Below, piece after piece: positions 1 through 64,000 of a stretch of DNA of 64,000 nt. The number at the start of each line of letters is the position of its first letter. Position 1 is the stretch's first letter. Below the pieces are notes generated by a model. It ran no database searches. It saw nothing but the letters and a program-made list of their open reading frames with translations, and was not told the origin of the DNA. A program made the translations under genes and the position numbers. The DNA comes from Clostridia bacterium (lineage in GTDB: Bacteria > Bacillota > Clostridia > Oscillospirales > CAG-272): NCBI GenBank assembly GCA_017387685.1, contig JAFOEU010000010.1, positions 103,275 through 167,274 of the forward strand, written 5' to 3'.

Positions 1-338
1 TCGAGCATCTTCTTTGCCTCAACCGAGTTGATAGCCATCGGCTTTTCGCACATTACGTGCTTGCCTGCCTCGAGGGCGTCAACCGTGATGAAGGAGTGGG
101 AGCGGTTGGGAGTGCAAACGTGAACAACGTCGATCGTTTCGTCCGCAAGGAGATCCTTGTAGTTTTCGTAGTACTTTGCATCGGGAGTGCCGAATTTTTC
201 AGCAGCCTTCTTCGCCTTTTCAACGATGATGTCGCAGAAAGCGACCATCTCAACGTGCTTGAGCTTTGCAAGGGAGGGCATGTGCTTGCTTGTAGCAATA
301 CCGCCGCATCCGATTATACCAACTCTTACCTTTTCCAT
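1..338 (-). CDS. Gfo/Idh/MocA family oxidoreductase, N-terminal part (cut by window edge)
   Basis: Minus-strand gene starting at 338; about 112 codons are inside the window and the 3' part lies outside. The protein begins MEKVRVGIIGCGG, the nucleotide-binding GxGxxG loop of an NAD(P)-binding Rossmann fold, and carries HVMCEKPMA near residue 95-103, the EKP motif whose Lys is catalytic in this family. The family oxidises or reduces sugars, cyclitols and related substrates; the substrate cannot be told from this half. A ribosome binding site (AAGGTAGG) lies about 9 nt upstream of the ATG. It follows tldE by 40 bp in the same direction and could be co-transcribed or have its own weak promoter (TATAAT near 363-368, no good -35). 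Three further members of the family occur in the window. Confidence 0.9.
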   Translation of the reverse strand, partial: MEKVRVGIIGCGGIATSKHMPSLAKLKHVEMVAFCDIIVEKAKKAAEKFGTPDAKYYENYKDLLADETIDVVHVCTPNRSHSFITVDALEAGKHVMCEKPMAINSVEAKKML

Positions 339-378
339 AATAATTACCTACCTTATGAATTAATTATAACAAGTGGGA

Positions 379-1689
379 TCAATTTCCGGAAATAGCGATG
401 TCGGAGAACATTACGTCGGGCGCGCCGAAGCTTGAGCCCGTGCCGAAGCTGAGGTTATCCGCGATCGCGGTGACCTTAAAGAGGAGCTTGTAGAAGTTGT
501 CCGCAACGGTGATATTCTTTACCGCACGGGTCTTCTTGCCGCCCTCAACGAGGAAGCCTGCCGCCTGAAGCGAGAAGTCTCCGCTGACGGCATTGACGCC
601 CGCGTGCAGACCGTTGAGCTCAGTAATGTAAAGTCCGTCGCCGAGCTTTGCGAGAAGCTCTTCATCGGTGAGCTCGCCGGGCTTGAGATAAAGTCCCTGA
701 ACTCCGATGCCCTTTGCGCTGGTCGCGTTACCCGTGGTCTCGGTGTCGAACTTCTTTGCGTACATACGGTTGTAGAGAAGGGTCTTGAGCGTGCCGTCCT
801 CGATGACGCTCTTGGTGTAGACAGCTACGCCCTCTGCATCGAAGGGGCAATGACCGAACTTCTTCTCGTGGAAGGGGTCGTCGATGAGGGTGACGATATC
901 AGCCGCAACCTTTTCGCCTTCCTTGCCCGCGAACATCGTGGTCTTGAGGAATGCGGAACGAGCGGAGAAGAGTCCCGAGAAGACGCTGATGATGGATCTC
1001 ATTGCGCCGCGCTCCATAATGATATTGTACTTTCCGGAATCAACGGGCTTGCCGCCGAGCTTTGCGAGTGCACCCTCGTGAGCGAGCTTTACGAGCTCGT
1101 CGTTGGTGATCTCGTCCGCAAACTTCATTTCGTAATTTTCCTCAGCGTCATCGCCGTCCTTGACAGCGGCAGCCGCGCCCTTTGCAACGTAGCCGGACTC
1201 ATAAGCAAGGTCGAGTCCCGCCGAGTTGAAGAAGCTCGATTCGGATGCGGAGACCTGCATAAAGCTCTGCGAACCCTCGACAACCTTTTCCTGCGCCATC
1301 AGCTTGGTCTGGATATCCATAGTATCCTTGATCATCTCCTCTGCGGAGGGGATGATGACCTCTTTCTTTTCAACCTTTTTATATTCGGGAGAGCCCTCGA
1401 AGAGGGGAACCTCGTCTGCATCATCAACAACGAGTGCGCTCTCGCACGCGCGGCGAACGAGCTCGGCTGCCTCATCGGCATTGACGATGTTGCCCGAAGC
1501 GTATCCGCTCTTGCCCGATTTAACGCATCTTACGCTGATGCTTGTGCTCTTTTCATAAGTAACCGAGGAAATATCGTCCTTAAGCGCCTCAACAGCCGCG
1601 CTGGTGGAGGAACCCATTTTTACCTCGTAGCCTTCTGCGCCGTAAAGAGTTGCGGCTTCGGCTACTGCTCTTTTAATAGCTTCTTTCAT
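379..1689 (-). CDS. tldE: TldE/PmbA family protein (metalloprotease subunit)
   Basis: 436-residue protein of the TldD/PmbA family, the usual length. In characterised members TldE pairs with TldD to form a heterodimeric zinc protease that trims peptides, for example microcin precursors. This subunit has no HExxxH motif, as expected for the non-metal-binding partner, and ends with the glycine/serine-rich SSFGAPDVMFSDIAISGN typical of PmbA. The start at 1689 has AAAGGAG about 9 nt upstream. It lies 19 bp downstream of tldD on the same strand, so the two are almost certainly one transcript. The physiological peptide target here is unknown. Confidence 0.93.
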   Translation of the reverse strand: MKEAIKRAVAEAATLYGAEGYEVKMGSSTSAAVEALKDDISSVTYEKSTSISVRCVKSGKSGYASGNIVNADEAAELVRRACESALVVDDADEVPLFEGSPEYKKVEKKEVIIPSAEEMIKDTMDIQTKLMAQEKVVEGSQSFMQVSASESSFFNSAGLDLAYESGYVAKGAAAAVKDGDDAEENYEMKFADEITNDELVKLAHEGALAKLGGKPVDSGKYNIIMERGAMRSIISVFSGLFSARSAFLKTTMFAGKEGEKVAADIVTLIDDPFHEKKFGHCPFDAEGVAVYTKSVIEDGTLKTLLYNRMYAKKFDTETTGNATSAKGIGVQGLYLKPGELTDEELLAKLGDGLYITELNGLHAGVNAVSGDFSLQAAGFLVEGGKKTRAVKNITVADNFYKLLFKVTAIADNLSFGTGSSFGAPDVMFSDIAISGN

Positions 1690-1708
1690 TTCGATTTACT
1701 CCTTTCGC

Positions 1709-3097
1709 TTACTTGCTTCCGCCGACGGTGATATCCGAAACGCGGATGAGGGGCTGTCCGACGTCTGTCGGAACCGAACCGCTCGACGAGCCGCACATAC
1801 CCTGTGCGGTCTCCATATTCTGACCGACCATATCGATCTGCATAAGGATCTCGCTGCCCGTACCGATCAGCGATGCACCCTTGACGGGCTCGCAGATCTC
1901 GCCGTTACGAACGATATAACCCTCTCTTACCGCGAAGTTGAACGCGCCGGTGAAGGGGTTGACCGATCCGCCGCCCATAGCCGCGGCGTAGATGCCGTTG
2001 TCGATCGACTTGATAATGTCCTCGTTCTTGTCGGGACCGTTTGCAATGTAGGTGTTGGTCATACGAGAGGTGGGCTCGTAGGAGTAATCCTGACGGCGTC
2101 CGCTCGCGGTTGAGGGCATATTCATTCTGCGCGAGCCGAGACGGTCGATCATATAGGAGGTGAGGATACCGTCCTTGATGAGGGTGCGCTTGATCATCGG
2201 CATACCCTCGTCGTCGATGTTGCAGGAGCCCCAACCGTTGGGGATGGTTCCGTCGTCGATCGCGGTGACCTTGGGGTTAGCGATCTGCTGACCGAGCTTG
2301 CCCGCCATCTGCGACATACCGATACCAACGCTTGTAGCCTCAAGCGAGTGACCGCAAGCCTCGTGGAAGATAACGCCGCCGAAGCCGTTGCCGATCGCAA
2401 CTGTCATCTTACCCGAGGGGCAGGGGACAGCCTTGAGATTTACCATAGCCTGACGCGCTGCCTCTTTGCCGACTTCCTCGGGATTTACAACGCTGTCAAA
2501 GAGCTCCCAACCCATGCTACGGCCGGGGTTCGAGCCGCCGGTCTGGTTCTCGGAGCCGTCGGATGCAACTGCGGAAACGCTGATTCGGGTTCTTACCTGA
2601 CGGTCGCCGGTGTAAAGTCCTTCGCTGTTAGCAACGATGAAGTTCTTCTCGTTCGAGGAGATACCGCCCGATACCTGAACGATCTCGGGAGCGTACTCGT
2701 AAGCCTTGGTGCAAGCCGCACGGAGAAGCTCGGCTCTTACCGCCGCGGGAACGTCGGAGGGCATAGTCTTGATGGGGTGAATATTTGTGGGAATTCTTTC
2801 CGTCAGATAGAAATCGGGAATTCTCTGCACGGGGCTGCCGACAGCCTGCGCAACTCTCTCCGCACACTGACGGAGTCCCGAGGGGGTGAGATCGGAGGTG
2901 CACCCGAAGTAGGTTTTAGTTCCGACAAAAGCGCGGATTCCGACACCGCCGTGTACGCTGTCGGCGACGGTCTCGATCTTTTTGTTTGAGTAGCTTACGC
3001 TGTTTGCCTTGGAGTATTCCGAGTAGACTTCGACGAAGTCCGCGCCGCCGTGAAGCACGATGGCGATAAGCTCGGACATTGTTTTCTTATCAAGCAT
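1709..3097 (-). CDS. tldD: TldD family zinc metalloprotease
   Basis: 462-residue catalytic partner of TldE. The zinc motif HEACGH (HExxxH type) is at about residues 245-250, in the family context GGVIFHEACGHSLEA; a downstream C-rich GMCGSSSG stretch near the C terminus is also typical. TldD/TldE degrades unstructured peptides and processes some modified peptides in other bacteria. The ATG at 3097 is preceded by AAAGGAACC. A good promoter lies at 3140-3168. No RiPP precursor or maturation enzyme is visible next to the pair, so a housekeeping role is more likely than dedicated bacteriocin processing. Confidence 0.95.
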   Translation of the reverse strand: MLDKKTMSELIAIVLHGGADFVEVYSEYSKANSVSYSNKKIETVADSVHGGVGIRAFVGTKTYFGCTSDLTPSGLRQCAERVAQAVGSPVQRIPDFYLTERIPTNIHPIKTMPSDVPAAVRAELLRAACTKAYEYAPEIVQVSGGISSNEKNFIVANSEGLYTGDRQVRTRISVSAVASDGSENQTGGSNPGRSMGWELFDSVVNPEEVGKEAARQAMVNLKAVPCPSGKMTVAIGNGFGGVIFHEACGHSLEATSVGIGMSQMAGKLGQQIANPKVTAIDDGTIPNGWGSCNIDDEGMPMIKRTLIKDGILTSYMIDRLGSRRMNMPSTASGRRQDYSYEPTSRMTNTYIANGPDKNEDIIKSIDNGIYAAAMGGGSVNPFTGAFNFAVREGYIVRNGEICEPVKGASLIGTGSEILMQIDMVGQNMETAQGMCGSSSGSVPTDVGQPLIRVSDITVGGSK

Positions 3098-3139
3098 TTT
3101 TTGTGGTTCCTTTCTTGATATTATAATTTATATGATTTA

Positions 3140-3168
3140 ATTATATCATAATATCTTATTAATGTAAA
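3140..3168 (-). promoter_or_regulatory. Sigma-A promoter for tldD-tldE
   Basis: On the minus strand TTTACA, a 17-bp spacer and TATAAT, with a TG dinucleotide just before the -10 (extended -10). It lies 40-70 bp upstream of the tldD start. The 334-bp divergent intergenic region 3098-3431 holds this promoter and the plus-strand one at 3334; the AT-rich stretch between them shows nothing else. Confidence 0.75.
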
Positions 3169-3333
3169 TAAGTATTTTGAGATTTAATAAAAAACTTGAA
3201 TTCACTTTCAGCTGTTCGCACAAAAATACATTGCTTTTTTTGTGCAATTTATCTAAAACAAAAATCTTAAACCGAACATTCAAAATGTATATGGACAAAT
3301 TTGAAATTTTCCTGAAAAATCTTAAATAAACGC

Positions 3334-3362
3334 TTGCAAAATCTATCAATTAATGGTATAAT
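3334..3362 (+). promoter_or_regulatory. Sigma-A promoter for the Ldh2/malic enzyme pair
   Basis: TTGCAA, 17-bp spacer, TATAAT with TGG directly before the -10. The transcript would start near 3369 and give a leader of about 60 nt before the ATG at 3432. Confidence 0.75.
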
Positions 3363-3431
3363 ATTTCTGTGTGAAAACACGACCGAATTTAAAAAACAAA
3401 AATTTTTATAAAAAGAAAGGTGCTATCAATC

Positions 3432-4538
3432 ATGGCAAAACACATCGTCGATTGGACCACAATTACCAACTTCGTAGTTGACTCTTTCGTAGGCTACGGC
3501 ATTCCCCGCGAGGATGCAGAGATCTGTGCTGACGTTCTTCTCGAATCCGACAAGCGCGGTATCGAGTCCCACGGCTGCAACCGTTTCAAGCCGATCTACC
3601 TTGACAGAATCGAGGCAGGTATTCAGAACCCCGTAACCAATTTCGAGATCATCAAGGAGACCGAGACCACCGCTGTTGTAGACGGACATGACGGTATGGG
3701 TCAGGTTATCGGTTACAAGGCTATGCAGATGGCTATTGATAAGGCTAAGAAGTACGGTATGGGTATGGTTGCTGTTCGTAACTCCTGCCACTACGGTATC
3801 GCAGGCTACTACACCTCTATGGCTGCTTCTCAGGGCTGTATCGGTCTCACCGGTACCAACGCTCGTCCTACCGTTGCTCCTACCTTCGGCGTAGAGGGTA
3901 TGTTCGGTACTAACCCCCTCACCCTCGGCGTTCCCACCGATGAGGCTTTCGACTTCAACTTCGACGGCGCTACCTCCACTTACCAGAACGGTAAGCTCGA
4001 GTACTACGCTCGTCTTGACAAGGACGCTCCCGCAGGCGCGCTCGTTACCAAAGAGGGCACCGCATACGTTGGTAAGTCCGCTGACGCTCTTAAGGATATG
4101 GCAAAGGGCGAGTGCGCACTCTGCACTCTCGGCGGCCCCGGCGAAGAGGGCGCAGGCTACAAGGGCTACGGCTACGCTATGTTCGTAGAGCTTCTCTCCG
4201 CAGTTCTTCAGGACGGTTCCTACGGTAAGGCTCTTACCGGTCTTAAGGACGGCAAGAAGGTTCCCTTCCACCTCGGTCACTTCTTTATCGCTATCGACAC
4301 CGACCACTTCCTCGGCGAAGAGGCTTGCCGTAAGAAGGCAGGCGAGATCATTCGTGAGGTTCGCGGCGCAAGAAAGGCTCCCGGAGCAGAGCGCATCTAC
4401 TCCGCAGGCGAGAAGGAATATGAGATCCGTCTCTCCCGTGAGTCCGGTGTTCCGATCAACGAGTCCGTTCAGGGCGAAATGTCCGCAGTTCGCGACAAGC
4501 TCGGTCTCACCCAGTACGTATTCCCCTGGGAAAAGTAA
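3432..4538 (+). CDS. Malate/L-lactate dehydrogenase family (Ldh2) oxidoreductase
   Basis: 368-residue protein of the Ldh2/YlbC/ComC family of NAD(P)-dependent 2-hydroxyacid dehydrogenases, unrelated in fold to classical LDH/MDH. The catalytic-region motif NSCHYGIAGYY is near residue 116-126, and TGTNARPTVAPTFG and GTNPL follow, as in known members. Members use malate, lactate, ureidoglycolate or sulfolactate; the downstream malic enzyme makes malate or lactate the best guess. An in-frame GTG at 3420 exists, but GAAAGG at 3415-3420 fits the ATG at 3432, so that start is chosen. Codons are strongly biased to GCT, GTT, GGT and CTC, suggesting high expression. Confidence 0.9.
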   Translation: MAKHIVDWTTITNFVVDSFVGYGIPREDAEICADVLLESDKRGIESHGCNRFKPIYLDRIEAGIQNPVTNFEIIKETETTAVVDGHDGMGQVIGYKAMQMAIDKAKKYGMGMVAVRNSCHYGIAGYYTSMAASQGCIGLTGTNARPTVAPTFGVEGMFGTNPLTLGVPTDEAFDFNFDGATSTYQNGKLEYYARLDKDAPAGALVTKEGTAYVGKSADALKDMAKGECALCTLGGPGEEGAGYKGYGYAMFVELLSAVLQDGSYGKALTGLKDGKKVPFHLGHFFIAIDTDHFLGEEACRKKAGEIIREVRGARKAPGAERIYSAGEKEYEIRLSRESGVPINESVQGEMSAVRDKLGLTQYVFPWEK

Positions 4539-4558
4539 TTTAAGAGGTTTTTGCCCAA

Positions 4559-5737
4559 ATGAATTACAGAGAAGAATCTCTTAAAAGACATGCGGAATGG
4601 AACGGTAAGATCGAAGTTACCGCTCGTATTCCCGTAAATACCCGCGAGGATCTTTCTCTCGCATATACCCCCGGTGTTGCAGAGCCCTGCCTTGCAATTC
4701 AGGCAGATTATAACAAGTCCTTCGAGCTTACCCGCCGTTCGAACCTCGTTGCCGTTATCACCGACGGTACCGCAGTTCTCGGTCTCGGTGACATCGGTCC
4801 CGAGGCAGGTATGCCCGTTATGGAAGGCAAGTGCCTTCTTTTCAAGGAGTTCGGCGACGTTGACGCATTCCCTCTCTGCATCCGCTCCAAGGACGTAGAC
4901 GAGATCGTCCGCACCATTTATCTCCTTTCCGGCTCCTTCGGAGGTATCAACCTCGAGGACATCGGAGCTCCCCGCTGCTTCGAGATCGAGCGCCGTCTTA
5001 TCGAGATGTGCGATATCCCGATCTTCCACGATGACCAGCACGGCACCGCGATCGTAGTTGCTGCAGCTCTTCTCAACGCTCTCAAGATCGTTAAGAAGGA
5101 TATGGCAGAGATCAAGATCGCTATGAGCGGCGCAGGCGCAGCAGGCGTTTCGATCGCAAAGCACCTCATCAACATGGGCGCAACCGCAGGCAACATCATT
5201 ATGTGCAACAGCCGCGGCACCATCTATGAGGGCAAGCCCGGTCTCAACTCCGAGATTCAGGAGATGGCTAAGATCACCAACAAGGATAAGGTTGACGGCA
5301 CTATTGCAGACGCACTCCGCGGTGCTGACGTGTTCATCGGCGTATCCGCTCCCGGCACCGTAACCGCTGAGATGGTTTCGACTATGGCAAAGGACGCTAT
5401 CGTATTCCCGATGGCTAACCCCACCCCCGAGATCATGCCCGACGAGGCAAAGGCAGGCGGCGCACGTATCGTTGGTACCGGCCGTTCCGACTTCCCCAAC
5501 CAGATCAACAACCTCCTTGCATTCCCCGGCATCTTCCGCGGTGCGCTTGACGTCCGCGCGTCGGTAATCAACGAGGAAATGAAGGTCGCAACCTCCCGCG
5601 CACTCGCTTCTCTCATCAGCGAAGAGGACCTTAACGAGGAGAACATCATCCCCTCCGCGCTCGATAAGAACGTAGGTAAGGTCGTTGCAGCTGCAGTTGC
5701 AGAGGCTGCGAAGGCAACAGGCGTTGCAAGAATTTAA
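4559..5737 (+). CDS. NAD-dependent malic enzyme (oxaloacetate-decarboxylating malate dehydrogenase)
   Basis: 392 residues, the length of the short bacterial malic enzymes that convert malate to pyruvate and CO2 with NAD(P). The start region TPGVAEPC, the metal-site stretch EDIGAPRCFEIE and DIPIFHDDQHGTA are all present, and a Rossmann motif GAGAAGVSIA follows. It begins 20 bp after the Ldh2 gene with AAGAGG upstream, so the two form an operon linking 2-hydroxyacids to pyruvate. Codon choice is biased as in its neighbour. A strong terminator follows at once. Confidence 0.95.
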   Translation: MNYREESLKRHAEWNGKIEVTARIPVNTREDLSLAYTPGVAEPCLAIQADYNKSFELTRRSNLVAVITDGTAVLGLGDIGPEAGMPVMEGKCLLFKEFGDVDAFPLCIRSKDVDEIVRTIYLLSGSFGGINLEDIGAPRCFEIERRLIEMCDIPIFHDDQHGTAIVVAAALLNALKIVKKDMAEIKIAMSGAGAAGVSIAKHLINMGATAGNIIMCNSRGTIYEGKPGLNSEIQEMAKITNKDKVDGTIADALRGADVFIGVSAPGTVTAEMVSTMAKDAIVFPMANPTPEIMPDEAKAGGARIVGTGRSDFPNQINNLLAFPGIFRGALDVRASVINEEMKVATSRALASLISEEDLNEENIIPSALDKNVGKVVAAAVAEAAKATGVARI

Positions 5738-5755
5738 GTTTAACTTAAATCATAA

Positions 5756-5792
5756 AACACACCATCCCGCCCGCGGGATGGTGTGTTTTTTC
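5756..5792. terminator. Bidirectional rho-independent terminator
   Basis: Near-perfect hairpin: AACACACCATCCCGC and its complement, followed by six T on the plus strand and by TTTTA on the minus strand. It ends the malic enzyme operon and also the convergent phage cassette whose last gene stops at 5796. Confidence 0.9.
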
Positions 5793-5795
5793 TGA

Positions 5796-6185
5796 TTAAT
5801 CGGGATAAACGTCGGCGATCGAGCCTTTTACGAAGGGAATCTCAGCCGAGATCGATGCGAGCGCGTCACACCAGCGGTCGAAGAGCTTTTCGTAAAGCTC
5901 GACGTCCTCGTCTAGGATGAGCATTGCCGCCATATAGTACGCCGCGGCGGGCGCGAAGCGGTCGGCAAGGGGAAACTCGGAGTCGAGGTCTATGTAGAGA
6001 TCGTTGACCTCGGGTGCATTCTCCATTCCAAACGCTCGGCGGTAAGCGCGGTCGAGGGCGGATGCCTCGGTACAGAGCGCGGCACCGATATAGGGCGCGC
6101 GTTCTGCGAGTTCTGACTCGGAGGCGGTGCATTCAACCTCGCCGAGAAGCTTCAGCGCGGTATCGTAAATGTTTCGCAGGAGCAT
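5796..6185 (-). CDS. Phage head-tail connector-like protein (putative)
   Basis: 129-residue acidic, largely helical protein, last gene of the phage head cassette. No motif gives a firm assignment. Its place directly after the coat protein gene matches that of P22 gp4, the tail accessory factor that binds the portal, and of many head-tail adaptors, which are also small and helical. This is inference from gene order only. AGGTAAAAA precedes the ATG. The reading frame is intact. It could also be an unrelated head-completion protein. Confidence 0.5.
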   Translation of the reverse strand: MLLRNIYDTALKLLGEVECTASESELAERAPYIGAALCTEASALDRAYRRAFGMENAPEVNDLYIDLDSEFPLADRFAPAAAYYMAAMLILDEDVELYEKLFDRWCDALASISAEIPFVKGSIADVYPD

Positions 6186-6205
6186 TTTTTACCTGCTCTT
6201 TCAGG

Positions 6206-7024
6206 TTACGCCGCGACGGTAAGGTCGAGTCTTACCATCTCGGAGGGATAGATGACCTCCGCACCGTAGAGGTGAAGACCCTTGACCGCATCGGCAAATC
6301 TCTTCTCGGGACGGTAAGCATCCATCTCGGAGAGCTGCTCTGCGAATGCGATCGCTCTCTTGGAGCGGGCAAGACATTTGTGAACATTGCCGCTTGTTAC
6401 GATGTTGTTGGAGATGAATACCTTACAGCCCGCAACGGTGCCGATGCAACCGGTCTCAAGTGCGGTATCGGTGTTTGCAACGTTGATCTTGTTCTTGAGA
6501 ATGAGCGCACCGACAGCGGGAGAGACCTCTACCACGATCTCGCCGGGATCGCAGACGTTGTTCTCGAGAAGCTTGGTGCGGGCATCAATGATGAGGGAAA
6601 GAATGTTCTCCACGGTTGCGGTGTCTGCGATATTGGAGCCTGCTCTGTCGCAGAGGGAGAAAATGTACGCATCGGCGGTGTTTGCGAGTGCAGCCGCGGC
6701 GTTCTTCACAGCCGCATCCATAAGCTTCGGATTGCTCTGCGCGCGGTCAACGTCGTCGATCTGGAAGTTGAATGCCTTTGCCTGATCGATCATAAGAGTC
6801 TTGACGGAGTCGGAAAGCTCCTGCGCGGCGGTGTCGAAATCCACATTTTTGGTGTAATCGAATACGTTGATGTCGCCGACACCGCAGATCTTTACGCGGT
6901 CGCCGCGACCCTTGATGTCGCCCTCAAACTCACGGTTGCAGTTTGCTACAGCGATGTACTTTTTGTCCATCTGAGAGAGAAGGGTTTCGCTCCATACGGT
7001 AGAGATAAAGTTAGTAAGTGCCAT
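6206..7024 (-). CDS. Major capsid protein, P22 coat (gp5)-like
   Basis: 272 residues. The N terminus FISTVWSETLLSQMDKKYIA followed by NREFEGDIKGRGDRVKICGVG is the hallmark of the P22 coat protein family: a helix, then the 'E-x-x-I-x-x-x-G-D-x-V' strand. It is shorter than P22 gp5 (about 430 residues), so inserted domains are probably missing. It would form the icosahedral shell with the scaffold encoded directly upstream. A clear AAAGGAAA site precedes the start. No stop codon or frameshift disturbs it. Confidence 0.82.
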   Translation of the reverse strand: MALTNFISTVWSETLLSQMDKKYIAVANCNREFEGDIKGRGDRVKICGVGDINVFDYTKNVDFDTAAQELSDSVKTLMIDQAKAFNFQIDDVDRAQSNPKLMDAAVKNAAAALANTADAYIFSLCDRAGSNIADTATVENILSLIIDARTKLLENNVCDPGEIVVEVSPAVGALILKNKINVANTDTALETGCIGTVAGCKVFISNNIVTSGNVHKCLARSKRAIAFAEQLSEMDAYRPEKRFADAVKGLHLYGAEVIYPSEMVRLDLTVAA

Positions 7025-7058
7025 TATAAAATTTCCTTTCTTTTTTAAAAATGTGTTT

Positions 7059-7517
7059 TTAGCGCCAGCTCTTCATCGAGCGGCGTATCTTTTCCATGTT
7101 TTTTCTGACCTCGGCGGGCGGCATTGCGCGCACCTCGTCGGGGGAATAAAGACCGTCATCGGTGCCGCTTACTCTGCCGGAGGACATTTCGCGGGCACGT
7201 CTGTCGGATTCCTCGATCTTTAAGCGTCTGATTTCACGGCGCCGCATTTCAAGAGCATAAGCCGCGGCGGGCGGAATTCCGCGCTCAATATCGGCATTGA
7301 ATGAATCGGGGAGAGAAGAAATATCGGCGTCGGGATAAAGCTCGGTGAATTCGCGCCATCCCGCCGAGATCTCGCGTGCGGTGCGTTCTGCGGTTTCGAG
7401 CCTTTGGCGCAGACTTTCAAGTTCGGATCGAAGATCAACGGCTTCTTCGATGTTCTCGGGAGGATCGATGGGTTCCTCGGGGACTTCGTCATTCATCATT
7501 TCGATCATCTCGTCCAT
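7059..7517 (-). CDS. Phage capsid scaffolding protein (putative)
   Basis: 152 residues, very rich in Glu and Arg. A predicted coiled coil covers about residues 20-55 (ELESLRQRLETAERTAREI), followed by a proline-rich, charged C-terminal half and a basic, helical tail ending MKSWR. Such composition and the position between portal and coat genes are characteristic of scaffolding proteins, which fill the procapsid and leave before DNA entry. An upstream in-frame ATG exists at 7547, but AAGGAGG sits 6 nt before the ATG at 7517, so the shorter start is chosen; it still overlaps the portal gene by 29 bp. Confidence 0.68.
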   Translation of the reverse strand: MDEMIEMMNDEVPEEPIDPPENIEEAVDLRSELESLRQRLETAERTAREISAGWREFTELYPDADISSLPDSFNADIERGIPPAAAYALEMRRREIRRLKIEESDRRAREMSSGRVSGTDDGLYSPDEVRAMPPAEVRKNMEKIRRSMKSWR

Positions 7518-9054
7518 CTTCCGCCTCCTTTCTGTGAGCCTCGGCAAGAGTTATACGATCGGGAATAAGCCCCTCGGGTAGTCTTTCGAGGTATTCTGCA
7601 AGCGTGATATGACCGCCGTCGAGCAGACGGTCGAGCACACTTTGCGTTCCCGATGCCGAATATCGTGCGCTGTCGCAGACGTCGATCTTGGCGCGGATCA
7701 GTGCGGTGTGAAGGCGCGAGGGAAAGAGCCTTCCTAAGCCTTCGCGTGTTCGGAGCGGTCTGCCGTCAGGGCAGAATGCGAGCGTCATATCAGCCCAGAT
7801 GCGAGCCATTTCCTCAAGACAGAGATAGAGCTCACTCTGAACGTGCTCAAGCGCCTGCATAGATGCCTCGCGCAGAGCAAGGATCGCACTTGTGTTCGTC
7901 GGGTTGACGTTACCGAGCGCGGTGTCGGTTGCGCCCGAAAGCTCCTTAGTGGTTGCGATCGCATTTTCGATCAGTTCAAGGTATCCCGCCTCAAGCTGAC
8001 CCGTGCCGACGACGGTGACAGCATCAGAGAGATTTCCGCCTCCGACAGCCGCGATTGCCTCACCGATCTCGTTCGTCCACTCGGGAATGCGGGTGCGGTC
8101 GTAGATGACCTTTGAGAATGCCGTGTCGGTCATGTGCTTCATCAGCATCGCGTAGGCACGGTTGATGTATTTTTGATTTGCGATCATCGACGTAACGGGC
8201 GTGTTGCCGAAAAAGCAGTTTTTCGCTGTCTGCCACGAGAAGTGTGCCACGGGATAGAGCTTGCAATCGGTCACGGCGCGGCGGATAAGACAGTCACGCG
8301 TGGATTTTTCAAACACTACTCGGTCTCCCTCGCGGAAGAATTTGATGAGATAGGTCGCGCGAGCCTCGCCCGCCTCGTATTCGGGCTCGTATTTTGCAAG
8401 CTCACCCGCGCCGCGTTCGTTGATGTCCGATGCGGAATCGGGCTGAATGCGCGAAATATCCTTCTCGCTTACACCCGCAGAGCGCGCCTCTCGGCGAAGT
8501 GCATCAACGCTTGCTCTTCCCGAGATTATCAGATAATCCTGCGACTGAATATCGGGATTCGTTACGTCGGCGGGAAAGATGTTTGCCGAGTCGATCGTTT
8601 CGGTGATAATATCACCGCGCCAACCGCCGCCTCCGTCGCAGTCGGTATCCCACGAGCAATAGAGAAGTCCGTCACCCGTCAGCGCGGCATCGTAGAGCAG
8701 ACGGTAGATGAGCTTTTGCAGGCGTGCGTGTTCCCAACGGTACGCGGCATTGTCAGTCAGCACCGTAAGAGTGCTTTTGATCGCCTCGCCTTCTGCAGAA
8801 TTTGCCGCGAAGGGAAGGTTTTCGTCGGTATAAGTGATCTTGACGTCACCCACCGCGGCGGTAGAAACGAGATAATCGACTATTCGGCTGATGACGTTGA
8901 AAACGGGTTTGGGAAGATCGCCGCCTCCGCGCCATTGATCGCCTCGATAGAAGCGTTCGTTTTCCTCGGCGCGGGAGTAGAGCCCGATCTGCCTTTTGTA
9001 ATTTCGCCCGGCTTCGTACTGCCGCCAGGTCTTTTTTTGTGATTCGGTTGTCAT
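7489..9054 (-). CDS. Phage portal protein
   Basis: 521-residue portal-like protein. The N terminus has the usual W-x-x-Y-x-x-ERNYRGDQW-type pattern (ENERFYRGDQWRGGG), then FNVISRIVDYLVS, a central beta region with YLIKFFREGD, and a helical stem/clip region containing TDTALGNVNPTNTSAI and a run of long helices near residues 370-420. Portals form the dodecameric ring through which the terminase pumps DNA. AAAGGAG lies 6 nt before the ATG. The C terminus is acidic (EAEDGRDDRNDE) and overlaps the scaffold gene, as in many phage head operons. Confidence 0.87.
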   Translation of the reverse strand: MTTESQKKTWRQYEAGRNYKRQIGLYSRAEENERFYRGDQWRGGGDLPKPVFNVISRIVDYLVSTAAVGDVKITYTDENLPFAANSAEGEAIKSTLTVLTDNAAYRWEHARLQKLIYRLLYDAALTGDGLLYCSWDTDCDGGGGWRGDIITETIDSANIFPADVTNPDIQSQDYLIISGRASVDALRREARSAGVSEKDISRIQPDSASDINERGAGELAKYEPEYEAGEARATYLIKFFREGDRVVFEKSTRDCLIRRAVTDCKLYPVAHFSWQTAKNCFFGNTPVTSMIANQKYINRAYAMLMKHMTDTAFSKVIYDRTRIPEWTNEIGEAIAAVGGGNLSDAVTVVGTGQLEAGYLELIENAIATTKELSGATDTALGNVNPTNTSAILALREASMQALEHVQSELYLCLEEMARIWADMTLAFCPDGRPLRTREGLGRLFPSRLHTALIRAKIDVCDSARYSASGTQSVLDRLLDGGHITLAEYLERLPEGLIPDRITLAEAHRKEAEDGRDDRNDE

Positions 9055-9065
9055 TTTTACTCCTT

Positions 9066-10793
9066 TTACTTTGCGGATAAGATCAGGCTTTCAAACAAGG
9101 CAGGTGCGTCGGCTTCGAGTCGGAGGCGCAGCTGCTTGAATCTCGGAAGTCTGAGCCTTTCTGTGAGCGTTTTCTTTCCGCCCTCAATTTCGATGCTGAG
9201 GACTTCGCCGCGTTCGGTTTCAAAATGGATCATTCCGCAACTCTTCAGATCGTAGGAAAGAACGAGATCGACAGATCTTTTGTTCCTCTCGGGCGTACCG
9301 AAATCGAGAAAATGCGTGGCAAATGCGGTTTTGATCGCAAAAATCTCGTCGCCTTCCTCGTCGAATCCAAACCCGTCCGTGAATACGCAGAGTGCGTTTC
9401 CGCTGATAAATGCGGGACGGTTGCCGTAGCAGAGAAGCTTTTCTGCGAAAATACCCTTATAAGCCGTCCATGATTTGAGGCGCGTGTTGTAAACGAGCAT
9501 TTTGCCATCGCCTTGCTCGGTGTCGGCAATATAGATGCTTTGTCTCCCGGGAATCGATATCATAGAAAGACTTTCAGCCTCTGCGGATAGCAGATCTGCC
9601 ACGGTGTCTGAAACGAGCGTTGCGCTGCATTCATCGAGCACGCCTGATCTTGAGTGCCAGCGCCAGAGTGCGCCCGATGAATAGGTTATTGGATCGTTTT
9701 CGCAGTATGCCGCGCCCGAAAGTATCTCGGAACCGATTGCGGAATTCAGCATAAATACCTTAGGTCTTGAATATTCGGTGTTCTTTTCCTCACCTTCATA
9801 GTCAACGCACCACGCATTTGATTCGGTGAAGAGAAGAGCTCTGCCGTAGTGTTCAGCCATCCCCGTGATCGGATACGCTCCGCTTCCTATACAGATCTCT
9901 GTGCTTTTAGAAAAATACAGCGGAAGCTCGTTTTCTGCGGTCCTTGAAGAATACTCTTGCATATAGAGCTGAACGGGCTTTGAGCAGTAAAGCGATCCCG
10001 ATTCCCCGGGTGAGTAAAAGCAAAGTCTTTCTCCACCGTTATTGCCGAAGACGAATGATCGGATGGGGCGCGCAAGCTTATGCTTTTTTGATGCTTCGGT
10101 GGCAAGCGTGAGCCAAAAATAGACCTCGCCGCTGCTGATCGATGAGCTTGATTTGATGATCGCTGCTCCATTTGAATCGTGCATGAGGGAAAACTCATCT
10201 GTATTCCGAACCTCAAGCCCGATCTGAACGCGGTCGATGGAAGCCGCCTCGATGCCGAGATAAAAGCTGTTGGTCGTCTGATTTACGGTGTACGAGATCA
10301 GTATGCGGTCGGAGAGATAGTTGATATGCTCGTTTACTGCTCCGCCGTAGGAGGGATTCCAGTTCATACCGTAATAGGGAGCGTACCCCTCGACGGCGGA
10401 TAACTCCTTCCCGTCGTGTCGGTAGAGATTTTCACCGTCGTGAACATACATATCTCCGCCGAAGCAGAAGACCTCGGCAACTCCGCTATCGCTCGGAAGA
10501 TTTCCGAGAACGGTTCGGGCACCGCTTGACGTGTCTGTTACCTCAAAGCTGTTGCCGACGACGGTGTAAAGCTTGTTGCCGAGAGTGAAATGACCGCGAA
10601 ATTCGCCGTCAAGCTCGCGCATCTGGCGGTAACCGCACCGCGATACGAGTGCGCCGTCGGGGCGCACGTCAAGATTTTCTGCGGAAAAGAGCTTGCCCGC
10701 ACGCCGCCCGTCAGCGGTTCGGTCGATGCCGCCGAAGCCGTCCTCATATCCGCGTTCGACTCCGAGCGCGGATTTGAATTTGATTGCTGCCAT
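9066..10793 (-). CDS. Phage nozzle/DNA-stabilisation-like protein (P22 gp10-like, putative)
   Basis: 575 residues made almost entirely of short beta strands and turns. The N-terminal pattern GGIDRTADGRRAGKLFSAEN, then LDVRPDGALVSRCGYRQM, resembles the start of podovirus nozzle and packaged-DNA-stabilisation proteins, where a GGxx...AENxxVRPxGxLxxRxGY stretch leads into a beta-propeller. Assignment rests on this pattern and context and is not certain; a tail tip or receptor-binding role is possible. The gene sits between large terminase and portal, not after the coat and gp4-like genes as in P22, which is unusual. AAAGGAA precedes the ATG. Confidence 0.6.
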   Translation of the reverse strand: MAAIKFKSALGVERGYEDGFGGIDRTADGRRAGKLFSAENLDVRPDGALVSRCGYRQMRELDGEFRGHFTLGNKLYTVVGNSFEVTDTSSGARTVLGNLPSDSGVAEVFCFGGDMYVHDGENLYRHDGKELSAVEGYAPYYGMNWNPSYGGAVNEHINYLSDRILISYTVNQTTNSFYLGIEAASIDRVQIGLEVRNTDEFSLMHDSNGAAIIKSSSSISSGEVYFWLTLATEASKKHKLARPIRSFVFGNNGGERLCFYSPGESGSLYCSKPVQLYMQEYSSRTAENELPLYFSKSTEICIGSGAYPITGMAEHYGRALLFTESNAWCVDYEGEEKNTEYSRPKVFMLNSAIGSEILSGAAYCENDPITYSSGALWRWHSRSGVLDECSATLVSDTVADLLSAEAESLSMISIPGRQSIYIADTEQGDGKMLVYNTRLKSWTAYKGIFAEKLLCYGNRPAFISGNALCVFTDGFGFDEEGDEIFAIKTAFATHFLDFGTPERNKRSVDLVLSYDLKSCGMIHFETERGEVLSIEIEGGKKTLTERLRLPRFKQLRLRLEADAPALFESLILSAK

Positions 10794-10846
10794 AGTTGTT
10801 CCTTTCTTTGAATTTTCAGATTTCGACGCGGTACAGACGTTGATTT

Positions 10847-12187
10847 TTAGTCGAAAAATGAATTTGAATGATTCTTTTTGAATCTGAATTTGTGCTCCGT
10901 AGCCTCGGGCGTTGCGAAACGGCTCATCAGCGCGTATCGCAATGCCTCGGGCGAGTGGGTGACCGAGTGAGGCTCACCCGAGGCATCCTCGGAGCGGTTC
11001 TTGTCGAAGAGAAGTGCGGGCATACAGCGTATCAGCTCGCGGCATCGGCGGCTGATGATCAGTCCGGGGAACCCGTCCTCTCTGTCTTTCAGGTGCTCGC
11101 GCATAAGTCTCCAACCGGGAATACGTCGGTCGTCAGCCGGACGCATCGGCGGCATACCGGGGGTCTCCTGCATTATCTCAAAGCCGCTTTTGCCCGTGTC
11201 CTGCCGACGGTTCCAAAGGTCGGGCGAGGCAACGGCAAATTCAACGTTCTTACCTCTGCAAAGCTCCGAAATACGAATAGCCGCTTCGCCGAGCGTCAGA
11301 TTCGGCGCGCAGAATTCGTCGGTGACGTAAACTCTGCCGTCCGCATCGGAGATGCAGATATACGAGGCGAGCATATCGAAGCCGTAGTCGAAGGCAACGA
11401 TCGTGTGTCTTGCGCGTGGGATGGCGTTTTCTGCGCAGACGTGCCTCGATTCGTCGAATTCGGTGAAGAATTGCCCTTCGAAAACGTCCCATTTACCGTA
11501 AAGCCAAGCCTCACGAAGTCTCGGCGGCAGAGTTTCGAGCCTGCGCACATAGTCGGGATCGGCGCGGGTGAGAACTCCGTTGTCGAAGACGGTCGCGGGG
11601 ATGAAGGCGTAATCGTCGGGATCCTCGCCGCCGCGGTATTCGCGGTCGATGAAGAGCCGCTTTACCCAAGCGTGACCGACTCCGCCGGGGTTGCAGGTGA
11701 GATACATACGCCTCGGGCAGTCCCGAGTGCCTCGCAGACAAGCCTTGAAGATGGAAAACTGATATTCGCTCAGCTGCGTTGCTTCGTCGAGGGCTATTAC
11801 GTCGTATTCCTGCCCCTGATAGCGAAGGGCGTCGCGCTCGGCGGCGGAGTAGCCGAGGGTAATGGTGCTTCCGTTTTCAAAGCAGAGTGTGCGGTCGCGC
11901 TCGCAGTAGGTGAGGATCTCACCGTACTCTGCGAGCAGAGGATTCAGATGGTTCGAGCGCAGCTCGGGGAGAGTTCTGCGCACAAGCAGGCAGCGAAGTC
12001 CGGGGTATCGCAGGCACATAAGCACCAGCTTTCGCCGAAGAGCCCAGGATTTACCGCCTCCGCGCGCGCCTCCGTAGGCGACGAACTTACACCGACAAGC
12101 GAAAAATTCGCGCTGACGGTCGTTTGGAACACCGCCGATGCGGAGCGCACGCTCGGGCGGACTATCCGCCGTCCTCGTAAGCGTCAT
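10847..12187 (-). CDS. Phage terminase large subunit
   Basis: 446-residue DNA-packaging motor. Walker A is GGARGGGKS (residues about 39-47), Walker B is DVIALDEA (about 129-136), and a coupling-type YLTCNPGG follows. The C-terminal RNase H-like nuclease begins with VAFDYGFD, supplying the first catalytic Asp. All motifs are intact, so ATPase and nuclease activity are plausible. The ATG at 12187 lies inside the end of the small-subunit gene (26-bp overlap) without a strong binding site, suggesting translational coupling. Confidence 0.93.
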   Translation of the reverse strand: MTLTRTADSPPERALRIGGVPNDRQREFFACRCKFVAYGGARGGGKSWALRRKLVLMCLRYPGLRCLLVRRTLPELRSNHLNPLLAEYGEILTYCERDRTLCFENGSTITLGYSAAERDALRYQGQEYDVIALDEATQLSEYQFSIFKACLRGTRDCPRRMYLTCNPGGVGHAWVKRLFIDREYRGGEDPDDYAFIPATVFDNGVLTRADPDYVRRLETLPPRLREAWLYGKWDVFEGQFFTEFDESRHVCAENAIPRARHTIVAFDYGFDMLASYICISDADGRVYVTDEFCAPNLTLGEAAIRISELCRGKNVEFAVASPDLWNRRQDTGKSGFEIMQETPGMPPMRPADDRRIPGWRLMREHLKDREDGFPGLIISRRCRELIRCMPALLFDKNRSEDASGEPHSVTHSPEALRYALMSRFATPEATEHKFRFKKNHSNSFFD

Positions 12188-12584
12188 GATCGAAGATCAG
12201 GCGGAGCTGTCCCGTATCGGTAACTCGCGACACCTCCTCACTCTCTCCCGCGTATCCGAGTCGGAGCTTGAGATAGACCGAGAGGATGGAGGCGGACATT
12301 TCCGAGTTGAGAGCTTCATCCTCAAGGGCGGCGCAAAGCGCACCGTGAACCTCGGGACGGGTGTGGCGGAGTCTTTCGAAATCCGAGAGGGTGGACTGAG
12401 TAAATCGGCAAAAGCCTGCGACGTTCGGTATTCTGCCCGCATTTTTGCGTTTGCTGTCCGAGCTCTCGTCTCGGCAGCGGAGAAGGTAGCCGTCGAAAAG
12501 CTCGACGATGCTGCCGTCATCCGCCGCCTCCTCAAGGGTGGTGCGGCAGGGTAAATTTGGCGGTAATGTCTCGTTAGCGGACAA
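12162..12584 (-). CDS. Phage terminase small subunit (putative)
   Basis: 140 residues, acidic, largely helical, with a helix-turn-helix-like segment (VAGFCRFTQSTLSDFERLR) in the middle, as in small terminase subunits that recognise packaging sites. Position immediately before the large subunit supports the call. The only in-frame start with a binding site is TTG at 12584 with GCGAGG about 5 nt upstream. It is the first gene of the seven-gene cassette; four 10-bp repeats lie just upstream. Confidence 0.72.
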   Translation of the reverse strand: MSANETLPPNLPCRTTLEEAADDGSIVELFDGYLLRCRDESSDSKRKNAGRIPNVAGFCRFTQSTLSDFERLRHTRPEVHGALCAALEDEALNSEMSASILSVYLKLRLGYAGESEEVSRVTDTGQLRLIFDHDAYEDGG

Positions 12585-12630
12585 TCTAACCTCGCTTTCC
12601 CGTCTGTACCGATATTATTTTACCGCCGAA

Positions 12631-12670
12631 GAGAGTCTCAAACCGACTCAAGCAGTCTCACCGAGTCTCA
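12631..12670. repeat. Four 10-bp phased direct repeats upstream of small terminase
   Basis: Four consecutive 10-bp blocks end in AGTCTCA, CGACTCA, AGTCTCA and AGTCTCA, exactly one helical turn apart, 47-86 bp upstream of the small terminase start. They could be a binding array for the small terminase subunit (a pac-like site) or for a repressor. No other copy was seen in the window. Confidence 0.6.
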
Positions 12671-12690
12671 AAAGTATCACGAATTTTGGC

Positions 12691-12722
12691 GAAAAAAGAA
12701 AAAACTCCCCGATTCCGGAGAG
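12691..12722 (-). terminator. Rho-independent terminator, minus strand
   Basis: On the minus strand a short hairpin (CTCTCC/GGGGAG, loop GGAATC) is followed by TTTTTTCTTTTTTC. It lies between hprK and the phage cassette and would insulate the cassette from hprK read-through. No clear sigma-A promoter was found between it and the small terminase gene. Confidence 0.65.
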
Positions 12723-12759
12723 TAAATAGCCTCAAAACTTCATCTTTTTAATAAAAATG

Positions 12760-12788
12760 AAAATTTCCGCCCGAAACGGGCGGAAATT
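12760..12788 (-). terminator. Rho-independent terminator of hprK
   Basis: 12-bp perfect stem AATTTCCGCCCG with its complement around AAA; on the minus strand it is followed by TTTCATTTTT. It lies about 40 bp after the hprK stop. Confidence 0.8.
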
Positions 12789-12790
12789 CA

Positions 12791-12829
12791 CCTTCAACTA
12801 ATAACTAATAACTAGCAACTAACTACTAA
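12791..12829. repeat. Solo end of a dispersed TTAGTT-type repeat
   Basis: CCTTCAACTAATAACTAATA and following ACTA/AACTA motifs match the right end of the two tandem elements at 55628-56114. As there, the repeat directly touches the stop codon of a minus-strand gene (hprK, stop at 12832-12830). Confidence 0.7.
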
Positions 12830-13765
12830 TTATCCCTCAATTCCCATCATCGCCATAAGTCTCTTATTAAACTCCTCAGCCGTATTATAACCCATCTTCT
12901 TCTGACGGTTATTCATAGCGGCGATCTCAAGGATGATGGCGAGGTTTCGTCCGGGGCGGACGGGGATGGTCAGCGAGGGCAGCTCGATGCCGAGTATGTC
13001 GATCTTTTGCTCGTCAAGTCCGAGACGGTCATACATCTTGCCCTGAACCCAGGATTCAAGATTAATGACAAGGTCGATCTTCTCGGTATTCTTTACTGCG
13101 CTTATACCGTAAAGTCGCTTTACGTCGATGATACCGATTCCGCGCAGCTCAACGTAGTGGCGCAGGATCTCGGGCGCCTGACCGACGAGAGCCTTCTTTG
13201 AAACTCGCTTGATCTCAACCGCGTCGTCTGCGATAAGTCTGTGACCACGCTTTACAAGCTCTATCGCGGTCTCGGATTTACCGACTCCGCTGTCACCGAG
13301 TATGAGAATACCCTCACCGTACACCTCAACAAGAACGCCGTGGCGTGTGATGCAGGGAGCAAGGTGAACGTTAAGCGATGCAAAGAGCGCCGCCATCGTT
13401 GCAGAGGTCAGTTCCTCGGTGAGAAGAAGCGGAACCTCGTATTCGATACAATATTTGATAAACTCGGGGAATGGCTTGTTGTCGGATGTGAATATGATCG
13501 CAACAGGCTTGTGCGCAACGAAATCGCGGATATGCAGGTCGCGCTGTTCTTCACTCATTGCTGAGAGATAGGTATATTCCGCAATACCGATGAGCTGAAT
13601 TCGGTAGTGCTCAAAGAAATCGAAAAATCCCGAAAGAGCAAGTCCCGGACGGTCAACCTCGGGAACGGTTACGTAGATCTCATCCGCCGCCGCGGGCAGG
13701 TATATTTCTTCAAATTTGAATTCCTTGATAAGCGATGAGAGCGATATTCTGTTCTTTACTTCCAT
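12830..13765 (-). CDS. hprK: HPr kinase/phosphorylase
   Basis: 311 residues, full length. It phosphorylates HPr on Ser46 and removes that phosphate, the master switch of carbon catabolite repression in Firmicutes. The N-terminal domain (residues 1-130) is followed by the P-loop kinase: GDSGVGKS at about 157-164, RHGVLVEVYGEG just before it, HRLIADDAVEI, and the family signature VELRGIGIIDV near 206-216. The C terminus KRLMAMMG is typical. Its usual partner lgt is not adjacent. It has its own promoter at 13798-13826 and a terminator at 12760. Confidence 0.97.
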   Translation of the reverse strand: MEVKNRISLSSLIKEFKFEEIYLPAAADEIYVTVPEVDRPGLALSGFFDFFEHYRIQLIGIAEYTYLSAMSEEQRDLHIRDFVAHKPVAIIFTSDNKPFPEFIKYCIEYEVPLLLTEELTSATMAALFASLNVHLAPCITRHGVLVEVYGEGILILGDSGVGKSETAIELVKRGHRLIADDAVEIKRVSKKALVGQAPEILRHYVELRGIGIIDVKRLYGISAVKNTEKIDLVINLESWVQGKMYDRLGLDEQKIDILGIELPSLTIPVRPGRNLAIILEIAAMNNRQKKMGYNTAEEFNKRLMAMMGIEG

Positions 13766-13797
13766 GATAAACGTCCTCTCTGAAATTTATTATATAT

Positions 13798-13826
13798 AGT
13801 ATACCATAAAATGTGCTCCGTTGCAA
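13798..13826 (-). promoter_or_regulatory. Sigma-A promoter of hprK
   Basis: Minus strand TTGCAA, 17-bp spacer, TATACT with TGG before the -10, 33 bp upstream of the hprK start. Confidence 0.75.
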
Positions 13827-13857
13827 ATGGTTTTTGCAAATTTTTTTATGAAATTGA

Positions 13858-14137
13858 GAATAGGGTGACAAAAATAATCCGAACTAGTTTTTTGGCGACA
13901 AATATTCGCCATCAGTTCGTCAAACACCTCGAATGTATTAATATACTATCTTCGGTGTTTTCCTGCTGCTGACAAATATTTGTCAGCCAAAAAATCACCG
14001 ACCTCAAAGCCTTAATTTTTAGGTGATTTTTGGTGCGGAGGACGACGCAAGGTATTAACCTTGCTAGGACGACAAGCCGAAAAGCGCCAAAAATTAAGAC
14101 TTTGAGGCTAGTTCGGATTATTCTTGTCACCCTATTC
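13858..14137. mobile_element. 280-bp MITE-like element with 30-bp terminal inverted repeats
   Basis: The ends GAATAGGGTGACAAAAATAA... (13858-13887) and its reverse complement (14108-14137) match at 29 of 30 positions. An inner inverted pair (CTCAAAGCCTTAATTTTT at 14003-14020 with its near-complement at 14089-14106) extends the foldback. There is no coding potential and no transposase, so it is a non-autonomous element or large structured repeat. No clear target-site duplication was seen. It fills most of the 433-bp gap between hprK and the next gene. Confidence 0.75.
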
Positions 14138-14198
14138 ATATCCGCGACACAAAAATATGATATCATTTAGTAGATTACTATAACAATAGGAGAATATT

Positions 14199-15239
14199 AT
14201 GAATTTCAAGACCGTAAAGCGCATTGCGCTTGCTTTGGCGATGCTCATCTGCCTCACCTCCGTTCTCACTTCCTGTGGCGTAAAGCCGATTAAGAGCACG
14301 GAAGAGGAAGCTGCTGTCATCGGCACTATTGGTAAATACGAGGTAAAATATGAGGAGCTCCGCTACCTCGTTCTGAATTTCAAGAAAGATATGGCTCTCC
14401 GATACGGCGAGGATATCTGGACCGATCCCGCAAAGGCGGAGACCTATCGCGACGAGCTTTGGACACAGGTAAGCCGTAAGATCGTCAGCGACTATTACGC
14501 AGTTCAGGCTATGGCTGATTACTATTACGTTGGCGGCGGCTCCGAGGCTATGATGACCGAGGAGGCTATTCTCGATTCGGTTCAGGAAAAGATCGAGGAA
14601 GCAGTTGACGAGTGCGGCTCCAAGAAGAAGTACAAGCAGATGCTTGCGGAGCAGTACCTTACCGACAGTCTCCTTCGTTTCTATACCGCCGCGGAGACCT
14701 GTGCTACCGAGTTGTTCTTTATTCTTGCACAGGACCTTGGCGAGATCGAGAGCAGCGAAGAGTATATCACCGAATATATGCATTCGGATGATTTCATCCG
14801 TACAAATCATATCTTCTTGAAGGGTAAGACGGCTGAAAATAAGGCTTTGATCGAAAAGCTTTACTCAGATATCAAATCCGGCGACAATCCCCAGATGGAG
14901 CTTATCACGCTCAAGGGTTTCTATTGCGCGGATTATACTATGACCACTCTCCACGGCAAGTATTTTGCCCGCTATACCTCTGATTACGGCGACGAATACG
15001 AGCTTGCGGCGTTCGAGCTTCGCGAAAACGAGCTCAGCGATATCGTTGAGGCACCCGACGGATACTATATAATCATCCGTCTGCCCATCGAAGAGGATTA
15101 CCTCAAGCTGAATTATGAGGATTTCAAGGACGATATTATGGGCTCGGAATTCAATAAGCGCCTTGCAGAATACAAGGAAGACCTTACCTTTGAGCTCAAC
15201 GATTTCGGCAAAACTATAGATATATTGGAGATCGAATAA
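14199..15239 (+). CDS. Parvulin/PrsA-like foldase lipoprotein (putative)
   Basis: 346 residues with a lipoprotein signal peptide: lysine-rich start, hydrophobic core, lipobox LTSC with Cys about residue 25. The middle is helical, as in SurA/PrsA N domains. From about residue 205, a pattern like a PpiC/parvulin domain appears: IRTNHIFLKG ... LIEKLYSDIKSGDNP ... YELAAFELRENELSDIVEAPDGYYIIIRL. Such proteins are extracytoplasmic peptidyl-prolyl isomerases that help exported proteins fold. AGGAG lies 8 nt before the ATG. The next gene begins one base after its stop. Confidence 0.72.
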   Translation: MNFKTVKRIALALAMLICLTSVLTSCGVKPIKSTEEEAAVIGTIGKYEVKYEELRYLVLNFKKDMALRYGEDIWTDPAKAETYRDELWTQVSRKIVSDYYAVQAMADYYYVGGGSEAMMTEEAILDSVQEKIEEAVDECGSKKKYKQMLAEQYLTDSLLRFYTAAETCATELFFILAQDLGEIESSEEYITEYMHSDDFIRTNHIFLKGKTAENKALIEKLYSDIKSGDNPQMELITLKGFYCADYTMTTLHGKYFARYTSDYGDEYELAAFELRENELSDIVEAPDGYYIIIRLPIEEDYLKLNYEDFKDDIMGSEFNKRLAEYKEDLTFELNDFGKTIDILEIE

Positions 15240-15240
15240 A

Positions 15241-16284
15241 ATGGGAGGCTTCAGCGGCGGAAGGCGCAGGGCTTTCCGAAACCGCCACCACACTCCTATG
15301 GGTGAGGGCGGACGGTTGGCGGTAATATTCGTTTCGCTCGCGCTTGTTCTTTTCGTTATCGCCGTTATGCTTGGCAACCATCTTCGTAAGCTCGCCGAGA
15401 GCGGTGCCGTTGTTTCCGACGGTGATACAACCGAGGCGGAGATCTATTATGCAAACGCGCCGGATGCACTCATCGCGCGCGGAATAGTTTTCGGTGTGAA
15501 TTACTCAGATGCCGCGGATATTACAGAATCTGAATCAACCGATGAAACCGGAGAAGAATCTCTTGTCAAGGACGATATTGAATACGATGCTGTTTCGGTT
15601 ACTCTGCGACAAAAGCTATCGGATGACAGAATGGCGCTTGCATATTCCTCACCGATAAGTCTTGAATATTCGATTGATCAGGTTGGCGCCGTGCCGCTTG
15701 ATGACGGAATTTCGCTGATAGCTGAAAATTGGGGCTCGAGAACGACCTTGTGCGGAGTTTTTGAGATAGATTATCCGAATCGCCCTGAGGAAACGCGCGA
15801 AATAATGCGCGCTTACGAAATCTCGCTTGTATGTGAGCTTGTTGAGGCGGGGATCGATGAGATATTGCTCGTCGGCTTTGCGGCAGATACGGGAGCAGGC
15901 GTATCATTTATCTCCGATGTTTATGAAAGAGTCGGCAGAAAAACCGTCATCGGACTTGCGCTGCCCTTTGATTACGTTAATCTCGCGGGAAGAGCAGGCC
16001 TTCTTGAGCTTTCAAAGAAGTGCGCGTTCCTTGCCGTTGATCTCTATACTCCGGCTGTGCCCGTGCTGATGACCGCCGAGTCCTTGATCGCGGACAGAGT
16101 GGCGCGAGTTGCCGATATGCGCAGAGAATTTGATCTCAGAATTCTCCTTGGCTGCGGTAACGATCCCGATACCGATAGCCAGACCCGTGCAGCACTTGAG
16201 CTCGGAGCAAAAAATACGATGGTAGGTCTCGGCTTGCCCGATATTAAGATGAATGCAGAAAAAACAACCGAGGTAACCGAATAA
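15241..16284 (+). CDS. Membrane-anchored hypothetical protein
   Basis: 347 residues. The first 25 residues are Arg/Gly-rich; a single membrane helix (about 26-46, AVIFVSLALVLFVIAVMLG) follows, so the rest (about 300 residues) is probably outside. The exported part alternates strands and helices (LVCELVEAGIDEILLVGFAA, TVIGLALPFDYVNLAGRAG, KCAFLAVDLYTPAVPVL), resembling a TIM-barrel such as a glycoside-hydrolase-like domain, but no family is recognised. A low-complexity acidic Ser/Thr/Glu linker occupies about residues 95-115. It is coupled to the foldase gene upstream and is followed by a terminator. Confidence 0.75.
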   Translation: MGGFSGGRRRAFRNRHHTPMGEGGRLAVIFVSLALVLFVIAVMLGNHLRKLAESGAVVSDGDTTEAEIYYANAPDALIARGIVFGVNYSDAADITESESTDETGEESLVKDDIEYDAVSVTLRQKLSDDRMALAYSSPISLEYSIDQVGAVPLDDGISLIAENWGSRTTLCGVFEIDYPNRPEETREIMRAYEISLVCELVEAGIDEILLVGFAADTGAGVSFISDVYERVGRKTVIGLALPFDYVNLAGRAGLLELSKKCAFLAVDLYTPAVPVLMTAESLIADRVARVADMRREFDLRILLGCGNDPDTDSQTRAALELGAKNTMVGLGLPDIKMNAEKTTEVTE

Positions 16285-16288
16285 GGCT

Positions 16289-16327
16289 AAAGCAGAATCG
16301 CTTACATAATGCGATTCTGCTTTTTTT
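16289..16327 (+). terminator. Rho-independent terminator
   Basis: Stem AAGCAGAATCGC with its complement, 9-nt loop, then seven T. Confidence 0.9.
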
Positions 16328-16357
16328 GCGTAAAATTTATTATTAACATATATTTTC

Positions 16358-16386
16358 TTGACTTTTGACTTATTATGTTGTAAAAT
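16358..16386 (+). promoter_or_regulatory. Sigma-A promoter for the 16425-19201 pair
   Basis: TTGACT, 17-bp spacer, TAAAAT; about 38 bp before the ATG at 16425. Confidence 0.65.
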
Positions 16387-16424
16387 ATAAAATAGTGAAT
16401 TATACTCTGATTTCGGAGGAGTTT

Positions 16425-17312
16425 ATGTCTAAGTTCATTAAACCAAAAAAGAAAAAGGGTAAGGCGATACTCGGCTTTTGGCTTGTGTCGCTCACAACCA
16501 CGGTCATATTGCTCAGTGCAGTTATTGGTGCGGCGTTTGTCATTGCTATGGGGCCATCGCGCTCGGTATCAGAGCGCCTTTGCGCAACGTTTGCAGAAAA
16601 AAACTACCCTATGGCAGGGCTGTTTTTCAGCGAACATGAGCTCCGCGATGCGGTTTTCTATATGCCACCCGAGGTTGTTCAGAGTGATTTAGAGCCGAAG
16701 AATACGAAAAAATACAAGATCGCGCTTCATTATATCGACGATGCATCCTATGCCTGGGATGCCGTTGTGATGACGGGCATCGATCCTGCGTCGCTTTCGC
16801 TTGAGCACGGAAGCCGCAGCGCGCTTGATTCCGACTATGCTTTCGGACTCTGCGGTGATCCCGATGCCTACATCGTCGGCGATTATCTTTCCTATCGCGG
16901 CGACGAGGATGAGATCTACTGCTTCTGCGCAATGAATGCAGAGGGGATACTTGAGGTCGGCGCGCGGACTGCATACGAGGCTGCAAATTCGGGTTACGTT
17001 TGGGGCATCTCGGTGGATCGGGTTCTTATGCAAAACTCCATGCCTGCCTCCGATCTTGGCGGCGGATATGCCTCGCGCGTGGCGATAGGTCAGGCGGCAG
17101 ACGGTTCGATCATTCTGGTATTTGCAAATGATCGCGGAATTTATCCCGCGGGTATTACTTATGATGAGCTTGTCGCTATAATGTTCGAATACGGTGCGGT
17201 CAACGCCGCTGCGATTCGTGCCGAAGGCGCGTTTTATTCGGACGGAGTCGGTCAGCTTGGCTCAAAGAGCGAAAACGGCTTTACTTTAAGCGTAGAGGGA
17301 GGTGCTGATTGA
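16425..17312 (+). CDS. Membrane-anchored phosphodiester glycosidase (NAGPA)-like protein (putative)
   Basis: 295 residues. The start at 16425 is chosen because GGAGGAG lies 4-10 nt upstream; an in-frame codon at 16365 has no such site. Lysine-rich start (KPKKKKGK), then one membrane helix (about 15-40). The C-terminal part (about 220-290), RVAIGQAADGSIILVFANDR ... GITYDELVAIMFEYGAVNAAAI, resembles the phosphodiester glycosidase domain found in the human uncovering enzyme and in bacterial exopolysaccharide proteins. The usual NLDGGGSS end is replaced by AIRAEGAFYSDG, so catalytic competence is uncertain. Its stop overlaps the next start. Confidence 0.6.
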   Translation: MSKFIKPKKKKGKAILGFWLVSLTTTVILLSAVIGAAFVIAMGPSRSVSERLCATFAEKNYPMAGLFFSEHELRDAVFYMPPEVVQSDLEPKNTKKYKIALHYIDDASYAWDAVVMTGIDPASLSLEHGSRSALDSDYAFGLCGDPDAYIVGDYLSYRGDEDEIYCFCAMNAEGILEVGARTAYEAANSGYVWGISVDRVLMQNSMPASDLGGGYASRVAIGQAADGSIILVFANDRGIYPAGITYDELVAIMFEYGAVNAAAIRAEGAFYSDGVGQLGSKSENGFTLSVEGGAD

Positions 17313-19201
17313 TGGCTGAATTCCCTAAAAACCGTCCTCAAGACATCGGAAGTAAAGAAAATATCAACTCGATGTCAGAAACGGGCGGATCCCGACGAGA
17401 AACGACCGATAGGATAGGTGTCGGCATAGATGCGAGCTTTGCGCGCGGAAGAAGAAGGCATCCAAGGTCGGACGGGCTTTTGAAGGCTCTGACAGTGTAT
17501 TTCTGCCTCGGATTTCTCCTCGTTTCCTCATTGATCGTTGCTTTTTGGCATTTTATTGAGATCAATGAAGCCGGCACCGCGGAGGCTTTTGTTGAAAAGT
17601 ATATTTCGGGAAAGGATATCGAGGCTTGGCGTCAACAGCTCAGACTCAATCTTCCCAATACTTATCCCGATTACGAGGATGCATCACGTCTTGCGTATGA
17701 CGTCCTTTCGCCCGCTCTCGAGCTTGGTGAAATTACTTATCTCCGTCGCATTTCGCCCTCTTTCGATGGATATCCCGTTTGGGAGCTCTTTTCGGACGGC
17801 GTTCATTTTGCTTCTCTTGTTATTCACGATAAGTCGGTCGGATTTTTCACTCCCGGTGAATGGGAGGCGATGCGCATTGAATTTGACTTTGCCTACTTCG
17901 ACAACGTTGAATTCCCTGAATATCGCGTAATCGTTCCCGCGGGAGCGGTTTTGAAGGTGAACGGAACAGAGATATCCCCTGATATGAAGGCGGATCTCAC
18001 GGTTGCTTACCCCGCAATCTCCCTTTTTGAGTCGGGCAGCGCCGTCGCTCCCTGCGATATCTACGTATTTGACGATATTTATTTTCTCCCCGCAGTTTCT
18101 GCTACACTTGAAGGTGAGGTTCTCGGCTTCAAGCAGAACGGCGAGCATGAATTTTTCTTCTATTATCCTGAAATCGCAACTCATTCTATCAGCGTGACTC
18201 TCCCGGTCGGCGTTGATGCATACGTAAGCGGAATCAAGCTGACAGAGGAGCTTGCAAGCCGTGAGGAGATCGACGGTGAGCTCGGACAGCTGGATGACGG
18301 CGGTACGGGCACACTCCCGCGCCTCAGCGTATGGACTGTTGATAACCTCTTTGGCGAGGTCGAGGTCGAGGCGAAGATCGATGACAATCCCGTTGCGCTC
18401 ATTTCAAGCGACGGAGGCAACTATAAATTCGACACCCCCGCAGAGTGCAAGTATACCGTAACCGTACTTGTTCCCGCAGGCGCAGAACTTTTTGTCAACG
18501 GACGTGCGATCGCGCAGAGCGAGCGTGTTCCCGGAGGCGCTACTGCTGAGGATATCGCATACGGCTTTACTGCAATAGGCAGATACGAGGTGTCTGAGCT
18601 TGGCGTGATCGAGGGAGCAGTTCCCGCTTTTGATAAATATATTCTTACGGGATACCTCGCCGAGCCGAACGTGACGGCTAAGCTCAATGGAGAAAAGCTC
18701 CCGCTTGCGGGCAAAAGTGCTTCGGGCTACGAGGTCAGATGTGATTTCGATTACAGCGTGGGCAATGTCTTTAATGGCGATCGCATAGCGGCGGCAGAGA
18801 AATTTGCCGATAGCTACCTCTCGTACATCTGCGGCGGCGGAGCTTGGAACGATCCCGCTAACGAAAAGGCGTTCAATGATAATTATAACGCTATCAAGGC
18901 GCAGATGATCGAGGGCACGGCGGGCTACGTCGGCGTTATGGAATCCTACCGCGACGTCAACCTGATGCCGAAATATGACAGCTTTATTATCGGCGATAAA
19001 AGGATCGTCGCTCCTGTTGCATACACCGAAAAGAGCCTATCCTGCCGCGTTGAGTTCATTGTAACGCGCACGCGAACCGTCGACGGCGCAGAGCAGACAG
19101 ACACTCTCACGGGAAGCATCAGCGTTCTCCAGGTGCTTTATAAGGGCGAATGGAGAGTTTGGAGCTTTGTGTATTCTCCTGCGGAGAATAGTGGTCAGTG
19201 A
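17312..19201 (+). CDS. Large membrane-anchored extracytoplasmic protein with repeated PAGA-x-VNG modules
   Basis: 629 residues. The ATG at 17312 shares bases with the upstream stop and has AGGGAGG 9 nt before it. A 60-residue basic cytoplasmic tail precedes one membrane helix (about 64-85). Outside, three similar beta modules start with VIVPAGAVLKVNG (about 207), VTLPVGVDAYVSG (about 293) and VLVPAGAELFVNG (about 388). The last 120 residues (AAAEKFADSYLSY ... VLYKGEWRVWSFVY) look like an NTF2-type domain. The layout, tail-helix-repeat modules-NTF2, resembles TcaA-like envelope sensors, but no firm family can be named. Confidence 0.65.
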   Translation: MAEFPKNRPQDIGSKENINSMSETGGSRRETTDRIGVGIDASFARGRRRHPRSDGLLKALTVYFCLGFLLVSSLIVAFWHFIEINEAGTAEAFVEKYISGKDIEAWRQQLRLNLPNTYPDYEDASRLAYDVLSPALELGEITYLRRISPSFDGYPVWELFSDGVHFASLVIHDKSVGFFTPGEWEAMRIEFDFAYFDNVEFPEYRVIVPAGAVLKVNGTEISPDMKADLTVAYPAISLFESGSAVAPCDIYVFDDIYFLPAVSATLEGEVLGFKQNGEHEFFFYYPEIATHSISVTLPVGVDAYVSGIKLTEELASREEIDGELGQLDDGGTGTLPRLSVWTVDNLFGEVEVEAKIDDNPVALISSDGGNYKFDTPAECKYTVTVLVPAGAELFVNGRAIAQSERVPGGATAEDIAYGFTAIGRYEVSELGVIEGAVPAFDKYILTGYLAEPNVTAKLNGEKLPLAGKSASGYEVRCDFDYSVGNVFNGDRIAAAEKFADSYLSYICGGGAWNDPANEKAFNDNYNAIKAQMIEGTAGYVGVMESYRDVNLMPKYDSFIIGDKRIVAPVAYTEKSLSCRVEFIVTRTRTVDGAEQTDTLTGSISVLQVLYKGEWRVWSFVYSPAENSGQ

Positions 19202-19262
19202 TCAGAAAGATGCGTTTGTTTGATTTAACTAAAATTAAATAATCAAATTTGTGCAATAATAC

Positions 19263-19304
19263 AAAAAGCAAGTCAAGGATAAAATTTTCTTGACTTGCTT
19301 TTTT
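19263..19304 (+). terminator. Rho-independent terminator
   Basis: Stem AAAAAGCAAGTCAAG with its complement CTTGACTTGCTTTTTT around an AT-rich loop. The right arm also contains the -35 of the next promoter. Confidence 0.85.
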
Positions 19305-19318
19305 GTTTATGGTAAAAT
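19290..19318 (+). promoter_or_regulatory. Sigma-A promoter overlapping the terminator hairpin
   Basis: TTGACT (inside the terminator's right arm), 17-bp spacer, TAAAAT with TGG before it. A second TATAAT at 19461-19466, closer to the gene, lacks a clear -35. The 297-bp gap 19202-19498 contains nothing else recognised. Confidence 0.55.
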
Positions 19319-19498
19319 AAAATCAGAGAAATATTTTGAAAATATGTGACAAAATCGACTTGCTTTGCGACTGTATAAGTGAAGGAGTACTAAAAAAATT
19401 TAAATTATCCCAAAAACCTTACTATTTATCCCTGATTTCGTTTCGGGGCGAAAAATATGATATAATAAATAAAGACAACAGAAAAGGAGAAAATGTCT

Positions 19499-20902
19499 AT
19501 GAAAAAATTAATGTCAACCATCCTCGTCTTCGCCTTTATTTTGGCTGCATTGAGTGCACTTGCGCCGAGTATTTCAGCAAAGAGCGCAACGATCAGCGAG
19601 AGCGAAGCAAGAGAATTGGTGGTACAAGCCTCGGATTTCTTTTATGACACCAGAGTAGAAGGATATAACGAAGATTTTGTGGATCGTAAATCGGAAGACC
19701 GCCGCAAGGTGCATTATCCCGAATATGACCTTAACGTGACGTATCTGCCGGTCTATGAAACCAAACTCCCCGGCGGATCATATTCCGCAATGTGTGAGCT
19801 CGCAAAGACGATCTATGCGGGTGACGCGGCGTCCGATTCCTATAGTCTTGGTATGTACTATATATTTGACGGAAATGATCAAAATGTAATAAAATACCCG
19901 AATTTTTACATTGATGATAGAGGAAATGTTTTTGCAAATCACTTCCTTGAGTATGGGTATATCAGCGTGAGGGAGGATACTGTAAATTTGGTTTCGAATA
20001 TTCGCGGTGATTCGTCGGAAGCGAGCGCGATAATTGCGATCCGTTCCTATTGGGCAGACGGTCCGAGACCGTATTACCATTACCCTGTTGAGTGCAAGTT
20101 CGTAAATACCGATGACGGCTGGAGAATTGCCGAATCCGAATTCAGTATTCTTTTTGCGACAAATAAAGATTATCTTGATGCTTACAGAGAAGCTAATCCC
20201 GAAAAAGTTAACCCCGATGCTTTGAAGTTTACGGCTGCCGAGGCGAAGTATCTTGTTGACCTAACGGTGACGGATTGTTTAATTGACTATTATGTCGGTT
20301 ACTATGAAAGATATCTTGAATACGTGCAGCGCAAAAAACTCGAAGTAAATGAAATAGTCAAAGAAGTAACCAATCCCGATGGTTCAAAGAGTGCCGTGAA
20401 GTATGTGGAGGATATCGAGTATATCGGGACAGATGGTTATGCGGGGATTTTTTTAACAGAAGAAGCTTCAGAATCCTTTATGAAAAAAGTGTATTACAAC
20501 AATGATTTCGATAATTTTATAACTGAGGGAAATACACAATATATGGCGTATCTCGACGGTGCCGACGATCTTTCGTTTGTATATGATCCGAATGAGGTTG
20601 TCGTTGAAGTTATTGAATCCACCGATAAAGAGGCAACCGCGCGGGTATATTGCGGCTTGAAAAGGGATGGCAAGGTTATCCCGATATACATTGAATGCAA
20701 ATTTGAAAAAGAATATTCACGGTGGTATATTGCGGAATCCGATTTCGTCGATATGCTCACCTCGGCTGACGGATTTGAATACACCGTCGGCGAAGCCCCC
20801 GCCACCGGCGACCGCGCATTCGACACCCTCACCCTCTGCCTCGGCGGTATGGCGATCGTGATGTCCGCGCTCTGCATTGTTCGCAGAAGAAGAGAATTTT
20901 AA
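19499..20902 (+). CDS. Secreted two-repeat protein with sortase-like C-terminal anchor (paralogue 1)
   Basis: 467 residues, unknown family. ATG at 19499 is preferred over the one at 19493 because AGGAG then has a 9-nt spacing. Signal peptide (MKKLMSTILVF ... PSISA) is followed by two related halves, each with a helical start (SESEARELV at about 31; TAAEAKYLVD at about 242) and an end of the form ECKF ... WRIAESEF or ECKF ... WYIAESDF. The tail EAPATGD, hydrophobic stretch and RRRREF is the three-part layout of a cell-wall sorting signal with PATGD in place of LPxTG. A close paralogue follows directly, so both arose by gene duplication. Confidence 0.75.
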   Translation: MKKLMSTILVFAFILAALSALAPSISAKSATISESEARELVVQASDFFYDTRVEGYNEDFVDRKSEDRRKVHYPEYDLNVTYLPVYETKLPGGSYSAMCELAKTIYAGDAASDSYSLGMYYIFDGNDQNVIKYPNFYIDDRGNVFANHFLEYGYISVREDTVNLVSNIRGDSSEASAIIAIRSYWADGPRPYYHYPVECKFVNTDDGWRIAESEFSILFATNKDYLDAYREANPEKVNPDALKFTAAEAKYLVDLTVTDCLIDYYVGYYERYLEYVQRKKLEVNEIVKEVTNPDGSKSAVKYVEDIEYIGTDGYAGIFLTEEASESFMKKVYYNNDFDNFITEGNTQYMAYLDGADDLSFVYDPNEVVVEVIESTDKEATARVYCGLKRDGKVIPIYIECKFEKEYSRWYIAESDFVDMLTSADGFEYTVGEAPATGDRAFDTLTLCLGGMAIVMSALCIVRRRREF

Positions 20903-20936
20903 TCAAAACTTACCACAAAGAAAGGACGGTAAAACA

Positions 20937-22403
20937 ATGAAAAAGCTTTTATCGATCATTTTAGTCCTCACCTTCTGCCTTGCCGCCTTTTCGGTACTTG
21001 CGCCGAGCGTTTCGGCGGCTGATGCAACGATCAGCGAGAGCGAAGCGAAAGAGTTGATAGCGAAGGCGTATAAGTTTTACAGTGATGCCATAGTTGACAG
21101 TTGGATAGATAACGATAATCTCGTTGACCATCAGTCCGATGATACGCGTAAGATCTATAATTCGGAGCTTGACAGAACTTTATATTATTATCCCGTATAC
21201 GAATCAAAGCTTCCGGGAGGCTCGTATTCCGCGATGCTCGAGGTTGTTAAAGAGATATATACCGATGCTCTTGTCTTTGGCGACCACCAAATTTCGTCAC
21301 ATATGTGGCGTCAGGATTCCGACGGTTCATACTTGAACGATTATATATATGTACCTATATACCACGTTGCCGAAAACGGCAAGGTTTACGGTCAAGATCA
21401 CAAAGAATATGCGGATTACAGCGTTTACATTTCGGGAACAAATGCCGATTATTACAATGGCTCATTCGACGGAGAGATACACCTTAAAATAACGTCGGGT
21501 GACTCAAAAAGCGCAACCGCGTTTATTATCATGGGTTTTTATCACGGTGACAGTGCACGTTCACAGTATCACGGAACTGTTGAATGTAAATTTGAAAATA
21601 CAGCAGACGGATGGCGGATCGCGGAATCAGAATTCAGCGTTTTGATGGCGTCATCCTCGCTTGGACTTTCGATCTACCGACAGGTTAACCCCGAAGCAAC
21701 CGACCAGGACGTTTACAAGCTTACCGATTTCGAAGCAAAGTATATTGTTGATGGTTATATATTCGATTACATATTGGAAAGGTATTGCAATTATTATCAG
21801 AATTACGTTGATTATGCCAAGAGAGCACAAAAAGAAGTTAATGAAATCGTAAAAGAGATCGCAGCTTCCGATGGTTCCAAACACACGATGAGGTACGTGG
21901 AATATCTGCCGCGGATTTATTTCCTCGATGACGCATGGGAATATTATCTGGATATTGATTTCGTCAAAGAACACGTGCTGAAAGCATATCGGGACAATGA
22001 ATTCGATATGTTTATAACCGAAGGCAGTACAGAGTATATAGCTGTGCTTGATGCGGATGATCTTTTGTTTGTGTATGACCGCAACGAAGCAGTCGTAGAG
22101 GTTATCGAATCTACCGATACAGAAGCCACCGCGCGCGTATACTGCGGTTTGAAAAAGGACGGGGCGGTGATTCCGATATATGTTGAATGCAAATTTGAAA
22201 GATTCAACACTCTTATCCAATGGCATCTTGCCGATTCCGCGTTCGTCGATATGGTAACCTCGGCTGAAGGATTTGAATATACCGTAGGCGAAGCGCCTGC
22301 AACGGGTGATAACGCTTTTGACACCATCGCCCTCTACCTCAGCGGTATGGCGATCGTTATTTCCGTGGTTTGCTTTGCGCGACGTAGGAGAATAGAAGAA
22401 TAA
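20937..22403 (+). CDS. Secreted two-repeat protein with sortase-like C-terminal anchor (paralogue 2)
   Basis: 488 residues, clearly homologous to its upstream neighbour over the whole length: same signal peptide, ATISESEAKEL start, LPGGSYSAM motif, two repeats, and tail EAPATGDNAFDT with membrane stretch and RRR. It is longer by about 20 residues, mainly in the first repeat. ATG at 20937 has AAAGGACGG upstream. The 34-bp gap suggests co-transcription. A role in wall attachment or surface binding is inferred from the tail; no enzymatic motif is seen. Confidence 0.75.
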   Translation: MKKLLSIILVLTFCLAAFSVLAPSVSAADATISESEAKELIAKAYKFYSDAIVDSWIDNDNLVDHQSDDTRKIYNSELDRTLYYYPVYESKLPGGSYSAMLEVVKEIYTDALVFGDHQISSHMWRQDSDGSYLNDYIYVPIYHVAENGKVYGQDHKEYADYSVYISGTNADYYNGSFDGEIHLKITSGDSKSATAFIIMGFYHGDSARSQYHGTVECKFENTADGWRIAESEFSVLMASSSLGLSIYRQVNPEATDQDVYKLTDFEAKYIVDGYIFDYILERYCNYYQNYVDYAKRAQKEVNEIVKEIAASDGSKHTMRYVEYLPRIYFLDDAWEYYLDIDFVKEHVLKAYRDNEFDMFITEGSTEYIAVLDADDLLFVYDRNEAVVEVIESTDTEATARVYCGLKKDGAVIPIYVECKFERFNTLIQWHLADSAFVDMVTSAEGFEYTVGEAPATGDNAFDTIALYLSGMAIVISVVCFARRRRIEE

Positions 22404-22409
22404 ATATAC

Positions 22410-22438
22410 AAAAATCAAGCCGCGAGGCTTGATTTTTG
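22410..22438 (+). terminator. Rho-independent terminator
   Basis: 12-bp stem AAAAATCAAGCC with its complement, loop GCGA, ending in five T. Confidence 0.9.
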
Positions 22439-22468
22439 CTTTATATGAAACTTTTTGTTGGTAATGAC

Positions 22469-22497
22469 TTGCAAATTTGATAAATTTGTTGTATAAT
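22469..22497 (+). promoter_or_regulatory. Sigma-A promoter for the oxidoreductase/HAD pair
   Basis: TTGCAA, 17-bp spacer, TATAAT, 56 bp before the ATG at 22553. Confidence 0.75.
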
Positions 22498-22552
22498 GTT
22501 ATATGTATGAGCAGATTTATCTGCAATCTATTCTAAATTGTGAGGCAAAACT

Positions 22553-23626
22553 ATGAGCGAAGTTAAAAACGTACAGAAAACAGGCTGCGCCGTCATCGGC
22601 TACGGCGGAATGGGCGGCTGGCACACCAGATATATTCTTGAAAGTGACGTAGCGTACCTTTGCGGTATCTACGACATCAATCCCGTTAAGGTCGAGCTTG
22701 CAAAGACCAACGGCATCCGCGCGTATGAGTCCCTCGAGGAGCTTCTTGCGGACGACGAGATCAAGTTCGTTACCATCGCGACTCCCAACGAGGTTCACGC
22801 CGAGATAGCCATCAAGGCTCTCCGCGCGGGCAAGCACGTTATCACAGAGAAGCCCGTTGTTCTCAACTCGAAGGAGCTTGAGGAGGTCATCGCCGTTGCA
22901 AATGAGTGCGGCAGACTCTTCACCGTTCACCAGAACCGCCGTTGGGACATCGACTTCCGTATGATGCGCGAGACATATCTTTCGGGCAAGCTCGGCAAGG
23001 TATTCTCCTGCGAGTCCAGAATCCACGGCTCCCGCGGCGTTCCCGGCGACTGGAGAGGCAAGCCCGAGCACGGTGGAGGAATGATCTACGACTGGGGTGT
23101 TCACCTCATCGACCAGATGCTTCTCATCTTCGAGGACAAGAAGATCAAGCAGGTGCGTTGCCTCTGCGAACATATCACCAACAAGGAAGTTGACGACGGC
23201 TTCAAGCTCGACATCATCTTTGAGGATGACACCGTTGGTCACATCGAGGTTGGTACTCACCACTTTATCTCTCTCCCCAGATTCTATATGACGGGTACCG
23301 CAGGCGCGGCTATCATCAACGATTGGCGCGACCGCACCAAGGTCATCTCCTGCAAGACCGTCGAGGAGGGCGAGGTCAAGCCCGTCGTTACCGCCGCAGG
23401 TATGACCAAGACCATGGCTCCCCGCTCCGAGGACAGCCTTGAGGAATCCTACATCGAGCGTATGGACTCCGACGTTCACGATTATTACCGCAACTTCACC
23501 GCTGCAATCCGCGGCGAGGCAGAGCAGATCGTTAAGCACAACCAGATGCGCCGCGTTCTCCGCGTGATCGAGGCAGCCTTTGAGTCGGATAAGCTCGGCA
23601 AGACCGTTGATTTTGAGGAAGTATAA
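22553..23626 (+). CDS. Gfo/Idh/MocA family oxidoreductase
   Basis: 357 residues. Rossmann loop GYGGMGGWH near residue 16-24, EKP motif HVITEKPVVL near 100-109, and the C-terminal catalytic stretch GGGMIYDWGVHLID near 175-188 with the Asp and His that line the active site. Substrate unknown; sugars or cyclitols in this family are common. Codons are strongly biased, suggesting good expression. Its stop overlaps the start of the HAD gene by one base, so the two products probably act in the same pathway. Confidence 0.93.
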   Translation: MSEVKNVQKTGCAVIGYGGMGGWHTRYILESDVAYLCGIYDINPVKVELAKTNGIRAYESLEELLADDEIKFVTIATPNEVHAEIAIKALRAGKHVITEKPVVLNSKELEEVIAVANECGRLFTVHQNRRWDIDFRMMRETYLSGKLGKVFSCESRIHGSRGVPGDWRGKPEHGGGMIYDWGVHLIDQMLLIFEDKKIKQVRCLCEHITNKEVDDGFKLDIIFEDDTVGHIEVGTHHFISLPRFYMTGTAGAAIINDWRDRTKVISCKTVEEGEVKPVVTAAGMTKTMAPRSEDSLEESYIERMDSDVHDYYRNFTAAIRGEAEQIVKHNQMRRVLRVIEAAFESDKLGKTVDFEEV

Positions 23627-24252
23627 TGACATATCTTTTCGATTTTGACGGCACTCTCGTCGATTCGATGCCGACTTATGCCTCGCAGATGCTCCGCATC
23701 CTCGAGGAAACCGGCACGCCCTATCCCGATGACGTAATCAAGATCATCACCCCCCTCGGTTATATCGGCACGGCAAAGTATTATCTCGAGCTCGGCATGC
23801 CGCTGAGCTTTGAGGAGATCACCGACCGAATGGGCAGATATATGTACGAGCAGTACGCGAGCAATATCCCCGCGAAGGATACCGTCCGCGAAACGCTCCT
23901 CGCGCTTCGTGCGCGCGGCGATAAGCTCAACGTGCTGACCGCAAGCCCGCATCTGACGCTCGATCCCTGCCTTAAGCGACTCGGACTTTACGATCTTTTC
24001 GATAACGTGTGGTCGTGTAACGACTTCGATATGACGAAAGCCGACCCGCAGATCTACGTTGAAGCCGCAAAGCGCCTCGGCGAGCGAGTCGAGGACGTAA
24101 CCTTCCTCGACGATAACCTCGGCGCGTGCCGCACCGCCAAGGTAGCCGGCATGAAGGTCTACGGAGTCTATGACGATTCCTCTGCTGAATACACCAAAGA
24201 AATGAGCACCGAATTTGACGGCTACGTCGTCAAATTCAGCGAACTGCTTTAA
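23626..24252 (+). CDS. HAD-superfamily phosphatase
   Basis: 208 residues. Motif I DFDGTLVDS (residues 5-13) supplies both Asp; motif II is LTAS (about 104-107); motif III/IV are K at about 145 and FLDDNLGACR near 162-171. A helical cap occupies about 15-80, as in the beta-phosphoglucomutase/phosphoglycolate phosphatase group. It probably removes phosphate from a sugar phosphate. It is translationally coupled to the oxidoreductase upstream and followed by the multi-hairpin element. Confidence 0.9.
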   Translation: MTYLFDFDGTLVDSMPTYASQMLRILEETGTPYPDDVIKIITPLGYIGTAKYYLELGMPLSFEEITDRMGRYMYEQYASNIPAKDTVRETLLALRARGDKLNVLTASPHLTLDPCLKRLGLYDLFDNVWSCNDFDMTKADPQIYVEAAKRLGERVEDVTFLDDNLGACRTAKVAGMKVYGVYDDSSAEYTKEMSTEFDGYVVKFSELL

Positions 24253-24260
24253 TAGCGGAT

Positions 24261-24617
24261 AGTTTTGATCAAACTTTTTCAAAAGTTTGCGGATTCTTAA
24301 GGCAGCGCCTTAAGTCGCCCTCCGCAGAGGGCGAAACAACTTTTGCGCTTCGAGCAGACGGCGCCCCGCCGGCTGTTCGGAATAAAACGAGCCTCACCGA
24401 TAAGGTGGGGCTCGTTTTATTCAATTGATAGTTTATCAAATAATAAGAATGACCAAAGAGAGCCTTTCCTAAATTCGGAAAGGCTCTCTTTGGTCCGAAA
24501 CGGAGAAGCAAAGCTTCCCCGTTTCTAAAGCGGTATTTGGCGAGAGCTGAAGCTCTCGCATTAGTTCGAGGCTCTGCCTCGAGCTCCGCAAACTTTTGAA
24601 AAAGTTTGATCAAAACT
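24261..24617. mobile_element. 357-bp multi-hairpin element with perfect 33-bp terminal inverted repeats
   Basis: The ends 24261-24293 and 24585-24617 are exact reverse complements over 33 bp (AGTTTTGATCAAACTTTTTC at the left edge). Between them lie successive palindromes: 24296-24314, 24316-24333, 24354-24375, 24381-24421, 24451-24495 (19-bp perfect stem), 24497-24525, 24541-24558 and 24567-24581. There is no ORF. It fills the whole 375-bp gap between convergent genes. It may be a non-autonomous mobile repeat or an exported structured transcript. Confidence 0.8.
24381..24421. terminator. Strong hairpin within the repeat element, likely bidirectional terminator
   Basis: AATAAAACGAGCC and its complement around CTCACCGATAAGGTGG; the arm ends in TTTTATT on both strands, suited to end the convergent HAD and MBL genes. 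Confidence 0.7.
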
Positions 24618-24627
24618 TTTGGTCTTG

Positions 24628-25374
24628 TTAAATTTCGAGCGTGTCGCCGTCGTTCGGATGGAGGATCTCGAAGGGATATTTGCCCGATTTTGCGAGTTCC
24701 TCGATATCTCCGAATTTGCGCTCGGAGGCGTGGGTGAATGCGAAACGCTTTGTCTTTACGCGGTCGAGATAGGGAATAAGCTCGGGGATGCCGAAGTGTG
24801 CGAGCTCGCAGACGATGAGATCGTATTCACGTTCGAATGCAACCTTCGGGAAATCGTCCTTTGCAAGCTTCTGCGACATATCGCCCGTGAAAAGGATGCG
24901 CTTGCCCTCAAGCTCGATATCCATTGCCGCGCTGAGGTGGTACTCGTTTATGTGCTTGGTCGGGATATAGGAAAGCTTGATGTTATCGTCTTCGAATTTT
25001 GTTTCTGCCGTTGCAAGGTGCAGACGAATACGGTCTTCGGGAAATTTCGCTCCGGGGGATACTGCATTCAGAACTGCATGGATGGCGTCAATAACAGCCT
25101 GCGAGGTCAGATAAGCATCGTAATTCGAGTTCTTCCAATACCACTGTGAAAGATCAATGAAGTGGAAGATGCCGTTTATATGGTCGCCGTGGCAATGAGT
25201 GGTGAAGATCGCGCGGACATCCTCATACTTAATTCCCGCGCGCAAGACCTCGTCATAGATCGGAGCACCCGCGTCGATAATGTACGCGGAGCCGTTTGTC
25301 TGAAGCAAAGTCGAGGAGCAATGTCTTTCCGCCGACGGTACGCCGTGGGATGTGCCCATAAATGTGATTTTCAT
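24628..25374 (-). CDS. MBL-fold metallo-hydrolase
   Basis: 248 residues. Motif THCHGDH at about 59-65 gives the zinc-binding HxHxDH pattern; GTSHGVPSAERHCSS at the N terminus is like the RNase Z/PhnP branch of the fold; FTGDMSQ near 149 supplies the later Asp and THAS near 222 a late His. Probably a phosphodiesterase or other small hydrolase; RNase Z itself is not claimed because the long exosite arm is absent. AGGAG precedes the ATG. It stands alone, convergent with the HAD gene. Confidence 0.88.
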   Translation of the reverse strand: MKITFMGTSHGVPSAERHCSSTLLQTNGSAYIIDAGAPIYDEVLRAGIKYEDVRAIFTTHCHGDHINGIFHFIDLSQWYWKNSNYDAYLTSQAVIDAIHAVLNAVSPGAKFPEDRIRLHLATAETKFEDDNIKLSYIPTKHINEYHLSAAMDIELEGKRILFTGDMSQKLAKDDFPKVAFEREYDLIVCELAHFGIPELIPYLDRVKTKRFAFTHASERKFGDIEELAKSGKYPFEILHPNDGDTLEI

Positions 25375-25391
25375 AGTAATTCTCCTATAAA

Positions 25392-25420
25392 AAGGGCTTC
25401 CGTAAAATTCGGAAGCCCTT
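25392..25420 (-). terminator. Rho-independent terminator, minus strand
   Basis: 11-bp stem AAGGGCTTCCG with complement; on the minus strand it is followed by TTTTTA. It ends the three-gene sugar operon whose last gene stops at 25425. Confidence 0.85.
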
Positions 25421-25424
25421 GGTT

Positions 25425-26303
25425 TTATTCGGTAGTCACTCCGAAGGATTTGAGATTTTCGATGCCGAGCTTGATGCCCTCGATGCAGTCATTCGGACCC
25501 TCGTACTCAATCGAAACGTAACCGTCGTATCCTGCGCTCTTGAGGATCGCAAGGCAACGCTTGATGGGCATATTGCCCTCGCCGACGGAACAGCCGACGA
25601 GACGGCGGCATCCGCGGGTCTTGTATCCCGAGGGGAAATCCTCCTCGAATTCGTGAACGAGCCAATCCTTTGCGTGAACGTGGAATGCGTAAGGTGCGAG
25701 GATCGAAACCGCGTGCGCGCTGTCCTCGTCAACGCAAGCAAAGTTGCCCATATCAATAAGCAGACCGTAGTTTTCGTGACCGACCGCATTGAAAAGCTTC
25801 TCAACGCGGTAGCTGTCCTGCGCGATCTGTCCGTGGTTTTCGGAGCAGGTCTTGATGCCGAGAGTTGCGGCATATTCGGTGACCTTGCGTGCGTTTGCCG
25901 CGATGGTGGGGAGCATCAGTTCAAAGGAGCGTGCATCCGCCTCCTTACCGTAAGTCCAGCAAACGTCGTGGCGCATTACCTTTGCGCCGAGAATAGCGGC
26001 AACGTCGAGCTGATCGCAAAGACGCTTGATCTCACGTTCGGCGTCCTCGCCCTTCTTGAAGAGATTTGCACCGATGGTGTAGGCGTTGATATCCATACCG
26101 TACTTGTCAGCCTCGGCACGGATGAGCTTTGCGTATTCCTTCTGCTCGTCAAGGGTGGGAGCTTTTCCGAACTCGGGGCACATATCAATGAATTCGATCG
26201 CGCGCAGACCGAGATCGTAAGCTGCACGGACGGCATCAAGCTGCGAGAGCTTGCCCGCCTTTATATACTGTTGAAAAGAATAGGAACTGACCGAAATCTT
26301 CAT
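25425..26303 (-). CDS. Sugar phosphate isomerase/epimerase (xylose-isomerase-like TIM barrel)
   Basis: 292 residues, AP-endonuclease-2/xylose-isomerase-like barrel. Metal-ligand regions are visible: ETxSENHG-type KTCSENHGQIAQD near 150, IDMGNF near 187, HVHAKDW near 213 and VSIEYEGPND near 265. Members isomerise or epimerise sugars, keto-sugars or inosose. The start ATG at 26303 lies two bases after the stop of the upstream paralogue, so the two are coupled. Together with the Gfo/Idh/MocA gene they look like a small catabolic set for an oxidised sugar or cyclitol; the substrate is unknown. Confidence 0.88.
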   Translation of the reverse strand: MKISVSSYSFQQYIKAGKLSQLDAVRAAYDLGLRAIEFIDMCPEFGKAPTLDEQKEYAKLIRAEADKYGMDINAYTIGANLFKKGEDAEREIKRLCDQLDVAAILGAKVMRHDVCWTYGKEADARSFELMLPTIAANARKVTEYAATLGIKTCSENHGQIAQDSYRVEKLFNAVGHENYGLLIDMGNFACVDEDSAHAVSILAPYAFHVHAKDWLVHEFEEDFPSGYKTRGCRRLVGCSVGEGNMPIKRCLAILKSAGYDGYVSIEYEGPNDCIEGIKLGIENLKSFGVTTE

Positions 26304-26305
26304 TA

Positions 26306-27166
26306 TCAAAGACCTGCCATGCTTCGCTTGAGGTGTTCAACTGCGATTCCGATGTCAGCCGCGGGATCTTCGCCGCACTCGCGCTCGATGGTGAGGAAGC
26401 CCTTGTAGCCGATATCCTTGAGAGCCGCGAGGTATTTCGGGAAGTCAACGCTACCCTGACCGAGCGGAACTTCCTGATAAAACTTCTTGCCCTGGAACTC
26501 TTCGGGAACGGGATGAACGACACGGTAAGCGATCTCGGGTCCAACGTCAAGAAGCTTTACGCCGTCCTTGGCGTGGGTGTGAACGATGTACTTCTGAAGA
26601 TTGTAAACAGCTCCGACGGGGTCGTCGCCGGTTACCATAACGAGGTTTGCGGGGTCAAGGTTGACGGAAACGCCGGTTGAGCCGAGGGAATCAAGGAATT
26701 CCTTGAGAACAATACTTCTTTCGGGACCGGTCTCAATTGCGAACTTTGCGCCAACGCTGTCGGCATACATAGCGAGCTCGTGGCAAGCCTCCTGAAGGAT
26801 CTTGTAGCGCTCGTGGTTCTTATCCTCGGGAACAACGCCGATGTGAGTGGTTACAACACCGGTTTCGAGGTCAGCGCACATATCAATGATGCGCTTGGAC
26901 TTTTCGATTTTCTCGGGATTGAGCTCGGGATGAGTGAATCCGCCGCCGCCGAGGTCGCCGCAGATAGCGGAGAAGCGAAGACCGTGATCCTTCGCGAAGT
27001 TGAGAAGCTCGCGGCGGTCAGCCTTCGAGAAGTTCTCGGGAGCGTGAATTCCCTTTGTGCAGTAGATCTGAAGACCCTCGATACCCATCGAAGCTGCCTT
27101 CTTTATAGCCTCGTGTGTCTCCATCTTAAAGGAGTCAACGATAGCGCCAATAGGAAAATAACCCAT
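26306..27166 (-). CDS. Sugar phosphate isomerase/epimerase (xylose-isomerase-like TIM barrel)
   Basis: 286 residues. The ATG at 27166 is chosen because GGAGG is 8 nt upstream; an upstream in-frame codon lacks one. Barrel motifs include GIEGLQIYC, AICGDLGGGGF, TTHIGVVPED, FAIETGPE (Glu ligand), VNLDPANL, VHTHAKDG and LTIEREC near the C terminus (Glu ligand). It is only distantly similar to the next gene, so the pair may catalyse different steps. The middle gene of a three-gene operon. Confidence 0.88.
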   Translation of the reverse strand: MGYFPIGAIVDSFKMETHEAIKKAASMGIEGLQIYCTKGIHAPENFSKADRRELLNFAKDHGLRFSAICGDLGGGGFTHPELNPEKIEKSKRIIDMCADLETGVVTTHIGVVPEDKNHERYKILQEACHELAMYADSVGAKFAIETGPERSIVLKEFLDSLGSTGVSVNLDPANLVMVTGDDPVGAVYNLQKYIVHTHAKDGVKLLDVGPEIAYRVVHPVPEEFQGKKFYQEVPLGQGSVDFPKYLAALKDIGYKGFLTIERECGEDPAADIGIAVEHLKRSMAGL

Positions 27167-27187
27167 AATATTTACCTCCAAAAATAA

Positions 27188-28237
27188 TTATAGTTTGATT
27201 TCTTCGCCCTGCTCTGCAGATTTGTAAAGAGTATCAAGCAGAAGCATACTGTTAAGGATATTGTCGATGTGCGAACGGTTCTTTTCGCCGCTCTGGCAGG
27301 ATTCGAAGAACGCCTCGTCCTCACAAACGTACATATTGGGAATGTCGTACTCAGGCTCGAAGGACTCGAGTGTGTCACCCGACCAGAAGGTGAACTTTCT
27401 GCCGTAGTCAAGGCGTGCACCGCCCTTGTCGCCCATAAAGTCGATGAAGGCTTCGCCCTTTCCGATGTTCTGCGCCCACGCGCCGTTGAAGGAGATCGAG
27501 GAGCCGGAAGTACGGATGAATCCGGTTACCATATCGTCAACGTCGTTGGTTCCCTCGGGATTCATGGTTTCCTCTGCCCACATGCTCTTGTAGGTGTAGG
27601 ATTTGATATCCTTTGCCATCTCGTTGTAAGCGTTGGCGGTGAGGGTCTTGAGGTCGGGAGAGCCGAGGATGTAGAGAATGAGGTCGAAGTAGTGAATTCC
27701 CCAGTCGATGAGAACGCCGCCGCCCGATTCTGCCTTGGTGGTGAATGCGCCGCCGAGACCGGGAATGCCGCGGTGTGCGCGGAAGGAGCAGTAAACGTGG
27801 TAGATATTACCGAATTCGCCGCGCTCGTTCATCTCTCTGAGCATTTCAACCGACTTGTGATAACGGTTGCAAACGCCTATATTGAGGATCTTGCCGCGCG
27901 CGTTAGCCTCGTCAGCCATCTCCTTGGAGAGAGCGTAGTTGATCGTAACGGGCTTCTCGCAGAAGACGTGCTTGTCTGCGCGAAGAGCATCCATCGTTAC
28001 GGTGTAGTGTGCGAAGTTGGGGGTGAGAACAAATACAGCCTCGACCTCGGGATCGGCGAGAGCGATCTGATAGTCGGTGATGGCATTCTCAACCATTTCA
28101 TATTTTTCCTTCATCAGCTCCGCCTTTTCGATAAGAAGGTCGCAAGCGTACTTTACGCGAACACCTTCGATTTTAGCGAGAGCGGGGAAGTGAGCGTTCT
28201 GGGCAATTCTGCCGCAGCCGATAACAGCTATTACCAT
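27188..28237 (-). CDS. Gfo/Idh/MocA family oxidoreductase
   Basis: 349 residues. Rossmann loop GCGRIAQNAHFP, EKP motif HVFCEKPVTI near 95-104, and GGGVLIDWGIHYFDLI near 172-187 with the Asp/His pair of the active site. First gene of the operon with two TIM-barrel isomerases; in such sets the oxidoreductase makes or uses a keto-sugar. AAAGGAG lies 9 nt before the ATG and a promoter is at 28279-28307. Confidence 0.93.
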   Translation of the reverse strand: MVIAVIGCGRIAQNAHFPALAKIEGVRVKYACDLLIEKAELMKEKYEMVENAITDYQIALADPEVEAVFVLTPNFAHYTVTMDALRADKHVFCEKPVTINYALSKEMADEANARGKILNIGVCNRYHKSVEMLREMNERGEFGNIYHVYCSFRAHRGIPGLGGAFTTKAESGGGVLIDWGIHYFDLILYILGSPDLKTLTANAYNEMAKDIKSYTYKSMWAEETMNPEGTNDVDDMVTGFIRTSGSSISFNGAWAQNIGKGEAFIDFMGDKGGARLDYGRKFTFWSGDTLESFEPEYDIPNMYVCEDEAFFESCQSGEKNRSHIDNILNSMLLLDTLYKSAEQGEEIKL

Positions 28238-28278
28238 TGTTTTTGACTCCTTTCGGAATATAAAATATAATTAAATTT

Positions 28279-28307
28279 ATTATAACATATTATTCATATT
28301 AAATCAA
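28279..28307 (-). promoter_or_regulatory. Sigma-A promoter of the three-gene sugar operon
   Basis: Minus strand TTGATT, 17-bp spacer, TATAAT with TGT before it. Confidence 0.65.
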
Positions 28308-28344
28308 GCACTTTTGAGATATTTTCACCACATACGGCAATAAA

Positions 28345-28368
28345 ATTCCCGCCCGAGAGGGCGGGAAT
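28345..28368 (-). terminator. Rho-independent terminator, minus strand
   Basis: ATTCCCGCCC stem around TCTC, then TTTTATT on the minus strand, just after the 745-residue protein gene. Confidence 0.8.
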
Positions 28369-28384
28369 GCGATATTCAGCGTGC

Positions 28385-30622
28385 TTACGAGAAAATGATT
28401 TGGACGTCCTTCCAGATTTCCGAGTAATTGCCCTTTGGGAGCTTATCCCACTCTTCCTTTGTGCCCGCGTAGACAATGGTTTTTACCTTACCTTGACCGT
28501 AGAAGGCGTTGTCCTCGATCACTTCGAGCGTGGAAGGAAGGTATAGGGTTTGGAAACTATATGCCAGACGTACGGAATTGGCTCCGATCTTCCGTATTCC
28601 CTCAGGAAATGCGATAGTTAAAAACTCGTTTTCGTCTGTGATCCTCATCTCGGTGATATTGATATCGACCTCCTCGGGGAGCGGGACGAAAAGATTTTTA
28701 AGCGTATATGCTGACTTCGGTTCATATGCCGTAATGATATAATTGCTTCCATCCTGTTGCTCAAGCCAATACGCGCAATAATAATCAATATCAATTATTT
28801 GAATGCAGTTGCAAACGGTGCATTGGCGCACACTTGCCGTTGCGAAACTTCCGTCGTGGCGGTAGGCTGCTCTTATCGGATACTCGTTTTTATGCCCGGG
28901 TGAAGGAAGAACTGTTTCATATCCGTAGTCGCAGTATTGGCAATCCCAAACCTCAAGTCCGTCGCTTGTGCACTCGGGCGGGTTGTTTACGGTGCGCACA
29001 AGATCGTGAACGCTCATAATACCGTTATACGTGAGATTTGCAACGTGATATTCCGCAAGTATCTCCTCGGTGAGCTCGTATGCGCATCCGAGCTCGAGGG
29101 AGTCGGTGTCACGCAGGTAGGTGAAGAGAATGTACGCCTTCAAGCGATCGTTCCAAACGTATATTTTGGAGACACTGTCTATGAGCTTTCTTTCCGTGCT
29201 TTTGAGAAGCGAAACGTATGAGCCGTAAAGCTTTTGCGCTTCGCTCATTATTTTGTCGGCGTGCATAAGCAGCTTGCCGTCAGCAGTCATATATGAGCTC
29301 AGATCGAGTCCCGAAAGGGTCTTCAACATATCGTTTGCCGTTTTGATCGGAATACCGCGGAAAAATTCGGTCAATTCATCATCACTCATATCAAAGAGCG
29401 AACGGTGCTCCGGTATTTCGGTGACAACTTTTTCAACCTTTCGGAGCATAAGCAACACAAGCTCAGAGGCGGTTTCCGAATCCGTAACGGTAAGATTGAG
29501 CTTTTCACCGTCAAGCTCACAAACTCCCGTAGCGATCTCGTTTTCATTCAGCTTGAGACTGTACGAGGAATCGGTTTTATTCAGCTTCAGAGAATAATCA
29601 CGCGAGCCCTCGCTTTGTGACCATACTGTGAGGTCCGCCGTGATCTCGGAATCGGTTACGGTTTTGAAATAGGTGAGTTCGTATTTTGTTTTTCCAACAA
29701 CACCGATTGCTTCCCCCGAGCTGTCAAAGGTGTAGATAACGTCTGCATTGAAGCCGTTTGCGTTGCGGTCATATAAAAATTCAATATCCGCTTCGATGGA
29801 TTCGGATGATATTTGCGCCGATGTTATATATTTGCCGTCGGTGAGGTAAGTGAGAATAACGGTTTTTCCACCGATCGAATCCTTCATCGCACGGATCTGC
29901 TCTTCGTCGAGATCCGTGAAGAGACCGAGGATGCTTACGGTCTTATCGGCGTCAAGCGTACAGGTGAAGCGTCGGCAAAGCTTGCCTTTCGAAAAAGTGA
30001 AAGAAGAGGTCGGATCGACGGTCTTTATGATGTCTTTTACAATATCGGAAAATGCGTCCGCATCCGCCTCCCTGTCGGGATCAAGTGCCGAATCGAGTGC
30101 GGGGATGAGGCTGTTATACTGCATCATACTCATCGAATGCCTCGAGCCGCTTACGAAGTAAAACTTTGATTTGTCAAATGCCTCTTTCAGATCTCTGCGA
30201 GGCAGGCTGACGGGAGTGATTTTGTAGGCACCGATTCCTCCGAGCGCAACGGTTTCGGAGTCGTAAAGAAGATTTAGAGAGATTGATATATCGCCCACAC
30301 CTAACGAAAAGGACGAGTTTCCGTTATCGTTGTTCCTATCGTGTGCCGAATTGAGGGCAAGGTGGAGATCTCCATCAAATGCCGTTTGCGTGTCCGGAAT
30401 ATTGAGCTCGGCAGAAAATTCAAGCGCGTTTCCGCTTATTATTTCCGAAATATCCGAGCTGTCGAAAAACAGAGCATCTGACGTGTTTTTTATATGCTTC
30501 ACAGAGAAAAGCGGAAGTACTGATATAACTGCGAGAGCCGCGATGCCGATCACCAGAAGATCCGCCAAAACGAGCCAAAGCAATGTTTTGCGTGTGTTTC
30601 TTTTTGCTTTGTTTTCTGTCAT
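28385..30622 (-). CDS. Large exported protein with C-terminal leucine-rich (BspA-like) repeat and CxxC pairs
   Basis: 745 residues, no single family recognised. Short basic tail, one membrane helix (about 13-37), then a long beta-rich extracytoplasmic part (about 45-480). Near residue 600 a CQYCDYG and a CTVCNC about 50 residues later could bind a metal. The end, IAFPEGIRKIGANSVRL ... LYLPSTLEVIEDNAFYGQG, then VYAGTKEEWDKLP, is a leucine-rich repeat of the BspA/LRR_5 kind common on gut Clostridia surfaces. AAAGGAG precedes the ATG. Monocistronic with its own promoter and terminator. A surface or adhesion role is inferred. Confidence 0.75.
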   Translation of the reverse strand: MTENKAKRNTRKTLLWLVLADLLVIGIAALAVISVLPLFSVKHIKNTSDALFFDSSDISEIISGNALEFSAELNIPDTQTAFDGDLHLALNSAHDRNNDNGNSSFSLGVGDISISLNLLYDSETVALGGIGAYKITPVSLPRRDLKEAFDKSKFYFVSGSRHSMSMMQYNSLIPALDSALDPDREADADAFSDIVKDIIKTVDPTSSFTFSKGKLCRRFTCTLDADKTVSILGLFTDLDEEQIRAMKDSIGGKTVILTYLTDGKYITSAQISSESIEADIEFLYDRNANGFNADVIYTFDSSGEAIGVVGKTKYELTYFKTVTDSEITADLTVWSQSEGSRDYSLKLNKTDSSYSLKLNENEIATGVCELDGEKLNLTVTDSETASELVLLMLRKVEKVVTEIPEHRSLFDMSDDELTEFFRGIPIKTANDMLKTLSGLDLSSYMTADGKLLMHADKIMSEAQKLYGSYVSLLKSTERKLIDSVSKIYVWNDRLKAYILFTYLRDTDSLELGCAYELTEEILAEYHVANLTYNGIMSVHDLVRTVNNPPECTSDGLEVWDCQYCDYGYETVLPSPGHKNEYPIRAAYRHDGSFATASVRQCTVCNCIQIIDIDYYCAYWLEQQDGSNYIITAYEPKSAYTLKNLFVPLPEEVDINITEMRITDENEFLTIAFPEGIRKIGANSVRLAYSFQTLYLPSTLEVIEDNAFYGQGKVKTIVYAGTKEEWDKLPKGNYSEIWKDVQIIFS

Positions 30623-30660
30623 TTTTCTGTCTCCTTTCCGTTATTGGGGCTTCCGTGTTC

Positions 30661-30689
30661 ATTATATCATAAATATAGTCAAATTGCAA
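30661..30689 (-). promoter_or_regulatory. Sigma-A promoter
   Basis: Minus strand TTGCAA, 17-bp spacer, TATAAT with TGA before it, for the gene ending at 28385. Confidence 0.7.
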
Positions 30690-30698
30690 TAATATTTT

Positions 30699-30733
30699 CA
30701 AAAATCAAAACTGCCGCTCGCGCGGCAGTTTTG
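30699..30733 (-). terminator. Rho-independent terminator of the MATE gene
   Basis: 12-bp stem CAAAACTGCCGC with complement; followed by ATTTTTG on the minus strand. Confidence 0.85.
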
Positions 30734-30736
30734 CGG

Positions 30737-32158
30737 TTATTCGGAAATAAGACGGTTGATCCAGATGCCCTTTTTGATGAGGAAGTAGCCTACGATGCAT
30801 TTCGTCAGGTCGAGGAGCTGGACGAAGAGGTAGAGGGTGAGGATCGACATACCCGTGAAGTTTGCGGAGATGAAGGCGAAGGGAATGGTCACGCCCCAGG
30901 TGAATCCGCAGTCGAAGATGAAGGTCAGCAGAGTTTTTCCGCCCGAACGGAGTGTGAAATATACAGCGTGCGCGAATGCGAAGATGGGCATTGTGCAAGC
31001 AACGATAAGGAGCATCGAGCCCGCCATCTCGCGGGTGTACTCGCTTGCATCATAGAATCGCGGGATGAGGCTTGAGCAAAGTCCGAGCGCGGTGCTTGCT
31101 ACGGCACAGGAGGCAACGGAGAGAGTGAAGAGCTTCCACACGGAGTTCTTTGCCTCGTCTACCTCGTCCGCACCGAGGTGCTGACCGAGAATGATTGCGA
31201 TCGCGCTACCCATCGAGAAGGCGATTACGTTGAAGAGGTTGAGTACGGTCGACGAAATATTAGCCGCGGTAACGCATTCAAGTCCGCGGACGGAATAGCA
31301 CTGAAGCAGTACCGCCTGACCGAAGGACCAAAGGAATTCATTGATAAGAAGGGGAGAGCCCTTGACGAGCATATCCTTGCAGAGGGGGAGCGGAATCTTT
31401 GCGGTGCGGTAAAGTCCGACGAAGGAGGGATATTTATCCTTTCTCGCGTGAGTGATGATCACGAGCATTCCCGCCTCGACGAATCTCGAGATAACGGTCG
31501 CGATCGCCGCGCCTTTAACTCCCATAGGAGCGAAGGTAACGAAGGAAAGTCCGCATTCGTTTCCGAAAATGAGGAAATAGTTGAGAACGAGGTTTATAAG
31601 GATCGCAACAACACCGCCGATCATCGGGAGCTTGGTTTCGCCCTCCTCACGGAGAGTCGAACCGTAGACCTGCGAGATCGCAAAGGGAGCAAGTCCGATG
31701 AGCATTATGTATAGGTAGTCGAGCGACTGGCTGAGCATAAGGTCAGCAACCTCGGGGAGGGTATCCTCCGCGATATAGAGCTTGAGCAGCGGTACGGGGA
31801 ACAAAAGGAACACCGTGATACCGATGACGAGCATTGCAAGCGAAAGGTAATTCTTTGCTCTGGTTGTGCGTCTTACGCCCGTGGGGTCGTTTGCGCCGGC
31901 AAACTGAGCGGTGAAGATTCCGATACCCGAAAGACCGCCGAAGATACAGAGGTTGAAGACAAAGAGAAGCTGATTTACGGTTGCAACCGCAGACATTTCG
32001 ATCTCTCCGATTCTTCCGACCATAATGTTGTCAACGAAGCTGACGGCATTGGTGAAGGTGTTCTGAATTACAATGGGGATGAGAATGGCGACAACTCGCT
32101 TATAAAACGCGCGGTCGCCAACGAGGGTGTTTTTAACTTTTAAAAGTGTTCCCGACAT
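30737..32158 (-). CDS. MATE family efflux transporter
   Basis: 473 residues, about twelve hydrophobic segments in two six-helix halves, the MATE layout. Typical stretches are VSFVDNIMVGRIGEIEMSAV in helix 1-2, GLSGIGIFTAQFAGA in the first half and AIAIILGQHLGADEVDEAK in the second. MATE pumps export drugs or metabolites using sodium or proton gradients; the substrate is unknown. Own promoter (32189-32217) and terminator; GGAG precedes the ATG. Confidence 0.93.
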   Translation of the reverse strand: MSGTLLKVKNTLVGDRAFYKRVVAILIPIVIQNTFTNAVSFVDNIMVGRIGEIEMSAVATVNQLLFVFNLCIFGGLSGIGIFTAQFAGANDPTGVRRTTRAKNYLSLAMLVIGITVFLLFPVPLLKLYIAEDTLPEVADLMLSQSLDYLYIMLIGLAPFAISQVYGSTLREEGETKLPMIGGVVAILINLVLNYFLIFGNECGLSFVTFAPMGVKGAAIATVISRFVEAGMLVIITHARKDKYPSFVGLYRTAKIPLPLCKDMLVKGSPLLINEFLWSFGQAVLLQCYSVRGLECVTAANISSTVLNLFNVIAFSMGSAIAIILGQHLGADEVDEAKNSVWKLFTLSVASCAVASTALGLCSSLIPRFYDASEYTREMAGSMLLIVACTMPIFAFAHAVYFTLRSGGKTLLTFIFDCGFTWGVTIPFAFISANFTGMSILTLYLFVQLLDLTKCIVGYFLIKKGIWINRLISE

Positions 32159-32188
32159 AATTTTTCTCCATAAATTTTATACCTACGA

Positions 32189-32217
32189 ATTATACCATAA
32201 AACGCGCAAACATTCAA
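32189..32217 (-). promoter_or_regulatory. Sigma-A promoter of the MATE gene
   Basis: Minus strand TTGAAT, 17-bp spacer, TATAAT preceded by TGG. Confidence 0.75.
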
Positions 32218-32268
32218 GACCGAAAGGGATAAAATTTGACTTTTTGAGAAAAAATATTATAAAAATTA

Positions 32269-32297
32269 TTGAAATTTCCTTCTATTTATGGTATACT
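32269..32297 (+). promoter_or_regulatory. Sigma-A promoter of the flavoprotein/desulfidase pair
   Basis: TTGAAA, 17-bp spacer, TATACT preceded by TGG; divergent from the MATE promoter. Confidence 0.75.
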
Positions 32298-32328
32298 GAA
32301 ATAAATATGTTTTTGGAGGTGTATTTCC

Positions 32329-33063
32329 GTGAAATATAAGTGTGAAATATGCGGCGAGGTTTTTGAGATTCCCGCCGGTAAAGAAGTTGTTTGTCCCCTT
32401 TGCTATGCTTCGGGCGACGTGATCAAAAAGCTTGACGATGCCATCAAGGAGCTTCCCGTCGGTGACAAGAGCGCGGTCTACAACATCGGCTACGGTCTTT
32501 ACGTAATTACCTCAAACGATGGCAAAAAGGATAACGGAATGATATGCAACACCGTTGTTCAGCTCACAAGCGATCCGATGCGCGTTCTTGTTTCTATCAA
32601 TAAGGCAAACTACACACACGACGTTGTTAAGGAAACAAGACTTCTCAACGTCTGCCCGATCTCGGAGAGCGCACCTTTCTCCGTTTTTGAGCGTTTCGGC
32701 TTCAAGAGCGGCAGAGATACCGATAAATTCGACGGATGCGCATTCCTGCGCTCGGAAAACGAGCTCGCAGTTCCCACAGAGAACGTCAACTCCTATATGT
32801 CCCTTTGGGTTGAAAGCTATCAGGAGGTCGGAACACACGGAATCTTTATCTGTCTTTTGACCGAATCGGGCAAGCTGAACAATGAGCCCACAATGTCCTA
32901 CGCTTACTACCACGCAAACGTCAAGCCGAAGAAAAAGCCCACGAAGAAGCAGGGATTCGTCTGCAAGATCTGCGGTTGGGAGTATGAGGGCGAAACTCTG
33001 CCCGATGATATCGTTTGCCCCATCTGTAAGCACGGCGCGGCGGATTTTGAACCCATCAAATAA
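32329..33063 (+). CDS. Flavin reductase-like protein with two rubredoxin-type metal sites (Hrb-like)
   Basis: 244 residues. GTG start at 32329 with GGAGG 9 nt upstream. A short N-terminal knuckle CEIC-x13-CPLC (residues 5-25) precedes an FMN-binding flavin reductase domain (about 45-195; NGMICNTVVQLTSDP, NVCPISESAPFSVFERFG). At the end lies a rubrerythrin-type rubredoxin CKICGWEYEG ... CPIC. High-molecular-weight rubredoxins (flavin reductase plus rubredoxin) pass electrons to flavodiiron proteins for oxygen or NO reduction in anaerobes; that role is inferred here. The extra N-terminal site is unusual. A desulfidase gene follows 17 bp later. Confidence 0.88.
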   Translation: MKYKCEICGEVFEIPAGKEVVCPLCYASGDVIKKLDDAIKELPVGDKSAVYNIGYGLYVITSNDGKKDNGMICNTVVQLTSDPMRVLVSINKANYTHDVVKETRLLNVCPISESAPFSVFERFGFKSGRDTDKFDGCAFLRSENELAVPTENVNSYMSLWVESYQEVGTHGIFICLLTESGKLNNEPTMSYAYYHANVKPKKKPTKKQGFVCKICGWEYEGETLPDDIVCPICKHGAADFEPIK

Positions 33064-33080
33064 ACAAGAAGAGAAAATAA

Positions 33081-34358
33081 ATGGACTGTAAACTCTATTC
33101 CGCATATCTGAATATTCTCCGCGAGGAGCTTCTGCCCGCTATGGGATGCACCGAGCCGATCGCGCTTGCCTACGCGGCGGCTTCTGCGCGCGCGTTGCTC
33201 GGCAAAATCCCCGAGCGCGCCTACGTTGAGGTCAGCGGAAACCTGATCAAAAACGCGATGGGTGTTACCGTTCCGAACACCGACGGAATGCGCGGTATCG
33301 AGGCGGCTGTCGCGGCGGGTATTGTTGCGGGCGACGAGCGAAGAATGCTCGAATGCATCGCGTGCGTTGATTGCGCCGATCGCGAAAATATCCGCGAGTA
33401 TCTTGCGAAAAATATCATAACCGTTGAGCTTTGCGAAAGCGAGCTTGCGTTCGATTGCACAATAAAGGTTGAGGCAGAGGGAGAAAACGCCCTCATCCGC
33501 ATCGCAAATGCTCATACGAATATCGTTCGCCGCGAAAAGAACGGTGAGGTCATCTGTGATACACCCGTCACCTGCGAGAGCGAGGACGGAATGTCGTCGC
33601 ACGAATGCCTGACGGTTGAGAATATCATCAAATTCGCCGAAGAGGTCGAGCTTTCCGACGTTGAGTACCTTCTCACAAGACAGATCGAGTGCAACACCGC
33701 GATCTCGAAGGAGGGGCTTACGAATCAGTGGGGCGCTTGCATCGGACAAACCTTGATGACGGTTGCGGGAGATAATATTATGAACCGCGCAAAGGCGCGT
33801 GCCGCCGCTGGAAGTGACGCGAGAATGAACGGCTGCGCGATGCCCGTTGTTATTCTCTCGGGAAGCGGAAATCAGGGTATGACGGCGTCCTTGCCCGTCA
33901 TTACATACGCCGAAGAGCAGGGCAGAAGCCGCGAGGAGCTGTTGCGCGCGCTCGTGGTGTCCGATCTTTGCACGATCCATCTTAAAACCTACATAGGCAG
34001 ACTGTCAGCTTTCTGCGGCGCGGTCTGCGCGGGCGCGGGTGCGGGCGCGGGAATCTGCTTCCTTGAGGGCGGCAGAATGCGCGAAGTCGCGCACACTCTC
34101 GTCAACGCGCTCGGAATATCGAGCGGCATAGTCTGCGACGGCGCAAAGGCGTCCTGCGCGGGCAAGATCGCGCTCGCGGTCGAGGCGGGAATTCTCGGTT
34201 GGGAGATGTTCAAGAACGGAAAGCAGTTCTACAGCGGCGAGGGAATCATCACCAAGGGCGTTGAGAACACCATCCGCAACGTCGGCATCCTCGGCCACGA
34301 CGGAATGAAGGCAACCGACCGCACGATCATGGAGATCATGCTCAAAAAAATGTGCTGA
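33081..34358 (+). CDS. L-cysteine desulfidase family protein (CyuA/UPF0597)
   Basis: 425 residues. The start LLPAMGCTEPIALAYAAA (Cys near 23) and the C-terminal CAGKIALAVEAG region are typical of the UPF0597/serine-dehydratase-alpha family, whose members use an oxygen-labile 4Fe-4S cluster. CyuA/CdsB members break L-cysteine to pyruvate, ammonia and sulfide. GNQGMTASLPVI and LCTIHLKTYIGRLSAFCG are also conserved. Linkage to the rubredoxin flavoprotein would fit protection of the cluster from oxygen; this is inference. Confidence 0.9.
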   Translation: MDCKLYSAYLNILREELLPAMGCTEPIALAYAAASARALLGKIPERAYVEVSGNLIKNAMGVTVPNTDGMRGIEAAVAAGIVAGDERRMLECIACVDCADRENIREYLAKNIITVELCESELAFDCTIKVEAEGENALIRIANAHTNIVRREKNGEVICDTPVTCESEDGMSSHECLTVENIIKFAEEVELSDVEYLLTRQIECNTAISKEGLTNQWGACIGQTLMTVAGDNIMNRAKARAAAGSDARMNGCAMPVVILSGSGNQGMTASLPVITYAEEQGRSREELLRALVVSDLCTIHLKTYIGRLSAFCGAVCAGAGAGAGICFLEGGRMREVAHTLVNALGISSGIVCDGAKASCAGKIALAVEAGILGWEMFKNGKQFYSGEGIITKGVENTIRNVGILGHDGMKATDRTIMEIMLKKMC

Positions 34359-34389
34359 TTAAGATTTAATAAAGAATACCTTAAGCCGA

Positions 34390-34418
34390 TTGACTTTCAG
34401 CTCTTTTTGGTATATAAT
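34390..34418 (+). promoter_or_regulatory. Sigma-A promoter
   Basis: TTGACT, 17-bp spacer, TATAAT, 23 bp before the ATG at 34442. Confidence 0.7.
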
Positions 34419-34441
34419 AGTACTGAAAGGAAGTGATATCA

Positions 34442-35101
34442 ATGGCAAAAAGAATAATGACGGTAGCTTTGTGCATCTGCGCGGCGGTCGTTTTGACGTC
34501 CGCGGTGATGCTCTACCGTCATTTTCATATATATAGTGCCGAGGATTTCGGATTTGAGGATATAAAGAGCCCGAACGATGCCGACGGCGACGGGATCGAC
34601 GATTACACCGATTTTGTCGAGGGCGCGCGGGCATATATCGCCACGAATCCGCAGTATAAGAGCGCGTATTACGCGGGCGGCTATCCGACCGACGGCTACG
34701 GCGTTTGCACAGACGTCATCTGGCAAGCCTTCCGTGCGGCGGGATATACCTTAAAGGATATGGTCGACGCCGATATTGATGCCCGCCACAGCGCGTATTT
34801 CGGGGAGGGCGAATATTCGGATTCAAATATCGACTTCCGCCGATGCCGCAATCTGCTCGTCTTTTTCCGCGAACATGCCACGGAGCTCACAACATCGACC
34901 TCGAACCCCGAGGATTGGATGCCCGGCGACATCGTGTTATATGACGGCCACATCGCAATATGCTCCGACCGCCGCAACTCCCGCGGTCTGCCCTACATCA
35001 TCCACCACGGCAATCCGATCGAAAACGCAGTTGAAGCCAACCAACTCACCACCACCTACGGCGGCGAGATAATCGGGCATTTCAGGTTTTGTCCACAATA
35101 A
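34442..35101 (+). CDS. Exported DUF1287-like (NlpC/P60-type fold) protein
   Basis: 219 residues. ATG at 34442 with AAAGGAAG upstream. An N-terminal hydrophobic helix (about 4-24) is followed by DADGDGIDDYTDF (about 37-49), a calcium-loop-like segment. Then YPTDGYGVCTDVIWQAFRAA, with Cys near 88, GDIVLYDGHIAICSD (His) and IIHHGNP are the pattern of DUF1287, a papain-like NlpC/P60 relative. It may be a peptidoglycan amidase or peptidase; activity is unproven. Followed at once by a terminator shared with the convergent gene. Confidence 0.8.
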   Translation: MAKRIMTVALCICAAVVLTSAVMLYRHFHIYSAEDFGFEDIKSPNDADGDGIDDYTDFVEGARAYIATNPQYKSAYYAGGYPTDGYGVCTDVIWQAFRAAGYTLKDMVDADIDARHSAYFGEGEYSDSNIDFRRCRNLLVFFREHATELTTSTSNPEDWMPGDIVLYDGHIAICSDRRNSRGLPYIIHHGNPIENAVEANQLTTTYGGEIIGHFRFCPQ

Positions 35102-35125
35102 AAGGAGCCGAAATTCGGCTCCTTA
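35102..35125. terminator. Hairpin between convergent genes
   Basis: AAGGAGCCGA stem with complement, AAT loop, then TTATTT on the plus strand; it overlaps the stop region of the minus-strand gene. Confidence 0.65.
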
Positions 35126-35716
35126 TTTGATGCGGTCTGCAAAAGCTTTCAGATCAAACACCGAGATATCGCTGTCACCGATCTTATCACCGATCTGTAG
35201 GGAACGGTTTGAAAAGTCCGATACGACCGAGGGGAAGGTGTCGAAAACTATCACGCGCTGTGCATTGTCGGTTTTACATTTTGAAATCCATACGTCACCC
35301 GCGTGCTTGACCTCGGAGTATTTCGAGATCTTGGCGATATCGCGCCCGTTTCTGACCGCGCTGACCGTGGTTTTGTAAAGCTCGATGTGCTCCGTGCTCG
35401 CAAAATGATGCTTGAGATAGTCCTTCTTCCTTCTCAAAAGACAAATATCGAATGTTTCCTTGTGACTTTCGGCTGTTACATAGACCTTACCAAAGCCGAA
35501 GCGCGTGCGCTTGACTTGATATTTATTCTCTTTAAGCGACTTTTTAAGCTTGCCTGCAAGTATTGTAAGCTTGAAGAATCTGATCAGCAACACTAATACG
35601 GCAACGGATATAATGGCGATCAAAAGCTCCGGATTGCGGATCTCGGTGCTTCCAGATTCGGGGGCAAAGACGAGAAATCCGATAAAGGCAAGAAGACAGT
35701 AAATAAAGTATTTCAT
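35123..35716 (-). CDS. Small membrane protein of unknown function
   Basis: 197 residues with two membrane helices (about 3-19 and 30-50) followed by a basic, strand-rich cytoplasmic part. No family recognised. The start ATG at 35716 has GGAGAG upstream; more distal in-frame codons extend into the promoter. Its C-terminal part (DAERVIVFDTFPSVVSDF-like) could be a nuclease-related or NERD-like fold, but the evidence is too weak to claim. Monocistronic. Confidence 0.7.
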   Translation of the reverse strand: MKYFIYCLLAFIGFLVFAPESGSTEIRNPELLIAIISVAVLVLLIRFFKLTILAGKLKKSLKENKYQVKRTRFGFGKVYVTAESHKETFDICLLRRKKDYLKHHFASTEHIELYKTTVSAVRNGRDIAKISKYSEVKHAGDVWISKCKTDNAQRVIVFDTFPSVVSDFSNRSLQIGDKIGDSDISVFDLKAFADRIK

Positions 35717-35747
35717 TTGATTCTCTCCAAGGCGTTCATATGAATAC

Positions 35748-35776
35748 ATTATATCACAATAATACCGCAAAGTCAA
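35748..35776 (-). promoter_or_regulatory. Sigma-A promoter
   Basis: Minus strand TTGACT, 17-bp spacer, TATAAT preceded by TGA, 32 bp before the ATG at 35716. Confidence 0.75.
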
Positions 35777-35839
35777 TAAATGACGCGACGATTCTGCATA
35801 TTGAACAAAATCATACGGCTTATTTTGGATATAATAACT

Positions 35840-35876
35840 AAAAAGCTGTCCGACACATCAGCGCGGACAGCTTTTT
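35840..35876 (-). terminator. Rho-independent terminator of tepA
   Basis: 13-bp stem AAAAAGCTGTCCG with complement, 11-nt loop, poly-T arm. Confidence 0.9.
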
Positions 35877-35877
35877 A

Positions 35878-36555
35878 TCACTTTTTAATCATTCCTCTTA
35901 GCGCTTCAAGGGCGTCGGTCAGGCCGCCTACGGCGTCGATTATGCCGTATTTTACAGCCTCCTCGCCCGCGAGAACGCTTCCGACGTCGGTTGCGATCTG
36001 ATCGGGGCGCATCATTAATTCGCGCAGAGTTTCGGGCTCGGCGCGAGAGTTGCGGCTGATGAAGCTGATGATCCTCTCCTGCATATCGCGGAAATAGGTG
36101 AAGGTTTGCGGTGCGCCTACAACGGTGCCGCTGATGCGGACGGGGTGGATCGTCATTGTTGCGCTTGGTACGATGAAGGATTTTTTCGCCGAAACCGCAA
36201 GGGGGATGCCGATCGAATGCCCGCCGCCGAGGACTATCGAAACTGTCGGCTTCGACATACTCGATATCAACTCGGCGATCGCAAGCCCCGCCTCAACGTC
36301 GCCTCCCATCGTGTTGAGAAGCAGAAGCACGCCGTCCGTGTGCTCGTCCTCCTCAAGCGACACGAGTCGGGGAAGGATATGCTCGTATTTCGTGCTTTTC
36401 TGATTTTCGCCCGCGAGATAATGCCCCTCGATCGTCCCGACTATGCACATACAGTAGATCGACTCGCGCGAATTTTCCATAAGCACCATCCCGTCGGGCA
36501 CGTCACCGAGCAGACTTTCTTGCTTATTTATATCTTCCTTGTTTTCTTTGCTCAT
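35878..36555 (-). CDS. tepA: ClpP-class serine protease, TepA-like
   Basis: 225 residues. ClpP/crotonase fold with catalytic Ser in GGHSIGIPLA (S114) and His in TIHPVRISG (H137); LLNTMGGDVEAGLAIAELI precedes them. The IYCMCIVGTIEGHYLAG start is typical of TepA (YmfB), a cytosolic protease reported to assist protein export and sporulation-related signal-peptide clearance in Bacillus. Its usual partner ftsK/spoIIIE is not adjacent. GGGAGC precedes the ATG. Own terminator. Confidence 0.9.
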   Translation of the reverse strand: MSKENKEDINKQESLLGDVPDGMVLMENSRESIYCMCIVGTIEGHYLAGENQKSTKYEHILPRLVSLEEDEHTDGVLLLLNTMGGDVEAGLAIAELISSMSKPTVSIVLGGGHSIGIPLAVSAKKSFIVPSATMTIHPVRISGTVVGAPQTFTYFRDMQERIISFISRNSRAEPETLRELMMRPDQIATDVGSVLAGEEAVKYGIIDAVGGLTDALEALRGMIKK

Positions 36556-36629
36556 TTTAAGCTCCCGTTTTTTTAGTTATTATTTCCGAGAAGTGGGAAT
36601 ATATGCTTCAAAAAATTTTTTAATTTATA

Positions 36630-36658
36630 TTGACAAATACAAACAGGTGTAGTATAAT
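36630..36658 (+). promoter_or_regulatory. Consensus sigma-A promoter of the type III toxin-antitoxin locus
   Basis: TTGACA, 17-bp spacer, TATAAT: the best promoter in the window. The transcript would begin near 36665, directly before the repeat array. Confidence 0.85.
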
Positions 36659-36664
36659 AATAAT

Positions 36665-36810
36665 GTAAGATGATGCTTCATCTTTTGGCTTCGCAGTATG
36701 AGACGAGTGACGGTTCCGACTCGTCGGTAAACTAAAAACTGACCGACAATGATGATGTGTGACGGTTCTGACACATCGGTAAAATAAAAATTGACCGAGC
36801 GAAGTTTATA
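36665..36810 (+). ncRNA. Type III antitoxin RNA (TenpI/ToxI-like) with two 52-nt repeats
   Basis: Two repeats with a 52-nt period (about 36700-36751 and 36752-36803). In each, a 7-bp stem (GACGAGT/ACTCGTC in repeat 1; GATGTGT/ACACATC in repeat 2) closes the 10-nt loop GACGGTTCCG or GACGGTTCTG. The stems differ at paired positions but still pair: compensatory change. A conserved A-rich linker leads to GACCG, which can pair with the loop CGGTT, giving an H-type pseudoknot, as in type III antitoxins. CTTCGC (36689-36694) can pair with GCGAAG (36799-36804) around both. A further hairpin lies at 36667-36684. In known systems the toxin cuts this RNA into repeat-length antitoxins. Confidence 0.8.
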
Positions 36811-36846
36811 ATGGGGTCGGCTGCGGTTGACCCCATATATTTTAAT
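36811..36846 (+). terminator. Terminator between antitoxin RNA and toxin gene
   Basis: 8-bp perfect stem ATGGGGTC with complement, 10-nt loop, then ATATATTTTA. A leaky terminator between repeats and toxin is a hallmark of type III systems: it sets an excess of RNA over toxin mRNA. Confidence 0.75.
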
Positions 36847-36859
36847 GCGGTGATATGTT

Positions 36860-38797
36860 ATGCAAAATGTAGAAGTTTTAAGATTGTCTGCCCAGTTTTA
36901 CAACGATTATCCGTCGGACAAATATCCTGAGTTGCTTAAAAAAGCTGAGCGTCCTTACGCTTGCTTGATGATCGCGGTGCGGGAATATTATATTTGTATT
37001 CCGTATAGAACACATATAGATCATCAGAATTCTTTCAGATTCAAGAATTCGGTGCGTTCAAAGTCAAATAAATCGGGCTTGGATTACTCAAAGCTTGCCA
37101 TTATTGCCGACAGAGCTTATTTTGATGAATCTCCCGCTTTGATTGACAAAGATGAGTATAACGAGACGATGATAAATATTGAAAAGATCATCGCTTCGGT
37201 GCAGAAATATATTGATACATATATTGACCATATTGCCGGTACTGCAAAAATACACGAAAAAGAATTTGCCAGAAAATATAAATATTCCACGTTGCCTTAT
37301 TTTTATAGGGAACTGGGGATTGAAGAGGAACAAATAATGAACATTTCCGAACTTAAACCCGCAAAAGTATTTGAATATTTCTCGCTCTTGTCGAGTGTGC
37401 CGCACGGTTCGGGCAATATGAAGCCTATCGCCGACATCTGCGAGAATTTTGCACGCGAGCGCGGACTTGAATGTATCCGCGATGCGGCGGACAATATCAT
37501 CATCAAAAAGCCCGGCACCGCAGGATATGAAAATTCCGAGTCCCTGATCCTTCAGGGACATCTCGATATGGTATGCGCCAAGGATCCCGATTGCAAGAAG
37601 GATATGGCGACCGAGCCGATCGAGCTTTACGTTGACGGCGATTGCCTCCGCGCGCGCGGAACCTCGCTCGGCGGCGACAATATCATTGCGGTTGCAATGA
37701 CCATGGCTATTCTTGATTCGGACGATATTCCCCACCCTCCCATCGAGGCGGTATTCACCGTCGATGAGGAGGTCGGACTGCTCGGCGCGTCTGCACTTGA
37801 TTTCTCTGCTCTTAAGGGCAAGAGAATGATCAACCTTGACTCCGAGGAGGAGGGCGTTTTCACGGTTTGCTGTGCGGGAGGTGTTCGTGTCAACGCCACC
37901 ATTCCGCTTACCTTTGAGGATGTCACCACCGACAGCGTTGCCTACAAGGTCACGCTTTCGGGTCTTATGGGCGGTCATTCGGGCGTTGATATAGACAAGG
38001 GACGCGAGAGCGCGAACAGACTTATCATCCGATTCCTTACCAAGCTTTACGAGAAGGTAGGTTTCGGACTTGCCTCTCTTGCGGGCGGTCAGCTTGATAA
38101 CGTTATCTGCCCCGAGTCGAGTGCTATTATCGTTATCAAAAATGATAAAAATGATATCGCCAATCTTCTCGCCGAGGCAGAAAATTATGATGCGATCTAC
38201 AAAAATGAGCTTGCTGCAGGCGACGGCGGTGTTACTGTGACTGTAACTGCTTGCGATCTTCCCACGTGCCGCGTTCTTCCCGAGGAGAGCGCAAAGGTGC
38301 TTGCGACAATGTATCTGCTCCCCTATCACATTCAGAAGATGAGCCGCGATTTTGAGGGCCTTGTTCAGACCTCGCTCAATATGGGCGTTCTGAAGCTTAC
38401 CGATGAGGCAATGAAGTTCTCCTATTCGGTGCGCTCCTCAATCGCAAGCGAGAAGAACGATCTTGTTGACAAGATCAAGTGCTTGCTCACACTTGCTTAC
38501 GATAATGCCACCATCGATCTTCACGGTGACTATCCCTCTTGGGAATACAAGCGCGACTCCTCGCTGCGCGAGGTTATTATGACCGCATACAGCGAAACCA
38601 CAGGTGAAAGCGGCATCGTAGCCGGAACTCACGGCGGACTTGAATGCGGAATCTTCTCCGAGCGCATCTCAGGACTTGACTGCGTTTCGATGGGACCGAA
38701 TCTTTCCGAGGTACATTCCCCTCGCGAAAGCCTCGATATCCCCTCCGTCGAAAGACTTTGGGAGCTTATGAAGGTTATTCTTAAGAAAATGAAATAA
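36860..38797 (+). CDS. pepD: Type III toxin (TenpN/ToxN-like) fused in frame to PepD dipeptidase
   Basis: One uninterrupted 645-codon frame. Residues 1 to about 158 resemble the ToxN/AbiQ/TenpN endoribonuclease toxins in length and pattern: RPYACLMIAVREYYICIPYR, NSVRSKSNKSGLDYSK, LIDKDEYNETM and KYKYSTLPYFYRELGI. Residues 160-645 are a complete M20-family aminoacyl-histidine dipeptidase (PepD), a cytosolic zinc peptidase: ILQGHLDMVC (about 230-239), SLGGDNIIAVA, VDEEVGLLGA, LMGGHSGVDI, and a late GTHGGLECG. PepD alone is normally about 485 residues, which matches the segment from Met160. That Met has its own ribosome site, so full fusion, free PepD, or both may be made. CGGTGAT precedes the first ATG. 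Loss of the toxin stop codon is the simplest origin. Confidence 0.85.
   Translation: MQNVEVLRLSAQFYNDYPSDKYPELLKKAERPYACLMIAVREYYICIPYRTHIDHQNSFRFKNSVRSKSNKSGLDYSKLAIIADRAYFDESPALIDKDEYNETMINIEKIIASVQKYIDTYIDHIAGTAKIHEKEFARKYKYSTLPYFYRELGIEEEQIMNISELKPAKVFEYFSLLSSVPHGSGNMKPIADICENFARERGLECIRDAADNIIIKKPGTAGYENSESLILQGHLDMVCAKDPDCKKDMATEPIELYVDGDCLRARGTSLGGDNIIAVAMTMAILDSDDIPHPPIEAVFTVDEEVGLLGASALDFSALKGKRMINLDSEEEGVFTVCCAGGVRVNATIPLTFEDVTTDSVAYKVTLSGLMGGHSGVDIDKGRESANRLIIRFLTKLYEKVGFGLASLAGGQLDNVICPESSAIIVIKNDKNDIANLLAEAENYDAIYKNELAAGDGGVTVTVTACDLPTCRVLPEESAKVLATMYLLPYHIQKMSRDFEGLVQTSLNMGVLKLTDEAMKFSYSVRSSIASEKNDLVDKIKCLLTLAYDNATIDLHGDYPSWEYKRDSSLREVIMTAYSETTGESGIVAGTHGGLECGIFSERISGLDCVSMGPNLSEVHSPRESLDIPSVERLWELMKVILKKMK
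37322..37339 (+). promoter_or_regulatory. Internal ribosome binding site and start for free PepD
   Basis: GAAGAGGAA, then 6-8 nt, then ATG at 37337-37339, in frame with the toxin. The protein from here starts MNISELKPAKVFEYF, the normal PepD N terminus. Confidence 0.7.
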
Positions 38798-38833
38798 AAT
38801 GAAAGAACCGCCCGCGGGCGGTTCTTTCATTTT
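38796..38833. terminator. Perfect 38-bp palindromic bidirectional terminator
   Basis: AAAATGAAAGAACCGCCCG and its exact complement; it overlaps the pepD stop on one strand and touches the stop of the convergent SGNH gene on the other. Confidence 0.85.
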
Positions 38834-40319
38834 AAGTATTCGGAACGTAAATTCTCAGATGACACGCTGCCTGAGCGTAGAGCTTGGAAATATCCGATTT
38901 GGGATTCGATGCGATATTCCATACGAGATATTTCATATCCTTGAGGAAACTTTCGTCGAGGACGAAGAAGTTCTGCGTTATCATACCGGGGCGTGTGCCC
39001 GTATACTTTGCGTTTTCGGTAACGAAGCCTTCAAGTCGGTACTGCCAGCCGTTGTCAACGATGAAGATCGTGCCAACGGGAACTTCGTCGAGAGTGTACT
39101 TTTTGTCACAGCAGACGTTTTGCTGATAAGTGCTTCCAGAAGCTTTCGGAACGGTCGTGGTTGCCTTGCTTGTGGAATTCCAATAGGTATTTTCGAGATA
39201 ATTCCACTCGAGGAGCGTGTATTTCGAAAGATCAATGCTGTTCTGCGCTGCAAGAACGGTGTCCGCCTCGATAAAGTCTGCCGCGTTGAGCTGAATTGAT
39301 GGGTCCTCGATGGGCGCGTCATCCTTGGGACGCTCTCCTGTGGTCACGGTCGACTTTGTTACCTCGAGAGGCTTTGCAATCGCTGTCTTTACCGCTTCCT
39401 TTGCCGCGCGGAGCATATCATCGTTGATCTTTGCGGTTGAGGGATTGTAAGTAATACCGTCAACCGAGCCTCCCGTGATAGCCGCATACCAGGTGAGTCC
39501 CGCAATGTATCTTCCTATATAATAATCAAGGTGATAGCCGTCGCGGGTGAGCGTGTCGCCCATAAAGGACGTGCGCGCGTTCTGGATAGAGGTCATACAG
39601 GGGATCATAACGTCGAAATTGAGGGGCGTGATAACGGTGTTCACGACGTCGATGATCATATTATACATCTTCATCTGATCCTTGCCGTAATTCGGGAAGG
39701 ATGCGTGAGTGGAGTCCTGCTGATAAGCCCAGGTCATATTCCAGATGAGCTTTGCCTCGGGACATTTTTCCTTGACGATGGTGATCATCTCGTCAAGCTT
39801 GCTATAGGAATTTGCAAGTCCGCAGGTCTTTGAGGTCTGCTGAAGGGAAACGTAATCCCACTTTTCGTCGGTCAATGCCTGACTCATCTTGTAGCTTTCG
39901 GTCTTTATCCAGCCTCTGCCCGTTTGCTTGTAGTAGGTGTAGCTCGCGGAATCGTTTTTCGCAAACTGATAATGCTGATCGAGCGAGCAGCCGCCGTAGT
40001 AGAGGTTGCCGAGGGTGATCTCTTCGACACCGCCGTTCTTCATGATCTCATAAAGATACTGCATCGAGTCGGTGGAGAAGCTGTTGCCGATGGCGAGGAT
40101 CTTGAGCGACTTCGGGAATTCCTTGACCTCTGTCTGCGCAGTAGTTTCCTTCGCGGTAGTTTCGTCGGAGGTGGTTTCGGGTGCTTCGGTCAGCTCGGGC
40201 GCTTTGGTAGTCTCGGGGACTTTTGTGGTTTCCTCCGCCTCGCCCGTGCACGCGGAAAGCGCGATGGGAAGGATCATAATAAGTGAAAGTATCAAAGTGA
40301 CGTAGCGGATCTTTTTCAT
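38832..40319 (-). CDS. SGNH/DUF4886-type lipoprotein
   Basis: 495 residues. Lipoprotein signal with lipobox ALSAC (Cys about 24), then a Thr/Pro/Glu-rich linker to about residue 65. The catalytic-like domain follows: ILAIGNSFSTDSM (nucleophile Ser in GNSFS), YGGCSLDQH, and RDGYHLDYYIGRYIAG with the late Asp-x-x-His. This is the DUF4886 branch of SGNH esterases. A C-terminal domain (about 340-495) of unknown type is unusual for this family. It starts 3 bp after the oxidoreductase gene. Sugar deacetylation is a reasonable guess for a surface esterase. Confidence 0.85.
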   Translation of the reverse strand: MKKIRYVTLILSLIMILPIALSACTGEAEETTKVPETTKAPELTEAPETTSDETTAKETTAQTEVKEFPKSLKILAIGNSFSTDSMQYLYEIMKNGGVEEITLGNLYYGGCSLDQHYQFAKNDSASYTYYKQTGRGWIKTESYKMSQALTDEKWDYVSLQQTSKTCGLANSYSKLDEMITIVKEKCPEAKLIWNMTWAYQQDSTHASFPNYGKDQMKMYNMIIDVVNTVITPLNFDVMIPCMTSIQNARTSFMGDTLTRDGYHLDYYIGRYIAGLTWYAAITGGSVDGITYNPSTAKINDDMLRAAKEAVKTAIAKPLEVTKSTVTTGERPKDDAPIEDPSIQLNAADFIEADTVLAAQNSIDLSKYTLLEWNYLENTYWNSTSKATTTVPKASGSTYQQNVCCDKKYTLDEVPVGTIFIVDNGWQYRLEGFVTENAKYTGTRPGMITQNFFVLDESFLKDMKYLVWNIASNPKSDISKLYAQAACHLRIYVPNT

Positions 40320-40322
40320 AGC

Positions 40323-41654
40323 TTATACTCCGTATTGCTTGCGTTCTTTTTTGGTCTCCTCAAATTTTTCGCGGATCTTTTCGTAGTTCTCCGCGGGGAT
40401 CTCCTCGTGTTCGTTTACGGAGAAGGGGAGGGGCATATCTCCTGCGGACGCGCGGATCGAGCAGGAGGTATCGTTTCTGAACGCCTCGCGCTCTTCCTTG
40501 TTGCGGAAATTGGGGATATCCTTCGGAATGCTTCCGTCAAGCGCGGAAAGATATCCGAAGTGACCGACAAAGAACATATCGAGTGCCTCGTAAACGCCGA
40601 TGATGTCGGCAGATTCGTCACCGACTATCGCCTTTACGAAGTTTTCCATACTGTAATAGTCCGAGCCCGCGTGACCGAAGGAGGTCTTTGCATCCTGACC
40701 TCTGTCAGATATTGCGCGGTACTCTCTTTTGCCTACCTTGCCGAAGCGACCCTCAAAGGGTTCGCCGCCAACGCACGGACGGTAGAATGCGAAATCGGTG
40801 GTTTTGTCTTCCTGCTCCGCCCACTCATAGAGCCAATGGATCGAGTATTTGTCAAAGCCCTGACGTCCCGTCTCCATTCTGCCCTTTGAGCCGTACATAT
40901 TATACCAGGTATTGTGACCTTTCACGTTGAAATGAAGGCTCTTGAACACGCCGCCGTTTTCAAGTGTTACCATTTCGACAGCCGCGCCCGAATTCTGCGC
41001 GCCCATTTCGAGGTGGCGCTTTGCGTAGGGGAGCTCAAAGCCCGAAACCTTGACGGGGCGAAGTCCTGTTGTATGGATGATGGGACCCGCCGAGTGAGTG
41101 CAGTAGAAGAAGGAACTCATCTGGTTTCGCCAATGGTCGGGATTACCGTAGGTGATCCTCGGCCAGATGCTTTCGCAATCGTGGACGTATTCGCCCTCGC
41201 CGTATTCAAACTCACCGATCTTGCCGAGCTCGTATTCCTTCTTCATCTCGATCATCGAGGGGAAGTAGCAGTAATTTTCGCCGTAGGCGTAGATCTTGCC
41301 GTACTTTTCAACGGCTTCGCAGAGCTCGACCGCCTCCTTCATATTCGCGCAAGGCAGAACCTCGGAGAAAACGTGAAGTCCGCGCTCAAGGCAGCGGATG
41401 GCAAAGGGCGCGTGCTCGTTTGCAAAGTTAGCGAGAACAACGGCATCCATATCGTGATTCAGAAAATCCTCAAATCGCTCATAAAGAGTGCATTCATAAT
41501 TGCTCTTTGCGAGCATATTTTGCACGTTTTCACGAACCTCGGGATTCATATCGCAGATGGCGACGACGTCGGCAAGCTCACGGTTGGTGACGCACCAGTT
41601 GATCATCGTTTTTCCGCGATAACCGCCAAGCACGCCTATTCTGACTTTGCTCAT
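40323..41654 (-). CDS. Gfo/Idh/MocA family oxidoreductase, long variant lacking the EKP lysine
   Basis: 443 residues, longer than the usual 340-390. Rossmann start VRIGVLGGYRGKTM. At the EKP position it reads HVFSEVLPCANM, so the normally catalytic Lys is absent. The C-terminal domain keeps HSAGPIIHTTGLRP and many aromatic residues. It might be a dehydrogenase using another residue, or a lyase-like or non-redox member as in some glycosidase subfamilies (GH109-like). It lies between pyrophosphatase and the SGNH lipoprotein, both within 20 bp. Confidence 0.82.
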   Translation of the reverse strand: MSKVRIGVLGGYRGKTMINWCVTNRELADVVAICDMNPEVRENVQNMLAKSNYECTLYERFEDFLNHDMDAVVLANFANEHAPFAIRCLERGLHVFSEVLPCANMKEAVELCEAVEKYGKIYAYGENYCYFPSMIEMKKEYELGKIGEFEYGEGEYVHDCESIWPRITYGNPDHWRNQMSSFFYCTHSAGPIIHTTGLRPVKVSGFELPYAKRHLEMGAQNSGAAVEMVTLENGGVFKSLHFNVKGHNTWYNMYGSKGRMETGRQGFDKYSIHWLYEWAEQEDKTTDFAFYRPCVGGEPFEGRFGKVGKREYRAISDRGQDAKTSFGHAGSDYYSMENFVKAIVGDESADIIGVYEALDMFFVGHFGYLSALDGSIPKDIPNFRNKEEREAFRNDTSCSIRASAGDMPLPFSVNEHEEIPAENYEKIREKFEETKKERKQYGV

Positions 41655-41672
41655 AGTGAAATCCCTCGCTGA

Positions 41673-42221
41673 TTAATGATAGCGATAGAGGGTGGGGAGG
41701 ATATCTTTATTGTAGCCTGCGATAGCTTCGGCAACGATTCTTCTTGCCTCGTCGGGACCGAAGAGCTCGCGGACTGCAGTCTGCTTGTTCTCAAGCTGCT
41801 TGTAGACCGAGAAGAAGTGCATGATCTCGTCGAAAATATGAGTGGGAAGCTCGTCGATGGTCTTGATCTTGTTGTAGTTGGGGTCGGAAACTGCGATAGC
41901 AATGATCTTATCGTCAAGCTTGCCGCCGTCGGTCATTCGCATAACGCCGATGGGGTAAACGTCGATAAGGGTCATAGGATAAATGGGCTCCATACCGATA
42001 ACAAGAACGTCGAGAGGGTCGCCGTCATCAGCGTAAGTACGGGGAATGAAGCCGTAGTTTGCGGGATAGTGGGTGGATGTATAAAGAATACGGTCAAGGC
42101 GAAGCAGACCCGTGCTCTTGTCGAGCTCGTATTTGCACTTGCTTCCCTTGGGGATCTCGATCAGGGTTGTGAATACCTCGGGCGTAATAAGGGCGGGGTT
42201 GATGTCATGCCAAATATTCAT
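41673..42221 (-). CDS. ppa: Inorganic pyrophosphatase (family I)
   Basis: 182 residues, full length. Hydrolyses pyrophosphate to phosphate in the cytosol. The metal-binding signature DDGDPLDVLV is at about 65-74, with EIPKGSKCKYELDK before it and DPNYNKIKTIDELP after. GGAGG precedes the ATG. It follows obg by 31 bp. Confidence 0.95.
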   Translation of the reverse strand: MNIWHDINPALITPEVFTTLIEIPKGSKCKYELDKSTGLLRLDRILYTSTHYPANYGFIPRTYADDGDPLDVLVIGMEPIYPMTLIDVYPIGVMRMTDGGKLDDKIIAIAVSDPNYNKIKTIDELPTHIFDEIMHFFSVYKQLENKQTAVRELFGPDEARRIVAEAIAGYNKDILPTLYRYH

Positions 42222-42252
42222 TTTGGACCTCCAAGAATATATAATAAATTAA

Positions 42253-43557
<1,305 letters not shown>

Positions 43558-44892
43558 TTAATCGTTATCGTCGCCCTTTTCGCGGATGATCAGCTTGATG
43601 GGTGTGCCCTTGAAGCCGAAGGTGCTGCGCAGGCAGTTTTCGATATATCTCTGGTATGAGAAGTGGAAGAGCTCCGCGTTGTTGCAGAAGATGACGAACG
43701 TGGGCGGCTGAATGCCGATCTGCGTCATATAGTAGATCTTAAGACGCTTGCCCTTATCAGACGGCGGCTGAACGCGGATCATAGCATCGCGCAGAACGTC
43801 GTTGAGCATACCCGTGGTGATTCGGGTTACCGACTGATTGTAAACGTAGTCAATGTGCTCGAAGAGATTGGTCACTCTCTGTCCCGTCAGCGCGGAAACG
43901 TAGATGATGGGCGCGTAGGGCATATAGCCGAGAGCGATGCGGATCTTGTTATTATATTCGTTTACGGTGGAATTGTCCTTGTCAGTGATGGAGTCCCACT
44001 TATTGACTACGATGATGGAGGCTCTGCCCGCCTCGTGCGCGATTCCCGCGATCTTTTCGTCCTGCTCGGTGATGCCCTCAGCGGCGTCGATCATAATAAG
44101 GCAGACGTCGGCGCGGTCAACTGCGGTGTGCGAACGGAGAACGGAGTAGTGCTCAACCGAGTCCTTGATCTTTGCCTGACGGCGGATACCCGCGGTGTCG
44201 ATGAAGGTGTAGGTTCCGAACTGATTGGTAACGACGGTATCGACCGCGTCACGGGTGGTTCCGGGGATGTTGGAAACAATGAGACGCTTTTCGCCTACGA
44301 TGCGGTTGATCAGCGAGGATTTGCCTGCATTCGGCTTACCGATAACGGCAACCTTGATGCCGCTTTCCTCCTCTTCGCCATCGTCTACCTCGGGAAGTGC
44401 CTCGAGAACGGCGTCGAGCATATCGCCCGTACCGGTTCCGTGAACCGATGAAACGGGAACGGGATCACAATCGAATCCGAGCTCGTAGAATTCGTAGAAT
44501 TCGTAGGGGAGATTACCTACGCGGTCGCATTTGTTGATGACGGGAACGATCGGCTTGCCGCTCTTTTTGAGCATAACGGCGATCTCGCGGTCGTTTGCGG
44601 TAACGCCGGTGTGAACGTCACAGACGAAGCAGATAACGTCTGCGCTTTCAATGGCGATCTCAGCCTGCAGGCGCATCTGCGCGAGGATGATATCGTCGGT
44701 CTTGGGCTCAATTCCGCCCGTGTCGATAACGACGAGGGATTTACCGTTCCATTCGGTCTCGCCGTAAAGGCGGTCGCGGGTTACGCCGGGGGTGTCCTCG
44801 ACGATAGCGCGACGCTCGCCTATGAGCTTGTTAAAAAGTGTGCTCTTACCTACGTTAGGTCTGCCCACTATTGCAATTACAGGTTTTGCCAT
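43558..44892 (-). CDS. der: Ribosome biogenesis GTPase Der (EngA)
   Basis: 444 residues with two GTPase domains in tandem (G1 motifs GRPNVGKST near 9 and GKPNAGKSS near 186; G3 DTGG and DTAG; NKCD and NKWD) and a C-terminal KH-like domain (about 355-440), unique to Der. Needed for 50S ribosome maturation. Together with obgE it makes a ribosome-assembly pair. Confidence 0.97.
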   Translation of the reverse strand: MAKPVIAIVGRPNVGKSTLFNKLIGERRAIVEDTPGVTRDRLYGETEWNGKSLVVIDTGGIEPKTDDIILAQMRLQAEIAIESADVICFVCDVHTGVTANDREIAVMLKKSGKPIVPVINKCDRVGNLPYEFYEFYELGFDCDPVPVSSVHGTGTGDMLDAVLEALPEVDDGEEEESGIKVAVIGKPNAGKSSLINRIVGEKRLIVSNIPGTTRDAVDTVVTNQFGTYTFIDTAGIRRQAKIKDSVEHYSVLRSHTAVDRADVCLIMIDAAEGITEQDEKIAGIAHEAGRASIIVVNKWDSITDKDNSTVNEYNNKIRIALGYMPYAPIIYVSALTGQRVTNLFEHIDYVYNQSVTRITTGMLNDVLRDAMIRVQPPSDKGKRLKIYYMTQIGIQPPTFVIFCNNAELFHFSYQRYIENCLRSTFGFKGTPIKLIIREKGDDND

Positions 44893-44913
44893 TTTCTTAT
44901 TCCTTAAATGATT

Positions 44914-45873
44914 TTATTTTATTGGTGAGTAGTGTAGACAGTCGGCGACCTCGGAGAGCGGGATCGAGAATTCGGCGAAGAAGCCGTTTTCGCGGTTCGT
45001 TTCAACGACGAGAACAAGGCTGTCGTGAGTGAAATAGGTTTCGGGGAATGTGCCGTATTGGGCGTGATATTTATACTGGTCCATCAAGCCCTCGAGCGAG
45101 ATTGCGGTTGTGAGAGAGGAATCGCCGCTTATCTGCTTGAATTTTCCCGATGTGAACAGCTCAATAACCCGTCCGAAGTCGGCATAGGTCTTTTTCAAAG
45201 TGATGTCTCTCGCGGTTGAGAGATTTATAAGATTACAATAGACGAATTCCTCGTCGTTTGCATCGTCAATATAGTCGATGATTCCCTCGGAGCGTACCGA
45301 AAGAAGATTGTTGCCGAGGTAAGTGACGGCGGTTTCCGTGATAACGTAGCTTACCGCAGTACCTGCGGGGATCAGCTCTCCCGCATTAGGAAGTCTGTTT
45401 TGATATTCAACTCCCGCTATCTGCGAAAGAAGATCGTTTACCTCCTGCTGCTTCGCCTTATCCTCAAGTCCCGTCAGGGCGGGATAGCGTATGATGGCGG
45501 AGCATTTAATGCCGCCTGTCGTACCTAGGTCTGTGACGCTTTCGATTACCTCAAATTCGTAGGTAACGATCACAGCGGGCGGCTCGGTTTCCTCGGGAGT
45601 CGTTTCGGGCGCGGTCGTTATGACGGGCGCGGAGGTCGTGACCTCGTCGGTCACCTCGGGAGCGACCGTAGTTTCGGGCGCTGTGGTTATCTCGGGTATT
45701 TCAGCCGTTGTTTCGGGCGGTACGGTCTCGATCGTGGCGGGAGCCTCCGTGCCCGTGCCAAGCGGCATCGTGCGATAGCCGTCCTCGCCCCAATCAACCT
45801 CAAAGCAGGCAGAAAACAGGGAGACGGTCAAGAGAAGACAGATAAATAGAGTTAACTTATTTTTCATTTTCAA
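44914..45873 (-). CDS. Lipoprotein with Thr/Pro/Glu-rich linker (DUF3298/RsiV-like, putative)
   Basis: 319 residues. Lipobox LFSAC with Cys about 23, then a low-complexity linker rich in TTAPETT units to about residue 100. The folded part (about 105-319) begins TYEFEVIESV and contains KCSAIIRYPAL, LSVRSEGIIDYI and TARDITLKKTY, a pattern like the DUF4163/DUF3298 (PdaC/RsiV) extracytoplasmic module. It overlaps the radical-SAM gene by 4 bp and precedes der by 21 bp, though no functional link is known. Confidence 0.7.
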   Translation of the reverse strand: MKMKNKLTLFICLLLTVSLFSACFEVDWGEDGYRTMPLGTGTEAPATIETVPPETTAEIPEITTAPETTVAPEVTDEVTTSAPVITTAPETTPEETEPPAVIVTYEFEVIESVTDLGTTGGIKCSAIIRYPALTGLEDKAKQQEVNDLLSQIAGVEYQNRLPNAGELIPAGTAVSYVITETAVTYLGNNLLSVRSEGIIDYIDDANDEEFVYCNLINLSTARDITLKKTYADFGRVIELFTSGKFKQISGDSSLTTAISLEGLMDQYKYHAQYGTFPETYFTHDSLVLVVETNRENGFFAEFSIPLSEVADCLHYSPIK

Positions 45874-47177
45874 ATTTCATATCCGCAAATTGCGGCGACG
45901 AAGAGTGCGCCGTCTCCCTCGAGGGGTTTGACGGTAACTCCGAGCTCAAGCTCGAGGTCGGCAGGGGTGAGGTTGTCGAGGAAAAGATCTCCGTCGGCGC
46001 GGAGAGAGTTCCGAGGAACGAAGAGCGTCTCGCCGAGCTCCTTTCCGCGGCATCCCGTGATCATATCGCCGCCGGTGAGAAGTCCCGCGACCGTGACGGT
46101 CTCGCCGAAGAAATCATTGTCAATGCGGATGACGTTGACGCGGAGGCGTCCGTGCTTTTCTTCACAAAGGTGGGCGACCTTTGAAATTGTATCAAACGCC
46201 GCGTGTCCCGTGACTACAGAAACAACTCGGTCAGCCTCGCCCTTTTCGGTAAATTCGAGCTCACGAAGCGCATCTGCGGTGAAGGATGTCAGCATGCCGA
46301 CTCCGTCCTCAAGCTGGGAAAAGCCGCAGTAAAAATCCTCGTCGGGAAGCGGAACACCGCCCTTGACGTAGAATTCATCGGCGCAGAGGAATACTCTCGT
46401 GCCGTATTTTTTCATACAGTAGTCGCCGTATTGGTCCACTTGCTTAATTACCGCGCGGCATTCCTCGGGGGAGAAAAGCTCGAGCTTGGGGAGATTTTCG
46501 CGGTATTTCGTAAGTCCCGCGGGAACGATCGAAACGCTGTCGAGGGCGGGGAGATACTCCATAAGATCGTGGAGAGTACGGTCAAGGTGTTCTCCGTCGT
46601 TGATGCCGCGGCAGAGAACGATCTGCGCGCAGATAGTGATGCCCGCTTCGGCAAATCGGCGCAGGTAGGATAGCTTTTCGCCCGCAAAGCGGTTGGAGAG
46701 CATCTTGCAGCGAAGCTCGGGATCGGTCGTATGTACCGATACGTTGATCGGTGAGATATGCATCTCTATGATGCGCTCGACCTCGCGTTCGCTGATATTG
46801 GTAAGGGTGACGTAATTTCCGTGAAGGAATGAGAGACGCGAGTCGTCGTCCTTGAAGTAGCAGGACTCGCGCATACCGGGCGGATTCTGATCGATGAAGC
46901 AGAAGATGCACTTGTTTTTGCATGATTGCTTTTCATCCATCAGCGCGGTTGCAAATTCAAGTCCGATATCAAGATCATTTTCTTCCTTGCGGAAGCGGTA
47001 GTTTTTTGTCTTACCTCCGCGCAAAACGGTCAGCTTGATCTTCTTTTCGCAAAGGTGGAAGCGGTAGTCGAGAATATCGTAAATTTCGTTCGAGTTGATC
47101 GAAATGAGAACGTCACCCGCCGTGATTCCGAGCTTGTCGCATACCGAGCCCTTTTCAACAGAGCTGATCGTTACCAT
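45870..47177 (-). CDS. DUF512 radical-SAM protein with N-terminal PDZ domain
   Basis: 435 residues. PDZ-like domain (about 1-65), radical-SAM cluster motif CKNKCIFC (C86, C90, C93), and the DUF512 region after about 260 (GTRVFLCADEFYVKGG, VTGHAAFDTISK). Conserved beside der in many Clostridia; its reaction is unknown. It has its own consensus promoter and starts the long minus-strand gene string. Confidence 0.92.
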   Translation of the reverse strand: MVTISSVEKGSVCDKLGITAGDVLISINSNEIYDILDYRFHLCEKKIKLTVLRGGKTKNYRFRKEENDLDIGLEFATALMDEKQSCKNKCIFCFIDQNPPGMRESCYFKDDDSRLSFLHGNYVTLTNISEREVERIIEMHISPINVSVHTTDPELRCKMLSNRFAGEKLSYLRRFAEAGITICAQIVLCRGINDGEHLDRTLHDLMEYLPALDSVSIVPAGLTKYRENLPKLELFSPEECRAVIKQVDQYGDYCMKKYGTRVFLCADEFYVKGGVPLPDEDFYCGFSQLEDGVGMLTSFTADALRELEFTEKGEADRVVSVVTGHAAFDTISKVAHLCEEKHGRLRVNVIRIDNDFFGETVTVAGLLTGGDMITGCRGKELGETLFVPRNSLRADGDLFLDNLTPADLELELGVTVKPLEGDGALFVAAICGYEI

Positions 47178-47212
47178 ATTCTCACCGTCCTTTCATAAAT
47201 GTGTATCATAAT

Positions 47213-47241
47213 ATTATATCATTAAATAGGGTGTTTGTCAA
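47213..47241 (-). promoter_or_regulatory. Sigma-A promoter of the DUF512-der-obgE-ppa string
   Basis: Minus strand TTGACA (overlapping the upstream M15 gene stop), 17-bp spacer, TATAAT preceded by TGA. Confidence 0.85.
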
Positions 47242-49025
47242 TCAATATATTTTGCAACGTACTCCTCGAGCGAGAGCCCCGATTCGTAAATGAGAGATGC
47301 GTGGAATTGACCAACGAAGCGCAGATGCACAGGCTCAAAATTGTATCCCGTGATATTGACCTTGTCCTCGGGATAGCGGAAGATGAATCCAAATTTATGT
47401 GCATTTTCAACGAGCCACTTGTATTCGTCGGTCTCGGCAAATTTGATGCCGGAATGACCGGGCAGATAGAGATCGAGCGCAAGACCCGTCTGGTGGTCTC
47501 CCGTTCCGGGGTACGCGGAATAGGACATTGCCACGCGCTTTGCATCATCTGCGGAGAGCGACGTCTTGCCCTTGGATATGTACTTTTCCTCAAGGTAGGA
47601 TTTTCCCAGAACGGCGTAAGCCTCATCGCTGAACCATTTTCCGTTCTTTTCGTAATTTGAGCTGTAATAATAGCGCTCGTTGTATACGTAAACGTCGAAC
47701 TGATGCTTTTGCTGCTCGTAGCTTCTGTAAGCAATAGAAACCTTCATATCGCGGAAGCCGAGGGCGTGCATTTCAAGGAAGAGTGCCTCAAGCGAGAGGG
47801 AGGCGTCCTTGCAGAGCGATGCGCCGTTATCATATCTTGGATTGGGAACTCCGACGAGATCCTCGGGTATATAAGCTTCGTCCACGGGATGAGACGGATT
47901 GATCAGCATCATATGCTTGTCGTAATCCTCGGGACACATATATTTGAAATAGCTTGAAATATCTGCGGTGAATTCATATTGCGGCGCATCATCGGGAAGC
48001 GTGACGGGCTCCTCGGGGAGAGTGATATTGGAAATGCCGTTTATGACGTGATTTGCCTTGAGACGGAAGCTTATCTCGGCGTATCCGTCCTCCTCCTCGG
48101 TGCGGGAAATGTTGATCTTGATAAATGGCGTACCCGTTTCCTTATCCTTGCCCTCGTTTACAACGACGTCTATGCCGAGGAAGTGTTCGCTGACGAGAGA
48201 GAGCGGCACCCAAAGCTCGTCATTGACGAGAATATAATCGTTCTCTGCCGTAACGGTGTTACCGTTTATAAGCACGGTACGCGCAGGCGGCGTAGCGAAT
48301 CTTATCTGCTCGCCGCAAGGGGCGGTGTAGATCGTCACAGCCTTGTCACCGCTTTGCGAGAGCCTGCAAAGCGAGGCGATTGTTTTGAAATTGATATAGT
48401 AAATTCCGTCGCGAGCGATATCGCCGTAGTCTAGCCTCTGACTCTTGCCGTCGACCGTCAGCGTGATGCGATCGGGCAAAGCTTCGGGCTCGCCGTAATT
48501 TAACATACGGATAAGAATGAAAGCCGCACTTGCTGTGCAAAGTATCAGTATCAGGCAGATGAAGACGGCAAAATATGCAATCGCATCGCGGAATATGCCC
48601 GTATATTCTTTTCGGAAGACGTCAAGCTTTTCCGCGCTTTTTTGTGCAAGCTCTGCGCGCTTTTTCCTTTTTTCTGCCGCCGCTTTATCGCGTGCAATGC
48701 GATCCTCTGCCGCTTTCTTTCTCTTTTCAGCCTCTGCTTTGGCGCGAGCCTCTGCTTCAAGTCTTTTAGCTTCTTCGGCTTGTCTGAGACGTGCCCCCTC
48801 TGCCGCACGTCTTGCACGCTCCGCGTTATCGGGACGAGGCTGTGGACGAGGTTGGGGTTGAGGCTGTGGACGGGGTTGAGCTTGAGGCTGAGCTTGAGGA
48901 CGGGATTGCGCTTGTTGTTCTGCGGCGCGGCGGCGCTCCTCCTCTGCTTTTTTAAGCTGCTCTCTGCGGCGGTTGGCAAGAGCGATCAGCTCGGCATTGC
49001 CGGGCATACCGTTGTTATTATTCAT
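47238..49025 (-). CDS. M15 D-alanyl-D-alanine carboxypeptidase with long cytoplasmic coiled-coil tail
   Basis: 595 residues. Residues 1-135 are cytoplasmic: a Pro/Gln/Arg-rich repeat (QPRPQPQPQPRPQPRP) and a charged Ala/Arg/Lys/Glu coiled coil. One membrane helix (about 148-172) follows. A copper-amine-oxidase-N-like beta domain (about 185-305; RTVLINGNTVTAENDYILVN) comes next. The peptidase domain is at about 400-595: SIAYRSYEQQ, PGTGDHQTGLALDL (His and Asp of the zinc site) and EPVHLRFVG (the usual EPWHFRYVG, with Trp changed to Val). Cuts D-Ala from wall peptides. Followed by a gene-free 60 bp with the next operon's promoter. Confidence 0.88.
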   Translation of the reverse strand: MNNNNGMPGNAELIALANRRREQLKKAEEERRRAAEQQAQSRPQAQPQAQPRPQPQPQPRPQPRPDNAERARRAAEGARLRQAEEAKRLEAEARAKAEAEKRKKAAEDRIARDKAAAEKRKKRAELAQKSAEKLDVFRKEYTGIFRDAIAYFAVFICLILILCTASAAFILIRMLNYGEPEALPDRITLTVDGKSQRLDYGDIARDGIYYINFKTIASLCRLSQSGDKAVTIYTAPCGEQIRFATPPARTVLINGNTVTAENDYILVNDELWVPLSLVSEHFLGIDVVVNEGKDKETGTPFIKINISRTEEEDGYAEISFRLKANHVINGISNITLPEEPVTLPDDAPQYEFTADISSYFKYMCPEDYDKHMMLINPSHPVDEAYIPEDLVGVPNPRYDNGASLCKDASLSLEALFLEMHALGFRDMKVSIAYRSYEQQKHQFDVYVYNERYYYSSNYEKNGKWFSDEAYAVLGKSYLEEKYISKGKTSLSADDAKRVAMSYSAYPGTGDHQTGLALDLYLPGHSGIKFAETDEYKWLVENAHKFGFIFRYPEDKVNITGYNFEPVHLRFVGQFHASLIYESGLSLEEYVAKYID

Positions 49026-49058
49026 TTTTGCCTTCCTTTCCGCAGTAATTGCGTTGGT

Positions 49059-49610
49059 TTATTTTGTTTCTATCAAGAAAAAGTAGGGAGACGTGGGGGA
49101 GTTGACGATCTTGATCTTTGTGACACACAGCTTGAAGCGCGAGAGGGAGGAGAGGTATTCCTCGATCATCTTGCCCTCCGCATCGCCCTCGGGGTGTCCG
49201 GGGTAGACGGCAACGGTAAGTACACCGTCCGAGTCGAGAAGAGAAATTGCCGTTTCGATGGCGGGCATCGTGGTCTCTCTCATAGTGGTGATCGACTTGT
49301 CACCGCCGGGAAGCCAACCGAGGTTGAACATTCCGCCCTTTATCTTGCCGTCGATATATTTCGCGGCGTTGTGGTGCGAGTCGCAGATGAGGGTGTAGTT
49401 TTCGGGACAGCCGACCTCGGCAAGACGCTTTCTCGTTGAATCAACAGCGGCTTGCTGAATATCGAAGGCGTAGACCTTACCCGACATACCGACGGTGCGG
49501 GCAAGAAATTCGGTGTCGTAGCCGTTACCCATAGTGAAATCGGCGCAAGTGTCGCCTTCCTTTACGTGTGTAAGTATAAACTGCTTGTGCAGGGAGAGCA
49601 GATCTATCAT
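49059..49610 (-). CDS. Class I SAM methyltransferase, MnmM/YtqB-like
   Basis: 183 residues. SAM-binding loop DFTMGNGYDTEFLA (about 23-36), VYAFDIQ with the ribose-binding Asp, and the family signature NLGWLPGGDKSITT near 96-109. YtqB/MnmM methylates the wobble uridine side chain of certain tRNAs (mnm5s2U). AAGGTAAC-type site upstream. 34 bp before the carboxypeptidase gene. Confidence 0.9.
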   Translation of the reverse strand: MIDLLSLHKQFILTHVKEGDTCADFTMGNGYDTEFLARTVGMSGKVYAFDIQQAAVDSTRKRLAEVGCPENYTLICDSHHNAAKYIDGKIKGGMFNLGWLPGGDKSITTMRETTMPAIETAISLLDSDGVLTVAVYPGHPEGDAEGKMIEEYLSSLSRFKLCVTKIKIVNSPTSPYFFLIETK

Positions 49611-49644
49611 TTCGATTGTTACCTTTCGGGGATGTGTTTATTCT

Positions 49645-50355
49645 TTATTTTTTCTTCGGAGGACGGTGAATGTCGGAATTTAGGAACGCCATCGCGCGCT
49701 CGACGGAATCCTTGGAATTGTACCAAGGCTCGTCGCCGTATCGGTAGTCGAACTTCTTACAGAACCACGAAACATCCTCGCGGAGCTGATCAAAGTAGGG
49801 AAGGACCACGTCATTTGCCGCCTTGGCGAAGGCGTAGTAATCCTTTTTGCTCAGCTTCGCCTTTGCAACTCCGAGCATCATCTCCCAATGAGGCAGACAG
49901 AACATCGGCTGTGCGGCGAATTTCTCGCGGAATTCGGGATCGGAGCTCCAGATGTAAACGAGGTTTTCAAGCAGATGCTTGAAGTATTCGTCGATGCGAC
50001 GGCAGACGTAGCAGTCCTCCTCAAGCTCGACGATGCGCGCTCTCGCACGCGTTCCGGGAACCATCAGCGGCAGATCGCCGACCTCCTTGCGGAGCTGATC
50101 AAGATGGCTTTCAAGCGTCAGCGCCATAGGAAGGCGCGCGCGGTATTCGAACATCATCTTCATATGCGTGTCACAAAAGCCGAGCTTGTTCGTCTTCTGT
50201 CTGATATCGGGCTCCATCATCGAAGCGCCGAGTATGAGCTCGAGCTCATTTTCCTCAAGCATACGGTAGAGCGAGCAGACGGGACATCCGCAGGAAGCGT
50301 CCGCGCGCGAAGCGTCAAAATGCTCGTTAATATGTATCGTATATATCTGGTGCAT
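49645..50355 (-). CDS. Cysteine/histidine-rich DUF6062-like protein
   Basis: 236 residues, unknown function. Four metal-ligand-like motifs: CGCPVC (about 22-27), FCDTH (about 60-64), CYVC (about 115-118) and FCLPHW (about 151-156), repeated in the pattern Cys-x2-Cys ... Cys-x2-His, suggesting two related halves each binding a metal. Rest is helical. The second of two adjacent ATGs is chosen because GAGG is then 5 nt away; 50358 is possible. It leads the three-gene minus-strand operon. Proteins of this type are common in gut Clostridia. Confidence 0.75.
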   Translation of the reverse strand: MHQIYTIHINEHFDASRADASCGCPVCSLYRMLEENELELILGASMMEPDIRQKTNKLGFCDTHMKMMFEYRARLPMALTLESHLDQLRKEVGDLPLMVPGTRARARIVELEEDCYVCRRIDEYFKHLLENLVYIWSSDPEFREKFAAQPMFCLPHWEMMLGVAKAKLSKKDYYAFAKAANDVVLPYFDQLREDVSWFCKKFDYRYGDEPWYNSKDSVERAMAFLNSDIHRPPKKK

Positions 50356-50368
50356 CATAACCTCACTA

Positions 50369-50397
50369 TTGACTATTTAATAATTTTAGTGTATAAT
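50369..50397 (+). promoter_or_regulatory. Sigma-A promoter of the OGG-type glycosylase gene
   Basis: TTGACT, 17-bp spacer, TATAAT. It faces away from the minus-strand promoter at 50411-50439, and the two regions nearly touch. Confidence 0.65.
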
Positions 50398-50410
50398 TAT
50401 AGATAATAAC

Positions 50411-50439
50411 ATTATAGCAGAAATTTTATTATATTTCAA
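50411..50439 (-). promoter_or_regulatory. Sigma-A promoter of the DUF6062-MnmM-M15 operon
   Basis: Minus strand TTGAAA, 17-bp spacer, TATAAT. Confidence 0.65.
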
Positions 50440-50473
50440 GTGTATTGACAAAAAATGAGGGGAATTTACAAAT

Positions 50474-51367
50474 ATGAACAATAAATTTTACACCGAGTTC
50501 GGCATAAATGAGTCGTCTGTTCCTTACGCCCGTATCTGCGGAGTTGAATATTTCAGCACGGAAGCCGTCTTTGATTGCGGTCAGGCGTTCAGATTTTTGC
50601 CCGTCGAGGGTAGTGCGCACGAGTGCGAATACGGCGGCGTTGCGTTTGGAAGGTACATAAGCGTCGCGCAGGACGGTGATACCCTGACGATTTACGGCGC
50701 GACGGAGGATGATCTTGAAAAAATATGGATACCCTACCTCGGACTTGATTTTGATATCGATATGGCACGAAACGACATCCTTTCGCGCTCGGATAATCCC
50801 GCGCTCCGCGAGGCGGTGGAGTACGGCAAGGGGATTCGTATACTCCGTCAGGAAAAGTGGGAGACGCTCTGCTCCTTCATCATTTCGCAGAATAATAATA
50901 TCCCGCGAATCAGAGGGCTTATCGGTACGATCTCCAAAGCACTCGGTAATCTGATCGAAACTCCGCTCGGCGAGATGTATTCCTTCCCGACTCCGGAAGC
51001 AATAGTTGATGCCGGAGTCGATGCCTTGCGCGAAATGAAATTCGGCTTCCGCGCACCCTACATATACGATGCCGCAACGAAGGTGGCATCGGGCGAGATA
51101 GACCTTGAAGCCGTCGCATCCGCTGAAACAACCTCAGAAGCCGCCGAAATGCTGATGAAGATCAAGGGTGTCGGACCGAAGGTAGCCGCCTGCACGCTCC
51201 TTTTCGGCTTCGACCGCACCGATGCGTTCCCCGTTGACGTCTGGGTCAAGCGCGTTATCGAAAAATATTTTCCCGCGCCATTTGACGCCGCATCCCTCGG
51301 CGCGTATGCGGGACTCGCACAGCAGTATCTTTTCTATTATGAGAGATATCTCGGCGGGCAGAAATAA
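50474..51367 (+). CDS. 8-oxoguanine DNA glycosylase (OGG1-type)
   Basis: 297 residues. An N-terminal OGG_N domain (about 10-110; FDCGQAFRF) precedes the HhH-GPD domain: FIISQNNNIPRIRG, then the helix-hairpin-helix IKGVGPKVAACTLL with the catalytic Lys and FPVDVWVKRV with the Asp. It removes 8-oxoguanine and cuts the strand (base excision repair). GAGGGG lies about 12 nt before the ATG. Confidence 0.92.
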   Translation: MNNKFYTEFGINESSVPYARICGVEYFSTEAVFDCGQAFRFLPVEGSAHECEYGGVAFGRYISVAQDGDTLTIYGATEDDLEKIWIPYLGLDFDIDMARNDILSRSDNPALREAVEYGKGIRILRQEKWETLCSFIISQNNNIPRIRGLIGTISKALGNLIETPLGEMYSFPTPEAIVDAGVDALREMKFGFRAPYIYDAATKVASGEIDLEAVASAETTSEAAEMLMKIKGVGPKVAACTLLFGFDRTDAFPVDVWVKRVIEKYFPAPFDAASLGAYAGLAQQYLFYYERYLGGQK

Positions 51368-51381
51368 ATCTATTTAACGTC

Positions 51382-51410
51382 TTGAATTTCCTATGAAAAA
51401 GTAGTATAAT
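51382..51410 (+). promoter_or_regulatory. Sigma-A promoter of the 51443-55627 operon
   Basis: TTGAAT, 17-bp spacer, TATAAT, 32 bp before the first gene. Confidence 0.75.
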
Positions 51411-51442
51411 AAAAATATCAATAAATTAAAGAGGTAACCGCT

Positions 51443-52291
51443 ATGAATGAACTTCTCGAAAGACTTGATAATATTGCCAAGGAAAACGGCATTAATACAT
51501 ACCGCATAACAGTTTCGACCGCTGACGGCTTCGAAACCTTGAAAAGACTCCCCGGCAATCCCTGCCAGAACTGCTATTCGGTCGCGAAATTCTTCTGCGT
51601 GACCGCTATCGGTATGCTTTTTGATGAGGGCAAGCTGACTCCCGCTACCACTATCGCCGAGGTTTTTGCCGACGAGCTCGCCGCTTACGGCATTCCTTCG
51701 GAAAAGTGGGAGAAGGTAACTCTCGACTTTGTAATGCGCCACGAGATCGGCTTCGGTAAGGGCTTCCTCGACATCGACACCGAGGATATCACCAAGTACC
51801 CCACCGATGACTTCCTCTTTATGGTGCTCGATCGCGAGCTCGTTTACGCTCCGGGTGAGCAGAGAGTTTATTCCGATGCGGCATACTATCTCATCTCTCG
51901 TGTTGTGACCAAGATCTCGGGCGAACGTCTTGACGATTTCCTTATGGATAGACTTTTCTCCAAGATCGATTGCCGCGAGGTCGCGTGGTCGAAGTGTCCG
52001 CGCAAGTACCCCGTCGGTGCGACGGGACTCTATATCCGAAGCGACGATATGGTCAAGCTCGGCAGAATCTACCTTGACGGCGGCGTATGGAAGGGCGAGC
52101 GGATCGTTTCCGAGGAGTGGATCAAGATCGTTCTCGAGCGCGGCTACGAGCTTCGCAAGTTCGGCAAGGGATTCTCAAAGGGCGGTATGAGAGGTCAGCG
52201 CCTCTACGTCAACTTCGACGAAAATATTGCCGTCGCTTGGCATTCCTTTGATCCCGAGGGCAAGAATAAATTGCTCTCCGAAATACTTTGA
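51443..52291 (+). CDS. Beta-lactamase class C-like serine hydrolase
   Basis: 282 residues, short for the family. SxxK motif CYSVAKFF (S46, K49) and YSDAAYYL (Y142, taking the place of YSN) are present; a clear KTG/HTG box is not, the nearest being GFSKGGMRG. No signal peptide, so cytosolic. Probably an esterase or peptidase of the penicillin-binding-protein fold rather than an antibiotic-degrading enzyme. AGAGG precedes the ATG. First gene of a five-gene operon. Confidence 0.85.
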   Translation: MNELLERLDNIAKENGINTYRITVSTADGFETLKRLPGNPCQNCYSVAKFFCVTAIGMLFDEGKLTPATTIAEVFADELAAYGIPSEKWEKVTLDFVMRHEIGFGKGFLDIDTEDITKYPTDDFLFMVLDRELVYAPGEQRVYSDAAYYLISRVVTKISGERLDDFLMDRLFSKIDCREVAWSKCPRKYPVGATGLYIRSDDMVKLGRIYLDGGVWKGERIVSEEWIKIVLERGYELRKFGKGFSKGGMRGQRLYVNFDENIAVAWHSFDPEGKNKLLSEIL

Positions 52292-52302
52292 TTACCGTAA
52301 AA

Positions 52303-53097
52303 ATGGGCAGTCTTGAATATCTGACTGCCGATATGATCAAAGCACCGCACGCGTTCACGACCCGTCAGGGCGGTGTCAGCGAGGGCGTTTTCGCCTCTCT
52401 CAATATCGCGATGCACCGCGGTGACGCGCCCGACAATGTGGAAAAGAACTATGCAATTCTTGCCGATACATTGGATTTTGACGTAAATAATCTTGTTTTG
52501 ACACGTCAGACACACTCCGACATCGTGCGCGTAGTCACGAAATCGGATGCCCACGGACTCGATCATCATTCATATCCCGAATGTGATGCGCTGATAACGA
52601 ACGATGCGGGCTGCGCACTCATTGTTTTTACCGCGGATTGCACGCCGATCCTATTGTGGGACAGCGTAAACGGGGCAGTCGGTGCTGTTCACGCGGGATG
52701 GCGCGGTACTGCCGCCGATATTGCGGGGAAGACCGTTCTTGCAATGCGGGAGCAATTCGGATGCGATCCCCATAACATCCGCGCCGCGATAGGTCCGAAT
52801 ATCGGTGCTTGCTGTTTTGAGACCGATTCCGACGTGCCCGACCTTATCCGCACGCAGTTCGGTGAGGAAGTTGAAGATTTCATCATTCCGTCAGCCGAAA
52901 AGATCGGAAAATTCCACGTTGATCTGAAAGCTGTCAACGCCCACGCTCTGCGCCGTGCGGGTGTGGAAAATATCGAAATATCCGACGCTTGCACGATGTG
53001 CGCCCCCGACCGATTTTGGTCACACCGTATCACGGGCGCGGCACGCGGCTCGCAGGGCGCGGTTATAGTTTGTAAAGGAGAAAAAACAAATGAATAA
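52303..53097 (+). CDS. pgeF: PgeF/YfiH (multicopper polyphenol oxidase/LACC1) family protein
   Basis: 264 residues from the ATG at 52303; a TTG at 52288 would add five residues and overlap the upstream stop, and neither has a strong binding site. Family motifs: FTTRQGGVSEG, RQTHSDIV, FTADCTPIL, GAVHAGWRG and GPNIGACCFE, with the Cys and two His of the active site. In other bacteria it corrects wrongly made peptidoglycan precursors or acts on purine nucleosides. Confidence 0.92.
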   Translation: MGSLEYLTADMIKAPHAFTTRQGGVSEGVFASLNIAMHRGDAPDNVEKNYAILADTLDFDVNNLVLTRQTHSDIVRVVTKSDAHGLDHHSYPECDALITNDAGCALIVFTADCTPILLWDSVNGAVGAVHAGWRGTAADIAGKTVLAMREQFGCDPHNIRAAIGPNIGACCFETDSDVPDLIRTQFGEEVEDFIIPSAEKIGKFHVDLKAVNAHALRRAGVENIEISDACTMCAPDRFWSHRITGAARGSQGAVIVCKGEKTNE

Positions 53098-53815
53098 AAT
53101 CATAACCTATGAAACCATCCGCAGCTTTGCCTATGTAAACGACAATGTCTGCAAAAAGCCCATCCGCGGGATCGTCGTTTATTTCTGCGGTCTCAATAAC
53201 AAGGATATGTTCGACGAGGACACCAACGAGGGCGTATATTACGGCGAGGAGGGCGTGCTCTACGTTCATCCATACAACAATCCCTGGTCGTGGATGAACG
53301 CGCAGGCGGTTGCGTATACCGATGAAATAATCGATGTCATTTTTGAAAAATACGCTCTGCCCGAATCGACACCTGTAATATCAATGGGCAACAGTATGGG
53401 AGGCCTTGCGTCCCTCGTTTATACGAGATACGCAAAGCGTACTCCGATTGCTTGCATTTCAAACTGCCCCGTTTGCGATCTCGTCTATCATTTCACCGAG
53501 CGTCCCGATCTTCCGAGAACGATCTACAGCGCGTTCTGGAACGAGGAGGGCGAGCTGAACGATATCCTGAAAAAGTATTCCCCCGTTCACCTCGCGCCCG
53601 AGATGCCCGATGCAAAGTATTATATCTTCCATTGCGATAAGGACAAATCGGTAAATCTTGCTTCTCATTCGCAGAAATTTGTCGCTGCGATGAAGGAGTG
53701 CGGAAAGGACGTTGAGCTTGAGGTCATCCCTGACCGCGGCCATTGCAAGCTGACCTTCGCGGCAAACGATAAGCGGCTTCGCCTTGCACTTGACTATATC
53801 GGAGGCGCTGAATGA
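53090..53815 (+). CDS. Alpha/beta hydrolase (esterase/peptidase)
   Basis: 241 residues. Nucleophile elbow GNSMGG (S102), Asp in HCDKDKSV (about 182) and His in DRGHCKL (about 219) make the triad. No signal peptide. The start overlaps the pgeF end by 8 bp and has AAAGGAG upstream. Its own stop overlaps the next ATG by 4 bp. Substrate unknown; the partner esterase downstream suggests plant-polysaccharide side chains. Confidence 0.88.
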   Translation: MNKIITYETIRSFAYVNDNVCKKPIRGIVVYFCGLNNKDMFDEDTNEGVYYGEEGVLYVHPYNNPWSWMNAQAVAYTDEIIDVIFEKYALPESTPVISMGNSMGGLASLVYTRYAKRTPIACISNCPVCDLVYHFTERPDLPRTIYSAFWNEEGELNDILKKYSPVHLAPEMPDAKYYIFHCDKDKSVNLASHSQKFVAAMKECGKDVELEVIPDRGHCKLTFAANDKRLRLALDYIGGAE

Positions 53816-54816
53816 TACCGAACGTATGCGAGCTTGAAAAAAGCGAGATAGTCGATCTTCTTTTGCGCGAGGAATACGGATACCTACCCGAGGCACCGAA
53901 TTCGGTACACGCCGAGCTTGTTACCCGAGATAAGGGCTTCTGTGCGGGAAAGGCTGACCTTGAGGTCTATAATCTCGTTTGCGAATGCAGCTTCGGAAGG
54001 TTCTCATTCCCCATCCGAGTTGTGATTCCGAAGAAAAACAGACCCGTCCCCGCTTTCGTTCACATCAATTTCCGCCCCGACGTTCCCGATAAATATCAGC
54101 CGACCGAGGAGATAATCGACGCGGGCTACGCCGTGCTCTCCTTCTGCTATAAGGAAGTCACCTCGGATGACGGCGATTTCACGAACGGTCTCGCGGGACT
54201 CGTCTACAAAGACGGCAAGCGCGCACCCGATTCCTGCGGAAAGCTCGGACTCTGGGCGTGGGCGGCAATGCGAGTGCTCGACTATACGCTGACACTCGAT
54301 TCGATCGATCCGAGCCGCATCAGCGTGACGGGACACTCCCGCCTCGGCAAGACCGCGCTCCTTGCGGGAATGCTCGACGAGCGTTTTTACTGCGCATTCT
54401 CGAACGATTCGGGATGCTCGGGCGCGTCGATCGCAAGGGACAATGATGGCGAGACCGTCAAAAAGATCGTTGACCGCTTCCCCTATTGGTTCTGCGAGAA
54501 TTATTATAAGTACGCTGACAACGAGGAGGCGATGCCCTTCGATCAGCATTTTCTCGTCGCTGCAAATTATCCGCACCGCGTATACGTTGCAAGTGCAGAG
54601 GAGGATGCTTGGGCGTGCCCGAAAAACGAATTCCTTTCGTGCACCCTTGCGAGCGATTTCTACAAAAAGCACGGCGGCAAAGGTTTCCCCGCAGACTCTA
54701 TGCCCGAATGCGGCAAGCCGATCACGGGCGGTGATATCGGATACCACATCCGCAAAGGATCGCACTACCAGAGCCGTGAGGACTGGAATTATTACATAAA
54801 ATTTCTTGAAAGCTGA
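53812..54816 (+). CDS. CE15-like (glucuronoyl esterase-type) alpha/beta hydrolase
   Basis: 334 residues. Nucleophile motif TGHSRLGKTALLAG (Ser near 182) is that of the glucuronoyl esterase/CE15 group, and the end has GSHYQSREDWNYYIKFL, where the catalytic His lies. CE15 members cut ester links between lignin and glucuronoxylan. There is no signal peptide, so it would act on imported fragments. Coupled to the hydrolase upstream. Confidence 0.85.
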   Translation: MIPNVCELEKSEIVDLLLREEYGYLPEAPNSVHAELVTRDKGFCAGKADLEVYNLVCECSFGRFSFPIRVVIPKKNRPVPAFVHINFRPDVPDKYQPTEEIIDAGYAVLSFCYKEVTSDDGDFTNGLAGLVYKDGKRAPDSCGKLGLWAWAAMRVLDYTLTLDSIDPSRISVTGHSRLGKTALLAGMLDERFYCAFSNDSGCSGASIARDNDGETVKKIVDRFPYWFCENYYKYADNEEAMPFDQHFLVAANYPHRVYVASAEEDAWACPKNEFLSCTLASDFYKKHGGKGFPADSMPECGKPITGGDIGYHIRKGSHYQSREDWNYYIKFLES

Positions 54817-54826
54817 GGATACATAA

Positions 54827-55627
54827 ATGAAATACGTATTTGACCACGATTTTCACATTCATTCGCAGATCTCTTCCTGCTCGCGCGACCCCGGACAGAC
54901 CAACGAGCGTATTCTGCAGTACGCAGAGGAGGAAGGACTCCACACGATAGTTCTCGCCGACCATTTCTGGGATGAGTCGATCCCCGGTGCATCAAAGTGG
55001 TATTCAAAGCAGGATTACCCCCACATCTGTCAGGCAAAGCCTCTGCCGCAGAGTGAGAAGGTAAAGTTCCTTTTCGGCTGTGAGACCGAGATGGACAAAT
55101 ATATGACCGTCGGTTGCTCGGTTGAGCGAATGAAGGATTTCTCCTTTGTTGTTATTCCTACCACGCATTTCCACATGGAGGGCTTTACCCTTTCCGAGGA
55201 ACAGCTCGAAACTCCCGGGACACGCGCAAAGGCGTGGGTCGATAAGTTTGAGGCTCTTATGGAGCAGGATCTGCCCTTCCACAAGATCGGAATCGCGCAC
55301 CTGACCTGCGGACTCATCTGGAAGGGCGACCGTCCGAAGTATCTTGAAACCATTGATTCCATCCCCGTCGAGGATATGCACCGTCTTTTCGCCAAGGCGG
55401 CAAAGCTCGGCATCGGCATTGAGATCAACCCCGGCAATATGAAGTATGCAGAGGAAGAGAAGGATATCCTTCTCCGTCCCTTCCGCATAGCAAAGGAAGA
55501 GGGCTGTAAGTTCTACTGCGGCAGCGACGTCCACCACCCCGAAAACTTCGCAAACGTCCGCAAATGGATCGAGCGAGGAATCGATGACCTCGGACTGACC
55601 GAGGAAGATAAGTTTATACTTAAATAA
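54827..55627 (+). CDS. PHP-domain phosphatase (HisK-like)
   Basis: 266 residues. N-terminal HDFHIHSQISSCSR, VLADHFW, CETEMDK, HLTCG and late GSDVHHPEN are the metal-binding motifs of the PHP domain. Members include histidinol phosphatase; no his genes are near, so another phosphoester is likely. Last gene of the operon; its stop directly touches the tandem repeat elements. Confidence 0.9.
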   Translation: MKYVFDHDFHIHSQISSCSRDPGQTNERILQYAEEEGLHTIVLADHFWDESIPGASKWYSKQDYPHICQAKPLPQSEKVKFLFGCETEMDKYMTVGCSVERMKDFSFVVIPTTHFHMEGFTLSEEQLETPGTRAKAWVDKFEALMEQDLPFHKIGIAHLTCGLIWKGDRPKYLETIDSIPVEDMHRLFAKAAKLGIGIEINPGNMKYAEEEKDILLRPFRIAKEEGCKFYCGSDVHHPENFANVRKWIERGIDDLGLTEEDKFILK

Positions 55628-55858
55628 GTTGTTAGTTAGCAGTTATTAGCTGTTAGTTGAAGGAAGATTTTCTCGCTGCGCTCGAAAATCAGATATTATA
55701 ATTAAACTTGGTGTTGATGATCCATCGCTTTGTTGGATAATTCAGTGCCTGAATCAAAAAATCTCGGATATTAAGAAGTTTACGCTTCAAAATATCCGAG
55801 ATTTTATTTAATTGAAATTTTCGCCTCGGCGAAAATTTACCTTCAACTACAACTTTCA
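55628..55858. mobile_element. MITE-like element, copy 1 of tandem pair
   Basis: About 231 bp. Left end GTTGTTAGTTAGCAGTTATT through GTTAGTTGAAGG is an imperfect inverted repeat of the right end (GAAAATTTACCTTCAACTAC). Inside is a strong hairpin, 55755-55805 (AAATCTCGGATATT with complement), and the small palindrome TTCAGTGCCTGAA. No coding capacity. Confidence 0.75.
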
Positions 55859-56114
55859 GTTGTTAGTTAGTAGTTATTAGCTGTTAGTTGAAGGAAGATT
55901 TTCTCGCGGAGCTCGAAAATCAGATATTATAATTAAATAATTAAACTTGGTGTTGATGATCCATCGCTTTGTTGGATAATTCAGTGCCTGAATCAAAAAA
56001 TCTCGGATATTAAGAAGTTTACGCTTCAAAATATCCGAGATTTCATTTAATTGAAATTTTCGCCTTGGCGAAAATTTACCTTCAACTAACAACTAATAAC
56101 TAACAACTAATAAC
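55859..56114. mobile_element. MITE-like element, copy 2 of tandem pair
   Basis: About 256 bp, nearly identical to copy 1 apart from an AATTAAAT insertion and a longer right end of TTAGTT-type units. Its end touches the stop codon of the membrane-protein gene (56115). Copy 1 touches the stop of the PHP gene. The two fill the 487-bp gap between these convergent genes; the internal hairpins may also serve as terminators. Confidence 0.75.
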
Positions 56115-56735
56115 TTATTTCGCATAATAATATCCGTTGACAACTTTAAACTTATGCTCCGTGTACTTCGGTATAGAATCGAGAAAACGCGCGATTTCGT
56201 CGGAGAGGTCGTAGTCTTCGTTGTCGAGCGATTTTGTTTCGGTAATGCTTTTGTTTCCGAATTGTAAGGTGACCTTTATTTTGGCGGGGAAATATTTCAT
56301 ATATCCGCCGCCTTTTCTGTATACGTGTCGGTATTCACCCGGGACGAATTCGATAGCTTTAATATTTCCCCAAGGCAGAATATCAGCGTCGAGTATGAGT
56401 CCGTATGATGTCAGGTGTCCGTAACGGATAATATTGCGTTCTTCGAATTTTTTATAGTCGAGTATGAGCTTGTTGTGTTCTTCATCTGACATTGCGGAGA
56501 GAATTTTTGCCCCGAATATAGCTTCCTTTGTCGATGCGTATAATAAAAAGATCGGTATGCCGACGGTTATCGGCATCATACAAATACCAAGCCAAACCGA
56601 AGGAGCGAAAAAGAGAAGGGACAAGAGCGTCATCAAGGGAAGCATCATCGTGCCCATTATTATTGAACCCTTGAAGCGGTTTGTTATCCGCTTGCCAAAC
56701 GGTGAGTATTTTATTCTTTCTTTATTGATCTTCAT
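56115..56735 (-). CDS. Small membrane protein of unknown function
   Basis: 206 residues. Basic start (KINKERIKYSPFGKR), two hydrophobic helices (about 22-42 and 46-67), then a soluble part with beta strands (DILPWGNIKAIEFVPGEYRH) like a PH/YcxB-type domain. No family named. The start ATG at 56735 follows GGGAGAG. Promoter at 56763-56791. Confidence 0.7.
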   Translation of the reverse strand: MKINKERIKYSPFGKRITNRFKGSIIMGTMMLPLMTLLSLLFFAPSVWLGICMMPITVGIPIFLLYASTKEAIFGAKILSAMSDEEHNKLILDYKKFEERNIIRYGHLTSYGLILDADILPWGNIKAIEFVPGEYRHVYRKGGGYMKYFPAKIKVTLQFGNKSITETKSLDNEDYDLSDEIARFLDSIPKYTEHKFKVVNGYYYAK

Positions 56736-56762
56736 TTTAAGCTCTCCCAATTAAGTGATTTT

Positions 56763-56791
56763 ATTATATCATAAAATAAATCAAATCTCAA
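56763..56791 (-). promoter_or_regulatory. Sigma-A promoter
   Basis: Minus strand TTGAGA, 17-bp spacer, TATAAT preceded by TGA. Confidence 0.65.
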
Positions 56792-56817
56792 TGGGGGCGG
56801 AAAAAATTGTTTAAATA

Positions 56818-56846
56818 TTGAAAATTTATCTCAAATATGATATAAT
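56818..56846 (+). promoter_or_regulatory. Sigma-A promoter of the sulfatase gene
   Basis: TTGAAA, 17-bp spacer, TATAAT preceded by TGA, 34 bp before the ATG. Confidence 0.75.
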
Positions 56847-56880
56847 TAAACCGATAAAGAAACGACTATGGAGGTTACTC

Positions 56881-58440
56881 ATGGCAAATAAAAAGCAAAT
56901 GGTCTTCATAATGACCGACACACAGCGTTGGGATATGGTGAACTGCTACCGTGAAACGGGGCTCGCAACTCCTTGCATTGATGCTCTCGCGGCTGACGGC
57001 GTTCGATTTGAGCGCGCATACACCACTCAGCCCGTCTGCGGTCCTGCGCGTGCGGGACTCTTTACGGGTACTTATCCCTCGTGGAACGGCTCTTGGGCAA
57101 ACGGAATGGCACTCGGCGATAACGTAAAAACCATCGGTCAGCGACTTTCGGATAACGGCGTCAAATGCGCATATATCGGCAAGTGGCATCTCGACGGCTC
57201 CGATTATTTCGGCAACGGCTTCTGCCCCGAGGGGTGGGATGAGGAGTATTGGTACGATATGCGCACCTACCTCTACGAGCTTACCGAAGACGATCGCGTC
57301 AAGTCGCGCTCGCGAAAGACGATGAATTTTGAAGATATCCCCGATGATTTCACATACGGCTATCGCGTAATGAAGCGCGCTATCGACTTTATGGAAAAGC
57401 ACAAGGATGAGGATTACTTCCTCGTCGTTTCCTTCGACGAGCCGCACGGCCCCCATCTTTGCCCCGAGCCCTATGCGAGTATGTATAAGAATTACGAATT
57501 CCCGAAGAATCCCGCAGTATGGGATACGCTTGCCGGCAAGCCCGAGCATCAGAAGGTCTGGGCGGCGGCGCGCGGCAACGCGGAGAAGGATCGCGACGAG
57601 ATAAAGATCAAATCGCCGTACCTGTTCGGGTGCAATTCCTACGCCGATCACCTCATCGGCGAGGTCGTCAAATACGTTCCCGACAGCGCGATGATAATGT
57701 ATACCTCCGATCACGGAGATCTTCTTCAGTCGCATTGCCTCTTTGCAAAGGGTCCCGCGGCTTATGATGACGTTGCGCGAATTCCCTTCATCGTCCGTCA
57801 CCCCGAGGGCGAGCGCGGTGCGGTATATTCGAAGCATCCCGTTTCGCATATCAGCGTATGCCCCACCGTTATGGAGTTCTTCGGTCTGCCGATCCCGAAG
57901 GTGTTGCAGGGCGAGAGCATTCTCTCCGCTTGCCGCGATACCAGTGCCGAAGCCCCCGAGCTTGCCTTTATTGAGTTCACCCGCTTTGAGCAGGATCACG
58001 ATAACTACGGCGGATTTCAGCCGATGCGCGCCGTGACCGACGGCAGACACAAGCTTGCGATCAACCTGCTTTCGGGCGATGAATTCTATGATCTTGAAAA
58101 GGATCCCTACGAGCTTAACAACCTGATCGACTCGGAGGAATACGCCGCAGAGCGCGATCGCCTGCACGATGCCATCCTCGACAGAATGTGCCTTCAGCGC
58201 GATCCCTTCCGCGGATATTATTGGGATAACCGCCCCTGGCGCAGTGATGCCGATGCACCAAGCTGGAAATACCGCGGCTATACCCGTCAGCGCGAAAATG
58301 AGGAATACGAGCCCCGACAGCTTGACTATGCAAACGGACTTACGATGAATCATCCTCAAAGGCAAAAGACCGCCGACGAGCCCGGAAAATTCAAATCCCT
58401 CGCGCACCTGATCGAGTACCTCAAGCATTACGATGACTGA
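56881..58440 (+). CDS. Type I sulfatase
   Basis: 519 residues. ATG at 56881 with GGAGG 9 nt before. Active-site motif VCGPARAGLFTGTYP gives CxPxR with Cys53, the residue changed to formylglycine by a maturase; FIMTDTQRWDM holds the metal Asp, GKWHLDGSD a conserved His, and YTSDHGDLLQSH the later metal site. No signal peptide, so cytosolic, unlike many gut sulfatases. A maturase is not in the window. It desulfates a sugar or phenol sulfate. Confidence 0.93.
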   Translation: MANKKQMVFIMTDTQRWDMVNCYRETGLATPCIDALAADGVRFERAYTTQPVCGPARAGLFTGTYPSWNGSWANGMALGDNVKTIGQRLSDNGVKCAYIGKWHLDGSDYFGNGFCPEGWDEEYWYDMRTYLYELTEDDRVKSRSRKTMNFEDIPDDFTYGYRVMKRAIDFMEKHKDEDYFLVVSFDEPHGPHLCPEPYASMYKNYEFPKNPAVWDTLAGKPEHQKVWAAARGNAEKDRDEIKIKSPYLFGCNSYADHLIGEVVKYVPDSAMIMYTSDHGDLLQSHCLFAKGPAAYDDVARIPFIVRHPEGERGAVYSKHPVSHISVCPTVMEFFGLPIPKVLQGESILSACRDTSAEAPELAFIEFTRFEQDHDNYGGFQPMRAVTDGRHKLAINLLSGDEFYDLEKDPYELNNLIDSEEYAAERDRLHDAILDRMCLQRDPFRGYYWDNRPWRSDADAPSWKYRGYTRQRENEEYEPRQLDYANGLTMNHPQRQKTADEPGKFKSLAHLIEYLKHYDD

Positions 58441-58448
58441 TAAATATA

Positions 58449-58491
58449 ACAGCCTCATACCGCTTTTTCGGTATGAGGCTGTTGCTTTTTA
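58449..58491. terminator. Bidirectional terminator hairpin
   Basis: 14-bp stem ACAGCCTCATACCG with complement, loop CTTTTT, then TGCTTTTT on the plus strand. It serves the sulfatase and probably the convergent ECF operon. Confidence 0.8.
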
Positions 58492-59001
58492 ATCGTAGAA
58501 AAATTCGTATTCGGGCAGAGCCTTCCATTCCTCGGTCTGCATCAGGAAATCTCGGATGGCAGTGCAGGTTTCGATGTATTTTTTGCACTTGCCGATATAA
58601 GCAATGCGCGATGCCGCCATATCGTCCACCATTACCGTTTTCGTTCTGCCTCCCGCGCGGACGGTGACGGTCAGCGCGGAAGAGGGGGTGCACATCGTAT
58701 GCCGATCGGGATCGTATTCGTCGGGGAAGGATTCGACGTCAAGATCGCGGAGCAGACCGTAAAAATATTCAAGCGTTTGGTCCGAGAGGTGCAGATATGT
58801 CACGTATTCCTCGGGATTCGTCGCATCCGTGGTCTTGACAAGCTTGCCCGTGCGGCTGTCGTAGGAGCTTGTGCCGTAAGCACCCCATGTCAGCGAAAAG
58901 GAGAAATCGTCAGGGCACTCTTTCGGTAAAATCTTGTTGGCACAACCCGTAAGAGAGGTAAGCAGCATTAAAAACGCCAAAATCAAAGCAAACTTTTTCA
59001 T
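58489..59001 (-). CDS. Small lipoprotein of the ECF sigma operon
   Basis: 170 residues. Lipobox LTGC (Cys about 20), then a soluble part of unknown family (FSFSLTWGAYGTSSYD, VTVRAGGRTKTVMVDD). The ATG at 59001 follows GGGTGATTAAA, overlapping the stop region of the upstream gene. Last gene of the sigma operon. Confidence 0.75.
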   Translation of the reverse strand: MKKFALILAFLMLLTSLTGCANKILPKECPDDFSFSLTWGAYGTSSYDSRTGKLVKTTDATNPEEYVTYLHLSDQTLEYFYGLLRDLDVESFPDEYDPDRHTMCTPSSALTVTVRAGGRTKTVMVDDMAASRIAYIGKCKKYIETCTAIRDFLMQTEEWKALPEYEFFYD

Positions 59002-59006
59002 TTTAA

Positions 59007-59876
59007 TCACCCAATAGCATCAAATTCAGTGCAATTTGCGATCATAGAATCGGGAACGACAATGATGATATACCAGCCTGCGAGATCGGTGGTTACTTCT
59101 GTGGGATGCTTGAGCTCTTCAACGGAGACAGTGAAGCTCTCGCCGTCGCAATATATGCTCTCAACTCCGTATCGGTAGGTGCCGCTGTTAGCTTGAACGT
59201 AAACAACCATCAAGCTGTACGCCTTGAGGTAAGTTTCATCCGCGAACATCTCGACAGTGTCGTTAAAGGCTTTGACCTCGTCAAAGCCGTATTCGAAAGC
59301 CAGGTCATTTTCAAACGTGCTTCTGAAGGCTTCAACGTCGGCAAGGGTATCAAGCCGGTAGATCGGCAAATGCTTTTGGGAGCTTTGCGCCATTTTTTCC
59401 GTATTGAGTGCTCTCGTATATATCTCGTCGCTCTCCGACCATCCCGCGTACGCGGTGAAAATCGGAAAATCGCCCTGCGGCTTGGTGAATTCCACTTCAA
59501 ATCCTTCCGTGATCCATCCCATACTCATCAGATTTTCGATGACCTCGGAGGGAATGTCGCTCGCATCGCCGCTCCACAGCTTGATTACCGCGTAAGCTCC
59601 CGTTTGAGAGGGGTATGATTGCGCAATCGCGCCATGAATAACCAGTATTCTGTCACCGCTCTCAAGACCGGCAAAAATATCGCGGCCACTTCTGCCCGAC
59701 ATTCTCATCGGAGAATTATCAACGATCAACATCGACGAATCGTTTTTCGCCTCAAGATAAAGTCCGTATGAGAGCCCCATACCCTTGATCGCCAAAAATC
59801 CGAGTGCCACCGCCAGGGCGATGATAACGCCCGCGAAGGAGAGTAATAAAATTAACCAAGTCTTGTTTTTCATCAT
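59007..59876 (-). CDS. Membrane-anchored hypothetical protein of the ECF sigma operon
   Basis: 289 residues. One N-terminal helix (about 7-29); the rest is exported. Residues 50-110 look like a small beta domain (ESGDRILVIHGAIAQSYP). No family recognised. Its start overlaps the beta-propeller gene stop (ATGA), showing coupling. It may sense or respond together with that protein. Confidence 0.75.
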   Translation of the reverse strand: MMKNKTWLILLLSFAGVIIALAVALGFLAIKGMGLSYGLYLEAKNDSSMLIVDNSPMRMSGRSGRDIFAGLESGDRILVIHGAIAQSYPSQTGAYAVIKLWSGDASDIPSEVIENLMSMGWITEGFEVEFTKPQGDFPIFTAYAGWSESDEIYTRALNTEKMAQSSQKHLPIYRLDTLADVEAFRSTFENDLAFEYGFDEVKAFNDTVEMFADETYLKAYSLMVVYVQANSGTYRYGVESIYCDGESFTVSVEELKHPTEVTTDLAGWYIIIVVPDSMIANCTEFDAIG

Positions 59877-61936
59877 TCAAATACCTTAAAAAATTCAAAC
59901 AGATCGCGTGCCATAACGTAGAAATATCCGTCCGCAAGTGCCGCGCGAGCAAATTCGATTTCGATATAGCCGTCAAATAGCACGTTTTCGACCTCGACAA
60001 GCTCGTAGCCGTTGTAGGCGAGCAGGATATATCTGAACTTCAGATTGCCCGTGGTCTGATCGCTCACCGCAAGTCCGACGAGTCCGTTTTCGCGGTCGAT
60101 GAAGTAGGATTTATAATCCTCGGAGAAGCCGAATCCTGCCTTTTCATAAGCGCAAAGCGACTCGACCTTGTTTCCGTCCTCTGCGTATACCTCGATCTTG
60201 AGGGTGGAGCGATTGTCGCCGTAGCCGATACCGAGGAGAGTGTTTTCGCCGAAGTCGACGAGCGAGGATGAATAACCCTCGATAACGCCCGTATCGGTGT
60301 AGGTGATGTTGCTCATATCCGAAAGGTCGAAGAAGTAAACGGGATCGGTGAAGGTGATGACCTCGGCGGTGCAAACGTATGCCTTCGTTCCGTCGAAGCG
60401 GACGGATTCAACGCTCTCGCCGTCGGGAGCAAAGCCGCTGACCTCGGCGACGACCTCAAAAGTCTCAATGTCGATGCAGTAGAGCGCGGCGTTGGTGGAA
60501 GCGTTTTCGATCATCACTACGTTGCTCATATCAAGCACGCCGTCAACTACATTGATCTCGCCCTCAGAAAAATAAATGTTGTTAGAGCTGAGGGTCGTGA
60601 CTACTCGCAGAATTCCGCCGTATTCGTCAAGGCTGTACTGATTCTTTACGGTTCCCTCGACTGAAACACTGCCGAGGTTTTTAAATCCTTCTTCTCCGTA
60701 GCCAAGCGCGAGAATCTCGGTCATTCGCGGATACCTCGTGAACAAAACGCCGTCCTTTTCACCTCTTACGGCTTCCTTGGGGTCGTAAGATTTCGTGAGG
60801 AATACCTTATCCGCGGAAACGTAGACCTCCGTGGAGTAGCCGAGGCAAGCCGCCGCACCCTCGAACTCAAGGCTATCGCCGTCGAGCTGTGTGACTACCG
60901 TGTAAAGCTTCGAGGTGATCTCCTCGGGGAAGATAATATCCTCTGCAGCAACGGGCTCGAAGCCGTCGCCCGTGTTGATCTGCGGAACAAATCCGCCGAG
61001 CTCGGAATAATTGAGGCTGTTTGCGTTGAATTTGCTCATAAGCAGTATCTTGTTGCCGACGTAGCGCGCGGTAATGAAGCTGCCCGTGATCTCAAAGCGA
61101 GCTTTTTCGCTGATGTTTTCGGGATCTGAAACGTCAAGCGAGATAACGCTGACCGCGGAAAGAGATTCCTTTTTGGTTATTGTATCGTAGCTTATAACGT
61201 CGCTGTTGTTGCTGATAAAGGTCAAAGTCTTGCCGTCCTCCGAGAGGAAAAGCTGACCGGACCAGGTCATAGCAAATTTTGCATCGTCCTTCGAGGTGAG
61301 CTGATATTTCGAAACGAGGCGGCTGTCTTCACCCGCAACAGAGTAGACACGGATGACCATTTCGGTGTAGTCGAGGTAGAAAATGTGTGTCTTGGTGCGC
61401 TTGAAAAGGTCAGCCTCGATAACGCCCGCGACCTGATTGTCAGTCGTTTCGACGTAATTTTTGTCGCCCAAGGATGAATTTGCCGCTTCTTGGATGGGGA
61501 AATAATCATCCGCGTTGAGTGTTGGTGCGCTGTTGTAATAATAATCTCCGTCAGCTGATTCAGATTTGGTCATAAACGCACCGAAAACGTTATCGAGAAC
61601 GTCCTCAACGTACTTTTCGTAATTGTTGTCGGGAGTGCGGACGTTTTTGCCGTTGTACTGATAAAAGGCATACATCAGGTCGAGATATTCGCTGTCGGAA
61701 TATTCGCGCAGCTCGGTCGGAAGGTTGTTTCTGTCAAGCGGACCGTCGATCTCCGCCTTTTGATAGGGCACGAAGAGCCAAAGTCCCACAGAGGTCAGGA
61801 CGAGCGAGATGCAAGCCGCGATTATTGCAAATTTGCGCCAGAAGACGCCGTGAGTTACCTTCGCCTTCGGTGCGGCTTCGGCAACGTATTTTTCATCAGC
61901 GAGACCTATAAGCTTCGCCATTTCGATTTTTTTCAT
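59873..61936 (-). CDS. Beta-propeller-domain membrane protein, likely anti-sigma partner
   Basis: 687 residues. A short cytosolic segment (about 1-33; KKIEMAKLIGLADEKYVAEA), one membrane helix (about 34-56), then about 620 exported residues of beta-propeller type (repeats such as HIFYLDYTEMVIRVYSV, GQLFLSEDGKTLTFIS, KAYVCTAEVITFTDPVYFFD). The layout and coupling to the ECF gene (4-bp overlap) suggest a sensor that holds the sigma factor; the cytosolic part is short for a classic anti-sigma domain and no zinc motif is present, so this is inference. Confidence 0.72.
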   Translation of the reverse strand: MKKIEMAKLIGLADEKYVAEAAPKAKVTHGVFWRKFAIIAACISLVLTSVGLWLFVPYQKAEIDGPLDRNNLPTELREYSDSEYLDLMYAFYQYNGKNVRTPDNNYEKYVEDVLDNVFGAFMTKSESADGDYYYNSAPTLNADDYFPIQEAANSSLGDKNYVETTDNQVAGVIEADLFKRTKTHIFYLDYTEMVIRVYSVAGEDSRLVSKYQLTSKDDAKFAMTWSGQLFLSEDGKTLTFISNNSDVISYDTITKKESLSAVSVISLDVSDPENISEKARFEITGSFITARYVGNKILLMSKFNANSLNYSELGGFVPQINTGDGFEPVAAEDIIFPEEITSKLYTVVTQLDGDSLEFEGAAACLGYSTEVYVSADKVFLTKSYDPKEAVRGEKDGVLFTRYPRMTEILALGYGEEGFKNLGSVSVEGTVKNQYSLDEYGGILRVVTTLSSNNIYFSEGEINVVDGVLDMSNVVMIENASTNAALYCIDIETFEVVAEVSGFAPDGESVESVRFDGTKAYVCTAEVITFTDPVYFFDLSDMSNITYTDTGVIEGYSSSLVDFGENTLLGIGYGDNRSTLKIEVYAEDGNKVESLCAYEKAGFGFSEDYKSYFIDRENGLVGLAVSDQTTGNLKFRYILLAYNGYELVEVENVLFDGYIEIEFARAALADGYFYVMARDLFEFFKVFE

Positions 61937-62487
61937 ATTATTATCCCCTCTTTCTCAAGATGCTCCTTGAATTGCAGGCGTGTCCTGTGGAGCGTTGTTT
62001 TGACGTTTGACTCGGTCATTCCCGATTCATACGCCACGCGCGCTATCGGCATCATATACCAATAACGGCGCATAAATACCGTTCTCGTCTGTTCGGGCAG
62101 CGAGGCAAGGAATGAATCGATCGCACCGCGCAGTATAAGCTCGTCGGTCACCGAAAGCCCCTCGGTATCGGGCAGACAGTCGGCAAGCTCGTCAAGCACC
62201 GCCTCGGTCGCAATATTTTCGCGTTCCCGACGCCGTGCGGCATATCTGTCGAGCGCAAGATTCCGCGCGATCTTTGCGAGAAACGCGCCGAGGCGCAGCG
62301 GACGTGCGGGCGGAATGGCATTCCAAGCGCGCAGATAGGTGTCGTTTACGACCTCCTCGGAGTCCTCCTTTGAGCCGAGGACTGAGTAAGCAACCGTGTG
62401 ACAGTATCTGCCGTATTTCTTTTCGGTTTCGTCGAGAGCCTTCTCCGAGCGCTCAAAGAAAAGCTCTATGATCTTTCTGTCTTCCAT
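61933..62487 (-). CDS. ECF-type RNA polymerase sigma factor
   Basis: 184 residues. Region 2 (about 20-85) has SEEVVNDTYLRAWNAIPP, the -10 binding helix; region 4 (about 125-175) has LASLPEQTRTVFMRRYWYMM and a helix-turn-helix (ARVAYESGMTESNVKTTLHR) for the -35. No region 1 or 3, as in ECF factors. The ATG at 62487 follows GAGGTGA. Its promoter matches the ECF pattern, so autoregulation is likely. Confidence 0.92.
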   Translation of the reverse strand: MEDRKIIELFFERSEKALDETEKKYGRYCHTVAYSVLGSKEDSEEVVNDTYLRAWNAIPPARPLRLGAFLAKIARNLALDRYAARRRERENIATEAVLDELADCLPDTEGLSVTDELILRGAIDSFLASLPEQTRTVFMRRYWYMMPIARVAYESGMTESNVKTTLHRTRLQFKEHLEKEGIII

Positions 62488-62522
62488 TTTAATCACCTCT
62501 GCAGTAGGTCTTCACCCATATA

Positions 62523-62549
62523 GACGGTCAAAGAGGGGAAAAGGTTACA
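62523..62549 (-). promoter_or_regulatory. ECF-type promoter of the sigma operon (autoregulatory)
   Basis: Minus strand TGTAAC, 17-bp spacer, CGTC, the pattern used by ECF factors of the sigma-X/V/M kind. The palindrome AAAAGGTGTAACCTTTT spans the -35. It lies 36 bp before the sigma start. A weaker sigma-A-like TATAAT lies further upstream. Confidence 0.7.
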
Positions 62550-62608
62550 CCTTTTGGGGGATTTTTTATAATTATACCATATTTTTTTCGGTTTGAAAAG
62601 AATTTTCA

Positions 62609-62637
62609 TTGAAAACAATCTTTTTTCGTGGTATAAT
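62609..62637 (+). promoter_or_regulatory. Sigma-A promoter of the metallophosphoesterase gene
   Basis: TTGAAA, 17-bp spacer, TATAAT preceded by TGG, 24 bp before the ATG. Confidence 0.75.
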
Positions 62638-62661
62638 TAAATAAAAAACGGAAAATTTGAT

Positions 62662-63873
62662 ATGAAAAAGAGAATAATAATCACCTGTCTGATATTTATT
62701 CTTCTGCTCCCGCTCGCATCCTGCGGAGCTTCGGCAGAGGATGGAATCACCCTTATGATAGCAAATGACCTTCATTATATCTCCCCGAGTCTGCTCGGCG
62801 ACGGAGATTTTTTCAGAAATCCGCAGAGCCGCGCGGACGGCAAGCTCGTCCATTACAGCCCCGAGATCACCGACTCCTTTATAGCGGAAGTGATAGAGAA
62901 AAAGCCGCAGGCTCTCATCCTTGCGGGTGATCTTACGCTCAACGGCGCAAAGCTCAGCCACACGGAGCTTTCCGCAAAGCTCAGGCAGATCAAGGATGCA
63001 GGTATAGATCTGCTTATCATCCCCGGCAACCACGATTTCGACAAGACGGCGGTCGATTATTCGGGCGAGGAGCTGAAAGCCGCCGAAGCGGCAACGGCGG
63101 CGGATTTTTACGGAATGTACGATCCGCTTCTCCCCGAAACGCTCAGCCGCGAGACGGGTACTTTTAATTATATTTATGAAGCAAGCGAAGATCTGTGGGT
63201 GCTGATGCTTGACAGCAATACGTACGCCGAGTGCTACGTTCCCGACAGCACCTTCGCGTGGATCGAGGAAAATCTCAAAAAAGCAAAGGACGCGGGCATC
63301 GACGTCATCGCGGTCTCTCATCAGAACGTATACGCCCACAGTGATATGCTTTCCTTCGGATATCAGCTTTATAACGGCTCAAACCTTCTCGCACTCTACG
63401 AAAAATACGGCGTGAAATGTAATTTCAGCGCGCACGTTCATATCCAGAGCATCACGGGTAAGAGGATGCCCGAGATCGTGACCTCGTCACTCATCGTAAC
63501 GGGATTGCACTACGGCGAGATCGTGTCAAGGCGAGGCAAAATAACCTATACTGCGCAGTCGCTCGCTATAGATGAAGCCATCGAGGGCTTTTCCTCCTAC
63601 GGCGAATACGCGACTTACTATTTTGAAAAAATAGCCAAGGATCAGGCGCACAAAGCACTCGCCGAATCGGGCTTGACGGCTGACGAGATCGAGCTGATGG
63701 CAAAGACCTACGCCGAGATCAATTCCGCATATTTCGAGGGCAGAAGGATCCGAGAAAAGGACTACGCCCGCGGAATCGAACTCTGGAGGACGCAGGGCGA
63801 TGCGTTTATCTCGAAATACATAGAGTCAATGCTCGGCGCGGTGGATCGTGAACGGAGCATAAAGATCAAATAA
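62662..63873 (+). CDS. Metallophosphoesterase lipoprotein
   Basis: 403 residues. Lipobox LASC (Cys about 21). Calcineurin-type motifs: ANDLHY (Asp, His), LAGDLTLNG, IPGNHDFD, AVSHQN and SAHVHIQ, all metal ligands present. Acts outside the membrane on phosphodiesters or phosphomonoesters. A helical tail follows the catalytic domain (about 310-403). No strong binding site before the ATG (ACGGAAAATTTGAT). Followed by a terminator. Confidence 0.9.
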   Translation: MKKRIIITCLIFILLLPLASCGASAEDGITLMIANDLHYISPSLLGDGDFFRNPQSRADGKLVHYSPEITDSFIAEVIEKKPQALILAGDLTLNGAKLSHTELSAKLRQIKDAGIDLLIIPGNHDFDKTAVDYSGEELKAAEAATAADFYGMYDPLLPETLSRETGTFNYIYEASEDLWVLMLDSNTYAECYVPDSTFAWIEENLKKAKDAGIDVIAVSHQNVYAHSDMLSFGYQLYNGSNLLALYEKYGVKCNFSAHVHIQSITGKRMPEIVTSSLIVTGLHYGEIVSRRGKITYTAQSLAIDEAIEGFSSYGEYATYYFEKIAKDQAHKALAESGLTADEIELMAKTYAEINSAYFEGRRIREKDYARGIELWRTQGDAFISKYIESMLGAVDRERSIKIK

Positions 63874-63878
63874 AATTT

Positions 63879-63909
63879 AACCGACGGGATCAAAATCCCG
63901 TCGGTTTTT
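63879..63909 (+). terminator. Rho-independent terminator
   Basis: 12-bp stem AACCGACGGGAT with complement, loop CAAA, then five T. After it, to the window end, nothing is recognised. Confidence 0.9.
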
Positions 63910-64000
63910 GATTCGTTTCGGTTGGCTTTAAGAAAATTTTTCATTAACGAAACCGGGACGATTTTTCTTGAATTTAAAGATTATCACGAAGATTTTTGTA

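Follow-up and report, generated by a model that had tools for sequence, protein, structure and literature searches.

The TenpN-pepD locus

Within the window, the whole stretch of 64,000 nucleotides analysed here, positions 36860-38797 form one open frame of 645 codons from ATG to stop (647 residues when measured from stop to stop), in which a toxin of the TenpN type is joined through five codons to a complete gene for a PepD dipeptidase. A promoter, two antitoxin repeats and a terminator-like hairpin precede the frame, a ClpP-like gene lies divergently beyond them, and the hairpin 3' of pepD is the probable end of the shared transcript (Table 1). No frame break was found in the toxin part or in the PepD part within the 645 codons, and both family models are matched over their full length. 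The toxin frame does run into a complete PepD without a stop, as the initial annotation had read it, and the observation that the fusion is present in the assembly is confirmed. The source assembly is a genome of 2.58 Mb in 116 contigs, 84.67% complete; the contig concerned has 167,274 bases, and its nearer end is about 27 kb away from the junction between toxin and pepD.

When the 645 residues are modelled as one protein, toxin and PepD are each folded with confidence (mean pLDDT 90.8, pTM 0.69), the only segment below 50 being residues 157-160, at the joining codons. The window's own row alone spans both parts in the alignment behind this model, and for that reason the relative placement of toxin and PepD in it is meaningless.

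Table 1. Features of the locus, in window coordinates
Feature	Position	Strand	Basis
ClpP-like serine protease gene, divergent neighbour	35878..36555	-	PF00574, 82.6 bits
Remnant of the ClpP-pepD intergenic region, the last common stretch with relatives 5' of the module	36578..36611	+	blastn
Module promoter, TTGACA-17 nt-TATAAT, 12/12	36630..36658	+	consensus scan
TenpI antitoxin repeat 1, H-type pseudoknot	36702..36746	+	repeat search; structure count
TenpI antitoxin repeat 2	36754..36798	+	84% identity with repeat 1; stem 1 changes are compensatory
Attenuator/terminator-like hairpin, 11 pairs then ATATTTTAAT	36811..36836	+	scan; separates antitoxin from toxin
TenpN toxin, residues 1-154	36860..37321	+	NF047358, 165.2 bits; model pLDDT 90.9; type III toxins as best matches among solved structures
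Five joining codons, residues 155-159 (EEEQI)	37322..37336	+	pepD leader read in frame
Ribosome site AGAGGA within the joining codons	37324-37329	+	sequence
pepD, beta-Ala-His type dipeptidase (M20), complete, own ATG	37337..38797	+	TIGR01893
Hairpin 3' of pepD, 18 pairs	38795..38834	.	scan listing on the minus strand; palindromic stem

The toxin

The earlier reading of the N-terminal part as ToxN/TenpN-like was upheld both by its family and by its fold. NF047358, the NCBIfam model of the TenpIN family toxin, matches residues 9-152 over model positions 1-141 of 141 when the first 159 residues are taken as the query, its score (Table 1) standing against a curated cut-off of 90 bits. Structure prediction, which had been proposed for this part, gave a confident model whose best matches among solved structures are type III toxins; it has the type III toxin fold and resembles the structures of ToxN, AbiQ and CptN (4ato, 4glk, 2xd0, 7d8o, 4rmo), with which the window toxin shares 8-10% sequence identity in the alignments. 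The ToxN, AbiQ and CptN proteins of these structures are free-standing. A chance resemblance to ToxN is ruled out by the NF047358 score and the fold matches, and the identity of the toxin is more than chance because the full-length family match is accompanied by the cognate repeat RNA directly upstream. Pfam gave no match for the first 159 residues at E values up to 1, the sequence search of the PDB gave no useful match, and PADLOC returned weak matches alone, to JetA1 (E 7e-4) and Control_protein (E 0.035). A decayed toxin was considered and set aside, the sequence giving no sign of it and both repeats being fully paired.

Of 20 aligned toxins, 19 have S or T at position 51. Ser51 of AbiQ is described as the nucleophile position in the review PMC5086642, and from its place in the sequence we take position 51 of the window toxin as the equivalent nucleophile.

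The length of about 158 residues initially given to the toxin holds only approximately, since its 19 aligned relatives put the natural end near residue 154 (8 end exactly there, 4 one residue, 4 two residues and 1 five residues later, and 2 earlier), and residues 155-159 are pepD leader. By family match and fold the toxin part is a full-length TenpIN-family type III toxin up to about residue 154. In the window residue 154 is followed by a sense codon, and the next codons are those of the pepD leader with its ribosome site; on this alignment the missing stop is the sole thing that turns an ordinary neighbourhood into a fusion.

Relatives of TenpN were found in phages (3 records, all below 60% identity) and in plasmids (80 records, the 20 matches listed all being below 60% identity), and a plasmid search with the module plus pepD as the query gave no match. 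The scan of genome contigs confirmed 3 loci out of 39 candidate stretches. In a Eubacterium MAG (L037, 2977-3473) TenpN is split over two frames, and in an IMG/VR contig of 140,956 bases (L084, 692-1285) it carries a C-terminal tail of about 45 residues past the family match, which covers residues 12-152 of 198.

Antitoxin repeats and transcription signals

The layout of type III systems, as given in section 2 of the review PMC5086642, consists of a single promoter, tandem RNA repeats, a hairpin terminator and the toxin gene; the TenpIN systems, according to that review, are named after the system of Photorhabdus luminescens. The window resembles TenpIN systems in its single promoter, its short tandem repeats that fit a pseudoknot, its hairpin and its toxin gene, as well as in family HMM and fold, the one promoter and the intervening terminator having been recognised by consensus scan alone. 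It differs from them in that the toxin frame lacks a stop and extends into pepD, and in that the module occupies the leader of a housekeeping gene that has lost its promoter.

The repeat RNA antitoxin that had been supposed upstream of the toxin was recovered as two repeats of 45 nt with a spacing of 52 nt. They fit an H-type pseudoknot in which stem 1 has 7 pairs and stem 2, formed between the loop and the 3' end, has 5. This structure was drawn by hand and counted on 18 repeats, 15 of them distinct, from ten loci; the pairing is kept throughout (180/180 cells), and 5 of the 12 pairs vary on both sides. The covariation score of 0.316 was reached by none of 500 shuffles (mean 0.115), and further pair types, one of five measures, were matched by 143 of the 500 and are not unusual. 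Slid versions of the pseudoknot pair in 18-49% of the cells, a control that leans towards the pseudoknot because the structure was derived from the same sequences. Variation in stem 2 is slight, with a two-sided change of one pair in one sequence and a one-sided change of one pair in three. The stretch 36667-36860 folds with a z of -2.92. When the whole window was searched against Rfam no match was obtained at gathering scores, and the weak matches are limited to the hairpin 3' of pepD; with no match to the repeats of the window, these are therefore not covered by Rfam.

A repeat of the window type precedes the toxin in 9 of the 19 aligned relatives and a different type in four (L044, L046, L059 and L060), the upstream DNA having been viewed by eye in these 13. 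The promoter of the module is the sole 12/12 match in the scanned region. Among the relatives with the window-type repeat, a promoter match of at least 9/12, by consensus count alone, lies at most 130 nt before the repeats in 8 of 9, and it is 12/12 in 4 of these 8; the ninth, L038, is cut by the end of its contig. Terminator-like sites number 5 in the 2401 nt scanned, with 2.7 (sd 1.9) in shuffles. Elsewhere in the genome of the window, L092 shows a weak DNA match to 36616-36658.

The pepD leader in related genomes

The pair of pepD and the divergent ClpP-like gene occurs in four genomes of the genus, one of them the window's, the ClpP-like neighbour being present also in L003 and L005 and, by blastn, in L004; in the other nine genomes of the genus examined, the PepD matches are partial or of 38-50% identity. 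By blastn, the likeness of the window to its relatives ends on the left at 36611, the last common stretch being 88% identical over 34 nt to L003 and terminating longer matches to L004 and L005, and resumes on the right at 37323-37325, within the joining codons. Between these points the window has 711-713 nt (36612 to 37322-37324), against 41 nt in G012 and 49 nt in G004, and the 41 or 49 nt contain the -10 box and most of the pepD leader. At the left edge the window has TTCAAA in place of the -35 box TTGAAT of the relatives and lacks a following -10 box, and the consensus scan listed no promoter-like site at 36578..36611; on these signals the window is without pepD's own promoter.

The right breakpoint of the module lies immediately before the pepD ribosome site, and as the toxin has no stop there its frame runs through the ribosome site into pepD. 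No gene stands between the pepD promoter and ribosome site in G004 and G012, and G009, which retains the promoter, has in this place (L004 2971-3708, minus strand) a DUF6946 gene of 245 residues (81.8 bits, cut-off 27). Its right breakpoint is the same, a stop, 12 nt and the pepD ATG in G009 corresponding to codon 155, 12 nt and the ATG in the window. Unrelated genes are thus found at the same point of the leader in two of four species, which suggests that the pepD leader is a recurrent landing place; that the module was gained here rather than lost elsewhere is read from four genomes. The alternative offered initially, a toxin-antitoxin locus that landed before pepD and lost its stop, matches this comparison of leaders. 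Its description as debris is unsupported, because promoter, repeats, hairpin and toxin all look intact.

For G009 the fused-protein search gave a pepD open frame of 742 and the PepD search one of 490; the latter is used here because an in-frame TAA precedes the pepD leader; the long mechanical open frames ahead of pepD in G004 and G012 (559 and 601) run through the promoter. In G004 a stretch of about 280 nt (L003, about 100-370 nt upstream of pepD), which has complementary ends and no match to the window, lies between the ClpP-like gene and the pepD promoter and is perhaps a small mobile repeat.

Another locus of G009 (L033, 1270-2353) holds a weak TenpN-like toxin that ends inside the probable ribosome site of a NUDIX gene. 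It is like the window in having a promoter-like box and a hairpin, both seen by eye, and in the overlap of the toxin's last codons with the probable ribosome site of the next gene; unlike the window, its toxin retains a stop (TGA, CACT, ATG), and its score of 45 bits falls short of the cut-off of 90. The genome of the window also has a NUDIX gene, 75% identical to that of G009 and closely preceded by a promoter-like box; since the flanks do not match, this place in the window's genome is no proven empty site.

PepD and its expression signals

TIGR01893 matches residues 165-645 with 500.6 bits over model positions 1-478 of 478 (cut-off 343.75). Like other proteins of this M20 family the PepD of the window is complete, and it is 86% identical to the protein of G004, with the same start Met, 80% to that of G009 and 77% to that of G012 (query residues 1-486); unlike them it has an in-frame upstream extension, the toxin. 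The dN/dS values of pepD against G004, G009 and G012 are 0.11, 0.17 and 0.18 (dN 0.089 and dS 0.782 against G004) and indicate that the gene is under purifying selection over its divergence, which makes a loss of metal ligands or catalytic residues unlikely. This pepD is also the sole PepD match in the window's incomplete genome, and from the two observations together PepD is probably still made.

A ribosome site and a Met that could give free PepD had been noted initially, and both are in place: an ATG stands at 37337 with AGAGGA 7 nt before it, and the PepD start is the same in three close relatives. PepD is probably made from this start as well. The ribosome site is only moderate, with -5.8 kcal/mol against -7.3, -7.2 and -7.2 in the three relatives, and a site as good or better precedes 8 of the 34 other ATGs in the frame. 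Three plus-strand promoter matches of 9/12 fall inside the toxin, at 36965, 37095 and 37224, where a weak pepD promoter could lie; promoter-like sites in the whole region number 7, against 3.8 (sd 2.1) in shuffles.

Distribution of the fusion

The same fusion, sought in related genomes, turned up in no second lineage of the samples searched. TenpIN matches were surveyed in samples of 295, 391 and 394 genomes of the family, class and order, which overlap and were drawn from larger groups; they were found in 29 places, 18 of them above the cut-off, and the toxin is fused in one, the frames of the other 28 having 47-218 residues. When the fused protein was searched in 13 genomes of the genus, several of them incomplete, both parts were matched in the window's genome only and in none of the other 12. 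Among open-licence papers, judged by listings and opening lines of abstracts, none described a fusion between a type III toxin and a peptidase, and neither 'fusion' nor 'fused' occurs in the text of the review PMC5086642.

TenpI-type repeats in viral contigs

A scan of IMG/VR for the core of the repeat gave 20 contigs, most of them represented in part, and in the DNA examined TenpN was present in L084 alone. The protein scan of viral contigs had found no TenpN relative; it was not exhaustive, as L084 was later found by the DNA pattern. Sixteen of the contigs (L071-L082 and L085-L088) have a single TenpI-type repeat among tRNA genes, in five distinct contexts of 90 nt, and in 13 of the 16 the repeat lies between tRNA-Phe and tRNA-Lys; ARAGORN found at least five tRNA genes in 15 of these stretches and one in L081. 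Stem 1 is fully paired in all five contexts, one pair of stem 2 is missing in the context of L078 and L080, and in four of the five the repeat is closed by a short complementary stem, as judged by eye. TenpN was not found in the DNA examined around these 16 repeats. After a promoter-like box, a pair of repeats and a hairpin, L089 (about 7640-7865, minus strand) has only a short stub of a frame at the position of the toxin, and L090 (about 11490-11600) and L083 (about 2515-2620) have two repeats with no toxin found in the DNA examined. It is possible that the solo viral repeats are virus-borne antitoxin decoys without a toxin. A table of PMC12926258 mentions a phage-encoded 'pseudo-ToxI', of which they may be a natural counterpart.

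Origin and consequences of the fusion

The module looks complete, occupies the place of the pepD promoter and shares one frame with pepD. We consider it probable that an intact TenpIN module was inserted in the 5' leader of pepD and that pepD has become tied to the transcription of the module, the protein fusion being most likely a tolerated by-product of the insertion. The module would have entered the leader, replaced the pepD promoter and lost its own stop. Transcription would start at the module's own promoter and, as in other type III systems, most transcripts would stop at the hairpin, giving much antitoxin RNA and, through a little read-through, one toxin-pepD mRNA. Ribosomes starting at 36860 would produce the TenpN-PepD protein of 645 residues and those starting at the retained ATG free PepD, the toxin part being restrained by the RNA pseudoknots as in type III systems. 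The lasting effect would be a pepD gene dependent on transcription from the module, so that the module would be less easily lost.

A selected bifunctional enzyme is conceivable, at a low probability, and unsupported. About equally improbable is a capture of pepD by the module, in which some of the PepD would exist as a TenpN-PepD protein restrained by TenpI pseudoknots, and pepD transcription would be governed by the module's promoter and attenuator; if this were true, loss of the module would cost the cell its only PepD, and a shut-off of transcription would at the same time free the toxin and halt peptidase synthesis. We also think it rather improbable that the fusion is functional, either as TenpN and PepD acting in one protein or through control of the amount or activity of PepD by TenpI RNA via the toxin part, which would wire a metabolic peptidase to a phage-sensing RNA module. 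That both parts are modelled as well-folded units with a short loose linker, that neither has a frame break and that at least one relative, L084, tolerates a C-terminal tail would agree with a functional fusion; against it stand the single fused case among the 29 TenpIN places with their otherwise short frames, the match of both parts in one of 13 genus genomes, several of them incomplete, and the start and ribosome site that PepD retains. Moreover, an in-frame join arises by chance in about one case in three and is therefore by itself no evidence of selection.

An error of assembly or consensus, in which a real stop between toxin and pepD is absent from the assembly and an ordinary TenpIN module stands beside pepD, is very unlikely. 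A single codon is all that is missing, at the very place where 8 of the 19 aligned relatives have their stop, and the assembly is fragmented and incomplete, but the 645 codons contain no other break, the junction is well inside its contig, and the gene order of the relatives, kept on both flanks, makes a chimeric join unlikely. A decaying module, whose toxin is already harmless through the fusion and whose locus is on its way out, would be compatible with insertion as a tolerated by-product, and we regard it as doubtful: decay could plausibly begin with the loss of a stop, and the assembly of toxin and RNA might suffer from a bulky partner, both by inference, yet the promoter is perfect (12/12), both repeats are fully paired, the toxin model is confident and the family match is full length.

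Insertion of an intact module in the pepD leader, set against the empty sites of the relatives, would show how an RNA-controlled toxin module becomes a physical part of a housekeeping gene, by replacing the promoter, ending just before the ribosome site and, without a stop, sharing the frame of the host gene. By landing in a leader, selfish or defence genes would have a simple means of escaping deletion without killing.
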